The notes under the pieces are model-generated. The model had not been told where the DNA came from, did not search any database, and was given only the letters and a program-made list of their open reading frames with translations. Below are positions 1 to 32,967 of a stretch of 32,967 bases of DNA, piece after piece. Origin of the DNA: a virus. Each line of letters opens with the position of its first letter. Within the stretch, counting starts at the first letter, position 1. The stretch is taken from positions 1 through 32,967 of IMG/VR virus record IMGVR_UViG_3300012011_000004. One strand, given 5' to 3'. Position numbers and translations under genes: made by a program.

Positions 1-8
1 TGCTTTAG

Positions 9-341
9 GTGATAAGCGGCGGGCTTCAGACAACTAGTTATACAGGCACCATTGCTCAGTTTACTGCAGGTGGGACATCGGTGTTCGCCCAGTCAAGCGC
101 AATAAGACCAGCCGTCAATGTCATTAACAGCGGAGCAGGTCTAAGCGGAAAAGCAACATTGTTTAATCCGTCTCAAACAGTCTCGCCAAAAAACATCACT
201 GGGCTGTCTCTTGACAACAATGTCATCAACTTGATTGGGGGCAGTTGGACCGGGGGCAATACTGCGATCACAGGCATCCAGCTTAGTTTTTCTTCTGGCA
301 ATATCAGCAGCGGCAGTATTAAAATTTACGGGTTGAAGTGA
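9..341 (+). CDS. Possible virion or tail-associated protein, 110 aa
   Basis: The reading frame opens with GTG directly after an in-frame TAG at 6-8, so it cannot extend further upstream in this frame. No clear ribosome binding site is visible. The GTG overlaps a TGA at 10-12 in another frame, which may be the end of the previous gene. The product is rich in Gly, Ser, Thr and Asn, with alternating polar and hydrophobic stretches typical of beta-rich virion proteins. It ends immediately before the tail-fibre gene, so a structural role is likely by position. I do not recognise a family. Confidence 0.6.
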   Translation: MISGGLQTTSYTGTIAQFTAGGTSVFAQSSAIRPAVNVINSGAGLSGKATLFNPSQTVSPKNITGLSLDNNVINLIGGSWTGGNTAITGIQLSFSSGNISSGSIKIYGLK

Positions 342-3300
342 TGATGTCGATGTCGATGAAAAATCGCCTCATCAGCCTGCTTGCAGCCTGCTGGCTCACT
401 TTCGCGCCAGCGGCGTACGCTGCGAACCAGGCCTCAGTGCAGACACCGACTAGTGGGCCGATGACGGCTGCACAACTTACGGCGACTTATCTCAATCCAG
501 CGCTGCTTGCGCTCTTTACGTGCAACTGGGGACCGAGTGCGCCAGCGAACGGGCCTGGCGCGGCGCCTTCGGCTTATCAGTGCTGGGCGAACACCACAAC
601 GAACCCGGTTGTCTTCAATCGCTATGATGGCGCATCGTGGGTCGCGTTCGGGAATCTTGATACCACCGCGCACACTTGGACGCCGGTCGGATCGCCAGCA
701 TTTAGTGGCGGCACGCTTGATGCGCTTACTCGACTGGGAATCAGATCGACCGGCGCGGCGTTCGATGTCGACTTTGCGTCGTCGGAAGTTCTGACGGCGA
801 CGCGCACGCTGTCATGGGTGCTCGGCGACGCTAACCGCTCGATCACGCTGAATGGCAACGTCTCGATCGGCGGGGCGTTCACGCTGTCGGGCGCGTTCGG
901 CTTCACCGGCACGCTCACAGGTACGACCAGCGTCACCTTCCCGACAGTCGGCACGCTGGCGACGTTGGCCGGGACCGAGACGCTGACGAATAAGACTTTC
1001 GTTTGCGCTAACCAGACCTCTTGCGTGGTACGGCTTGGATCTGATGTTACCGGCACGCTGGCGGCTGCGCAATTTCCAGCGCAAACTGGCGACGTGACGA
1101 ACACGGCTGGTTCGCTTGCAAATGCGATCACGGCCCTGGCGGTTCACTCGTCGATGCTCAACGCGGATGTCTATTCGACAGCGCATAGCTGGGGAGCCCC
1201 GCAGACCTTTGTGAATCCGATCGTCGGGACGCAATCGCCGGGCGACAATTCGACCAAGGGAGCGAGCACCGCCTACGCGGACGCGATCGCCGCGCTAAAG
1301 GCAAACATCGCAAGTCCTGCATTCACCGGCATCCCGACCGCGCCGACAGCCGCGCCGGGCACCAATACTACACAGTTGGCGAACACTGCCTTCGTACAGG
1401 CGGCGATTTCCGGCTCCTGCAACACGCTCGGCGCATTCCTGGTCGGCACCGGCAGCGCGTCGCAATGCTCGACGGTCGCGGGCTCGACTGCTGTCCTCGC
1501 CGGATCGCTTTCCGATACCGTCACCAATCCATCGATCAACTCGCCGCCCGTATTCGGCTTTGAGCCGCTGACCAACTTTTTCGGCATTGCATCGACTGTC
1601 ACGGTCACGTCGGCTGGCAGTAGTTCGGGAACCGTCGGCTTGCTCGGTCAGATCGAGAACCAGAAGGGCGGCGTTACCGCTGGCGTCGAAGGTACGGCCA
1701 AGGACAGCATCGGCTCGGAAAATTACGCGCTTCTCGGCAGTTACGAAATCAACCATGCAAGCTCTACCGGCGCGAGCGGCGGCTTCTATATCCGTCCCAA
1801 CGCAACAAATTCCATCGCGCCAAATCCTTTGCTGTATTCGGGCAACAATGGCGTCAATATTGTTAACGAAAACGTGCTTGCAACAACCGGCGTCGCCAAT
1901 GCCGCGATCGGCCTTTACATCAACGGGCTCTGCAATCCGTCGTCTAGTATCAGCGGCACCTGTCCGGCCGGCGGATCGAGTGACAATACCTTCTTGATCG
2001 GCCTCAACGTCGCCAGCGCGCGGGATGAAGGCATTCGGATTGGATCGGCGAGCAGCAATGGCTACATCCCGACCAAGCCGATTGCAGTCTATGCGACCAA
2101 CAATAGCCTGCTGTGGAATCTCGACAACACCGGCAATACGCATTCGGTTGGCTACTATCTTGGCTCGGTGTTGTTTGCGAAAGTCTCGGGAAATTACAAT
2201 ATCATTTACGAGCCGATCGGCTTTGCTGCTCTAAGCCTTGGCAACACAACTGATCCGTCAAATTATTACGACAACACAAACCATGTGTTCAGAACCCGCA
2301 ACGCAGGTGCGGTTGTCGGAACTTTGACCTCAACCGGATTTGCCGGTTTAGCATCCGTTGGAATTCGCGACACCAGTGCCGCATTTGACGTGAGCCTCGC
2401 CGCAACGTCGTCCGTGGCGTTGACGGCGGGGCGCACGCTGACCGTCGATGTGGTGAACGCGGCGCGGACCTTGAAGCTCGGTTCGAACCTCACGCTCGCC
2501 AGCGATCCGGGGGCCGTGACAGGCGCACTTAAGTCTGACGGTGCCGGCACGTTCGCGCAGGCGGCTGCGGGCGATCTCAGCGGCCTTGGGACAGGTGTTG
2601 CCACGGCGCTCGGCGTAAATGTCGGTACGGCTGGCTCGGTCATCGTCAATGGGGGCGCGCTCGGTTCGCCGTCGTCAGCCGGTACGCTCCCGGCGTTTAC
2701 GCTCGGTGGCGCGATCAGCGGCGGCGGCAACAACATCACCAATATCGGCCTCGTCGGTATCGGCGGATCGTTCACCCCGACCAACCCACTCTCGTTCACC
2801 GGCCAGTCCGCGCAGATTATGTGGATGGAGCGCGAGACAACTGCCTCGACCAACGGCAACAACCTTACAATTCAGGCCGGTGGGGCCACCTCGGGGATGA
2901 CTAACGGATTAGGCGGCAACCTGATCCTTGCTGCTGGCATCGCTACGGGCACCGCTGGCGGCTCAGGGCAATCGGTCGGCTCGGTTATAATTGCTGCTCC
3001 CAGTGACAGCGGCGGCAGCGGCACTGCCGATGTTCTCCCGACAGAGTTTGCCCGCTTTACAAACTTTGGTGGCAATGGTGGCCTTTGTTTCATCGGTGCT
3101 TCTTGTAACGTGAGCACTTATTCGTTCTTGGGAGGTTCTGGATTTTCTGTATTTAACGTCGCCACCGGCGGCTTCATTGGATTTCGAGTTAATAACGCCG
3201 ATAAGATGCGAATGGGGGCTAACGGCGGCTTTAGCGTTGGGACGACGACTGATCCTGGGGCTGGTGCGATCCTTGCGAACACCTCGATCCTATCGCAAGG

Positions 3301-3724
3301 GGCCACCGCCGGCATCGGCTACGCGACTGGCGCAGGGGTTGCAGGAACACAAGCCACCAGCAAAAACACAACTGTAACTAATTTCACCAAGATGACCGGG
3401 ACGATCACGATGAACGGCGCGGCCTTGGCCGCTGGCGCGATTGTCACGTTCTCGATCACCGGAGCCGCCAATTCCGCCACCGACTACATCGGAGCAGTGC
3501 ACGAAAGCGTTGGAACGACCGGAGCCTACACGATCAATTGCCGCGCGACAGGAGCGGGCACCGCGTCGTGCGACGTTCGGAATAACACAGCCGGTTCGCT
3601 CTCGGAAGCCATCGTTTTGCGGATGTGGATCGGTAAGAGCGTCAACTCCTTCCTGATGAACCCCGACATTGATGGCCCGGCAAACGACAACATCCCAGCC
3701 TACCTCATAAGGAAAGTCGCATGA
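341..3724 (+). CDS. Tail-fibre-like beta-repeat protein with signal peptide
   Basis: A protein of about 1,127 residues. Starts at 338 (GTG), 341, 344, 350 and 356 (ATG) are all in frame; 341 overlaps the previous stop. The N-terminus has a Lys/Arg-containing start, a hydrophobic segment and an A-Y-A cleavage-like site, so it looks like a Sec signal peptide, which is odd for a tail fibre. Residues about 323-350 carry a repeat of the type SPAFTGIPTAP, familiar from phage tail fibres. A segment near residue 129 (GIRSTGAAFDV) is repeated near 672 (GIRDTSAAFDV), showing an internal duplication. The body is Gly/Thr/Ser/Asn-rich and suggests a beta-helix or beta-repeat. From about residue 1006 a distinct C-terminal domain follows that could be the receptor-binding or trimerisation head. 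By family resemblance it is a receptor-recognition fibre; no enzymatic motif was seen. Confidence 0.8.
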   Translation: MMSMSMKNRLISLLAACWLTFAPAAYAANQASVQTPTSGPMTAAQLTATYLNPALLALFTCNWGPSAPANGPGAAPSAYQCWANTTTNPVVFNRYDGASWVAFGNLDTTAHTWTPVGSPAFSGGTLDALTRLGIRSTGAAFDVDFASSEVLTATRTLSWVLGDANRSITLNGNVSIGGAFTLSGAFGFTGTLTGTTSVTFPTVGTLATLAGTETLTNKTFVCANQTSCVVRLGSDVTGTLAAAQFPAQTGDVTNTAGSLANAITALAVHSSMLNADVYSTAHSWGAPQTFVNPIVGTQSPGDNSTKGASTAYADAIAALKANIASPAFTGIPTAPTAAPGTNTTQLANTAFVQAAISGSCNTLGAFLVGTGSASQCSTVAGSTAVLAGSLSDTVTNPSINSPPVFGFEPLTNFFGIASTVTVTSAGSSSGTVGLLGQIENQKGGVTAGVEGTAKDSIGSENYALLGSYEINHASSTGASGGFYIRPNATNSIAPNPLLYSGNNGVNIVNENVLATTGVANAAIGLYINGLCNPSSSISGTCPAGGSSDNTFLIGLNVASARDEGIRIGSASSNGYIPTKPIAVYATNNSLLWNLDNTGNTHSVGYYLGSVLFAKVSGNYNIIYEPIGFAALSLGNTTDPSNYYDNTNHVFRTRNAGAVVGTLTSTGFAGLASVGIRDTSAAFDVSLAATSSVALTAGRTLTVDVVNAARTLKLGSNLTLASDPGAVTGALKSDGAGTFAQAAAGDLSGLGTGVATALGVNVGTAGSVIVNGGALGSPSSAGTLPAFTLGGAISGGGNNITNIGLVGIGGSFTPTNPLSFTGQSAQIMWMERETTASTNGNNLTIQAGGATSGMTNGLGGNLILAAGIATGTAGGSGQSVGSVIIAAPSDSGGSGTADVLPTEFARFTNFGGNGGLCFIGASCNVSTYSFLGGSGFSVFNVATGGFIGFRVNNADKMRMGANGGFSVGTTTDPGAGAILANTSILSQGATAGIGYATGAGVAGTQATSKNTTVTNFTKMTGTITMNGAALAAGAIVTFSITGAANSATDYIGAVHESVGTTGAYTINCRATGAGTASCDVRNNTAGSLSEAIVLRMWIGKSVNSFLMNPDIDGPANDNIPAYLIRKVA

Positions 3725-3984
3725 TCCGCCTGATCTTCACGCTCGCAATTCTCGCGTTCGCTGCTCCCGCGCTCGCCGGAAGCGAAGCTTCGTTCGCAAA
3801 CGGTGCGGTCAGGATTGTAGAGGCAAAGCCCGCGAGAACGATCACGCTGACCGACAATAACGGAAAGTTTGCCACCATCGATTTTGGCGGCCCCGAAGTG
3901 ACCGTCACCGGCAACCTTCCCATCGGGAGCGCCGCCAAAGTTTTCTTCGATGCTGTCTACCAGCTGCACCAGGACTGCCGATAA
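3721..3984 (+). CDS. Small exported protein, 87 aa
   Basis: Overlaps the tail-fibre stop by an ATGA and has a good Shine-Dalgarno sequence (AAGGAAAG) upstream. Residues 1-19 form a clear Sec signal peptide (positive start, hydrophobic core, ALA-G cleavage). The mature part, about 68 residues, is beta-rich. Its tight coupling to the fibre gene suggests a joint function, perhaps at the envelope during lysis, or a fibre chaperone that acts outside the cytoplasm. I do not recognise a family. Confidence 0.75.
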   Translation: MIRLIFTLAILAFAAPALAGSEASFANGAVRIVEAKPARTITLTDNNGKFATIDFGGPEVTVTGNLPIGSAAKVFFDAVYQLHQDCR

Positions 3985-4011
3985 CCCGTCATTCAACAGG
4001 AGAGAATCCAG

Positions 4012-4497
4012 ATGAAGTTTCTTGCGGCTCTTGCATTTGTGGTTTTACTGCCCGTCGCCTCTCTCGCCGCCGAAAAACCCGACGACGCAAAACTCACCGA
4101 CGCAAAACTGACAGTCGAACAGGTTCTGCAGATCAACGCTGGACTTTCGCAGCTCAACTGCGGCAACAAGATCATCAAGGACGGCGCCAAGGAAACGCTG
4201 GTCTGCGAACCCTATAAGTGGTCCGCCGGCGTGAACTGGCTGATCGCCACCAACCAGCGCAAGACGACGGAAATTGCTGCGCAATATGGCAAGGTCCGCA
4301 ACCAGGCCATCGCCAATCTGCCGCACAAACCTGATGGCAGCCTGACAGACGAAGCGGCGGTGAAATTTACAGTGCAGGACCGCGAACAGCTCGACGTTAA
4401 AACCGAAATCTCCCTCGACCATTTCAAGAGAGCCGATCTTGAGCCGATGAATTTGCCGCCATCGGTTATTGCAGCGTTGCTGCCGATCATCGATTAG
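4012..4497 (+). CDS. Exported hypothetical protein, 161 aa
   Basis: Starts 7-8 bases after a strong Shine-Dalgarno (CAGGAGAG). Residues 1-19 form a Sec signal peptide ending S-L-A-A. The mature chain is mostly helical and contains two Cys residues (in SQLNCGNK and LVCEPYK) that could form a disulfide in the periplasm. The segment ADLEPMNLPPSVIAALLPII is at the C-terminus. A possible continuation lies in another frame just downstream (4498-4568). Third gene in a row with an export signal. Function unknown. Confidence 0.75.
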   Translation: MKFLAALAFVVLLPVASLAAEKPDDAKLTDAKLTVEQVLQINAGLSQLNCGNKIIKDGAKETLVCEPYKWSAGVNWLIATNQRKTTEIAAQYGKVRNQAIANLPHKPDGSLTDEAAVKFTVQDREQLDVKTEISLDHFKRADLEPMNLPPSVIAALLPIID

Positions 4498-4568
4498 ATA
4501 GCGCCAAGGCGAACGCCAAGATCAAGGAACTGACGCCGAAACCGGACGACAAGCCCGCCAAGAAATAG
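4498..4568 (+). other. Possible frameshifted C-terminal tail of the preceding gene
   Basis: Immediately after the stop of the 161-residue exported protein, a different frame stays open to a TAG at 4566-4568. It encodes a Lys/Pro-rich tail ending KELTPKPDDKPAKK. Such a charged tail looks like a natural C-terminus, so the gene may originally have been longer and lost it through a small indel. It has no start codon of its own. This is inference from composition only. Confidence 0.2.
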
Positions 4569-4569
4569 C

Positions 4570-4689
4570 CTACCGGCGATAGTCGCCACCGAACGCGGAA
4601 GGGTCGGCCTTTACGATCCTCCAAGCCACATAGAGCCATGTCACCGCGACGACGGCTGCGATGACGACACCCCAAAGCAGATATCCCAT
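4570..4689 (-). CDS. 39-aa single-pass membrane protein on the opposite strand
   Basis: An ATG at 4689 on the minus strand is preceded by a strong Shine-Dalgarno (GGGAGG, 6 bases away). The frame encodes 39 residues: MGYLLWGVVI at the start, a continuous hydrophobic helix through about residue 23, then a basic, polar tail ending GGDYRR. The topology is that of a small inner-membrane peptide. It is antisense to the surrounding late genes and lies in the 250-base gap before the muramidase gene. It could be a holin antagonist or an unrelated small membrane peptide; there is no direct evidence for either. Confidence 0.5.
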   Translation of the reverse strand: MGYLLWGVVIAAVVAVTWLYVAWRIVKADPSAFGGDYRR

Positions 4690-4753
4690 AACGCCCTCCC
4701 GGCTTTAAGGCCCGGAACCCTACACCCGCAACCTCCCCGCGAGCAAGCTGATT

Positions 4754-5284
4754 ATGATCGCCAATACCGCCCAGGCGCTCGACTTCATCATCCGGTGGGA
4801 AGGACCGGAGATCAACGAATCGTCCGGTGAACCCGGCGGCATCAGCAAGTATGGCGTGAGCCTGACGGCCTACCGGGAAGGCGGCCACCCCAACGCCGGC
4901 AAGGACGACATCCGGGCGCTGATCGAAGCCGATGCGCGGGCTTTCTACACCCGGCGCGCGTCACTGGTGCGTTTTGCCGATCTGCCTGCGGGCGTCGATC
5001 TGGCGGTGCTCAATCTTGCGGTGACGACCGGGATGACCGGCGCGGCGCTGATCCTGCAGATGACGGTCGATATCTGGCCCGCGACGGGGAAGATGGACGA
5101 TGCAACCGTTGCCGCGCTGAAGGCTGCCGACCCGAAGATAATCGTGCACGCCGCCGGCAGCGCGTGGCTGGCATGGAAGGCCCGCAGCGACACCACGCTC
5201 ACGGAGTGGGGCCGCTATCAGCACGGCTGGATCAACCGGGATCGTGACTTCCGTTCAACCGCTCTCGCAATGGTGACGGCATGA
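4754..5284 (+). CDS. Endolysin, GH108-type N-acetylmuramidase
   Basis: Cleaves peptidoglycan glycan strands during host lysis. The N-terminus (residues 8-40) matches the glycosyl hydrolase family 108 pattern: FIIRWEG with the likely catalytic Glu at 16, followed by N-E-S-S-G-E-P-G-G and YGVS. The C-terminal half, with GAALILQMTVD, GKMDDATVAAL and HGWINRDRDF, fits the PG_binding_3 region that follows GH108. Length (176 aa) is normal for the family. No signal peptide, so it would need a holin to cross the membrane. It overlaps the next gene by four bases. Confidence 0.9.
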   Translation: MIANTAQALDFIIRWEGPEINESSGEPGGISKYGVSLTAYREGGHPNAGKDDIRALIEADARAFYTRRASLVRFADLPAGVDLAVLNLAVTTGMTGAALILQMTVDIWPATGKMDDATVAALKAADPKIIVHAAGSAWLAWKARSDTTLTEWGRYQHGWINRDRDFRSTALAMVTA

Positions 5285-5469
5285 CCGATGAAACCGTTGA
5301 ACAACTGCTTAAAGAACAAAACCGACTTATCGCCGAGCAAAATGCATTGTTGCGTGCGGCCAACCAGACGGCGGAAGGCATCAGCGCAAGCCAGCACATG
5401 GAAGAGATTCGAGCGCGCGCTAGGCGCAATACTCCGTGGGGCTGCAAACCTCCAACATGGGCAAGATAG
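5281..5469 (+). CDS. Small coiled-coil protein, 62 aa
   Basis: Starts inside the endolysin stop (ATGA overlap), so it is translationally coupled to it. Residues 4-35 form an amphipathic, Glu/Gln/Leu-rich helix likely to be a coiled coil. The tail is basic with RARARRN. No membrane segment. Perhaps an accessory of the lysis module, but I recognise no family. Confidence 0.65.
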   Translation: MTDETVEQLLKEQNRLIAEQNALLRAANQTAEGISASQHMEEIRARARRNTPWGCKPPTWAR

Positions 5470-5484
5470 TACGAGGATGATAAA

Positions 5485-6066
5485 ATGACCTTTTCGCTCC
5501 TATGGCTTCCCCAGGTTCTCCGCTCGTGGGGCCTGACCGTCAACGAAGTACCGGGCTGGCAAAATAGAGGACACGGCGATGAAGGAAAGGTTCTCGGCGT
5601 ACTTTGCCACCATACTTGCGGACCTCTGCACGGCGATCTTCCTGACCTTAACGTGCTGGTCGATGGCCGTCCTGATCTTGGCGGCCCTCTCTGCAATCTC
5701 GGGCTCGGTCGCAACGGTCAGTATTGGATGATCGCAGCGGGCAAGGGCTGGCACGCGGGCGCGGGCAACTGGCAGGGCATCACGGACGGCAACTCGCATT
5801 TGATCGGGATTGAGGCTGAGAACACCGGCGAGACCAAGGGCGCCCGCGCCGATACCTGGCCCGACGTTCAGATGGATGCTTACCGGCGGGGCTGCGCTGC
5901 GATTCTGACGCATATAGGTGCCAAGCCGATTTTCTGCGCGGGGCACAAGGAGTATTGCCGACCAGTTGGCAGAAAAGACGATCCAGACTTCTCAATGGTG
6001 CAATTCCGCGCCGATGTGGCGGCGTTGATGGCGGGGCCTACGCCTGCGAAGCCAGCCGGCGTGTGA
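5485..6066 (+). CDS. N-acetylmuramoyl-L-alanine amidase (PGRP/Amidase_2 type)
   Basis: Second cell-wall hydrolase of the lysis block; would cut the bond between MurNAc and the stem peptide. Start supported by GAGGATG upstream. Visible family features: a CHHTCG segment with His 42/43 (zinc ligand), GWHAG near residue 90, GIEAENTG near 110 (conserved Glu), CAGHKEYC near 153 (second His ligand) and GRKDDP near 163 with the Lys that usually precedes the third ligand position. About 193 residues, close to a stand-alone amidase domain. No signal peptide. It follows the muramidase by about 200 bases. Confidence 0.88.
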   Translation: MTFSLLWLPQVLRSWGLTVNEVPGWQNRGHGDEGKVLGVLCHHTCGPLHGDLPDLNVLVDGRPDLGGPLCNLGLGRNGQYWMIAAGKGWHAGAGNWQGITDGNSHLIGIEAENTGETKGARADTWPDVQMDAYRRGCAAILTHIGAKPIFCAGHKEYCRPVGRKDDPDFSMVQFRADVAALMAGPTPAKPAGV

Positions 6067-6452
6067 TGCAGGTCTCTGTCAGCCAGCGTGAAATCTGGGA
6101 TTTCATGAAGTCCCGCGCGGACCAGCTTTCCGATTTATTGCAGCCGCAGAATTGCGTGCCGAATTCGATGATCAATGGTCCCCTGCAACGGCTGAACGAT
6201 CTTGCAAAATTATACGACTACACGCGCTCGCAAGCCGAACGCGGGCCGGACTTCTACAAAAACAGGGAGCCGCGAACCATGACGATCGAACTCGATCAGG
6301 GCGAAGTTTACACGCTGATGCAGGCTGCCGCTAAGGATTTGGTTGCCCAGCTAGAGAGCCGGCCATATCGCTGCGACACAGGAACGGCCATCAAGCGGCT
6401 GAACGAACTACAGGCGGTTATGCCGCCGTACGTACCACCGAGCAATGATTGA
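6066..6452 (+). CDS. Hypothetical protein with an internal domain duplication
   Basis: ATG at 6066 overlaps the amidase stop by one base (TGATG). The 128-residue product contains two similar units: residues about 5-50 (QREIWDFMKSRA ... LQRLNDL) and about 76-120 (QGEVYTLMQAAA ... IKRLNEL). Both share the pattern E-[IV]-[WY]-x-[FL]-M, a central loop with Cys, and R-L-N-[DE]-L, so a helical module has been duplicated. No known family recognised; position suggests a role in lysis or late regulation. Confidence 0.7.
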   Translation: MQVSVSQREIWDFMKSRADQLSDLLQPQNCVPNSMINGPLQRLNDLAKLYDYTRSQAERGPDFYKNREPRTMTIELDQGEVYTLMQAAAKDLVAQLESRPYRCDTGTAIKRLNELQAVMPPYVPPSND

Positions 6453-6454
6453 AC

Positions 6455-6601
6455 ATGACCGACCGCCAAGGCAAAATCTTCGTCGCCGCGTTCATGACGG
6501 TAACGCTTGGGATGGTCGTTGCCGGTCCTGTTCTCGCGTTCTGGCTGAATGACGGCAATTGGCTTTGCCTGTGTGTGGCAATCATTTTCTATCTCTCCTG
6601 A
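6455..6601 (+). CDS. 48-aa holin-like membrane protein
   Basis: ATG at 6455 follows the previous stop by two bases. A short charged N-terminus (MTDRQGK) is followed by a hydrophobic helix (about residues 8-26), a short polar turn (LNDGN) and a second hydrophobic stretch to the C-terminus. Two membrane segments in 48 residues beside the endolysin and amidase fit a small class II holin or its antagonist. A ribosome binding site is not obvious; it may be coupled to the upstream gene. Confidence 0.55.
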   Translation: MTDRQGKIFVAAFMTVTLGMVVAGPVLAFWLNDGNWLCLCVAIIFYLS

Positions 6602-6614
6602 AAGGAAATTTATA

Positions 6615-7136
6615 ATGTCCGAAACAAACAATACTGGAATTGCATCGTCGATCACGGCGTTGTTTAGCCCGCCCGTTGTGGCCGCCCTTCGCTATGCGCT
6701 AACCGCTCTTGGCCCGTTGTTCGCTGTGGCTGGCTTTGCGGTTATGACACCGGATCGGATTGGCAAGATCATTGGCGTGGTGCAGCAGGTCGGGCTTGCC
6801 GTTGCAGCGATCACTGCATTCGCCGGCATCGTTGGGCCGCTACTGGCGAGCGCGTATGGCACGTTCAAATCGACGCAGGGCCAGCAGGTAAAAAGCGCGG
6901 CCGTGATCGCGACCGGACCCAAGAGCGATATGACGGTAGCGGCGCAACAGGCAATCATCGCCGGCACCAATGCGATAGCGCAGGATTGCTCCATCCCGAC
7001 CAGCCAAGAAGCAAAGGTGGCGCTGCTTGATGCGGTGACATCGCAAAAGGAAGTCGTCGGCAAGATCAACGTGACCGACCAGACGTTAGTTGACGCTTCC
7101 AAGAGTGGTCAGGTTCAGAAGGCAAGGGCTCCGTGA
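6615..7136 (+). CDS. Probable phage holin-like protein (Pam3-gp28-like)
   Basis: Strong Shine-Dalgarno (GAAAGGA) before ATG 6615. Residues about 20-45 and 52-78 are hydrophobic helices; the middle part (RYALTALGPLFAVAG then IGVVQQVGLAVAAITAFAG) resembles the Pam3-gp28 family of putative phage holins as I recall it. The C-terminal 90 residues are soluble, Ala/Gln/Lys-rich and helical. 173 aa is long for a holin, so the tail may be a regulatory or partner-binding extension. Confidence 0.6.
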   Translation: MSETNNTGIASSITALFSPPVVAALRYALTALGPLFAVAGFAVMTPDRIGKIIGVVQQVGLAVAAITAFAGIVGPLLASAYGTFKSTQGQQVKSAAVIATGPKSDMTVAAQQAIIAGTNAIAQDCSIPTSQEAKVALLDAVTSQKEVVGKINVTDQTLVDASKSGQVQKARAP

Positions 7137-7891
7137 ACTATCGTCTTGGCAAAAAACCGGCACGCGCTTCTCTAAGCCGCGTCAGTTTCGCTGATTTCTT
7201 CGACGCATCGAAGTTGCCGAAGCCTCCCGATGTCTTCGGGCATCATGCCGCCGTGCAAGAATATCACATGCTCGGCAACGATGCTGCGGGATGCTGCGTA
7301 TGGAGCGGGGCGGCGCATCTGGAATACATCTGGAGCCTTGAGGGCGGCCGTGAACGGGTCCGGATCACCACCAAGGACGTGCTTTCGGATTATGCCGCGG
7401 TGACCGGGTACGACGGCACGGACAAAACCGACAACGGCACCGACATGCAGGACGCCGCTGAGTATTGGCGCACGACCGGGATCTTAACGGCTGATGGTAC
7501 GCGGCATAAAATTGACTGTGCCGTTCCGCTTGAAACCGGCAATTTCGATCAGTTGGTTATCGCGTTGTGGCTGACCGGCGGGGCGGGCATCGGAATTCTG
7601 TTGCCCAAGAGCGCGGAAGATCAATTCGATAATCATCAGCCGTGGACGGTCGAGAACTCTCCGACCAAAGGCGGTCATTTTGTCAGCGGCGCCGGCCGGG
7701 ATACCAACGGCAATATTCTGGTCGTGACCTGGGGGCAAGTGCAGCCGATGACGCGCGCGTTCTATGAGCGGTATTCCGACGAGGCGTATGCGTATTTGAC
7801 GCCTGAGATTTTGAACGACAAGGGAATCTCGCCGGAGGGTTTCGATATCGAGGCCTTACGAACCTACGTCAACAGCATGAGGTCCAAATGA
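7133..7891 (+). CDS. Papain-like cysteine protease-fold protein, putative
   Basis: GTG start at 7133 overlaps the preceding TGA (GTGA). The 252-residue product has NDAAGCCVWSGAAH at about 49-62, GGHFVSG around 180 and VVTWGQ around 202. This is the order Cys, His, Asn/Trp seen in papain-like peptidases and amidases; Cys 54 or 55 would be the nucleophile and His 181 the base. No signal peptide. It sits between holin-like genes and a lipoprotein gene, so a cell-wall peptide or host-protein substrate is conceivable. The fold assignment is from motif spacing only. Confidence 0.5.
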   Translation: MNYRLGKKPARASLSRVSFADFFDASKLPKPPDVFGHHAAVQEYHMLGNDAAGCCVWSGAAHLEYIWSLEGGRERVRITTKDVLSDYAAVTGYDGTDKTDNGTDMQDAAEYWRTTGILTADGTRHKIDCAVPLETGNFDQLVIALWLTGGAGIGILLPKSAEDQFDNHQPWTVENSPTKGGHFVSGAGRDTNGNILVVTWGQVQPMTRAFYERYSDEAYAYLTPEILNDKGISPEGFDIEALRTYVNSMRSK

Positions 7892-8061
7892 CAAGCCCGA
7901 CACTCAATCAGCTATCGGCAGGATTCGATGCCGCCCGCAGTCTTGCCGACACGTCTACGATCTACGGCCACCTGATCACCGATGACGAAATCAGAAAGTT
8001 CGTCGCGGTGATTGTGCAAGCCGCCCTCAACGCGCAACCCACCGAAAGGAAAACATCATGA
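7888..8061 (+). CDS. Small hypothetical protein, 57 aa
   Basis: ATGA overlaps join it to both the upstream papain-like gene and the downstream lipoprotein gene. The product begins MTSPTLNQLSAGFDAARSL and contains a mixed helical region with no membrane segment. No family recognised. The perfect overlaps on both sides are the main evidence that it is real. Confidence 0.65.
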   Translation: MTSPTLNQLSAGFDAARSLADTSTIYGHLITDDEIRKFVAVIVQAALNAQPTERKTS

Positions 8062-8420
8062 ATAAGTTTCTCATTGCATCGGCCTTGGCCGGAAGTCTTG
8101 TGCTGGCATCGTGTGCGACCGTTCCGGGGATCGATCCGATCACGAAAAATCCCATCGCCAACGAAGTCACCAACATCACGGCGGCGGCGATCGCGATTTG
8201 CGGATTCCAGCCGACCGCCGCCACCATCACCAACATTCTTGCGACGTTCATTCCGGGTGCCAGTCCAATCACCAATATCATCAATCAGGTGGCAGGATCG
8301 ATCTGCAACGCGGTAACGACGAAGTCCGCTCGTTATGGCGGTGCGGCACCACAGGTCAACGGCGTGCCTATCCAGGGCCGGTTTGTGCAGAGCAGACGGC
8401 ACGGCGTTCGGCATCGCTGA
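8058..8420 (+). CDS. Phage lipoprotein, 120 aa
   Basis: Starts with an ATGA overlap; the Shine-Dalgarno GAAAGGA lies just upstream. The N-terminus MNKFLIASALAG...LASC is a lipoprotein signal with Cys 19 as the lipid-modified residue. The mature part is Ala/Ile/Thr/Asn-rich with two further Cys residues and ends in a basic tail. In a lysis cassette such a small outer-membrane lipoprotein could be an o-spanin; a partner i-spanin could be one of the coiled-coil genes downstream. That role is inference. Confidence 0.7.
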   Translation: MNKFLIASALAGSLVLASCATVPGIDPITKNPIANEVTNITAAAIAICGFQPTAATITNILATFIPGASPITNIINQVAGSICNAVTTKSARYGGAAPQVNGVPIQGRFVQSRRHGVRHR

Positions 8421-8445
8421 AGCGTGAGCAAGCGGGGATAGACCG

Positions 8446-8916
8446 ATGATGGCACCGCCAAAAAAGTCTGACAGTGGTGCTGTGGTCAAAACCGATCCAG
8501 ACCCCACGGACGCTGTAAGGGAGGCGCTGACGCTTGCGATAAAGAATCTCGACGAAAAGATCACGCAGCGTCTCGATGCCAGCGACAAGGCTGTGGAGCT
8601 GGCCAGGGATGAGGTGAAGAATTCCGCCCGTGATCTGGCGAAGGCCAACGCCGATGCTTTGGAGGCGGCACTTAAAACGACAACCAACTCTGCGAGTAAG
8701 CTGGCAGAGAGCTTCGAGACTGCCAACAAGGCGACCAATGAGAAGATTGACAGGCTTACGGAGCGCATCAACATCTGGACCGGCCGGGATGTCAGCGCGG
8801 TAGATAACAAGCAGGATCGCACGTCCGATAAGAGCCAAGCTATGTTTCTCATATCCGTCTTGATAGCGTTGGCAGCGCTGGTGGTTACCGTCGTGACGGC
8901 GTGGCGCGGTCACTGA
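8446..8916 (+). CDS. Coiled-coil protein with C-terminal membrane anchor
   Basis: 156 residues. After a short Pro/Lys N-terminus, residues about 20-115 are a long, Ala/Asp/Lys/Glu-rich amphipathic helix with heptad spacing. A single hydrophobic helix follows (MFLISVLIALAALVVTVV, about 131-150) and a short basic end. A tail-anchored coiled coil beside a lipoprotein could take part in envelope fusion like a spanin, but spanin i-subunits usually carry the anchor at the N-terminus. MM at the start leaves 8446 or 8449 possible. Confidence 0.65.
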   Translation: MMAPPKKSDSGAVVKTDPDPTDAVREALTLAIKNLDEKITQRLDASDKAVELARDEVKNSARDLAKANADALEAALKTTTNSASKLAESFETANKATNEKIDRLTERINIWTGRDVSAVDNKQDRTSDKSQAMFLISVLIALAALVVTVVTAWRGH

Positions 8917-8917
8917 A

Positions 8918-9109
8918 ATGGCTCAAAACTTCCTTTGCCAGACCGTCAACAAAAAAGACGGCATTCGCGTGGTGCATCTGACCTGCGATCACGACCCGTC
9001 GTCGCAGCCTATCGAAATGCTGATCAACACGCCGGCCGATCAATATCAGTCAGGCGACGTGTGGCTGGTCGAAATGACGCTGCTGTCGAGACCGCCGAAA
9101 TTGAACTGA
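8918..9109 (+). CDS. Small hypothetical protein, 63 aa
   Basis: Starts one base after the previous stop. Compact soluble protein beginning MAQNFLCQTV, with an HLTCDHD segment that could bind metal. It is followed by a Shine-Dalgarno for the DUF3309 gene. No family recognised. Confidence 0.6.
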   Translation: MAQNFLCQTVNKKDGIRVVHLTCDHDPSSQPIEMLINTPADQYQSGDVWLVEMTLLSRPPKLN

Positions 9110-9121
9110 AAGGGAAACATC

Positions 9122-9286
9122 ATGTCGCTCGGAACTATCATCTTAGTTGTGCTGATCCTGATGCTGCTCGGCGGATTTTCCGGCCTCGGCGGCGGGCCGT
9201 TCTATGGCACCGGATATTATGGTGGTGGTGGGCTCGGGCTGATCGTCGTCATCCTACTGATCCTGCTTTTGCTCGGCCGGCTGTAA
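9122..9286 (+). CDS. DUF3309 family small membrane protein
   Basis: 54 residues: MSLGTIILVVLILMLLGG, then a Gly/Tyr-rich loop (FYGTGYYGGGG), then a second hydrophobic helix ending LLLLGRL. This pattern is characteristic of DUF3309, common in Rhizobiales and other proteobacteria. Shine-Dalgarno GAAAGGGAAA upstream. Function unknown; two membrane segments in a lysis region would also fit a holin-like role. Confidence 0.85.
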   Translation: MSLGTIILVVLILMLLGGFSGLGGGPFYGTGYYGGGGLGLIVVILLILLLLGRL

Positions 9287-9564
9287 TGCCAATCGATCAG
9301 CCGCCAGTAATCATTGAACAGGTGAAGCCTGAGCCCACGGGACAGCAACAATGGTCTGCAATCATGGATTCGATCACGAGAGAGCAGGCGGTTGCGAGGA
9401 AATACCGCGCTGACGTGATGAATTTTACGGGCGCGGCAGCAAACGCCAAGACCGAAGCTGATGCCGCTGATATTCGTGTCGCATCTTTGCAGGTAATGAT
9501 GACGATGTTGCACGCAAAGTTAATTAGCCAAAAACTGAAGCTCATCGATGACGAGTGGCAATAA
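9286..9564 (+). CDS. Hypothetical helical protein, 92 aa
   Basis: ATG at 9286 shares its A with the preceding TAA. The product starts with a Pro-rich segment (MPIDQPPVIIEQVKPEP) and continues as a long polar helix with many Ala, Lys and Gln residues. No signal peptide or membrane segment. It may be a coiled-coil partner of the small membrane proteins around it. Confidence 0.6.
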   Translation: MPIDQPPVIIEQVKPEPTGQQQWSAIMDSITREQAVARKYRADVMNFTGAAANAKTEADAADIRVASLQVMMTMLHAKLISQKLKLIDDEWQ

Positions 9565-9579
9565 CAGGAGCGCGCGCTG

Positions 9580-9708
9580 ATGTACGACGATCGCCCCGAT
9601 CTCGATGGCGATATGTCATGGCTTGAGATACTCGCCATGATCGGGCTCGCCGTCGTTTGTCTGGGTGGGCTCGGCTACATCGCCTTGAAGCTGACAGGCC
9701 TGCTGTGA
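9580..9708 (+). CDS. 42-aa single-pass membrane protein
   Basis: Shine-Dalgarno AGGAG sits 9 bases upstream of ATG 9580. The acidic start MYDDRPDLDGDMSW precedes one hydrophobic helix (about residues 15-38). Overlaps the next GTG start by four bases (GTGA). An acidic outside-facing N-terminus and single helix suit a small holin accessory or pinholin-like peptide; unproven. Confidence 0.55.
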   Translation: MYDDRPDLDGDMSWLEILAMIGLAVVCLGGLGYIALKLTGLL

Positions 9709-10061
9709 AAGTAGCAGTTCTCGGTTTCATCCTCGGCCTGCTCGCCGCGCTGTTGCTTGGCCAGGTCAAGGCACGCGCGGAATCGTTTTCCGGCATGGCT
9801 TCCTACTATGGCAGTGAATCCGGCTCGCGCACCGCGTCGGGCCAGCGCTTCAATCAAGCCGCCATGACGGCCGCGCACCGCTCGCTGCCGTTCGGCACCA
9901 GGCTTCGCGTCAGCCATGGCGGGCGCAGCGTCGTGGTCACCATCAATGACCGCGGGCCGTTTATCCGCGGCCGGGTGTTGGATCTGTCATCGGGCGCCGC
10001 TCGCGCGGTCGGCCTCACGCATGCCGGCGTCGGACGGGTCACGGCGGAGATCCTGCGATGA
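9705..10061 (+). CDS. rlpA-like: RlpA-like septal-ring lytic transglycosylase domain protein
   Basis: GTG start at 9705 gives a signal peptide or membrane anchor (residues 1-25, ending KARA-E) and a single double-psi beta-barrel domain. Motifs: GMASYYG near 30, RTASGQRFN, AMTAAHRSLPFGT, INDRGPF and GRVLDLSSGAA. These are the conserved segments of RlpA, which cleaves glycan strands lacking peptide stems. At 118 residues it lacks the SPOR domain of host RlpA. It is the third peptidoglycan-active protein here and the only one with its own export signal. Confidence 0.85.
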   Translation: MKVAVLGFILGLLAALLLGQVKARAESFSGMASYYGSESGSRTASGQRFNQAAMTAAHRSLPFGTRLRVSHGGRSVVVTINDRGPFIRGRVLDLSSGAARAVGLTHAGVGRVTAEILR

Positions 10062-10270
10062 CGTTGCGGGCTGCAGCGCTCGCCCTGGCGCTTGTTTTCA
10101 TGACCATGGAAGCAGTCGCGGCCGATCCAAAACTCCCTGACGGCTTTTCCTGTTCCGATGTCAGGGCCAAGGTTGAAGAGCACGGACAATACATCGCCTA
10201 TGCATGGGCGAGGCTGCACGGCTATTCCAGGTATCAGATCAAGCAGGCGAGGAAGTGTTTGAAGGGGTAG
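10058..10270 (+). CDS. Small exported protein, 70 aa
   Basis: ATGA overlap with the RlpA-like gene. Residues 1-22 form a Sec signal peptide (ending AVAA-D). The mature 48 residues contain two Cys (FSCSDV and ARKCLKG) likely to be disulfide-bonded, and a helical HGQYIAYAWARLHGYSRYQ segment. Coupling to the RlpA-like gene suggests joint action in the periplasm. No named family recognised. Confidence 0.7.
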   Translation: MTLRAAALALALVFMTMEAVAADPKLPDGFSCSDVRAKVEEHGQYIAYAWARLHGYSRYQIKQARKCLKG

Positions 10271-10273
10271 GGT

Positions 10274-10324
10274 ATGATTCAATCTGACACCGCACAAGCT
10301 GAAGCATATCGCGATCACCCTGTC
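10274..10324 (+). repeat. Dispersed repeat copy 1 (forward, type A)
   Basis: Runs from ATGATTCAA to CACCCTGTC with the 34-base A-type spacing between ATTCAA and GCGATC. It supplies the start codon and first 17 codons of the 86-residue gene and pairs with inverted copy 2 at that gene's end. Confidence 0.8.
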
Positions 10325-10534
10325 AGCGATGATGTGGCGCTGCCGTATCTTTACCGATGGGATCGCCAAGGCTGCAAAGGCCGCGCCTGCAAAGTGCTGG
10401 CGCGCGGCAAGATGAATTCTTGTCTGGTCGAGTTCGCGGACGGCTATCAGATGGTGACAAGCCGAAACGCGATCAAGAAAAACATCAGCCAGGGTGATCG
10501 CAAACCAAAAGCAGATCGCTCCGTGCCCGGTTGA
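10274..10534 (+). CDS. Hypothetical protein carried between two inverted repeats
   Basis: 86 residues. The start codon and the N-terminus MIQSDTAQAEAYRDHPVS come from repeat copy 1. The last dozen residues and the stop codon lie in inverted copy 2. The unique middle (LPYLYRWDRQGCKGRAC ... DGYQMVTSRNAIKK) looks like a small beta-barrel with basic residues, so nucleic-acid binding is possible. Shine-Dalgarno AAGGGGTAGGG precedes the ATG. Only the central 55 or so residues are likely to be the ancestral domain. Confidence 0.65.
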   Translation: MIQSDTAQAEAYRDHPVSDDVALPYLYRWDRQGCKGRACKVLARGKMNSCLVEFADGYQMVTSRNAIKKNISQGDRKPKADRSVPG

Positions 10535-10539
10535 ATCAA
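10489..10539 (-). repeat. Dispersed repeat copy 2 (inverted, type B)
   Basis: On the minus strand it runs from TTGATTCAA to CACCCTGG with a GCTTTTGGTTTGCGATC core (35-base spacing). It is followed on the plus strand by a pyrimidine run, CCCTTTCCCC, also seen after copies 4 and 10. Closes the 10274-10534 cassette. Confidence 0.78.
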
Positions 10540-10570
10540 AAACCCTTTCCCCTTAACCCGGAGACTAGCC

Positions 10571-10732
10571 ATGCAGAACGTCGGACTGATTTTTCTGGCC
10601 TTCGCGTTTGTGTTTGCTTGCTTGTACACGCTAGGGATGGATGGTTTCGGCCGCGCCAGGATGCTTGGTTTGGTTTTTTCGTTCTGGATCGCCTCCGAAC
10701 TGATCGGAGGTCTGCCTCGCCTGTTTCATTGA
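10571..10732 (+). CDS. 53-aa membrane protein
   Basis: GGAG lies 8 bases before ATG 10571. The protein starts MQNVGLIFLAFAFVFACLYT, a hydrophobic helix, then a short polar loop (MDGFGRARM), then a second helix ending in GGLPRLFH. Two membrane passes, positive loop inside. No family recognised. Confidence 0.6.
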   Translation: MQNVGLIFLAFAFVFACLYTLGMDGFGRARMLGLVFSFWIASELIGGLPRLFH

Positions 10733-10846
10733 CGCGCCGGGATCGAGCGTTCCCTCAGACTGTCGTGTGAACGGCAAATTTGACTGCTCGCAGGCGGACG
10801 ACCTGCCGCCGATAGACCCAGGGCCGCGCTCCATCATGAGGGAACG
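10733..10846 (+). other. Short gap with a possible coupled mini-ORF
   Basis: No confident gene. In one frame GTG (about 10772) begins a 27-codon frame, starting VNGKFDCSQADDLPP, whose TGA overlaps the next ATG as ATGA. The same frame is open upstream to about 10698 without ATG and contains two Cys residues. It could be a small translated peptide or the remains of a longer gene. Confidence 0.25.
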
Positions 10847-10966
10847 ATGACCAAGCCACGCAAGAACCCTAACGACTCACTCCCCACCCGCAGCGAAACC
10901 ATAGTGATGATCCTGATGGTGGTCGGGATCATTGCGGCAATCGTCATCGGCAGGATCTACGGATGA
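10847..10966 (+). CDS. 39-aa single-pass membrane protein
   Basis: Shine-Dalgarno GAGGGA just upstream. The basic start MTKPRKNPND precedes one hydrophobic helix (VMILMVVGIIAAIVIG, about residues 20-35). The stop overlaps the following ATG as ATGA, which supports the call. Confidence 0.6.
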   Translation: MTKPRKNPNDSLPTRSETIVMILMVVGIIAAIVIGRIYG

Positions 10967-11145
10967 GACGCCTTAGCGCCGGTCAACGCGCCAGCATCGA
11001 GCGGATGTGCCGCGACGGCGAGAAGTACGCCTATATCGCCGCATCGCTGAAGGTCTCGGTCCAGACTGTCTGCCGCGTGGCCGCACTGGCCGGTCTTGCT
11101 CGCGGCAAAGGCAACCGGCCACGCGCGCCATGCTCGCCGCCCTGA
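10963..11145 (+). CDS. Small helix-turn-helix protein
   Basis: 60 residues; ATGA overlap with the gene upstream. Residues about 8-45 (QRASIERMCRDGEKYAYIAASLKVSVQTVCRVA) read as a homeodomain-like helix-turn-helix: first helix, A-Y-I-A-A-S-L turn, then a recognition helix beginning SVQTVCRV. Probably a DNA-binding regulator. Its last codons overlap the next gene in another frame. Confidence 0.65.
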   Translation: MRRLSAGQRASIERMCRDGEKYAYIAASLKVSVQTVCRVAALAGLARGKGNRPRAPCSPP

Positions 11146-11528
11146 TGCCGCGCATTGCCGCAGTTCTGGTGTTGCTGGTGTCCCCCGCATTCGCCCGCGA
11201 TCTGGGCCAATGGCAAAATGCCGATCCGGCGATCCGGGAATGGTATCAATCGCTGATGCAGCCCGACGCTCCGGGGGCGAGTTGCTGCGGAGAAGCCGAT
11301 GCCTATTTCTGCGACGACGTCCATGTTCGCGGCGGCAAAACTTACTGCAAGATCACCGATGATCGTCCCGATGAGCCGGCCGGGCGTCCGCACCGCGAGA
11401 TAGGAGAGGAATTCGAGATCCCGCCAAATAAGCTGAAGTGGGATTCCGGCAATCCTGCTGGCCACACCATTCTGTTCTTGGGCCGGTCGGATTATGTTTT
11501 TTGCTTCGTGCAGGCAGGTGGAGTCTGA
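11130..11528 (+). CDS. Exported Cys-rich protein, 132 aa
   Basis: Start at ATG 11130 gives a signal peptide (MLAALMPRIAAVLVLLVSPAFA-R). The mature protein has GASCCGEADAYFCDD and KTYCKIT segments, with Cys pairs that would form disulfides or bind metal, and a late VFCFV segment. It begins DLGQWQNADPAIREWYQSLM, a feature I associate with proteins common in Rhizobiales genomes and phages. Function unknown. It is the last plus-strand gene before the repeat-flanked minus-strand gene. Confidence 0.75.
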   Translation: MLAALMPRIAAVLVLLVSPAFARDLGQWQNADPAIREWYQSLMQPDAPGASCCGEADAYFCDDVHVRGGKTYCKITDDRPDEPAGRPHREIGEEFEIPPNKLKWDSGNPAGHTILFLGRSDYVFCFVQAGGV

Positions 11529-11529
11529 C

Positions 11530-11601
11530 GTGAGGGAGGATTTGATTCAAGCGACCACGGAGCGATCCGCTTTTGGTTTGCGATCATCCTGTCAGCGATG
11601 A
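11530..11601 (+). CDS. 23-aa leader peptide encoded by repeat copy 3
   Basis: GTG at 11530, one base after the previous stop, opens a 23-codon frame that runs through the repeat and ends TGA in CGATGATGG. The peptide contains LIQATTERSAFGLRS. There is no downstream plus-strand gene to couple to, so it may be a by-product of the repeat. Similar peptides occur at other copies. Confidence 0.25.
   Translation: MREDLIQATTERSAFGLRSSCQR
11542..11593 (+). repeat. Dispersed repeat copy 3 (forward, type B)
   Basis: TTGATTCAA to CATCCTGTC with the GGAGCGATC and TTTTGGTTTGCGATC core of type B. Preceded by GAGGGAGGA. Pairs with inverted copy 4; together they bracket the minus-strand moron-like gene at 11653-12030. 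Confidence 0.8.
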
Positions 11602-11612
11602 TGGTGCGCCAA

Positions 11613-11646
11613 TGAAAATCCCCGCGCCCTTTGGTAGAGCGCGGGG
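11613..11646 (-). terminator. Rho-independent terminator of the moron-like gene
   Basis: On the minus strand, seven bases after the gene's stop codon, CCCCGCGC and GCGCGGGG form a perfect 8-base stem around an 11-base loop, followed by ATTTTCATT. The stem and T-rich tail fit an intrinsic terminator. Confidence 0.75.
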
Positions 11647-11652
11647 TGATTG

Positions 11653-12030
11653 TTAGGCGGCTTGCTTCTCGGTCAGTTTGCCAATGACATCTTCCCATGT
11701 GTCGCCCTGAGCCTTGACGAGGAAAAACATGCCGTTCGACGTACCGACCGTGAAACGATAGTGACGGGTGATTCCGAACAGTTCGTCGCAACACTTCTTC
11801 GCTTCCGCATGGGCGGCCTTCAGTTGCTGATACTCTGCGTCGGCCTGAAGGACTTCCATCCTGCGTGCTTCCATCTGTTCGCTCAGAGTTTTCCGTTTCG
11901 CGGTTGCATCTGGCAGCTTGGTCATGGCCTCGTCCCGGTCGTCTTGGTCCGGGGCCTTCGGGTCGATCCGGTAGCCAAGTGACTTGCCGAGGATTTTGCC
12001 AAGCCTCTTGATCGCTACTGCGCGTTCCAT
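11653..12030 (-). CDS. Hypothetical moron-like protein
   Basis: I choose ATG 12030 (start MERAVAIKRL; 125 aa) because GGAG lies six bases upstream and a TATAAT element lies at 12083-12088. An upstream ATG at 12084 in the same frame overlaps that TATAAT and lacks a Shine-Dalgarno. The protein has a basic N-terminal part (KRLGKILGKSLGYRID), a long helical, probably coiled-coil middle (about 40-85), a CC pair, and a C-terminal HYRFTVGTSNGMFFLVKAQGDTWEDVIGKL. It faces against the late genes, has its own promoter and terminator and sits between two inverted repeats: the hallmarks of a phage moron. Function unknown. Confidence 0.7.
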   Translation of the reverse strand: MERAVAIKRLGKILGKSLGYRIDPKAPDQDDRDEAMTKLPDATAKRKTLSEQMEARRMEVLQADAEYQQLKAAHAEAKKCCDELFGITRHYRFTVGTSNGMFFLVKAQGDTWEDVIGKLTEKQAA

Positions 12031-12075
12031 TTTCATCTCCACAGTTTCAAACAGCCCACGCACTTCCTGTGCGCG

Positions 12076-12111
12076 TGAGGCCATTATAGCAAATCGACTT
12101 TTGCGAATTTC
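12076..12111 (-). promoter_or_regulatory. Extended -10 promoter of the moron-like gene
   Basis: Minus strand TTTGCTATAATGG: TATAAT at 12083-12088 preceded by TG-N, an extended -10. The hexamer 17 bases upstream (GAAATT) is a poor -35, as is usual with extended -10 promoters. Transcription would begin near 12076, upstream of ATG 12030. Confidence 0.6.
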
Positions 12112-12542
12112 GGTTTTGCGTTCGTTTCATCGTGTGATGTGCCTGCGGTTAAAGGCTAACTTGCATTGCGAGAAATCGCTTGACCCGATAAACGCTAGTC
12201 AACTTGCATCGGATCAGCCACATCACATTCGAGAAGTCCGCATTCTATCGAAGTAACAATTCGTGAGAAGGACTCGCTGACCGTGTGATTGCGAGACGTT
12301 TTCAACTTGCTAAGTGGTCGCTTGAACCAAAAAACCTTCCCTTCCCCAAACCGCCGCTTTTTCCCCCAAGGACGGCGGTCAGCGCGATTTCGGTCTGGAA
12401 TCCTTCGTCGCGCGAAAGTCCCGTCATTCGTTCGTGCCCCCTGAGCGGATGGCGGGCTCTTTTTCAATTCGGCGCCGTTCGCAGCCGTTCGTAACTGCGG
12501 TCCCCGGTCCCCGGCCGCGGTGCCCTCACGTAGCTCCGGCGC
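12112..12542. other. Gene-free region beside the integrase; candidate attP zone
   Basis: About 430 bases without a convincing gene, between the moron-like gene and the integrase end. It contains repeat copy 4 (12279-12330), a pyrimidine and C-rich stretch after it, and near 12494-12521 an imperfect inverted repeat ACTGCGG/CCGCGGT around a direct repeat of TCCCCGG. Frames on either strand here have no ribosome binding sites. By position it could hold the attachment site, but no crossover core can be named from one sequence. Confidence 0.35.
12279..12330 (-). repeat. Dispersed repeat copy 4 (inverted, degenerate)
   Basis: Most diverged copy. On the minus strand it reads TTGGTTCAA (losing the GATTC) and GCAATCACACGGTC (losing GATC). 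The leader frame is interrupted by TAG. Followed on the plus strand by AAAAAACCTTCCC as in copies 2 and 8. Pairs with copy 3. Confidence 0.65.
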
Positions 12543-14192
12543 TTATGGCCCTATACACTCCATTGCAAATAGCGGGATTCCCTCGTTGGGGTTAACCCCG
12601 TAGCGGGCTCCCGCTACCACCTTAACCCCCGACACAGAACCATCCGGAAATACGGGCGCCCCGATCAGCGCCGCCAGCCGGCCGTTGACCGTGAGCCAGA
12701 CCGGTCCGCCGGGTTCGGTTCGGTGCACGGTCACGCTTTCGATCAGTTCGCGGATCGATGCGGCCATGGCGGTTGTTCCGTCGCGCGCGGCAATGGCGGA
12801 TGCCAGATTGTCCACCACTTTGAGGTAATGTGCGGTCGCAGCCGGGTGAAGTGCAACCACCTTGACCGGCTCGGAAAGTCGTTCGAGTTCGGATTGAAGC
12901 CGCAGCTTTTCCCGCTCGAGGTCGGAGATCTTGCCGGTGAATTCGGCGACCGGCGCATCTGAGTCCAGCATGGCTTCCATGAGACGCGAAAGGCGTCTGG
13001 TCGTGTCCGACAATTGGCGGGACAATTGGGGGCGGATACTTTCGGCCGCGCCGGCCAGCCTTCTGCGTTCATCGTGGTAGGTTTTCAGGAAGTGCCGGAT
13101 CGCGCGCGGATCGACCAGGTGATGCCGCAGCCCTGACAGCACGGTCGCTTCGATGGTCCGCAGGTAATAGGTCCGTGAATTGTCGCAGGCCTTGGCATTG
13201 TGATGCGCCGTGCACACGATGCGCACCCCGCCGCGGTCGGTCCCCTTGATCGACATGCCGCCGCCGCAGGTGCCGCAGCGGAGCAAGCCTGAGAGAAGTG
13301 CCTTTGGCTTTCGCCGTAGTGCCGGACTTGACTTGCGGCGCGTCTGCCGGATACGCGTCGCATGGTCGAATATCTCCGGCGCCACGATCATCAGATGCGG
13401 CACTTCGGCGCGCTGCCACTCGCTTTCCGGGTTCGACCGCGAGACGCGCTTTCCGGTCTCCGGATCCTTGATCATGCGCACCCGGTTCCAGACCAGCCGG
13501 CCGCAATAGACCTCGTTGCCCAAAATGCCGTTGTGACGGTTGTTCGATCCGGTGAGCGCGCCGGGCTGCCAATGTTTTCCCCGCGGCGGTTTTATCATTT
13601 CGACATTGAGCCGACGCGCAATCGCGGGCGTGCGCTCGCCAGCGAGATACTCTTCGAAGATGCGCCGGATGATCGCGGCCTGGGCCTCGTTGACGGTCCA
13701 CATCCCAGGCCGGCCGGGCGTGGTGTCGTAGCCGTAGGCCAATCCGCCGGCGTGCTTGCCCTCCCGGATGTTGCCGGCCGCGCGCCGTCTTATCTTGTGC
13801 GCCAGATCGGTCAGAAACAGCGCCCCGACAATGCCGCGAATGCCGACCTGGACCTGATCGGTGCGGCCTTGGGTGTGCACGGCGAGGATATCGACGCCGG
13901 CAAAGGTCAGCCGGTCGTAAATCCACGGCAGATCGGTTTGCGAGCGTGACAGCCGGTCGAGTTCTTCGACGATCAATCTATCGAATAATCCGGCCTTGGC
14001 CGCAGCAAGCATGTCGGCGACGCCGGGACGGCCGTGGATCGAAGCGCCGGAGCGGGCGCGGTCGGAAAACACCGATACCACCTTCAAGCCATCGCGTTCG
14101 GCCTTGGCCCGGCACAGGGCAACCTGGTCCTCGATCGAGCGGTCGTTCTGCTTGTCGTCGGAAAACCGGGCATAGATCGCGGCGCGTTTCAT
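12543..14192 (-). CDS. int: Large serine recombinase (phage integrase)
   Basis: About 549 residues from ATG 14192. A TTG six bases earlier is also in frame, but ATG is preferred; its context has no clear Shine-Dalgarno and is coupled to the upstream gene. Resolvase domain, residues 1-140: AAIYARFS with nucleophile Ser 11, the SIEDQ segment, SGASIHGRPG and the EELDRLSRS arginine motif. Recombinase domain about 160-270. Zinc ribbon about 300-350 with LLRCGTCGGGMSIKG and later Cys residues. Coiled-coil segment about 375-440, typical of large serine integrases. Catalyses site-specific integration between attP and attB; excision normally needs a small directionality factor, for which the small neighbours are candidates. 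Confidence 0.93.
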   Translation of the reverse strand: MKRAAIYARFSDDKQNDRSIEDQVALCRAKAERDGLKVVSVFSDRARSGASIHGRPGVADMLAAAKAGLFDRLIVEELDRLSRSQTDLPWIYDRLTFAGVDILAVHTQGRTDQVQVGIRGIVGALFLTDLAHKIRRRAAGNIREGKHAGGLAYGYDTTPGRPGMWTVNEAQAAIIRRIFEEYLAGERTPAIARRLNVEMIKPPRGKHWQPGALTGSNNRHNGILGNEVYCGRLVWNRVRMIKDPETGKRVSRSNPESEWQRAEVPHLMIVAPEIFDHATRIRQTRRKSSPALRRKPKALLSGLLRCGTCGGGMSIKGTDRGGVRIVCTAHHNAKACDNSRTYYLRTIEATVLSGLRHHLVDPRAIRHFLKTYHDERRRLAGAAESIRPQLSRQLSDTTRRLSRLMEAMLDSDAPVAEFTGKISDLEREKLRLQSELERLSEPVKVVALHPAATAHYLKVVDNLASAIAARDGTTAMAASIRELIESVTVHRTEPGGPVWLTVNGRLAALIGAPVFPDGSVSGVKVVAGARYGVNPNEGIPLFAMECIGP

Positions 14193-14194
14193 CG

Positions 14195-14446
14195 TCAAAT
14201 TCGAATAGCTTCGTCGAAGCGCGCGGCATCCGTCCCCGGCTTGGCGGTGATCTTGCGCGCTTCCATGTCGACGTCGTGCTCCGCGAGGAAATCAGCCTCG
14301 GTCCAAGACATAGATTCCACTCGGCTCAACCGATGCCAGACCTTTGCGCCGCAGTGCGGGCAGTCCTCCGGAAGATAGGCTGGCGTTTTCTCCGGCATTG
14401 CCAGTGAAAGACTTCCGTCACAGCAAGGGTACGATCCAAATATCAC
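14195..14446 (-). CDS. Small zinc-ribbon protein, 83 aa
   Basis: GTG start at 14446 with GGAGG eight bases upstream. Ends two bases before the integrase ATG, so the two are probably co-translated. Cys residues in YPCCDG and CPHCGAKVWH form a likely zinc site. The remainder is acidic and helical. Being coupled to the integrase, it could be a recombination directionality factor, though zinc ribbons are not a known hallmark of those. Function otherwise unknown. Confidence 0.65.
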   Translation of the reverse strand: MIFGSYPCCDGSLSLAMPEKTPAYLPEDCPHCGAKVWHRLSRVESMSWTEADFLAEHDVDMEARKITAKPGTDAARFDEAIRI

Positions 14447-14482
14447 GGCACCGCCTCCATATCCGCCGGCATTGGGCCGGTA

Positions 14483-14755
14483 TCAGACCCTCTGGCACAC
14501 GGATGTGCTGACCTCGTAGGGCGTGAATAACCAAGTTTTAGGGCCGTCGCCGCAGTAGTCTCGAACGCCGGTAAAGTGGCCCGTAATCGACCATCGGCCG
14601 TCTCTTTTATCTTCAACCGGATCGTCCCATTCCACTATATAGGGTGCACAATATGGAGACTTGACCAGCGCTGCCGCGGCGGCAACAGAATCTGCAACGC
14701 CCAAAATATGTGTACAGCTGGGAACATCGTCGTTTTCGATCACAAAGATCCTCAT
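14483..14755 (-). CDS. Hypothetical protein, 90 aa
   Basis: ATG 14755 overlaps the stop of the upstream gene (ATGA). The protein starts MRIFVIENDDVPSCTHILGV, continues with an Ala-rich helix, and has several aromatic residues and WDDPVEDK ... GRWSITGHFTG in the middle. No family recognised. Confidence 0.65.
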   Translation of the reverse strand: MRIFVIENDDVPSCTHILGVADSVAAAAALVKSPYCAPYIVEWDDPVEDKRDGRWSITGHFTGVRDYCGDGPKTWLFTPYEVSTSVCQRV

Positions 14756-14946
14756 AGCCGCCCCGCTTCACGGGTCAGGGTTCCCTCAGACATCATATCC
14801 AACCTCTCCTCGCCGCCCTTGGGAAGCTCTTTTCCCCGCAATTCTGCCGCATGATGCTCTTGCGCCAGCGTCAAAGCTATGCCTTCGACCAGGCGTAAAA
14901 CGTCTGGCGACAGCGGCTCCGGGCACTGGCGGGCGGCGCGGCTCAT
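14752..14946 (-). CDS. Hypothetical protein, 64 aa
   Basis: Helical soluble protein with LSPDVLRLVEGIALTLAQEHHAAE in its middle, a segment I associate with small phage proteins of this host group. It follows the HTH gene by one base and is coupled to the next gene by an ATGA overlap. Confidence 0.65.
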   Translation of the reverse strand: MSRAARQCPEPLSPDVLRLVEGIALTLAQEHHAAELRGKELPKGGEERLDMMSEGTLTREAGRL

Positions 14947-14947
14947 C

Positions 14948-15136
14948 TCAGCCGTCTTTCCCTTCCGGCTTGGACAGCCACAGCACGATCTTGGCGAGGT
15001 TCAATGCGTCCGGCATGGTGCCGCCCTTGATGCGCGACAGCGTTGAGGGGAAGATGCCGATCTCGCGCGCCATGCGCCGGTTTTCGACATCGAACTTCTG
15101 CTGGTAGGCTTCCAGAGCGCGGCCGAGCCGGGTCAT
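14948..15136 (-). CDS. Small XRE-like helix-turn-helix protein
   Basis: 62 residues. The segment FDVENRRMAREIGIFPSTLSRIKGGTMPD has the Cro/CI-type layout: helix, R-E-I-G-I turn, S-T-L-S-R-I recognition helix, G-G-x-x-P loop. No extra domain, so it could be a compact regulator or a directionality-type accessory. ATGA overlap with the gene upstream. Confidence 0.8.
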   Translation of the reverse strand: MTRLGRALEAYQQKFDVENRRMAREIGIFPSTLSRIKGGTMPDALNLAKIVLWLSKPEGKDG

Positions 15137-15315
15137 GACCTATCCCGCTCCTGTATCAGTGCGGCGCGAGGGGCGGGTGAGCGTTGGTTCCAAACGCGGA
15201 TTGCGCTGTCGTGGTCGTAGTAGCTGACTGACGGGTTAGGACAGTTTTCGCCGATGCAATGGATCATCAGGCCGCGCTGTTGTTCGCCCGAGCCCATGAC
15301 TTCCGGTTTCATCAT
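15133..15315 (-). CDS. Lar-like small zinc-ribbon protein
   Basis: 60 residues; GGGAGGGGAG upstream. IHCIGENCPNP, then a Tyr/Asp stretch and AIRVWNQRSP, is reminiscent of the Lar restriction-alleviation fold (Cys pair, then A-x-x-x-W-N-x-R). Only one Cys pair is present, so the second half of the zinc site is missing or changed. If Lar-like, it would modulate host type I restriction; this is tentative. Confidence 0.55.
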   Translation of the reverse strand: MMKPEVMGSGEQQRGLMIHCIGENCPNPSVSYYDHDSAIRVWNQRSPAPRAALIQERDRS

Positions 15316-15425
15316 CTCCCCTCCCTGTCCTGTGATTGACGGCCCGCCGGGACGACTTTCGTGATGCCAAACTCACGGGCGATGACTGCGAGTCCGGCGC
15401 AGTCGTGAGGCATCAACCGCATCAT
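15312..15425 (-). CDS. 37-aa hypothetical protein
   Basis: ATG 15425 (an ATG-ATG pair) with a GGAG Shine-Dalgarno; ATGA overlaps on both sides. The middle, HDCAGLAVIAREFGITKVVPAG, looks like a helical segment with an HTH flavour. It ends QSQDREGR, a tail shared with two neighbouring genes. Confidence 0.5.
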   Translation of the reverse strand: MMRLMPHDCAGLAVIAREFGITKVVPAGRQSQDREGR

Positions 15426-15502
15426 GACTTGCTCCTAAACCAATGCCACCCAACCACAGGCAGCATGATCAGAAGAAACGAAATTATTTCGGCTCGTGTC
15501 AT
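15422..15502 (-). CDS. 26-aa membrane peptide
   Basis: MTRAEIISFLLIMLPVVGWHWFRSKS: one hydrophobic helix with a basic end. Shine-Dalgarno AGGAGAG is directly upstream, and both ends overlap neighbours by ATGA. The exact overlaps make translation likely despite its size. Confidence 0.5.
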   Translation of the reverse strand: MTRAEIISFLLIMLPVVGWHWFRSKS

Positions 15503-15726
15503 CTCTCCTTGTCCTGTGATTGTGCTGGGTGCCGCATGTATTCGGTGCCCTTCTCTGAGAGCCACCACCACTCACAATCATTGTCTGATCGACGGCAGGT
15601 GACATAACCCTGTTTGCGGAGTTGATCGCAAGCGGGGTTAATCCTGCTAGCTTTATAGCCGTCCTCGGCCTTCTGAATGTCTTGCAACAAGGTAAATTGT
15701 TGCTCAGTCGGTCCATCGTAACTCAT
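15499..15726 (-). CDS. Small winged-helix-like protein, 75 aa
   Basis: EQQFTLLQDIQKAEDGYKASRINPACDQLRKQGYVTCRRSD...WWWLSEKGTEYM reads as two helices, a recognition-helix-like part and a short beta wing, as in winged-helix proteins. It ends PAQSQDKER, with the shared junction sequence. DNA binding is inferred only from the pattern. Confidence 0.6.
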   Translation of the reverse strand: MSYDGPTEQQFTLLQDIQKAEDGYKASRINPACDQLRKQGYVTCRRSDNDCEWWWLSEKGTEYMRHPAQSQDKER

Positions 15727-15974
15727 GTGCGTTCTCCTCTGTCCTGTGATTGTGCTGGCGGGGCGGCTTTCTCAAATTCTGCAGCGATCATGGATAAGAC
15801 GCGGGCAGCGCTGCCGAAGGCGCTCCATATTGCGCCTTGTTCCATGGAATAGGACGGGCTAGTCCAGTTACTAGTCGTTCCGGGCGGTGATCCCCATTGA
15901 GTGCGCGGGTCCATCGCGCCGACGACACGAGCGGCGATCCTGAAAATTTCAGCTTGCTCTTGAGCGGTCATCAT
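15723..15974 (-). CDS. Hypothetical protein, 83 aa
   Basis: Start at 15974 (MMTAQEQAEI; 15971 also possible) overlaps the upstream stop by ATGA and follows GGAAGGA. The C-terminus ends PPAQSQDRGERT, as in two neighbours. Central region Ser/Gly/Trp-rich, ends helical. No family recognised. Confidence 0.6.
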   Translation of the reverse strand: MMTAQEQAEIFRIAARVVGAMDPRTQWGSPPGTTSNWTSPSYSMEQGAIWSAFGSAARVLSMIAAEFEKAAPPAQSQDRGERT

Positions 15975-16285
15975 CGTCCTTCCTTCTCTCCTGCTGGCGG
16001 GGATTTGAGGGCGCGAAGCCAATCACGAATTGCATTCGCCACAACATCTTCTGCCGCGTGCACATGGCCGTTTCTACAACAACCGGCTTTTTCCAGAACG
16101 TCTAAAATGTTGTCGATGTTCTGCCATTCCTCGATCACCGCATCCCTATCCTGCGGGACGGGGACGGGGAGGGAGAGGGCGTTGCGTGCGATCTCGCGCA
16201 ATTCCGCAGCCGTATCTTCATGGTCAGGATATTCGTCTGTGGCGGCGATCTTTTTCAGCTCCTCGCGCATCGGATCGTTGCTCAT
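15971..16285 (-). CDS. Acidic helical protein, 104 aa
   Basis: Begins MSNDPMREELKKIAATDEY; mostly helical, acidic. Contains CCRNGHVHAAEDVVANAIRDWLRAL, whose Cys and His residues could hold a metal. It is the start of the ATGA-linked chain that runs to 15133. No family recognised. Confidence 0.65.
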   Translation of the reverse strand: MSNDPMREELKKIAATDEYPDHEDTAAELREIARNALSLPVPVPQDRDAVIEEWQNIDNILDVLEKAGCCRNGHVHAAEDVVANAIRDWLRALKSPPAGEKEGR

Positions 16286-16288
16286 GGC

Positions 16289-16585
16289 TCAACCCAGCAT
16301 AGTAGCTGGTGGAGCACACCAAAAATGAGGCTCGCCGACAACGCTAACGGCTACACCGTCGCCAATAGCTATGTCACCGCCATCTTGCTCCTGATAAAGT
16401 TGGTACCAAGCCGAAGAACCGCCGAGAGCTTTGATGGCGCCGCCGGTCAACGATGGTTCCTCTGTTCGATATTTTCTGGCATCAAGCCAAAAATAATGCG
16501 GCCCTAGATGGTTTGTTCGCAGATGCTCGGTCTCGTCACCGTCGCGAACATCTTTTCCGCATACGATACATTTTCTGTTGCTCAT
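16289..16585 (-). CDS. C2H2-type zinc-finger protein, 98 aa
   Basis: Start chosen at 16585 because the protein then opens with a finger: KCIVCGKDVRDGDETEHLRTNH (Cys-x2-Cys, then His-x4-His). Upstream codons in the frame look random. The C-terminal part contains WCAPPATMLG. Likely a small nucleic-acid-binding protein; no specific family recognised. Confidence 0.65.
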   Translation of the reverse strand: MSNRKCIVCGKDVRDGDETEHLRTNHLGPHYFWLDARKYRTEEPSLTGGAIKALGGSSAWYQLYQEQDGGDIAIGDGVAVSVVGEPHFWCAPPATMLG

Positions 16586-16649
16586 GGCTGTATGCTCCAA
16601 AATGCGATTATCATCACAAGCGCAGTTACAATCAAAATTGGGGTGTCGT

Positions 16650-17348
16650 TCACTTCGACCCCGATGCAAGATATGCGATGATGGCATCGGCGACTTTTTT
16701 GGCATCGGCCGGGGACAAATATAGTCCGGGGGTTGAATAAATAGCGTCCGCCAGCCCCTCCAGATCTGCTCTGGCGGGGGCGAGGGCGGCGTCGATACTG
16801 GCTAATTCGCGTGCGATTGCTTCGTCACTCCACGGAACGCCACCGTCAAATTCTATTTTGTGTCGCAGCCTTTGCAATTCTGTGTTCTCGGGCGCACCTG
16901 CTACCCCATCGCGAACGTAAAGCCCTTGATACTCGCCATCCAACTGATTTGCCTCGTCGCGCGCTGTTGCTTCGTCGTTGAATAGTTGCCATTCGGCATT
17001 GCCGTTTACATCGGGTAATTGACGATTGACGCGAAAGGCGACTGGACGCCGCGAGACCGTCTCTGACCGGGCTCTAACGGGGGATTCGCTCGCGGGAGGG
17101 GTGCGGGAATTGATTGGCTCGAAATTGTCAGCAAAGTATGCCGCTGCAACGAGCCACCTGTCGTCATAGTTCTTTGGGTTGCGCGCGATCATGTCGCCAA
17201 GCTTAGGCGATCCGGCTTTGTCATCTTCGTGCGACACGCTGATGCGGCGCATATCCTCGCTGGGAACATAGGGCCGCAACTCGGCAATTTGCTTGCGCCG
17301 ATATTGCGTGTAGTCCGCCAGCTTCGCCATATCGGAGGGAGGGGTCAT
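16650..17348 (-). CDS. Modular hypothetical phage protein, 232 aa
   Basis: At least three parts. Residues about 5-75 (AELRPYVPSEDMRRISVS ... GDMIARNPKNYDDRWLVAA) form a unit I have seen repeatedly in phage early proteins. A Ser/Arg linker follows near 80-100. Residues about 103-150 (FRVNRQLPDVNGNAEWQLF) are a small mixed domain, and a helical C-terminus ends the protein. No catalytic motif visible. Modularity suggests assembly by domain shuffling between phages. Confidence 0.7.
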   Translation of the reverse strand: MTPPSDMAKLADYTQYRRKQIAELRPYVPSEDMRRISVSHEDDKAGSPKLGDMIARNPKNYDDRWLVAAAYFADNFEPINSRTPPASESPVRARSETVSRRPVAFRVNRQLPDVNGNAEWQLFNDEATARDEANQLDGEYQGLYVRDGVAGAPENTELQRLRHKIEFDGGVPWSDEAIARELASIDAALAPARADLEGLADAIYSTPGLYLSPADAKKVADAIIAYLASGSK

Positions 17349-17352
17349 GGCT

Positions 17353-17604
17353 TTAATTCCTCATCCATTTTCCCGGACGACCTAGCAAGCAATCCCAGAG
17401 TGAACGGCGCAATGTGCTATGAGTTTCGGTACCGCTCCATGTGCACGTTCCGATAATCTTGGCACGGCCTGTCTCGACGGCAATTCTTTGCGCTGTGCAG
17501 ATAGGGCACACAGCCGGATTGCACGTTCCGACCGGATGCATCGATGGCACGTCCGGCGGATATTCATATATCGGCGATGATCCGCAAACGAAATTGTCGC
17601 TCAT
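17353..17604 (-). CDS. Small Cys-rich protein, 83 aa
   Basis: Start at 17604 (MSDNFVCG) overlaps the upstream stop by ATGA. The pattern C-N-P-A-V-C-P-I-C-T-A-Q-R plus further Cys residues suggests zinc binding. Basic C-terminus (GRPGKWMRN). No family recognised. Confidence 0.6.
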   Translation of the reverse strand: MSDNFVCGSSPIYEYPPDVPSMHPVGTCNPAVCPICTAQRIAVETGRAKIIGTCTWSGTETHSTLRRSLWDCLLGRPGKWMRN

Positions 17605-17924
17605 GGCGTGTTTCCTTCCTGCGGGGCGGCGAGGACAGCGAGATCGCACCATCGCACCTCACTTGCGCCCGGCATGTAGCTCTCGTTATTCCGCAGATGG
17701 GGGGCTTGTTCAAACAATCGCCGAGCGCGATCCAGCGCCTCAATCGTCCGTGCATCCAGGGCGGAGGGTTGGGCGGCGAGAGCAGCCTCAAGGACAACTT
17801 TCGATTTGCTTTCGTTCCAGCCGTAACCCCCATTGTGCGAGGTGTGTTCCCGCATACCCTGATCGAAGCCCTCACTAAATGCACCGCGAGCGAATCCCAG
17901 CATCGTCTGCGCGCTTGTGGTCAT
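17601..17924 (-). CDS. Hypothetical protein, 107 aa
   Basis: Starts MTTSAQTMLGFARGAFSEGFDQGMREHTS. Mostly helical, with a WCDLAVLAA segment near the C-terminus. ATGA overlaps at both ends, one of them with a 14-codon ORF. No family recognised. Confidence 0.65.
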   Translation of the reverse strand: MTTSAQTMLGFARGAFSEGFDQGMREHTSHNGGYGWNESKSKVVLEAALAAQPSALDARTIEALDRARRLFEQAPHLRNNESYMPGASEVRWCDLAVLAAPQEGNTP

Positions 17925-17965
17925 GGTGATTCTCCATCAGCGAGGGCTTTGCGCTCACTTCTCAT
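17921..17965 (-). CDS. 14-aa coupled mini-ORF
   Basis: ATG 17965 overlaps the stop of the 95-residue gene (ATGA), and its own stop overlaps ATG 17924 of the next gene (ATGA). The 14-residue frame, MRSERKALADGESP, exactly bridges the two genes. It may serve only to carry ribosomes across the gap. Confidence 0.4.
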   Translation of the reverse strand: MRSERKALADGESP

Positions 17966-18249
17966 TTCATCGTCCCGGCGCCGCCTGCCGCAATCGCAGT
18001 ATCGACGCACATCGCCGCCGGCGAGCCGCAGGATGACATCGCGATTTCGCCACGGATCCGAAGCGCGCCGATCGGCGGGCTGTGGTCGACGAAGGTTCCG
18101 GCTCTGACCTTCTCGCGGCCTTTGCGGATCGCCTTGTTCATCGCGGTGGTGAAGGCGTCGTTAGAGGCAAGGGCGGTTTCACGCTGCGCTGATGCCGACA
18201 GGCTGTGGTAGGCGTCGAAGTCGCGGTCGTCTAGTCTGCTCATTGTCAT
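17962..18249 (-). CDS. Hypothetical protein, 95 aa
   Basis: Two in-frame ATGs (18249, 18243). Begins MTMSRLDDRDFDAYHSLSASAQRETAL, has a basic helix (NKAIRKGREKVR) and a C-terminal Cys pair around MSSCGSPAAMCVDTA. Lies just downstream of repeat copy 5. No family recognised. Confidence 0.65.
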   Translation of the reverse strand: MTMSRLDDRDFDAYHSLSASAQRETALASNDAFTTAMNKAIRKGREKVRAGTFVDHSPPIGALRIRGEIAMSSCGSPAAMCVDTAIAAGGAGTMK

Positions 18250-18280
18250 GTGTGTTCGCCCTTTGGTTGAGTAGTAAGGT

Positions 18281-18331
18281 ATGGTTCAAGTTGCCTCTGC
18301 CGGTGTTGAAACGGAATGCGATCACACTGTC
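18281..18331 (+). repeat. Dispersed repeat copy 5 (forward, type C)
   Basis: ATGGTTCAA to CACACTGTC, sharing the core CAAGTTGCCTCTGCC with copy 9. The GATTC of other copies is changed to GGTTC. Located in the only gap between two minus-strand genes in this part of the operon. It forms an inverted pair with copy 6, or an incomplete set. Confidence 0.75.
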
Positions 18332-18332
18332 G

Positions 18333-18773
18333 TCAAACCTTCCTGCTACGCTCCGCAATCGTCACGAATATCACAGCCCGCATCGCGACCAGGTCGCCGC
18401 GTTGCGCGTAAAGCTGCTCGCAGCAAATCAGAATCGATATGCCGAGCGAGGCCCAAAATTCTTGCTCGTTGCGATTGTGTTGAGCGTCTCGAGCGAGACG
18501 ATGGCAGTCCGAACACAATGGCGCGCTGAATCGATCTGCGGGCTTCTTGCCAAGGCCGCTCGCTTTACCGAAAGCCGCACTTGCAAACCTGACATGGGCC
18601 GGCTCTGACGGTTCCATCCCGCACTTCAAACACGGGCACTGCCGCACCAGCGCCAGATAATCCGGCTCGGAATCATTCTCGGACTTATGCCGACGCGGGG
18701 CAGCGAACAATTGCTTGAGCAATTCGCCGGGACGCGAGGGCGGGAAGATGCGTTGCGGGTGCGAGCGGGTCAT
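18333..18773 (-). CDS. HNH-like / DUF968-type zinc protein
   Basis: 146 residues. CPCLKCGMEPSEPAHV (about 46-61) followed by a Gly/Lys-rich loop and APLCSDCHRLARD (about 85-96) gives two Cys pairs with His residues. This matches the phage DUF968 pattern, a treble-clef HNH-like fold linked to recombination or Holliday-junction processing. The ExxFW segment after it is also typical. Nuclease activity is likely but not certain. Confidence 0.75.
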   Translation of the reverse strand: MTRSHPQRIFPPSRPGELLKQLFAAPRRHKSENDSEPDYLALVRQCPCLKCGMEPSEPAHVRFASAAFGKASGLGKKPADRFSAPLCSDCHRLARDAQHNRNEQEFWASLGISILICCEQLYAQRGDLVAMRAVIFVTIAERSRKV

Positions 18774-19033
18774 GGCGTGCGCTCCGCAAAGGCCTTGGTC
18801 AACCGCGTGTCGCGAAGATACTGTTCAAGCGCCAGCAACCCATGTTCGCCGACGGTGTATTCCGAGTATTCGACCCCGCTTGCAAATTTACCGTCGATCC
18901 CGTTTTTAATCAGCCATCGATTTCTCATACATGCGAGCACAGTTGGCGGCGAGGCCGACCAAACCGGAGTCGTTGATCCCGATGACCAAATTTTCGCAAT
19001 AAGTCGCGCCTGTGCTGCGGATGCGTTCTTCAT
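18770..19033 (-). CDS. Hypothetical protein, 87 aa
   Basis: Start chosen at 19033 (MKNASAAQARLIAKIWSSG); upstream codons are not convincing and this ATG overlaps the upstream stop (ATGA). Middle region CMRNRWLIKNGIDGKFASG, then a C-terminal helix. Overlaps the next start by ATGA. The N-terminal pattern suggests a small DNA-binding or replication-accessory protein, but no family is recognised. Confidence 0.6.
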   Translation of the reverse strand: MKNASAAQARLIAKIWSSGSTTPVWSASPPTVLACMRNRWLIKNGIDGKFASGVEYSEYTVGEHGLLALEQYLRDTRLTKAFAERTP

Positions 19034-19269
19034 GGCCTCGCCATCTCTCTTGCCACGATCTCCTGAAACGCAACCATCCTGGCGTCGCCGACCAGCGCCA
19101 TGATATCGACCGTCTCGTATTTTCCGGTCGCCCATAGCGAGCGCACCGCGTCGGCTTCGTTGTAGGAAGCCTCAAAGCGGATCAGGTCGTTTGCCATCCG
19201 CTCGATCAGTTCGGTACGGCGGGAGCGGGTGTCAGCCAGGGGGCTGTCGATCAGGCGGATGTCGGTCAT
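19030..19269 (-). CDS. Hypothetical protein, 79 aa
   Basis: Starts at 19269 (MTDIRLIDSPLADTRSRR) after GGAGACGACGCAAC. Helical and acidic with VRSLWATGKYETVDIMALVGD in the middle. ATGA overlap with the downstream gene. No family recognised. Confidence 0.6.
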   Translation of the reverse strand: MTDIRLIDSPLADTRSRRTELIERMANDLIRFEASYNEADAVRSLWATGKYETVDIMALVGDARMVAFQEIVAREMARP

Positions 19270-19346
19270 GTTGCGTCGTCTCCTAATGTTGCCTGACTTC
19301 TCAATTACCGACGCAAACTCAACTGACGCGCTGAAACGAATTCTTC

Positions 19347-19565
19347 TTAACTCCACACCACCTTCGAACAATGAACGCAGACCACGTCGCCGCAGCTGCC
19401 GATAAAATGATGCCCGGCCGGGTTGCGGCAATCGTGCTCGATCAGGAAAGGATCGGCGACGCGGTTTTCGAACGCGGCTTCTTCGGCCAGCAAACGAGTG
19501 ACGGCGGCGGTAACGCCCGCGCGATCGAGCGCGGCAGGCTGGCCCTGGCGATGATAGCCGGTCAT
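19347..19565 (-). CDS. Small zinc-binding protein, 72 aa
   Basis: The C-terminal part, HDCRNPAGHHFIGSCGDVVCVHCSK, contains several Cys and His residues that would form one zinc site. The N-terminal half is an Ala-rich helix. ATGA overlap with the KTSC gene upstream; 77 non-coding bases separate it from the following gene. Confidence 0.6.
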   Translation of the reverse strand: MTGYHRQGQPAALDRAGVTAAVTRLLAEEAAFENRVADPFLIEHDCRNPAGHHFIGSCGDVVCVHCSKVVWS

Positions 19566-19807
19566 AGCTCCGCTCCCTCAAGTTCTTCCGCCGGCAGTTT
19601 GGTCGAGGCGAATTTCCCCTTGATCGCGTAGTGGAAAAACCGCCCGATGCTGCCGCCGCCGGCCTCGATCTCGCGAAGCTGCGCGTCGATCTCCGGCGGC
19701 ACGCCTTCGAAGCGATAGGTGCCGGAGCCTGTAAATTCGACGTGCAGATCTTGGCCGTCATATCCCACAGCCGAAATGTTGCTCGATTTTACGCTGCGCA
19801 TGTTCAT
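19562..19807 (-). CDS. KTSC domain protein
   Basis: 81 residues. SVKSSNISAVGYDGQDLHVEF, then GTYRFEGVPPEI and a late GGSIGRFFHYAIKGKF, match the small KTSC domain (about 60 residues, often beside DNA-processing genes, with a possible RNA or DNA binding role). Shine-Dalgarno AAGGGG lies upstream of ATG 19807. Confidence 0.85.
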   Translation of the reverse strand: MNMRSVKSSNISAVGYDGQDLHVEFTGSGTYRFEGVPPEIDAQLREIEAGGGSIGRFFHYAIKGKFASTKLPAEELEGAEL

Positions 19808-19841
19808 GGTGTTTCCCCTTGTTGCCTGGTGTTGAGGGACT

Positions 19842-19871
19842 GGGGCGGCAACGATGTTCTGCCGCCGCCCC
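19842..19871 (-). terminator. GC-rich hairpin between operon genes
   Basis: GGGGCGGCA and TGCCGCCGCCCC can pair with a small bulge around a nine-base loop. It lies in the gap between the 172-residue gene and the KTSC gene on the minus strand. No T-run follows, so it is more likely an mRNA stability or attenuation hairpin than a strong terminator. Confidence 0.3.
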
Positions 19872-19885
19872 GCGCCGCCCGCCGA

Positions 19886-20404
19886 TTAGTTTTGATCCTG
19901 CTGTCCGAACGTCGCAGCGTAGGCCGCGCGCAGCTCGTTGATCGCCGCCGTCAGGTGGTCGCGCGCGCAATCGATACGGCCCGTCGCAATGAAAGCGTTC
20001 ATCAACGAGCAGACCATCATGCGCTCGGAATCCCGTGGCGCTGTGGGGCGATAATATGTGCCGGCGCCGTTACCGTTCGGCGAGGTCGCCTTCGGCGGCT
20101 CGATCCGCTGCGAGGGTGCGGAGCGTTCCGGCTGGCGATCGTCACGTTGCGGCTCGCTCGGCGCCTTCACCATCGTTCCGGACTTGATATCGCGGTAGGT
20201 GGTGCCGTTCTTGACGTTCTCGGTATATTCGATGTCGTAGCTGGCGCCCTCGCGATAGAGGCCGATTTTGTCGGGCCAGATGCCGAACATCATGCCGTCG
20301 ACGTCCTTGATCCAGGCCGACTTGCCCGGTCCCTTGGCGGGCATGATCTGGTGCACCGTGATGGTGCCGGTGAGAGTGCCGCGTTCGAGCGTTTGCGTAT
20401 TCAT
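19886..20404 (-). CDS. Hypothetical protein, possible OB-fold accessory, 172 aa
   Basis: Shine-Dalgarno AAAGGA before ATG 20404. Residues about 8-62 are beta-rich (GTLTGTITVHQIM, AWIKDVDGMMFGIWPDKIGL, YDIEYTENVKN) and could be an OB-fold as in single-strand DNA-binding or recombination accessory proteins. Residues 75-115 are a disordered Pro/Arg/Ser linker. The C-terminal 55 residues are helical. It follows directly after the coiled-coil gene, as expected for a recombination module. Role inferred. Confidence 0.6.
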   Translation of the reverse strand: MNTQTLERGTLTGTITVHQIMPAKGPGKSAWIKDVDGMMFGIWPDKIGLYREGASYDIEYTENVKNGTTYRDIKSGTMVKAPSEPQRDDRQPERSAPSQRIEPPKATSPNGNGAGTYYRPTAPRDSERMMVCSLMNAFIATGRIDCARDHLTAAINELRAAYAATFGQQDQN

Positions 20405-20406
20405 GG

Positions 20407-21210
20407 CTAGAGAGTCCTTTCGAATGTTGCCTTGATGCCGTCGGGAAGTTGGTCGAACTCTTTGCGGAATTCCCGCGCGCTACTCAGGATTGCATCGCGA
20501 ATTTTGTCCGTGATCCCTAAAACCTTGATCGCCTTGGCGATGTCGTCGATCACCAAAACCTCGACCGTGCGCATCGACTGCGTCTTGCCGCCCATCACGC
20601 TCGAAAACCGCAGCGGCACGTTCTTGGCGGCAATCGCGGCCTGCTTGTCGGCGCGGCGGAAGTCGGAAAATGTCGCGTCCGCATGTTCGATGGCGCCGCC
20701 GACGTCGCTCTCGACGCCCTGTTGCGCATCGTCGATCGCCTCAAGCCTGACAGCGTCGGCCTGCCGCGCCAGCCGTTCGGCTTCCTCGGCCTCCGCGCGC
20801 AGCCGCTCGACCTCGGCGATGCGCTTGGCCTCGATGTCGGATGCGTATTTCGTCAGGCGCTTGCGCAGCTCAGTGCGTGCGGTTTCCAGCGTGCCTTTAT
20901 CCTTGACCAGCGCATAGGCGTCGAAGATCGCGTTGAGCCGGTCGCGGAAGGGGCGCGTTTTGGTTTCGCGCTCGGCGCGGGCTTCGTTGAGCGCCACCAG
21001 CGTTCTTTCGTTGCAGGCGGAACCGGCTTGCGCTTCGGCCTGGCTGGTGATGACCGGATGCGATTTGAGATAGGTCCGCAGTTCGTCATAGGCCTCGACG
21101 GCATACTCGATCCGCGAGGGCGGGTTGTTGTGCCCGATCGATGGCTCCGTGACAGGGTGATCGCGAGAGGCGTCAGCGAATGCGGTGCGCGATTGAATCA
21201 TGTTGGCCAT
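20407..21210 (-). CDS. Coiled-coil protein with repeat-derived N-terminus
   Basis: Start at ATG 21210 (MANMIQSRTAFADASRDHPV); the first 20 residues come from repeat copy 6. Then IGHNNPPS, a motif frequent in Rhizobiales phage proteins, and about 240 residues of mostly alpha-helix with a strong coiled coil near 130-190 (Glu/Ala/Arg heptads). No catalytic motif. Position next to a possible OB-fold protein suggests a recombination or DNA-handling role. The repeat at the 5' end may have replaced an older start. Confidence 0.65.
   Translation of the reverse strand: MANMIQSRTAFADASRDHPVTEPSIGHNNPPSRIEYAVEAYDELRTYLKSHPVITSQAEAQAGSACNERTLVALNEARAERETKTRPFRDRLNAIFDAYALVKDKGTLETARTELRKRLTKYASDIEAKRIAEVERLRAEAEEAERLARQADAVRLEAIDDAQQGVESDVGGAIEHADATFSDFRRADKQAAIAAKNVPLRFSSVMGGKTQSMRTVEVLVIDDIAKAIKVLGITDKIRDAILSSAREFRKEFDQLPDGIKATFERTL
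21151..21201 (-). repeat. Dispersed repeat copy 6 (inverted, type A)
   Basis: On the minus strand ATGATTCAA to CACCCTGTC, 34-base spacing. It encodes codons 4-20 of the minus-strand coiled-coil gene, so it is in the coding orientation for that gene. Confidence 0.8.
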
Positions 21211-21563
21211 CACGCGGTCCTCCGCATCGTGTCGCGATCCTCGATCAGCGCCTCTGCGCAGCGGTCGCATTCGAACGTCGCGTTGCCTTCAACAGCTCCC
21301 GTAAACGCGCCCTCGAACACGCGCATGTCGACATCGTGTGAAGCGTTGTCGGCGACCTGGTGGCCGACGGCGCCGAGCCAGCTATCGAAGATGGAGGCAG
21401 CCTCAACGAGGTGATCGCGGATACCTTCGAAATCCGACGGCACCGGAAACGAACCGATTGGCCTCGGCACTGGCATCCGGGCCAGCGCCTGGATCAGCGT
21501 GCGGCGCGCGACTTCGAAGGGGTTGTTCGGCGAGGCTGGCGAGAAGATGAGGTCGATGGCCAT
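21210..21563 (-). CDS. First gene of the leftward early operon, 117 aa
   Basis: Starts at ATG 21563 with GGGAG seven bases upstream, though that site can be hidden in a hairpin (21570-21590). The protein opens MAIDLIFSPASPNNPFEVARRTLIQAL and has FECDRCAEALIEDRDTMRRTA at the C-terminus with a Cys pair. By position it is the analogue of the first delayed-early gene under repressor control. No family recognised. Confidence 0.65.
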   Translation of the reverse strand: MAIDLIFSPASPNNPFEVARRTLIQALARMPVPRPIGSFPVPSDFEGIRDHLVEAASIFDSWLGAVGHQVADNASHDVDMRVFEGAFTGAVEGNATFECDRCAEALIEDRDTMRRTA

Positions 21564-21569
21564 GGGGCG

Positions 21570-21590
21570 GCTCCCGTTGTTCGTGGGAGC
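21570..21590 (-). promoter_or_regulatory. Leader hairpin that covers the ribosome binding site
   Basis: In the leader of the leftward transcript GCTCCC (5') pairs with GGGAGC (3') around a 9-base loop. The 3' arm contains the GGGAG Shine-Dalgarno of the gene starting at 21563. Melting or binding of this hairpin would control translation of the operon's first gene. Confidence 0.5.
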
Positions 21591-21599
21591 ACCTTAAAT

Positions 21600-21640
21600 C
21601 CGGTATTTCTACCGGTCAAGTAAAATCGGTAAGTTTACCG
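21600..21640 (-). promoter_or_regulatory. Leftward early promoter with operators O1 and O2
   Basis: O1 (21600-21615) is CCGGTA-TTTC-TACCGG. O2 (21627-21640) is CGGTAA-GT-TTACCG and overlaps the repressor stop codon. On the minus strand TTGACC just upstream of O1, then a 17-base spacer containing O1, then TAAGGT, form a plausible promoter. O1 would thus block it when occupied. Same palindrome as at 22011-22083. Confidence 0.65.
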
Positions 21641-22009
21641 GTTTTTTCTTTTGCGGCCCTTTCGAGCAACAATTTCAGCCGCTTCGAGGGCTTCGAGCTG
21701 TTCAATAACCCGCCCGCGCTCGGTATCCAGCCATTCCAGATGGGCCGTCAATTGGCCCCGCAGCCCTGGAATGCGCTGCACCCGGACCTTTTCTCGCGGT
21801 TCCATCAACTGATTCGCGGTTACGCCCAATTTGGAGGCAATATCCCCTACTACCTGTACCGTAATACCGCCTTTTAGCTCGCCACGGACCCTCCGGCGCA
21901 AGTTCCGGATGGCGTCCGGATGGCCGGATTCGCGGGAAACGAAGTCCGCGCTAAGACCGCTGGCCCGCAGAAGCCGTTCAATATTATCTAGAATTGGCGC
22001 TAGTTCCAT
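21635..22009 (-). CDS. CI-like phage repressor (XRE-type helix-turn-helix)
   Basis: 124 residues from ATG 22009 (MELAPILDNIERLL). The first 75 residues contain a divergent Cro/CI-type HTH (SADFVSRESGHPDAIRNLRRR ... VVGDIASKLGVTANQLMEP); the D-I-A-S-K-L-G-V-T-x-x-Q-L segment is the most typical part. Residues 80-124 form a basic coiled-coil-like helix that could dimerise; there is no LexA-type protease domain. Operators on both sides and a divergent gene at 22095 place it in the CI position. No clear Shine-Dalgarno. Autoregulation by O3 and O4 is likely. Confidence 0.8.
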   Translation of the reverse strand: MELAPILDNIERLLRASGLSADFVSRESGHPDAIRNLRRRVRGELKGGITVQVVGDIASKLGVTANQLMEPREKVRVQRIPGLRGQLTAHLEWLDTERGRVIEQLEALEAAEIVARKGRKRKNR

Positions 22010-22010
22010 T

Positions 22011-22094
22011 CCGGTAGACTGACCGGACCTTAAAGATAGTGCATCCGGTAAAATTGCCGTTGACAGCACCGGTATGTTTACCGATATATGGTCC
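22011..22094. promoter_or_regulatory. Divergent promoter region with operators O3, O4, O5
   Basis: Three copies of the 14-base palindrome CGGTA-N5-ACCG or a close variant: 22012-22025, 22046-22059 and 22070-22083. A rightward promoter, TTGACA (22060-22065), 17-base spacer holding O5, and GATATA (22083-22088), would start transcription near 22095, exactly at ATG 22095. Toward the left TATCTT lies 25-30 bases before the repressor start, with O4 just upstream of it. The layout is a lambda-like genetic switch. Confidence 0.7.
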
Positions 22095-22349
22095 ATGTCT
22101 GCAATTGACCAACTCTTGCGAGTCGCGCGCGTATATGCCGAACTAGAGGATATTCCCCTCACGACGGTCAGCTCGCGTGCGCTCAACGACGGCAAAAAGC
22201 TCGGCGCCCTGGAAGATGGCGCGGATATCAACGTCGGGCGGCTGGAAAAGGCGCTGACGTGGTTTTCGGAGCATTGGCCGGAGGGGGAATGGCCCGCCGA
22301 GGTGCCGCGTCCTTCCCGATCGCCTGAAATCGCCGAGGTCCGCCCATGA
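22095..22349 (+). CDS. Cro-position early protein, probably leaderless
   Basis: 84 residues from ATG 22095 (MSAIDQLLRVARVYAELEDIPLTTVSSRALNDGKKLGAL). An in-frame ATG at 22074 lies inside operator O5 and upstream of the predicted transcript start, so 22095 is preferred; the message would be leaderless. The N-terminal half is helical with an S-x-x-x-V-S-S-R pattern that could be part of an HTH. The C-terminal segment, WFSEHWPEGEWPAEV, is a typical ending in this family of phage early proteins. Likely Cro-like regulator. Confidence 0.7.
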   Translation: MSAIDQLLRVARVYAELEDIPLTTVSSRALNDGKKLGALEDGADINVGRLEKALTWFSEHWPEGEWPAEVPRPSRSPEIAEVRP

Positions 22350-22527
22350 CGCCCCGGAAACCCAACCACTTCGCCCATTCCCGCCCCCTGCCAAACGTGA
22401 GGGAACACCTTTGCACAACTTCAAGTGAGGGGTGGAACTTTTATTTTTGCGGTTCACCGCGGGGTTGCAGTGCAGCGATAAAGGAAAATTTAACGGTTGA
22501 GTCAGTTCACAGCGTTCGGAGTGCGTC

Positions 22528-22785
22528 ATGCGCGAATCAGGACAGGCCGCGGCCGCGGCGTCAAAGCCAAAACAGGGAACAGTCGGGAACGTCCGTTCAC
22601 CCGGTTTTCCACGCTACGCAGTCGCGGCGCGCGCTCTTTGGCCGCGCAAGACGGCAGCGCACCTTGCATCCCGCGCGAAAGTTACCGAACGCGCCGCGAA
22701 ATTCTGGCTCTCGGGTCAGCGTCAGCCGTCGCTCGAGGCCGTCATGGTCATCGTCAACGAAATCCGCGGCCGCCGCCGCTCCTGA
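22528..22785 (+). CDS. Small HTH-like DNA-binding protein, 85 aa
   Basis: GGAG seven bases before ATG 22528. YAVAARALWPRKTAAHLASRAKVTERAAKFWLSGQRQPSLEAVMVIVNEI is an HTH of the phage or plasmid type, where RAAKFWLSGQRQPS is the recognition helix and the turn to P-S-x-E-A. Probably a second early regulator or a replication or toxin-regulator-like factor. 178 non-coding bases precede it; a weak TTGCAG/ATTTAA pair near 22464-22492 could be a promoter. Confidence 0.75.
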   Translation: MRESGQAAAAASKPKQGTVGNVRSPGFPRYAVAARALWPRKTAAHLASRAKVTERAAKFWLSGQRQPSLEAVMVIVNEIRGRRRS

Positions 22786-22797
22786 TCGGAGCGCCGC

Positions 22798-23049
22798 ATG
22801 ACGCTCGCGTTCACCATCCTGGCCTGTGGGATCGTGCTGTTGCTGATCGCAGCTCCCATCCTGGTGCCCTTTCTGGAAGGGCGCCTGGCGCGGCATGAGG
22901 CATGGGTTGAGCGGCAGTTAAGGCTGGTTCACCGCGCCACCGTATTTTCGTCGGCGCCTGTCGGTCAGGCGGCAGCTCGGGATGCTTCACCGTTCATTGC
23001 GTTTGTGCGCCTCGGCAAAATCCAGGGGCAGGAGAGAGACTGTGATTAA
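22798..23049 (+). CDS. Small membrane-anchored protein, 83 aa
   Basis: GGAG upstream of ATG 22798. The N-terminus is one hydrophobic helix (AFTILACGIVLLLIAAPILVP) and the rest is basic and soluble, ending QGQERDCD. Overlaps the next GTG start by eight bases. Function unknown. Confidence 0.6.
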   Translation: MTLAFTILACGIVLLLIAAPILVPFLEGRLARHEAWVERQLRLVHRATVFSSAPVGQAAARDASPFIAFVRLGKIQGQERDCD

Positions 23050-23344
23050 CCATCCCAACCGCAGCAAGAAAGCCGAGCGTGCCGTGCTAGTTACCACGAG
23101 CCACAGGGGCGTATTCTTCGGCTATGCGCTCGATACCGATGGCGAAACGATCAAGTTGCGCGCCGCGCGAAACTGCATTTACTGGCCGGCCGACAATAAG
23201 GGATTCATGGGCCTTGCGAACATGGGGCCTGTCAAAGGTGCGCGCGTCGGCCCTGCGGCCGATATCGAGCTTCGCGATATCACTTCGGTTGCTGAGGTCA
23301 CCACTGCTGCAGTGGCAGCTTGGGAATCCGCGCCATGGAAATAA
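23042..23344 (+). CDS. DUF6948-like protein, 100 aa
   Basis: GTG 23042 is preceded by GGAGAG. AERAVLVTTSHRGVFFGYA, IKLRAARNCIYWP, and RVGPAADIELRDIT ... VAAWESAPW match a phage-associated family of unknown function that I recall as DUF6948. Compact all-beta protein. Overlaps the start of the X-Gly repeat gene by ten bases. Confidence 0.75.
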   Translation: MINHPNRSKKAERAVLVTTSHRGVFFGYALDTDGETIKLRAARNCIYWPADNKGFMGLANMGPVKGARVGPAADIELRDITSVAEVTTAAVAAWESAPWK

Positions 23345-24039
23345 GCGAAGCAAGACTCGTGCGGGGCGAAGTCCCGCACTCATTTCTTAGTAGCTCCGGC
23401 TACGGCTCCGGCGACGGCTCCGGCGACGGCTCCGGCGACGGCTCCGGCTACGGCTCCGGCTACGGCTCCGGCTCCGGCTCCGGCTACGGCTCCGGCGACG
23501 GCTCCGGCTACGGCTACGGCTACGGCTCCGGCTACGGCTCCGGCTACGGCTCCGGCGACGGCTCCGGCTACGGCTCCGGCTACGGCTCCGGCTCCGGCGA
23601 CGGCTCCGGCTACGGCTACGGCTCCGGCGACGGCTACGGCTACGGCTCCGGCTCCGGCGACGGCGACGGCTCCGGCGACGGCTACGGCTCCAAAGAATAT
23701 TGGCTCGGCACGATTCCGAATTTTGCAAGGAAGATGCCAGAGCTGCAACAGAAGCGTTTCGCGGAGTTGCAAAAAGAAGGGGCGACCATCGCGTTCTGGC
23801 GATCGGATGAAAAGGGCCGTGCTGCGAATGGCGGGAAAAACAATCCTGTTGCGCCCGGCACTGTCGAGACGGTCGCTGGACCCTTGCGTATCTGCACCGA
23901 AAAGGCCCTGCACGCGACATTTCTTCCGCCGAAATGGAAAGGCGATCGCTGGTGGCTTGTCGCGCTGATCGGCGAGATCCAGACCGACGACGACAAGGTT
24001 GCCGCCCTCACGCGCCAGATCATCGGAGAATGTCTTTGA
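23335..24039 (+). CDS. Protein with 49 X-Gly dipeptide repeats and a DUF7666-like C-terminus
   Basis: 234 residues from ATG 23335. A 20-residue N-terminus is followed by residues 21-118, an uninterrupted run of 49 dipeptides X-G with X being Ser, Tyr or Asp. From about 119 a folded domain follows (KEYWLGTIPNFARKMPEL, ATIAFWRSDEKGR, RICTEKALHATFLPPKWKG, WWLVALIGEIQTDDDK). That domain's ICTEKALHA segment resembles DUF7666 and related phage proteins in which a Cys/His stretch closes a beta sheet. The repeat is expected to be disordered and Tyr-rich, like phase-separating low-complexity regions. Function unknown. Confidence 0.75.
   Translation: MEISEARLVRGEVPHSFLSSSGYGSGDGSGDGSGDGSGYGSGYGSGSGSGYGSGDGSGYGYGYGSGYGSGYGSGDGSGYGSGYGSGSGDGSGYGYGSGDGYGYGSGSGDGDGSGDGYGSKEYWLGTIPNFARKMPELQQKRFAELQKEGATIAFWRSDEKGRAANGGKNNPVAPGTVETVAGPLRICTEKALHATFLPPKWKGDRWWLVALIGEIQTDDDKVAALTRQIIGECL
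23395..23688 (+). repeat. 294-base low-complexity array, 49 copies of a 6-base unit
   Basis: Units are TCCGGC, TACGGC or GACGGC in mixed order with no stop and constant Gly codons (GGC). Variation is only in the first and second codon positions of the alternating residue (T/G and C/A). The length is divisible by three and by six, so expansion and contraction keep the frame. Slippage-prone. Confidence 0.9.
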
Positions 24040-24299
24040 AAGGTGATCGTCTCAGCAATCGGCAGATTGCTACCTTGAAACATCTTGCGATCTGCTGCGC
24101 CAATGGCGGCCAGGTGACGCTGACGCGCGATCAGCGCGAGGCGATGGTACCGCTATGGCGGCGCGAACTGATCGAAATCTGGAATCGCCAGGTGCCAGGC
24201 GAATCCCCGCGCGGCCCTTTCTTTCGACCAACCCAAGGCGGCTGGAATCTGATCGCTTCGACCCTTCAAGCCTCACAGCGTTTTGCGGAGGCCGCCTGA
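24030..24299 (+). CDS. Hypothetical protein, 89 aa
   Basis: ATG 24030 with CGGAGA just upstream; overlaps the previous stop by ten bases. SNRQIATLKHLAICCANGGQVTLTRDQREAMVPLWRRELIEIW and QGGWNLIASTLQASQRF suggest a small helical, winged-helix-like protein. No family recognised. Repeat copy 7 follows the stop codon. Confidence 0.6.
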   Translation: MSLKGDRLSNRQIATLKHLAICCANGGQVTLTRDQREAMVPLWRRELIEIWNRQVPGESPRGPFFRPTQGGWNLIASTLQASQRFAEAA

Positions 24300-24309
24300 C
24301 TCCACCACC

Positions 24310-24360
24310 GACAGGGTGATCGCGAGAAGCTTCAGCATCCCTTCTGGTCGATTGAATCAA
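24310..24360 (-). repeat. Dispersed repeat copy 7 (inverted, type A)
   Basis: Minus strand TTGATTCAA to CACCCTGTC; frame open as LIQSTRRDAEASRDHPV. About 45 bases after the repeat, with CTAGTTTCGGTTGCGTC at the start, are also similar to those after copy 12, so the shared block is near 95 bases. Confidence 0.8.
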
Positions 24361-24409
24361 ATCTAGTTTCGGTTGCGTCTGCTTGTTGCGTCCCCCAGCG
24401 TCGCCCAAC

Positions 24410-24425
24410 CGTTTCACATGAAACA
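24410..24425. promoter_or_regulatory. parS-like palindrome
   Basis: The 14-base sequence GTTTCACATGAAAC is within one base of the core of the bacterial parS consensus (GTTTCACGTGAAAC). It lies in a 150-base gap between genes, 25 bases before ATG 24450. It may recruit host ParB or be a chance or operator palindrome. Confidence 0.4.
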
Positions 24426-24449
24426 ACCGATTTTTCGGAAACGAAACCC

Positions 24450-24653
24450 ATGATCACGCTTTGCGAGGTCTATCTGTCGATCGGCTCCTTGATCTGGGTA
24501 TTTATGGATATGAGTGGGATCATCGACACCACCTTGGCGAAACGCAACGCCCACCTCGGCGCTTCGCTGGTGCTTGCGACCGTCCTGATGATTTTGCTGT
24601 GGCCGTGGTTCTTAGCCTCCTGGGCCTTGGGGATGTGGAGGACGCGGGTATGA
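24450..24653 (+). CDS. Small two-pass membrane protein, 67 aa
   Basis: Two hydrophobic helices (about residues 4-25 and 35-60) separated by DTTLAKRNAHLG. The C-terminus is basic (WRTRV). No strong Shine-Dalgarno; an inverted repeat TTTCG-GAAA-CGAAA precedes the start. Function unknown. Confidence 0.6.
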   Translation: MITLCEVYLSIGSLIWVFMDMSGIIDTTLAKRNAHLGASLVLATVLMILLWPWFLASWALGMWRTRV

Positions 24654-24733
24654 GGGAAGGTTTTTTGATTCAATCGGACACGGAGCCATCTGCTTTTGGT
24701 TTGCGATCAACCGGCAACGGGGGCGCGGCATGA
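24650..24733 (+). CDS. 27-aa leader peptide from repeat copy 8
   Basis: ATG 24650 overlaps the previous stop (ATGA) and the frame runs through repeat copy 8 to a TGA that overlaps ATG 24730. The peptide contains GFLIQSDTEPSAFGLRS. Exact coupling on both sides suggests ribosomes pass through the repeat to reach the zinc protein. Confidence 0.35.
   Translation: MREGFLIQSDTEPSAFGLRSTGNGGAA
24665..24715 (+). repeat. Dispersed repeat copy 8 (forward, type B)
   Basis: TTGATTCAA to GATCAACCGGC with the GGAGCCATCTGCTTTTGG core. Preceded by GAGGGAAGG, usable as a ribosome binding site for a TTG start. The outer end of the GATCACC motif is altered (GATCAACC). Confidence 0.75.
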
Positions 24734-24909
24734 TCGACCGTCAATCCGGCAAAATCCTGTTCGAATGCGACTCGTGCTCCGAAGTGTTCGACGCCGAGAC
24801 GGCTGACTTCCACGAAGCCTGGAATGCTGCCAGACGCGATGGTTGGCGTTCCCGCAAGATCGCGGGCGAATGGCTGCATAGTTGCGGAAAATGCGCGGTG
24901 CCGACGTGA
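24730..24909 (+). CDS. Zinc-ribbon protein, 59 aa
   Basis: ATGA overlap with the leader peptide. ECDSCSEVFDAE and, near the end, LHSCGKCAV give a classic C-x2-C ... C-x2-C zinc ribbon around a helical HEAWNAARRDGW. Overlaps the methyltransferase start by about 19 bases. Likely a small DNA-binding or adaptor protein. Confidence 0.65.
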   Translation: MIDRQSGKILFECDSCSEVFDAETADFHEAWNAARRDGWRSRKIAGEWLHSCGKCAVPT

Positions 24910-26090
24910 CCGGTGCGCTGCTCAAATACGACGCCGCCTGCCAGGCCATCGCCGAGGCCAAAACCGTCGATGAAGTCACGGAATGGATCGATAAGGCGGC
25001 TGCGGTTCGGGAATACGGGCGCCGGATCAAAAACCGCCAGATCGAAATCGACGCCATCGAGATCAGGGTCCGGGCCAAACAGCGCCGCGGGGAACTTCTG
25101 ATCGGCATGAAGGCCCAAGGCCTGATCAGGGAAGGCAAACGGTCATCCGAAAGTGACCGTATCTCGCTGGAGGAACTTGGGGTTTCCAAGAACGAATCCG
25201 CCGACGAACAGAAGATCGCGGCCATCCCGAAAGATAGTTTCGAGCGCCTGGTGGCGCGCTGCCGGGCCTATGCCGAGGACCATCCGGAGAAGCATTCCTT
25301 CGATGTTTTGGGGGAGGCGCGCGAAACCGTCAACGGCGCCCGCGCCATCATGGGGTCGCGCCAGGAGCCCGATGACAGCCTGGATTATTTCCCGACTCCG
25401 CCATGGGCCACGCGGGCTTTGATTGAACGGGTGTTTCCGCAGCTCGGCTGCGATTTCGAAATGCCGCATCTGAGCGTGTGGGAACCTGCCTGCGGCGAGG
25501 GCCACATGGCCGAAGTCTTGGGCGAATATTTCAACGACGCACTCGGCTCGGACATTTTTGAATATGGTTATGGCGAACTCGCCGACTTTCTTGATCCAAC
25601 CGTTGACGGTTCGGCGCCGCCAGACTGGATCATCACAAACCCGCCCTTCGGAGATCTGAGCGAAGCCTTCGTCCTCAAGGCAATCAGTCTCGCCCGCATC
25701 GGCGTCGCGATGTTCGTCCGCCTGCAATGGCTGGAAACCAACGGCCGCTATGAGCGGATCTTCCGCGACCATCCGCCGACGCTGATCTCGTTCTTTGCCG
25801 AGCGGGTCAATCTCTGCAAGGGGCGCTGGGAGCCTGAGGGGAGTACCGCCACCGCCTACATCTGGCTGGTCTGGATCAAGGGCGAAAAGCCGAAGCCGCC
25901 GTTCTGGATTCCGCCCGGCTGTCGCGAAGCGCTGACCAGGCCCGACGACTCGGAGCGATTTACGCAGCATCCGGTTGCACGGAAAATCCGAAATGTTGAG
26001 ACAGAAAGCGCGGAAAATATTCCGGGAAATATTCCGGATCGCTCGGATTCTCTAGCACCTTCAATCGAGAGCGGGGAGGAAGCGGCGTGA
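24891..26090 (+). CDS. DNA N6-adenine-type methyltransferase with N-terminal helical extension
   Basis: About 399 residues from ATG 24891 (a TTG nine bases earlier is less likely). Residues 1-145 are helical and basic (RRIKNRQIEIDAIEIRVRAKQRR), reminiscent of a region found next to phage ParB-like/MT domains. The methyltransferase part carries motif I as WEPACGEGHMAEVL near 196 and the catalytic NPPF motif near 250 (WIITNPPFGDL). It is thus an amino-methyltransferase that transfers a methyl group from SAM, probably to adenine in DNA. The acidic, disordered C-terminus is about 50 residues. It may protect phage DNA from host restriction or mimic host methylation. Confidence 0.82.
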   Translation: MRGADVTGALLKYDAACQAIAEAKTVDEVTEWIDKAAAVREYGRRIKNRQIEIDAIEIRVRAKQRRGELLIGMKAQGLIREGKRSSESDRISLEELGVSKNESADEQKIAAIPKDSFERLVARCRAYAEDHPEKHSFDVLGEARETVNGARAIMGSRQEPDDSLDYFPTPPWATRALIERVFPQLGCDFEMPHLSVWEPACGEGHMAEVLGEYFNDALGSDIFEYGYGELADFLDPTVDGSAPPDWIITNPPFGDLSEAFVLKAISLARIGVAMFVRLQWLETNGRYERIFRDHPPTLISFFAERVNLCKGRWEPEGSTATAYIWLVWIKGEKPKPPFWIPPGCREALTRPDDSERFTQHPVARKIRNVETESAENIPGNIPDRSDSLAPSIESGEEAA

Positions 26091-26470
26091 ATAACGATGC
26101 GCGTAATGCAGAGATCATCGCCATGCGTGGCAAGAAATCGATGGGATTGATCGCGAAGGAATTTGGAATCTTCCGTCATGCCGTCGCTGGTATCTTCTTT
26201 CGGCATTCGCACCCCGGACAAAGATCGACAGGAACGGGGCGCCGCAATAACGGCACGCACGCAACAATTTGCATCCGCCTCGGTGGCAAGGTCGGTCGAA
26301 ACAATGCATGGGGCGTCAAAATCGCGCTCGGAAAAATCGCTGATCTCTGCAAGGACACAGATAGTCGGGATATTCGGAAACAATGTCTGGAAATCGCGGA
26401 GTCCTCTCTCGCGCTCGCCGATAAAAATCGAGACAAGAAGCGTAAGTCCCGCGCGGAGGCCGCCGCGTGA
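26087..26470 (+). CDS. HTH-containing basic protein, 127 aa
   Basis: GTG 26087 overlaps the preceding stop (GTGA). Residues 8-45 (AEIIAMRGKKSMGLIAKEFGIFRHAVAGIFFRH) form a helix-turn-helix of the kind used by small phage regulators. The rest is very basic with Lys/Arg-rich ends (NRDKKRKSRAEAAA). DNA binding probable; target unknown. Confidence 0.65.
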   Translation: MNNDARNAEIIAMRGKKSMGLIAKEFGIFRHAVAGIFFRHSHPGQRSTGTGRRNNGTHATICIRLGGKVGRNNAWGVKIALGKIADLCKDTDSRDIRKQCLEIAESSLALADKNRDKKRKSRAEAAA

Positions 26471-26979
26471 AACAGTCCCGCATAATGTCGATGGTGGAAA
26501 CCTGCCTCAACACGGCCATCGGTTTTGTGATCGCGATCGCGACGCAGCTCCTGGTGTTTCCGCTGTTCGGCTATTCGCCGCCGCTGTCGACCAATTTCAA
26601 GATCGCGCTGATTTTCACCGTGGTCTCGATTGTGCGCGGCTTTGTGTTCCGGCGGCTGTTTGAATTTTTGCACATCCGCCGGCCGCTGTCGGCCTTCATG
26701 CAAGCTGTGGTTGCAGAACGCTTCCGCCAGATCGAGGCCGAGGGCTGGTCGCTCGAGCATGACGACATGATTCCGAACGGCGACCTTGCTCAGGCAGGAT
26801 CCTGTTACGCCCGCTATGCCGGAATGCCGATGCGCGACAACCGAGCGCCCGACGAATGGCCGTGGTCGATCGAGTGGTGGAAACCGGCAGGCTTCCGCCG
26901 CGATCTTGTCCGCAGCGCTGCATTGATTTTGGCTGAAGGGGAAAAGTTCGATCGTAGCCGCAAGGGGAAGCGGGCATGA
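26467..26979 (+). CDS. Fusion of a DUF7220-like membrane domain and a phage helical domain
   Basis: 170 residues from GTG 26467 (GTGA overlap). Residues 1-75 (MKQSRIMSMVETCLNTAIGFVIA ... IFTVVSIVRGFVFRRLFEFL) contain two membrane helices and match the DUF7220 pattern. Residues 80-165 (FMQAVVAERFRQIEAEGW, EHDDMIPNGDLAQAG, APDEWPWSIEWWKP, RSAALILAEGEKFDR) match a separate soluble phage domain whose conserved EHDD may bind metal. In my memory these are usually separate proteins, so the fusion is notable. Confidence 0.7.
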   Translation: MKQSRIMSMVETCLNTAIGFVIAIATQLLVFPLFGYSPPLSTNFKIALIFTVVSIVRGFVFRRLFEFLHIRRPLSAFMQAVVAERFRQIEAEGWSLEHDDMIPNGDLAQAGSCYARYAGMPMRDNRAPDEWPWSIEWWKPAGFRRDLVRSAALILAEGEKFDRSRKGKRA

Positions 26980-28010
26980 AGCAAGGGTTGATTCAAGTTG
27001 CCTCTGCCGTTGCGGATGGGGAATGCGATCACCCTGTCAGGGAGCGAGCGCTGGCGAACGGCCTGCTTGCTGAGGGCTATGACGTGATCGGCTTCGATAT
27101 CGAGCAGCACCAATATGGCGATCATCGCTACCCGGCCCAGCTTGTCATCCAAGACGTGACCACGCTGCACGGCTCGCAATTCAAGAGCGCGGCGCTGATC
27201 GTCGCATCCCCTCCGTGCCAAAAGTACAGTTACATGGCGATGCCGTGGACGCTGGCGAAAGCGAAGGCCGCTGCGATCCGCGCCGATAAGAGCGGGACTA
27301 TGCTCGCAGATTTGAATTGTCTGTTTGATGCCTGCTTTCGCATTCAGCGCGAGGCTTGCGAAGCGGCCGGCCGGCATATTCCGCTGATCGTGGAGAACGT
27401 CAAAGGAGCCCAGCCGTGGGTCGGGCGAGCTCGTTGGTCGTTCGGTAGTTTCTATCTTTGGGGCGATATACCGGCCCTCATGCCGATCGTGCTCAAAGCG
27501 CAGAAGGTGCCGGGCTTTCGGTTTGATGGATCTGGAAAGTCTTTCCAAAGCGCAAGCGTTGCAATAACGGACGGACGCAAGAACGGGAACGACTGGTTCG
27601 GCGCTGGCGAGGATTGTTCGCTCCAGCGCAAGCACGGATCGAAGTCCAGCGGGCGCAAGATGGCGTCCGCCATGATCGCGAAGATTCCGCTGCCGTTGAG
27701 CCGATGGATCGGCGCGGCCTTCCTTCCCGTAGCAGCAACTCCAACTACCACGGTGATCGCAAACCAAGCGCCGTCCGCGCCGTGCCCGATTGAATCAAAT
27801 CTTCCCCTTACTCCTGAAATACCCAGGGAGGCGTCTGGTACGGCTCGCGAGGCCCCCAGCACCGGTTGCGGAACATCTTTCGATGTAGGGACACAGTCCG
27901 CGCCTCCAACCGAACCCGGCGCCGGAGGGCTTCCTGCGCCGCCAGCGTCCGCACCGTTGGTCGCCCCCTCCCGTGGTGCGGACGCGCTCAATTCGGATGC
28001 TGCGACATGA
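26976..28010 (+). CDS. DNA cytosine-5-methyltransferase-like protein lacking motif I
   Basis: 344 residues. Residues about 27-60 (ANGLLAEGYDVIGFDIEQHQYGDHRYP) correspond to the part after motif I in cytosine methyltransferases. Motif IV is IVASPPCQKYS (Cys near residue 81) and motif VI is IPLIVENVKGAQPWVG (Glu near 139). The Phe-x-Gly-x-Gly motif I for SAM binding is absent: instead the first 21 codons come from repeat copy 9. The C-terminal 85 residues are a Pro/Ala/Ser-rich tail that starts with sequence from inverted copy 10 (NQAPSAPCPIESNL). So both ends are repeat-derived, and enzyme activity is doubtful. Confidence 0.75.
   Translation: MKQGLIQVASAVADGECDHPVRERALANGLLAEGYDVIGFDIEQHQYGDHRYPAQLVIQDVTTLHGSQFKSAALIVASPPCQKYSYMAMPWTLAKAKAAAIRADKSGTMLADLNCLFDACFRIQREACEAAGRHIPLIVENVKGAQPWVGRARWSFGSFYLWGDIPALMPIVLKAQKVPGFRFDGSGKSFQSASVAITDGRKNGNDWFGAGEDCSLQRKHGSKSSGRKMASAMIAKIPLPLSRWIGAAFLPVAATPTTTVIANQAPSAPCPIESNLPLTPEIPREASGTAREAPSTGCGTSFDVGTQSAPPTEPGAGGLPAPPASAPLVAPSRGADALNSDAAT
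26988..27038 (+). repeat. Dispersed repeat copy 9 (forward, type C)
   Basis: TTGATTCAA to CACCCTGTC, core CAAGTTGCCTCTGCC as in copy 5. Encodes residues 5-21 of the methyltransferase-like protein. Pairs with inverted copy 10. Confidence 0.8.
27748..27798 (-). repeat. Dispersed repeat copy 10 (inverted, type B)
   Basis: Minus strand TTGATTCAA to GATCACCGTGG with a GCTTGGTTTGCGATC core. In the sense frame it encodes NQAPSAPCPIES of the methyltransferase-like protein. Followed by CTTCCCCTTA. Confidence 0.78.
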
Positions 28011-28918
28011 GCAAAACTTCTATCGAATGGACCGAGCAAACCTGGAATCCGATTGTGGGCTGCTCCATCGTCTCGCCCGGATGCACCAATTGCTACGCCA
28101 TGAAGATGGCCGCGCGCATTGAAGCGATGGGCAATCAGCCGCGCTACGCGGGCACCACGCGCAAGGTCAACGGCAACACGATCTGGACCGGCAAGTTGGC
28201 GCAGGCGCCGGACAGCGTGTTGCTCGCGCCGCTAAAGCGGAAGAAGCCGACGACTTATTTTGTGAACAGTATGGGCGACCTGTTCCACGAGGATTGTCCC
28301 GACGAATGGATCGACAAGGTGTTCGCCGTGATGGCGCTGTCGCCGCAGCACACGTTCCAGGTGCTGACGAAGCGCGCGGCGCGGATGAAAGACTATTGCG
28401 GGCGGCTCGACAGCGAACCTCATGGCGATACGGCTCGTCGTATTGTCGCAGCATGGCCGGGGAACGCTCCTGTTCCTGTCGCTGGTATCACTTTTCCGCT
28501 TCCCAACGTCTGGCTCGGCGTCTCGGCCGAGCGCCAGCAGGAAGCCGACGAACGGATACCGCTGTTGCTGCAGACGCCGGCGGCGATCCGGTTTATTTCG
28601 GCAGAGCCGCTGCTGGGGCCGATTGATCTGACTGTCCCTGATATCGACCTCGGAATCGGGCGCTACAAATCGCACACCGATCTCGACTGGGTGATCGTCG
28701 GCGGCGAGAGCGGGGCGAAGGCTCGTTTTATGGATCAAGATTGGGCTCGCTCACTGCGTGATCAGTGCAGATCGGCGCGTGTTCCATTTTTCTTTAAGCA
28801 ATGGGGAGAATGGGAGCCGGGCGATGGCGATTGCGTCGGCCAGCAATATTACAAAGTCGGAAAGAAACGCGCCGGCCGCCTGCTCGACGGCGTCGAACAC
28901 AACGGCATGCCGTCATGA
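28007..28918 (+). CDS. Phage Gp37/Gp68 family protein (radical-SAM type)
   Basis: 303 residues from ATG 28007 (MSKTSIEWTEQTWNPIVGC), an ATGA overlap with the methyltransferase-like gene. The cluster C19-x6-C26-x2-C29-Y-A binds an iron-sulfur cluster in radical SAM proteins; the ending CYA is typical of the Gp37/Gp68 (DUF5131) family. Other conserved parts: YFVNSMGDLFHEDCPDEW near 82, FQVLTKRA, VWLGVSAERQQEAD, FISAEPLLGPI and WVIVGGESGAKAR. The reaction is unknown; the family is common in phages and may modify nucleic acids or protein. Confidence 0.9.
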   Translation: MSKTSIEWTEQTWNPIVGCSIVSPGCTNCYAMKMAARIEAMGNQPRYAGTTRKVNGNTIWTGKLAQAPDSVLLAPLKRKKPTTYFVNSMGDLFHEDCPDEWIDKVFAVMALSPQHTFQVLTKRAARMKDYCGRLDSEPHGDTARRIVAAWPGNAPVPVAGITFPLPNVWLGVSAERQQEADERIPLLLQTPAAIRFISAEPLLGPIDLTVPDIDLGIGRYKSHTDLDWVIVGGESGAKARFMDQDWARSLRDQCRSARVPFFFKQWGEWEPGDGDCVGQQYYKVGKKRAGRLLDGVEHNGMPS

Positions 28919-29124
28919 GCGCGCCCCTCACCATCGACCGCGAGGCCCTCGACGCGCGCAAACCCCGCGCAGGGCCGCTGATCGATCCTGCCGAAGCGGT
29001 CGCGATCGCGCTATCGATGCTGCCGCTCACCGCGTTCGGGCACATCTGCAGCCCGGAAAGTCAAGGCGTGAAGCTGATCTTGAGGGCGTTGCGTGAGGCG
29101 GGCTACAAGATCGTGCCGCGATGA
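28915..29124 (+). CDS. Hypothetical protein, 69 aa
   Basis: Starts at 28915 (MSAPLTIDREALDARKPRAG), ATGA overlap with the Gp37/Gp68 gene. Contains one hydrophobic helix-like segment (DPAEAVAIALSMLPLTAFGHI) and a basic helix at the C-terminus. No family recognised. Confidence 0.6.
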   Translation: MSAPLTIDREALDARKPRAGPLIDPAEAVAIALSMLPLTAFGHICSPESQGVKLILRALREAGYKIVPR

Positions 29125-29216
29125 AGTTGGAGGAAGCGAAAAATATGATTCAATCTGACACCGCACAAGCGGAAAGCTCTCGCGATCACCCTGTTGGCGA
29201 GGATGCAGCGTCATGA
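29121..29216 (+). CDS. 31-aa leader peptide through repeat copy 11
   Basis: ATG 29121 overlaps the preceding stop (ATGA) and the frame runs MKLEEAKNMIQSDTAQAESS through repeat copy 11 to a TGA overlapping ATG 29213. GGAGGAAG inside it may also drive the internal ATG 29145. Third case of a translated, coupled repeat. Confidence 0.4.
   Translation: MKLEEAKNMIQSDTAQAESSRDHPVGEDAAS
29145..29195 (+). repeat. Dispersed repeat copy 11 (forward, type A)
   Basis: ATGATTCAA to CACCCTGTT; the core is almost identical to copy 1 (GACACCGCACAAGC). Forms an inverted pair with copy 12, with the gene at 29213-29641 between them. Confidence 0.8.
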
Positions 29217-29641
29217 GCCGGTCCGGATATAACGATGATTTCCAAGATTGGGAACTGATCTGCTGGCGCGGCGCGGTCGCGAGCGCGATACGCGGCAATC
29301 GAGGACAAGCGTTTCTCGAAGAAATGCTTCACGCGATGGCCGCGCTGCCCGAGCGCAAGCTGGTTTCCAATGAACTTGAGACGACCGATGGCGCGGTCTG
29401 CGCGTTAGGCGCTATCGGTAAATCTCGCGGCATCGACATGAAAGACCTTGACCCCGAAGATCGTGAAACGGTCGCAAAGGTGTTCGGCATTGCACCGGCC
29501 CTCGCCGCCGAGATTGTTTACATGAACGACGAAGGCTGTTGGTACGGCGTCGAAACGCCGGAGCAACGCTTCGCCAGAATGCGCGCGTGGATCGAAGATC
29601 AAATCTTCGAAGCAAAAGCTGAATCACCGCTACCCGGGTGA
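29213..29641 (+). CDS. Hypothetical protein between inverted repeats, 142 aa
   Basis: ATGA overlap with the repeat leader. Starts MSRSGYNDDFQDWELICWRGAVASAIRGNRGQAFLEEML. Helical with TTDGAVCALGAIGKSRGIDM in the centre and YGVETPEQRFARMRAWIED toward the end. Its stop codon lies inside repeat copy 12. It looks like a soluble phage early protein; function unknown. Flanked as one gene per repeat pair. Confidence 0.7.
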   Translation: MSRSGYNDDFQDWELICWRGAVASAIRGNRGQAFLEEMLHAMAALPERKLVSNELETTDGAVCALGAIGKSRGIDMKDLDPEDRETVAKVFGIAPALAAEIVYMNDEGCWYGVETPEQRFARMRAWIEDQIFEAKAESPLPG

Positions 29642-29682
29642 TCGCGAGAAGCCTCAACAGCTTCACTGGTCGCTTGAATCAA
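29632..29682 (-). repeat. Dispersed repeat copy 12 (inverted, type A)
   Basis: Minus strand TTGATTCAA to GATCACCCGGG; frame open as LIQATSEAVEASRDHPG. The 45 bases after it resemble those after copy 7 (CTAGTTCCTGTTGCGTC). Confidence 0.78.
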
Positions 29683-29750
29683 ACCTAGTTCCTGTTGCGT
29701 CCGTTGCATTGCGTTCCCCAGCTCTAAAATCAAGAACAAGAACGGTACGC

Positions 29751-30023
29751 ATGACTGACACCCTCCCCGACGGCTACATGGTCCACCTGCCGGCGATCAA
29801 GCACCGCTTCGATCCCCATGTCTGGATACCTGCGGGAAAATCCTGTTCCGGTTATGCACAGACCGAGCGGACATGTTCGCTGTGCGGTGCCGTCAAGGTC
29901 ACGATCCACGGCATGCCCGGCGGCCTTACGGGACGCGCCTGGCGGGTCTCTTCGGATGCCGAACAGATCGAGACGTTCGATGCGCCGGTGTGTGTGCCGA
30001 AGGTGGGAGGGCCTGCGGCATGA
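29751..30023 (+). CDS. Hypothetical protein with zinc knuckle, 90 aa
   Basis: Starts at ATG 29751 (MTDTLPDGYMVHLPAIKHRF). The segment RTCSLCGAVKVTIHG is a zinc-knuckle-like Cys pair. The C-terminal half contains RAWRVSSDAEQIETFD. ATGA overlap with the PAPS-reductase-like gene. No family recognised. Confidence 0.6.
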   Translation: MTDTLPDGYMVHLPAIKHRFDPHVWIPAGKSCSGYAQTERTCSLCGAVKVTIHGMPGGLTGRAWRVSSDAEQIETFDAPVCVPKVGGPAA

Positions 30024-30973
30024 GGAATCAGGATTTGATTCAATCTGACACTGCCAATGCGGGGGCGTCTCGCGATCACCCTGTCAGCGGCGCGGTCGCG
30101 CAAAGGAAGCCCTACCAGATTTCCGTCCAGTTTTCTGGCGGCGCGGCCTCCTATGTTGCTGCGAAGCTGATCCTGGACGAACACGGCCACGATGACGTCG
30201 CGCTGATCTTCGCTGACACCCTGATCGAGGATGAAGACCTTTATCGGTTTTTGGACGAAGCCGAACAGCGCTTGCAGCATCCGGTCATCAGAATTTCCGA
30301 GGGCCGCGATCCATGGACGGTCTTTTTCGACGAACGGATGATGGGAAATTCGCGCGTCGATCCATGTTCCAAGATTCTGAAGCGCAAGCTGCTGGACAAG
30401 TGGCGCGCGGAACATTGCGCCATCGATTGCACGCTGATCATCGGTTACGACGCCAGCGAAGATTTCCGGTTTCAGCCGCTCAAGGCAAGGATGCTGCCGG
30501 TCAAGGTGCGTGCGCCGTTGCTGGAACAAGGCATCTGGAAAGAGCAGGTTTACGCCATCGTTGAAGCGGACGGCCTTCGCCTGCCTTGCCTCTACAAGAT
30601 GGGATTCGCCCACAATAATTGCGGAGGCTTTTGCGTGAAGTCCGGGCAGGCATCCTTTGCGCTGCTCTTGGAAACCATGCCTGCGCGATATGCCGAACAC
30701 GAAGCCAAGGAAGATCAATTCCGGAAGTTCATCGGCAAAGACGTTTCGATCATGCGCGAGCGGCGCAATGGCGTCAGCAAGCCGCTAACGATGCGAGCGT
30801 TCCGCGAGCGCCATGAGCGCGAGCCTATGCTGATCGACCGTTCCGATGTTGGCGGCTGTACGTGCATGGAAGAACCTGATCTCGCCGCGAGCGACGATGA
30901 CAGGGTGATCGTAAACCAAGCGCAGACCGCTCCGTGCCCGATTGAATCAAACCTTTTTCCGGAGGCACCATGA
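30020..30973 (+). CDS. PAPS-reductase-like PP-loop protein
   Basis: 317 residues from ATG 30020. Residues 6-22 (LIQSDTANAGASRDHPV) come from repeat copy 13. The domain begins near residue 31 with ISVQFSGGAASYVAAKLI, a PP-loop in which the usual S-G-G-K-D-S is S-G-G-A-A-S. Also VALIFADTLIEDEDLYRF and IGYDASEDFRFQPLK, as in phage PAPS-reductase/DndC-like proteins. FAHNNCGGFCVKSGQ has a Cys pair that may hold an iron-sulfur centre. Last residues (NQAQTAPCPIESNL) come from inverted copy 14. Such enzymes adenylate or move sulfur; here DNA or nucleotide modification is a guess. Confidence 0.82.
   Translation: MRNQDLIQSDTANAGASRDHPVSGAVAQRKPYQISVQFSGGAASYVAAKLILDEHGHDDVALIFADTLIEDEDLYRFLDEAEQRLQHPVIRISEGRDPWTVFFDERMMGNSRVDPCSKILKRKLLDKWRAEHCAIDCTLIIGYDASEDFRFQPLKARMLPVKVRAPLLEQGIWKEQVYAIVEADGLRLPCLYKMGFAHNNCGGFCVKSGQASFALLLETMPARYAEHEAKEDQFRKFIGKDVSIMRERRNGVSKPLTMRAFRERHEREPMLIDRSDVGGCTCMEEPDLAASDDDRVIVNQAQTAPCPIESNLFPEAP
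30035..30085 (+). repeat. Dispersed repeat copy 13 (forward, type A)
   Basis: TTGATTCAA to CACCCTGTC, core GACACTGCCAATGC. It encodes residues 6-22 of the PP-loop protein and forms an inverted pair with copy 14. Confidence 0.8.
30899..30950 (-). repeat. Dispersed repeat copy 14 (inverted, type B)
   Basis: Minus strand TTGATTCAA to CACCCTGTC with GCGCTTGGTTTACGATC. In the sense frame it encodes VNQAQTAPCPIES of the PP-loop protein. TTTTTCCGGAGG follows at once and is the ribosome binding site of the next gene. Confidence 0.8.
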
Positions 30974-31173
30974 AACATCGCTGGGGCGAAAAGACCGTGG
31001 TGTCCGCCAACAAGACCGAGCGCGAATGCCAAAACGGCTGCGGCATCGTCAAGGTGTCGCGCCACGAGGTCGAAGGCGGGCGCGATCAGCACTGGATCGA
31101 ATTCTGGCGCGGGCTCGATCGGATCGAGGGCGACAAGACGCCGGTTTGTGAGCCGATAGAGGTGAACGCATGA
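30970..31173 (+). CDS. Small Cys-containing protein, 67 aa
   Basis: ATG 30970 with CCGGAGG upstream and ATGA overlap with the PP-loop gene. ERECQNGCGIVKVSRHEV ... HWIEFWRGLDRIE: a probable zinc site and a beta-rich core. Function unknown; ATGA overlap with the next gene. Confidence 0.65.
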   Translation: MKHRWGEKTVVSANKTERECQNGCGIVKVSRHEVEGGRDQHWIEFWRGLDRIEGDKTPVCEPIEVNA

Positions 31174-31436
31174 CAAGATCGTTCCGCAACCGCGTTCCGG
31201 TGGCGCGCGTGGTACTCGGCCAGTCGCTGGGCATGGCGGTTGCCATCTATGCCGAAACTGCCGCCGATATCGGCGTGCCGCTGGTCGAAGTCGTCGGCGC
31301 ACTTGAACATCTGCAGCACTTGACGCCGGAGCAGGCCGAGCAATTCGCCGAGGGCCTGAAGCTGGCCGCGCGCGTGGCGCGGGGCGAAGTGCTGCCGACG
31401 CCGCTGGACGAATTCCTTTCCAAGAGGCGCGCATGA
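31170..31436 (+). CDS. Hypothetical protein, 88 aa
   Basis: ATGA overlaps on both sides. Helical throughout (VARVVLGQSLGMAVAIYAETAADIGVPLVEVVGALEHL), no signal peptide, ends DEFLSKRRA. No family recognised; part of the replication operon. Confidence 0.65.
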   Translation: MTRSFRNRVPVARVVLGQSLGMAVAIYAETAADIGVPLVEVVGALEHLQHLTPEQAEQFAEGLKLAARVARGEVLPTPLDEFLSKRRA

Positions 31437-31759
31437 GCAGGAATAAACCCGCAGACCAGTGTTGGGTCGCCAACGTTATCACCGTTTGGGGCGGCGAAAA
31501 CATCTTCATGGATAGGGCCGAAGCAGCACTTTACGCGGCCGATCCGGATGCGTTCGCAGCGCGCCACTTCGGACTGACGAAGATCGAATACTACCAATGG
31601 TTGGATACCCAAGGATCGCCGTTGTGCCGTCATCGCACCGCCCGCGGGGATCTCTGCCGAAATCTGACGGGAGGCCAGCAGCTCGCGCCAGATCACTGGA
31701 AGTCGAAGCACCGCAAGCTGTTCTGCAAAGCACACGCGCCAAAGGTGCGCTCGAAATGA
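31433..31759 (+). CDS. Hypothetical protein, 108 aa
   Basis: ATGA overlaps on both sides. Starts MSRNKPADQCWVANVITVWGGENIF. Its middle has PDAFAARHFGLTKIEYYQWL and then SPLCRHRTARGDLCRNL and KLFCKAHA, where Cys and His residues could bind zinc. Immediately precedes the replication initiator, so a replication or loader accessory is possible. Confidence 0.65.
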   Translation: MSRNKPADQCWVANVITVWGGENIFMDRAEAALYAADPDAFAARHFGLTKIEYYQWLDTQGSPLCRHRTARGDLCRNLTGGQQLAPDHWKSKHRKLFCKAHAPKVRSK

Positions 31760-32913
31760 TCATCCGCCGCCGCCACACCGCCAACTTCACGACCATCGGC
31801 AACGCGATGTTCGACGACGAACGGCTGGCCGCTGATGAAGTCGGTATCCTGGCCTATCTGTTGTCGCGACCGCACGACTGGGAGGTCCGCCGCCCGGCGC
31901 TGATGCGACGCTGGGGCATGGGCCGCGACGCGATCAAGCGCGTCATCTCGAATCTGGTGCGCTGCGGCTGGTGCCGGCCTGAAAGGACCCGGCTCGCCAA
32001 CGGAACCTTCCATGTGATCTACGAAATCCGGGACGAAAAAGGAGAAACGCTGACCGACGAAGAGGTCAGGCGGGCTTTATCGCTGGTGTCCGGCGAGGCT
32101 GCGTCTGACGATATTGACGGGTCAATCGTGCGCTCCGACGACGCTCCTGATACGGCCGATCCACCTACGGGTTACCCGTCGCTGGCTGACCCGTCGCCGG
32201 GTAACCCGTATCTGGCTAATATAAGTATACTAAACAATGAGTTACCAAGGATCGATTCTACCCAAAAGATTGAGAGAGAGCATGGGCGCGCGAAGGAAAA
32301 ACACGTCCTCAACCTTGTCGAGTTCAAACGCCGCTGGCCGACTACGGCGGCGGATGATCAGACCAAGGTCGACAGGTCCTGGTTCGCCCTGACGGCCGAG
32401 GAAGGCGAGGCGGCGCTGGCGGGGATCGCGGCGTTTTTCGAAAATCAAAAGCGCCTGCACAAAAAACACCCGCCCGCTGGATTCACCTATCTCGAACAAA
32501 AGCGCTGGACGCTCTTGGAACAACCGGAAGCCGCAAAATCACCAAGCGGCTGGCCGGTCGCAAGCGTTGAGGGCAGAGCGGTCGCCGTTTTGTACGACGT
32601 CGCTGGCCTCGGCAGCTATTTGCGCGGCGTCATGATCCGCAGCGGCGTTGTGTATTATTACCGCCCGGTTCCGCCGCGGCTTGCAGCGCTGGCACAGGCA
32701 CCACGCCCCGATGATTGGGTCACGCTCGATCGCCAGCAAGCTGCCGCATGGGAGGGGATTCTCCGCGAGGCGGTTCCCGTCGATACCCGAAAACATCTGA
32801 AGGAAGGCGACCGCGCGCCCTGGCCCTGGCCGCCGTCGGTCGAGGGCAAGATCTATCCGACCGGACCACCGGCGGCGGCGATGAGCGAACAGGATTGCGC
32901 GGAATTCAAATAA
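31756..32913 (+). CDS. Phage replication initiator-like protein, O-type
   Basis: 385 residues from ATG 31756 (MIIRRRHTANFTTIGNAMF). Residues about 1-95 form a winged-helix domain (DDERLAADEVGILAYLLSRPHDW ... RWGMGRDAIKRVISNLVRCGW) as in phage replication initiators that bind the origin. A low-complexity linker about 135-165 contains P-S-L-A-D, P-S-P-G-N, P-Y-L-A-N, encoded by the 15-base iterons. The C-terminal 200 residues are a mixed domain of unknown fold that may recruit helicase. The arrangement of DNA-binding N-terminus and origin inside the gene is lambda-O-like. Confidence 0.8.
   Translation: MIIRRRHTANFTTIGNAMFDDERLAADEVGILAYLLSRPHDWEVRRPALMRRWGMGRDAIKRVISNLVRCGWCRPERTRLANGTFHVIYEIRDEKGETLTDEEVRRALSLVSGEAASDDIDGSIVRSDDAPDTADPPTGYPSLADPSPGNPYLANISILNNELPRIDSTQKIEREHGRAKEKHVLNLVEFKRRWPTTAADDQTKVDRSWFALTAEEGEAALAGIAAFFENQKRLHKKHPPAGFTYLEQKRWTLLEQPEAAKSPSGWPVASVEGRAVAVLYDVAGLGSYLRGVMIRSGVVYYYRPVPPRLAALAQAPRPDDWVTLDRQQAAAWEGILREAVPVDTRKHLKEGDRAPWPWPPSVEGKIYPTGPPAAAMSEQDCAEFK
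32174..32248 (+). repeat. Three 15-base iterons and an AT-rich tract (candidate replication origin)
   Basis: Direct repeats at 32174-32188 (ACCCGTCGCTGGCTG), 32189-32203 (ACCCGTCGCCGGGTA) and 32204-32218 (ACCCGTATCTGGCTA) are adjacent with no gap. A weaker unit precedes them. An AT-rich stretch, TAATATAAGTATACTAAACA, follows at 32217. Iterons inside the initiator gene next to an AT-rich segment match the design of lambdoid origins. Confidence 0.6.
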
Positions 32914-32938
32914 GGCAGCAAACGAACGAGGCTGGAAC

Positions 32939-32967
32939 ATGCTGAGGGTGGCGGATCTCAGGGGACA
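32939..32967 (+). CDS. Start of the next gene (truncated by the window)
   Basis: ATG 32939 opens MLRVADLRG and runs off the end. A purine-rich ACGAGGCTGG lies just upstream. Too short to identify; in phages of this layout a replication-module gene is expected next. Confidence 0.5.

Follow-up and report, generated by a model that had tools for sequence, protein, structure and literature searches.

A dispersed repeat in the place of motif I of a phage C5-cytosine-methyltransferase-like gene

The locus and its repeat family

The window, i.e., the whole stretch of DNA that was analysed, is an entire linear IMG/VR contig of 32,967 bases from an uncultured phage and is possibly a genome fragment. 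Its ORF 26976-28010, which matches DNA methylases in both Pfam and PHROG, begins with an ATG overlapping the stop of a DUF7220 gene (ATGA), and its own stop overlaps the start of a DUF5131 gene (ATGA). The features of this locus are as follows.

26467..26979, plus strand: DUF7220-domain gene, upstream neighbour, kept in G001, L115, L122 and L123
26976..28010, plus strand: methyltransferase-like ORF, 344 aa
26989..27036, plus strand: type-C repeat, copy 9 (48-nt core), read in frame within the methyltransferase-like ORF
27060..27728, plus strand: conserved methyltransferase body, residues 29-251
27207..27221, plus strand: motif IV (SPPCQ), residues 78-82
27393..27401, plus strand: motif VI (ENV), residues 140-142
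27749..27797, minus strand: type-B repeat, copy 10 (49 nt), crossed by the open frame, giving TVIANQAPSAPCPIES
27798..28007, plus strand: Pro/Ala-rich C-terminal tail with no counterpart in the aligned relatives

The preliminary description of this DNA held that motifs IV and VI are intact, and both were found, motif IV with its catalytic Cys. In alignment A1, the S, P, P and C of motif IV are invariant and the Q nearly so, while ENV is invariant. The Pfam match of the protein (PF00145, DNA_methylase) covers only profile positions 43-77 and stays below the cut-off; three intact relatives score above it and match from profile position 4. Judged from its sequence, the product of the ORF is confirmed as a C5-cytosine-methyltransferase-like protein without motif I.

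Copies 9 and 10 belong to a 48/49-nt repeat, TGATTCAA...CGATCACCCTGTC, found 14 times in the window and 8 times in G001, a divergent relative (contig of 55,970 bases) that is broadly collinear with the window once reversed. The other copies in the window are listed below.

10275..10322, plus strand: copy 1
10490..10538, minus strand: copy 2
11543..11591, plus strand: copy 3, same site as reversed G001 6904
12281..12329, minus strand: copy 4
18282..18329, plus strand: copy 5, solo; at this site a repeat-flanked gene (DHHA1-like motif) lies in G001
21153..21200, minus strand: copy 6, start of an exonuclease-like gene (in frame)
24312..24359, minus strand: copy 7
24666..24714, plus strand: copy 8
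29146..29193, plus strand: copy 11, same site as reversed G001 27085
29634..29681, minus strand: copy 12
30036..30083, plus strand: copy 13, start of a PAPS-reductase-like gene (in frame)
30901..30949, minus strand: copy 14, end of the same PAPS-reductase-like gene (in frame)

The 48-nt copies tend toward gene starts and the 49-nt copies toward gene ends, with exceptions (by eye, on our own gene calls). With regard to a MITE-like mobile element, many copies pair as inverted ends but others stand alone; no obvious target-site duplication was seen by eye in the repeat flanks. Folded as RNA, single copies give structures that differ from copy to copy. Beyond the window and G001, exact-pattern matches in genome and viral contigs were taken for chance, named phages gave no exact-pattern match, and a repeat search returned a match in L100 (E 0.0019). 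The literature on such phage repeats yielded loosely related papers only.

In three other repeat-bounded genes, the homology domain of the product is untouched by the repeat. For the PAPS-reductase-like protein, similarity to phage records starts at residue 9-36, for the exonuclease-like protein at residue 50 of its longer ORF, and for the 29213 gene product at residue 1. Relatives of the PAPS-reductase-like and 29213 genes were found in phage records and none in viral contigs.

Two other sequence features can be mentioned. TGATTCAA contains a GANTC site, the target of CcrM in alphaproteobacteria, and 12 of the 80 GANTC sites of the window lie inside repeats; such sites are rarer than expected from base composition (80 vs 120 expected in the window, 86 vs 200 in G001). 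The window also carries a twelve-base tandem repeat at 23333-23734, within ORF 23335-24039, whose L120 homologue matches residues 1-18 and 120-234 only.

The two ends of the gene

A search of viral contigs led to 80 loci related to the methyltransferase-like protein; their matches start between query residues 25 and 31, in most cases at 27-30. Motif I, mostly as IDLFCGLGGW and otherwise as a variant of it, is found in every one of the 80, directly before or at the match start. In the window protein, ANGLLAEGYDVIGFDIE starts at residue 27, which bears out the proposal that it is the sequence normally following motif I. In the alignment with the relatives, suggested earlier as a way to find the breakpoint, DNA similarity begins abruptly at 27058-27060. 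Upstream, copy 9 occupies the place of native codons ~3-17, including motif I, with its core (nhmmer E about 1e-11 to 1e-12) coding for roughly residues 5-20 and the frame staying open. The claim that motif I is missing and that codons of copy 9 stand in its place is therefore in agreement with all 80 relatives.

No fitting motif I was detected near the gene in any frame, and the two loose pattern matches elsewhere in the window are both unrelated. In the same way, the record revealed neither an intact copy of the gene nor a second C5 methyltransferase, its sole PF00145 match being ORF 26976-28010 from profile position 43. Among 385 genomes of the class of G002, relatives occur in one genome, as two genes that both have motif I.

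The other end of the gene is different. Homology to the relatives runs to about residue 251 (GAAFLP), before the inverted copy 10, and the conserved C-terminal end KIPLPLSRWIGAAFLP is present in the window protein. The C-terminus had been described as cut in the same manner as the N-terminus; the native end is in fact complete and is extended, not cut, by copy 10, which only adds a tail. The comparison thus supports the idea of a repeat boundary cutting into the methyltransferase gene at the 5' end and goes against it at the 3' end.

Among the relatives, the methyltransferase of L068 (4935-5669) has an intact motif I and a divergent C-terminal end, departs from the others at 12 conserved columns and is possibly frameshifted.

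Origin of the junction and state of the enzyme

Four repeat sites of the window (11543, 18282, 26989 and 29146) match sites of reversed G001 (6904, 11023, 22929 and 27085, respectively). At all four, one flanking gene is orthologous to that of G001 and the other is not. This makes the repeats look like exchange junctions, although mosaic phage genomes often change neighbours in any case. At site 18282, the gene past the G001 cassette is orthologous again. The correspondence is looser at site 26989, where G001 has extra genes between DUF7220 and the repeat. In both contigs, type-C copies separate DUF7220 from a C5 methyltransferase; the two methyltransferases differ, and that of G001, which follows the type-C copy, has its own intact motif I. 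No repeats were found in the stretches compared of the syntenic L115, L120, L122 and L123.

This sequence comparison favours an exchange at the repeat whose junction fell within motif I. However, in L002 DUF7220 is immediately followed by an intact methyltransferase of the family of the window protein, and the two overlap by the same ATGA. This arrangement fits an invasion in place, not an exchange, and makes invasion the alternative origin.

Some further observations concern these contigs. In L002, the DUF7220-like match upstream of the methyltransferase (4496-4953) is split over two frames, as if frameshifted. G001 carries at 31071-31195 (L109 11071-11195) two repeat copies, one forward and one inverted, separated by about 24 nt; they lie within a long open frame, near a C5 methyltransferase with intact motif I. 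G001 also carries at 44016-44942 (L110 4016-4942) a repeat-flanked gene ending GGGHRNAAGYQVIANQ..., whose C-terminus runs into the repeat and which, from its DHHA1-like motif, we take to be perhaps a DHH phosphohydrolase.

According to the favoured origin, a phage C5-cytosine-methyltransferase gene would have become fused with a dispersed repeat where a recombination junction fell inside motif I, the repeats being junctions where related phages may swap neighbouring genes. Without the glycine loop and the native first strand, the product should neither bind SAM properly nor methylate DNA. It appears rather likely that the repeat junction beheaded the gene, probably recently, and left an enzyme unable to bind SAM; an inactive enzyme is the simplest reading, and a recent accident the simplest cause.

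Beyond its N-terminus, the gene does not look degraded. Among 85 columns conserved at ≥94% identity in 50 relatives, the window protein departs at 8, of which 7 lie in the motif-I region and the last is V165I, so that 77 of the 78 columns outside this region are kept. The body contains no stops in the codon comparison. In pairwise pN/pS over 213 codon columns, the window has the fifth lowest value among 48 sequences, whether all pairs are taken (0.316 vs a median of 0.365) or those with the ten nearest sequences (0.233 vs 0.309). Pairwise pN/pS compares present-day sequences and each pair mixes two lineages, with pS to the twelve nearest (0.58-0.75) near saturation; these values therefore indicate no relaxed constraint in the body and do not date the loss of motif I. 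The term “degraded enzyme”, used in the preliminary description, thus suits the N-terminus only. The other term used there, “decoy”, finds neither support nor contradiction in these data. Since the body is without decay, motif I would have been lost recently, or the product would still be made at little cost.

The undecayed body and the frame left open through both repeats also fit a protein under selection, which counts against the preferred reading of a recently inactivated enzyme. The protein could be a retained pseudoenzyme that no longer methylates and is maintained because it continues to bind its DNA target or a relative. DNMT3L, which is catalytically dead, serves DNMT3A in this way. 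A body as constrained as in the relatives and the ATGA overlaps with both neighbours are in favour of this hypothesis. Nevertheless, a recent loss would give the same picture and the record holds no second C5 methyltransferase to regulate, so that we regard it as doubtful.

Alternatively, the enzyme could still be active, either because the repeat peptide GLIQVAS replaces strand 1 or because another protein supplies motif I in trans. In a first AlphaFold model, whose alignment included relatives carrying motif I, the repeat-derived residues 4-8 form a strand (pLDDT 88 for the first block) and residues 15-19 fall below 50; this strand also speaks against the reading of an inactive enzyme. The model matches C5 methyltransferases, the best being 3g7u (Z 11.9, rmsd 4.3, 183 aligned, residues 2-253). 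In a control where the relatives were trimmed to begin at GLLAEG, thus withholding the motif-I rows, a strand stays at residues 5-11, but the helix 26-32 is lost, the first block drops to 66 and the mean pLDDT drops from 72.1 to 60.4, a decrease not due to motif I alone as the trimming stripped other information too. These predictions weakly support a possible substitute first strand derived from the repeat peptide, whereas the glycine loop is absent and is without a substitute in the sequence. As for help in trans, fragment complementation of C5 methyltransferases and natural two-subunit enzymes are known, but both natural splits hold motifs I-VIII together in the large subunit (PMC3404938). 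The partner evoked in the preliminary description was sought in the record, which is linear and possibly a fragment, and neither a protein nor a fragment supplying motif I was found. Continued activity is therefore unlikely.

A broader proposal, just as improbable in our view, is that the repeats constitute an exchange-junction system lending its start, and often its end, to the gene between them, the beheaded methyltransferase being kept as a non-methylating DNA-binding protein. Finally, an assembly chimera joining two phage sequences at a repeat copy, conceivable for a metagenomic record with dispersed repeats, is very improbable, as the reading frame is uninterrupted, the overlaps with the two neighbouring genes look natural, and copy 9 with its flanks has no exact match longer than 18 bases elsewhere in the record, so that an assembler using words of at least 21 would not join there because of the repeat.

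Comparison with known systems

At this locus one can read how a short dispersed repeat rewrites the ends of phage genes: an N-terminal motif is lost, C-termini are extended, and neighbours are swapped at sites shared with a related phage. The locus is also a natural setting in which to ask whether a C5 methyltransferase keeps any function once motif I is gone.

The window protein shares motifs IV and VI with the C5-cytosine DNA methyltransferases (PF00145; M.HaeIII, M.HhaI and the prophage enzyme 3g7u), to which its predicted fold is similar, and it has close phage relatives among them. It differs from them by the replacement of motif I by repeat-encoded residues and by its Pfam score below the cut-off.

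Small mobile repeats that become fused in frame with genes are known, among them the Rickettsia palindromic elements (PMC2229807). Like the Rickettsia elements, the repeat of the window is short, dispersed and read in frame inside protein genes, and forms inverted pairs. Unlike them, it is found in a phage, mostly at gene ends, removes a catalytic motif, and is known here without an established mobilising enzyme or target duplication. In Cluster K mycobacteriophages, start-associated sequences are found at translation starts upstream of genes (PMC3203893). The repeats described here are also tied to phage gene starts, but they are read as N-termini and are found, inverted, at gene ends as well.

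Follow-up and report, generated by a model that had tools for sequence, protein, structure and literature searches.

Does the replication initiator gene at the end of this phage record also hold the origin from which the phage replicates? The window, i.e., the whole stretch of DNA that was analysed, is a complete IMG/VR virus record of 32967 bases with a GC content of 59%; records of this kind may be fragments. The first-pass annotation had proposed a lambda-like origin hidden in the initiator gene, with repeats in the DNA that encodes a protein linker and an AT-rich tract right after them. The core of that proposal is supported by synonymous constraint on the linker codons, by the same repeat lattice in other reading frames, by covariation between protein and repeats, and by experiments reported for relatives. 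On these computed features, segment 32146-32275 is very likely the replication origin of the phage, embedded in its own initiator gene. The coordinates are given in Table 1.

Table 1. Features of the initiator gene and of the candidate origin in the window.
Feature	Position	Strand	Basis or property
Replication initiator gene P0001, 385 aa	31756..32913	+	Open frame; PHROG matches; AF2 model; fold matches
Winged-helix DNA-binding domain, residues 24-72	31825..31971	+	HTH_36 match
Predicted recognition helix, residues 57-69	31924-31962	+	DSSP of AF2 model
Lys61 codon	31936-31938	+	HMM column 62
Upstream constrained block	32041..32100	+	Synonymous identity 0.86-0.90
Disordered-linker DNA, residues 112-169, pLDDT <50	32089..32262	+	AF2 model
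Iteron array, five CC-N6-GG units, proposed initiator binding sites	32146..32215	+	Pattern search, tandem repeat
AT-rich tract, proposed DNA unwinding element	32216..32275	+	32% GC; synonymous identity up to 0.95
TGAGAGAG element closing the constrained block	32271..32278	+	In two reading frames among alphaproteobacterial relatives

The initiator is composed of an HTH_36-type winged-helix N-terminus, a disordered linker, and a C-terminal part specific to its family. It matches the phage replication-initiation or DNA-binding families phrog_1456 (2.8e-11), phrog_270 (2.1e-9), phrog_4707 (4.7e-9) and phrog_428 (1e-7), also PHROG 186, and weakly the "O-like" PHROG 391 (0.0017). The Pfam HTH_36 model stays below threshold on residues 24-72 (16.9 bits against a cut-off of 25). 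In the AlphaFold2 model, made from 32 sequences (mean pLDDT 75.5), DSSP assigns wing strands at residues 73-79 and 85-91. Foldseek found no match to this model in the PDB at E 0.001 (best 0.015), and a sequence-profile search of solved structures returned nothing relevant to the protein. After a VIA step, which only re-ranked the Foldseek rows, the best matches included the primosomal protein DnaB (Z 8.6) and domain 1 of RctB, the Vibrio chromosome-2 initiator (Z 8.4). Also among them were 4pql (Z 8.0), 4pt7 (Z 7.6) and 5kbj (Z 7.2), which carry the names of a DNA-binding protein, an initiator or a Rep-DNA complex, and DnaD (Z 6.8). These Z values are middling, and TFIIE winged helices score alongside; the modelled fold is suggestive of kinship to DnaB, RctB, DnaD and plasmid initiators. 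Taken together, the PHROG matches, the model and the fold matches identify an HTH_36-like winged-helix N-terminal domain. No DnaD/DnaB_2 or Phg_2220 C-terminal domain was matched in the protein, nor in those of loci L096 and L098; only some initiators of the TP901-1/80alpha type carry such a domain, which is hence not defining for the type.

No helicase loader was seen beside the initiator gene, and the record ends 54 bases after it; in locus L003 the next gene is an antiterminator. A NusG-like antiterminator lies directly after the initiator in L003 (4201-4818), L005 (3214-3882) and L006 (3187-3837). A perfect 16-bp inverted repeat pairs 31757-31772, in the start codon region of the initiator, with 32345-32360, within the gene. 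Elsewhere in the window, the minus strand encodes at 12543-14198 a large serine recombinase with Resolvase, Recombinase and zinc-ribbon domains, likely the integrase.

The five units of the array start at 32146 (CCTGATACGG), 32161 (CCACCTACGG), 32176 (CCGTCGCTGG), 32191 (CCGTCGCCGG) and 32206 (CCGTATCTGG), with a pitch of exactly 15 bp. TRF recognises 32174-32219 as a tandem repeat with a 15-bp period and 3.1 copies (77% matches, score 57). The strict three-unit CC-N6-GG pattern at this pitch gives three overlapping matches in 32967 bases, where 0.01 is expected, all of them at the array and nowhere else in the window. Units 1 and 2 resemble units 3-5 more as reverse complements; for instance, units 1 and 5 agree at 9 of 10 positions when one is inverted and at 6 of 10 when both are read directly. 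Of the three contiguous 15-base direct repeats described at first, the 15-bp periodicity is real, while a simple three-copy direct repeat is rejected because there are five units, two of them inverted. The peptide ascribed to the repeats, P-[SY]-[LP]-[AG]-[DN], is confirmed by the frame 31756-32913, which gives PSLAD-PSPGN-PYLAN. Their proposed location in the linker of a winged-helix protein also holds, as the AlphaFold2 model puts the array DNA in the disordered stretch of residues 112-169. The iterons and the greater part of the AT-rich tract lie in the linker DNA, and the order found here, a repeat array in linker DNA and then an AT-rich tract, is that of the TP901-1/80alpha type. Synonymous recoding that preserved the peptide never reached the observed self-repeat score (0 of 5000; 24 against a mean of 4.3), and permutation of all codons of the gene reached the observed maximum in 4 of 1000 cases. 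A separate 12-bp tandem array at 23393-23689 (24.8 copies) codes for a Gly-Ser/Tyr/Asp repeat protein, and in nine places its reverse strand is identical to the iteron-2 decamer CCGTCGCCGG, with CCGTAGCCGG frequent there as well; codon usage may have produced these by chance, or they may be a decoy for the initiator.

The AT-rich tract was also seen correctly at first: its GC content contrasts with the 59% of the window, and it includes 40-mers whose GC, 0.275, equals the minimum for the window. It contains ATACTAA at 32227-32233, a match to the motif RTACTRA. Both features recur among relatives. In 69 of 71 clusters with at least three units, from which those whose DNA ended too near the lattice had been dropped, the 60 nt downstream of the lattice are lower in GC than the 60 nt upstream. 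On the gene strand, 35 of these 71 clusters carry RTACTRA, against 4.9 in shuffles; on the other strand none does. In B. subtilis, DnaD is reported to recognise single-stranded 5'-TnnT-3' pairs in CTACTATTACTTCTACTA (PMC10201434). By analogy with this DnaD recognition element of oriC, one may speculate that RTACTRA is a single-strand helicase-loading site. The stronger identification of RTACTRA with the DnaD element was dropped: it was a resemblance alone, and the bare TnnT core is not enriched in the 71 clusters (65 against 61.8 shuffled).

Other elements flank the array and the tract. The octamer that closes the constrained block, TGAGAGAG, occurs once in the window, and in 59 of 92 genes of the alphaproteobacterial clade against 18 of 1840 codon-shuffled genes; it lies in one codon phase in 26 genes and in another in 33. 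The upstream constrained block is possibly part of the origin. It includes a palindrome at 32080-32096 (TCGCTGG-TGT-CCGGCGA) both arms of which changed together in L023; this palindrome is a doubtful sixth iteron, its arms facing the wrong way for CC-N6-GG. A hairpin CTGACC...GGTCAG was discarded, as it is not kept in L009 or L012. The GC-skew check suggested in the first-pass annotation was run and gave no clear switch at the array, an uninformative result on a record that may be a fragment.

Whether selection acts on the DNA or only on the encoded peptide can be judged from the codons. Synonymous identity, i.e., codon agreement where two proteins share a residue, was calculated from codon alignments of relatives, with L001-L003 left out of the clade counts because they duplicate the window or L008. 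For the 7 sequences of the close group, it is 0.85-0.95 in windows from 32161 to ~32280 and 0.78-0.88 in those over the array itself, compared with ~0.5 along most of the gene; it rises again, to 0.84-0.90, in windows 32041 to 32115. The constraint is likewise highest over iterons and AT-rich tract in a clade of Bradyrhizobium phages (10 sequences; reaching 0.97 where the overall value is 0.72) and in a clade of Rhizobiaceae phages (44 sequences; up to 0.92 against an overall 0.57), and in the latter the amino-acid conservation there is only ~0.5. Among 73 clusters, a count that includes those recruited by the DNA pattern, the lattice lies in codon phase 0 in 58, encoding P-x-x-x-x peptides, and in phase 1 in 14, encoding TVNGK-like peptides rather than Pro-led pentapeptides. 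Since the linker codons resist synonymous change and the lattice also appears in other frames, the DNA has been selected and not only the peptide. The idea that the linker tolerates changes while the DNA provides the binding sites is supported by this constraint, the other-frame lattices, the non-coding repeats and covariation described below, and the experiments on relatives.

How general is this arrangement? Arrays are found at the same place in the initiators of Burkholderia, Bacteroides, Lactobacillus, Lactococcus, Staphylococcus, Parageobacillus, Microbacterium, Gordonia and Vibrio phages. The proposed comparison of iteron number was made in 36 clusters recruited by homology (70% identity), with units defined as strict CC-N6-GG at pitch 15: at least three units are present in 17 clusters, two in four, and none in 15. 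When the same 36 clusters were scored over a grid of pitches 12-24 and cores 8-12, 17 fell at (15, 10) and every other cell held 0 or 1; codon-shuffled regions gave three units in 0.07%. Relatives with an intact initiator and no iterons had been named beforehand as an observation that would count against the reading, and they exist in part, namely the 15 clusters without a strict lattice and L012, a close relative at 55% identity that also lacks it; L008 and L010 have two units only. No clear array was seen in the initiators of Rhodococcus REQ2, Helicobacter and Arthrobacter Ranunculus phages. Other phages show repeats at other distances: 14 bp in a Planktothrix phage, 16 in Flavobacterium and Terrisporobacter phages, and 24 in the Bradyrhizobium-phage clade, where L024, L004 and other loci with related initiators carry GGGTGCCC/GGGCAC units. 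In the Planktothrix phage (L140, 968-2131) the DNA repeat lies in the coding frame and the peptide does not repeat. In Streptococcus phages (L095, L142, L148) the initiator frame ends after the HTH, and the repeats and the AT-rich tract stay as non-coding DNA; in Streptococcus phages 33888 and MM1 the 15-bp repeats lie past the early stop codon of the initiator. As judged from their sequences, the Streptococcus phages represent a natural split of reader and origin. Some searches by protein yielded little: PHROG 1456 matched in 3 of 299 genomes of the phylum of G001, and single-protein scans of viral contigs yielded one locus with a Lactobacillus seed and two with a Bacteroides seed.

The relation between lattice and initiator was also approached from the DNA side. 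A blind scan of IMG/VR for CCG-N4-CGG three times at 15-bp pitch, which used no protein information, returned at least 120 stretches, and 85 of the 120 listed fall inside an initiator ORF or no more than 60 nt from one. Many of the remaining 35 are located in GC-rich sequence and have no AT-rich DNA next to them. Initiator ORFs were defined by a match to an HMM of initiator N-termini trained on diverse initiators, lambda O left out; the window protein belongs to the training set, so its own E-value is circular. Three loci (L164, L176 and L188) have the lattice with AT-rich DNA alongside and no match to this HMM in the stretch covered; they are possibly cut or unrecognised initiators.

The most specific evidence that the initiator reads the repeats comes from covariation. 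Each unit was read as two half-sites 5'-CC-N-N-N, with one vote per 70% cluster (76 clusters, all from loci with the lattice). At position 3 of the half-site 92% have G, in part a consequence of the blind scan, which required it; positions 4 and 5 vary and are constrained by no search. HTH column 62, which in the window is Lys61 of the recognition helix, is linked with position 5 much more strongly than any other column: all 16 clusters with Tyr have A there, and 22 of 38 with Arg or Lys have C. Odds ratios were computed after removal of columns with at least 20% gaps or with about 90% or more of one residue. Column 62 reached 3.72, against 1.53 for the next column, when stratified by identity (87 sequences at 85%), and 2.81 against 1.41 when also stratified by GC difference (76 clusters, 79 columns); none of 1000 GC-stratified permutations gave a value as high. 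With the spacer bases column 62 shows no such link (ranks 49-65 of 79). It is important to note that one spacer position reaches an odds ratio of 2.84 with column 26, equally high, so that one high ratio alone is no proof. The association persists in contigs of at least 55% GC (Tyr with A 10/10, Arg with C 13/15) and among homology-recruited sequences only (Tyr with A 7/7). In a tree built without column 62, on ~100 residues and with branch support not assessed, Tyr marks 14 separate clades; A accompanies it in every one, and for 13 of them the closest tip with another residue lacks A. In the window, position 5 of the half-sites is mixed (5 A and 5 C); with Lys61, which is not of the Tyr type, the window therefore fits the rule but is neither a proof nor a clean case of it. 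The family covariation supports the predicted binding of the initiator to its own repeats, for which Lys61 and the mixed half-sites of the window are not diagnostic.

Several known systems place an origin inside the gene of its initiator. The replisome organizers TP901-1 ORF13 and Tuc2009 Rep are reported to bind repeats located within the genes that encode them (PMC8965321). TP901-1 shares with the window an HTH_36-like N-terminus, repeats of 15-bp pitch in the linker DNA (CCAGATGTGG twice) and an AT-rich tract after them; it differs in its DnaD/DnaB_2 C-terminal domain, its iteron core and its Lactococcus host. Tuc2009 is likened to the window from its published description (PMC8965321). In staphylococcal 80alpha, the N-terminal domain of ORF20 is of this kind too, and the gene carries a CC-N6-GG lattice of four units at 15-bp pitch; the C-terminal domain is Phg_2220_C, and the lattice lies in another codon phase, encoding TVNGK-type peptides. 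The 80alpha record annotates the origin inside the ORF20 gene; an ORF20 deletion is reported not to be complemented in trans, and ORF20-21 to suffice for plasmid replication (PMC5499656). In SPP1, oriL is described as direct repeats and an AT-rich element in gene 38, the gene of the origin-binding protein; in contrast to the window, a second origin, oriR, is described as well, SPP1 being compared here by that description (PMC6316719). Among plasmids, the Rep of pSK41 (RepA_N type) is reported to be a winged-HTH protein with its binding boxes centrally in rep and a dispensable linker, and in the chimeric pPR9 initiator an HTH_36 (pfam13730) domain replaces the RepA_N domain and the origin region as one block (PMC5703833). 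These initiators are plasmid-borne, unlike that of the window, and no RepA_N Pfam domain is found among the matches of the window protein at E 0.1.

The comparison with lambda needs to be qualified. Phage lambda has iterons and an AT-rich tract inside its initiator gene O (PMC3349717; record features), and to this extent the resemblance to the window holds. As a statement of kinship, "lambda-like" fails. The lambda initiator belongs to the Phage_rep_O family, with four 18-bp iterons whose starts lie 20-24 bp apart, and its gene is followed by P, that of the helicase loader. The window protein gives no Phage_rep_O (PF04492) match at E 0.01, while a lambda O control in the same search gave 5.7e-36, which rules out membership in the lambda O family; the best repeat lag is 15 in the window and 20 in lambda, and the spacing of lambda-type 18-bp iterons is not that of the window. 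With reader, iterons and AT-rich tract in one gene, the anatomy matches that of the experimentally examined origins of TP901-1, Tuc2009, SPP1, 80alpha and pSK41.

The winged-helix N-terminal domain would bind the five iterons, each pseudo-palindromic CC-N6-GG unit probably taking up a dimer or an oligomer of it. The initiator-iteron complex would melt the adjacent AT-rich tract, where the replicative helicase would be loaded for the origin to fire, and the encoded linker peptide, predicted to be disordered, would tolerate whatever sequence the DNA requires. A single gene holds both the reading domain and, ~200 bp away, its target, so that the two may evolve and move as one cassette.

Other explanations of the array have to be weighed against this one. 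The simplest holds that the protein needs a Pro-rich flexible pentapeptide linker and that the DNA repeats are a by-product of biased codons. The linker is indeed predicted to be disordered, and P-x-x-x-x is common in relatives (the 58 of 73 clusters in codon phase 0). As a full account, however, this is contradicted by several results: the synonymous codons of the linker are frozen in three clades, recoding of the same peptide never gives the repeat score, 14 of 73 clusters keep the DNA lattice in another frame with another peptide, the 14-bp repeat of the Planktothrix phage has no counterpart in its peptide, and the Streptococcus phages retain 15-bp repeats past a stop codon. It was rejected in this form, and its probability is close to nil. 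Another alternative is that the sites do bind the initiator but act as an operator in the control of its own expression.

Such an operator, as the sole function, is also very improbable. Sites within a gene could block transcription, and covariation, as evidence of binding, does not tell function; but two points argue against it: 69 of 71 clusters have an AT-rich tract after the array, and a strand-specific motif goes with it, as in mapped origins; and the homologous or analogous arrays of TP901-1, Tuc2009, SPP1 and 80alpha are described as origins. Autoregulation is possible as an added role beside that of origin. A further explanation, that the main origin lies elsewhere, perhaps outside the 32967-base record, and the array is only a relic or an additional one, deserves little credence as well. 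SPP1 is described as having two origins (PMC6316719), and the window, although a whole virus record, is of a kind that may be a fragment. On the other hand, the initiator has an intact frame, the sites show constraint and the lattice is found nowhere else in the record.

In its wider meaning, the embedded origin is of a known kind, of which the window is one more case, with a C-terminal part unmatched by the DnaD or Phg_2220 models. Beyond it, a very large class of initiators, with members in phages of proteobacteria, firmicutes, bacteroidetes and actinobacteria, probably shares one origin grammar and a code of inner bases read by the recognition helix, reader and target co-evolving within the gene. 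The grammar would be CC-N6-GG, usually CCG-N4-CGG, at an exact 15-bp pitch in linker-coding DNA, followed by an AT-rich tract with RTACTRA on one strand only. The four inner bases would form the specificity code for the recognition helix, in which one residue (Lys61 in the window) may largely set the innermost base, Tyr calling for A and Arg or Lys often for C. As far as the literature search reaches, the 15-bp CC-N6-GG grammar and its link to the recognition helix appear to be new: neither the lattice nor the helix/base code was present in the titles and abstract openings searched, a body of literature that most subscription journals fall outside. For the phage of the window, the origin is predicted to within ~130 bp. 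For many uncharacterised phages and prophages, the lattice offers a simple DNA signature to locate their origins. And because target and reader sit in one gene, the helix/base covariation would make the change of initiator-origin specificity without loss of function a testable protein-DNA code.
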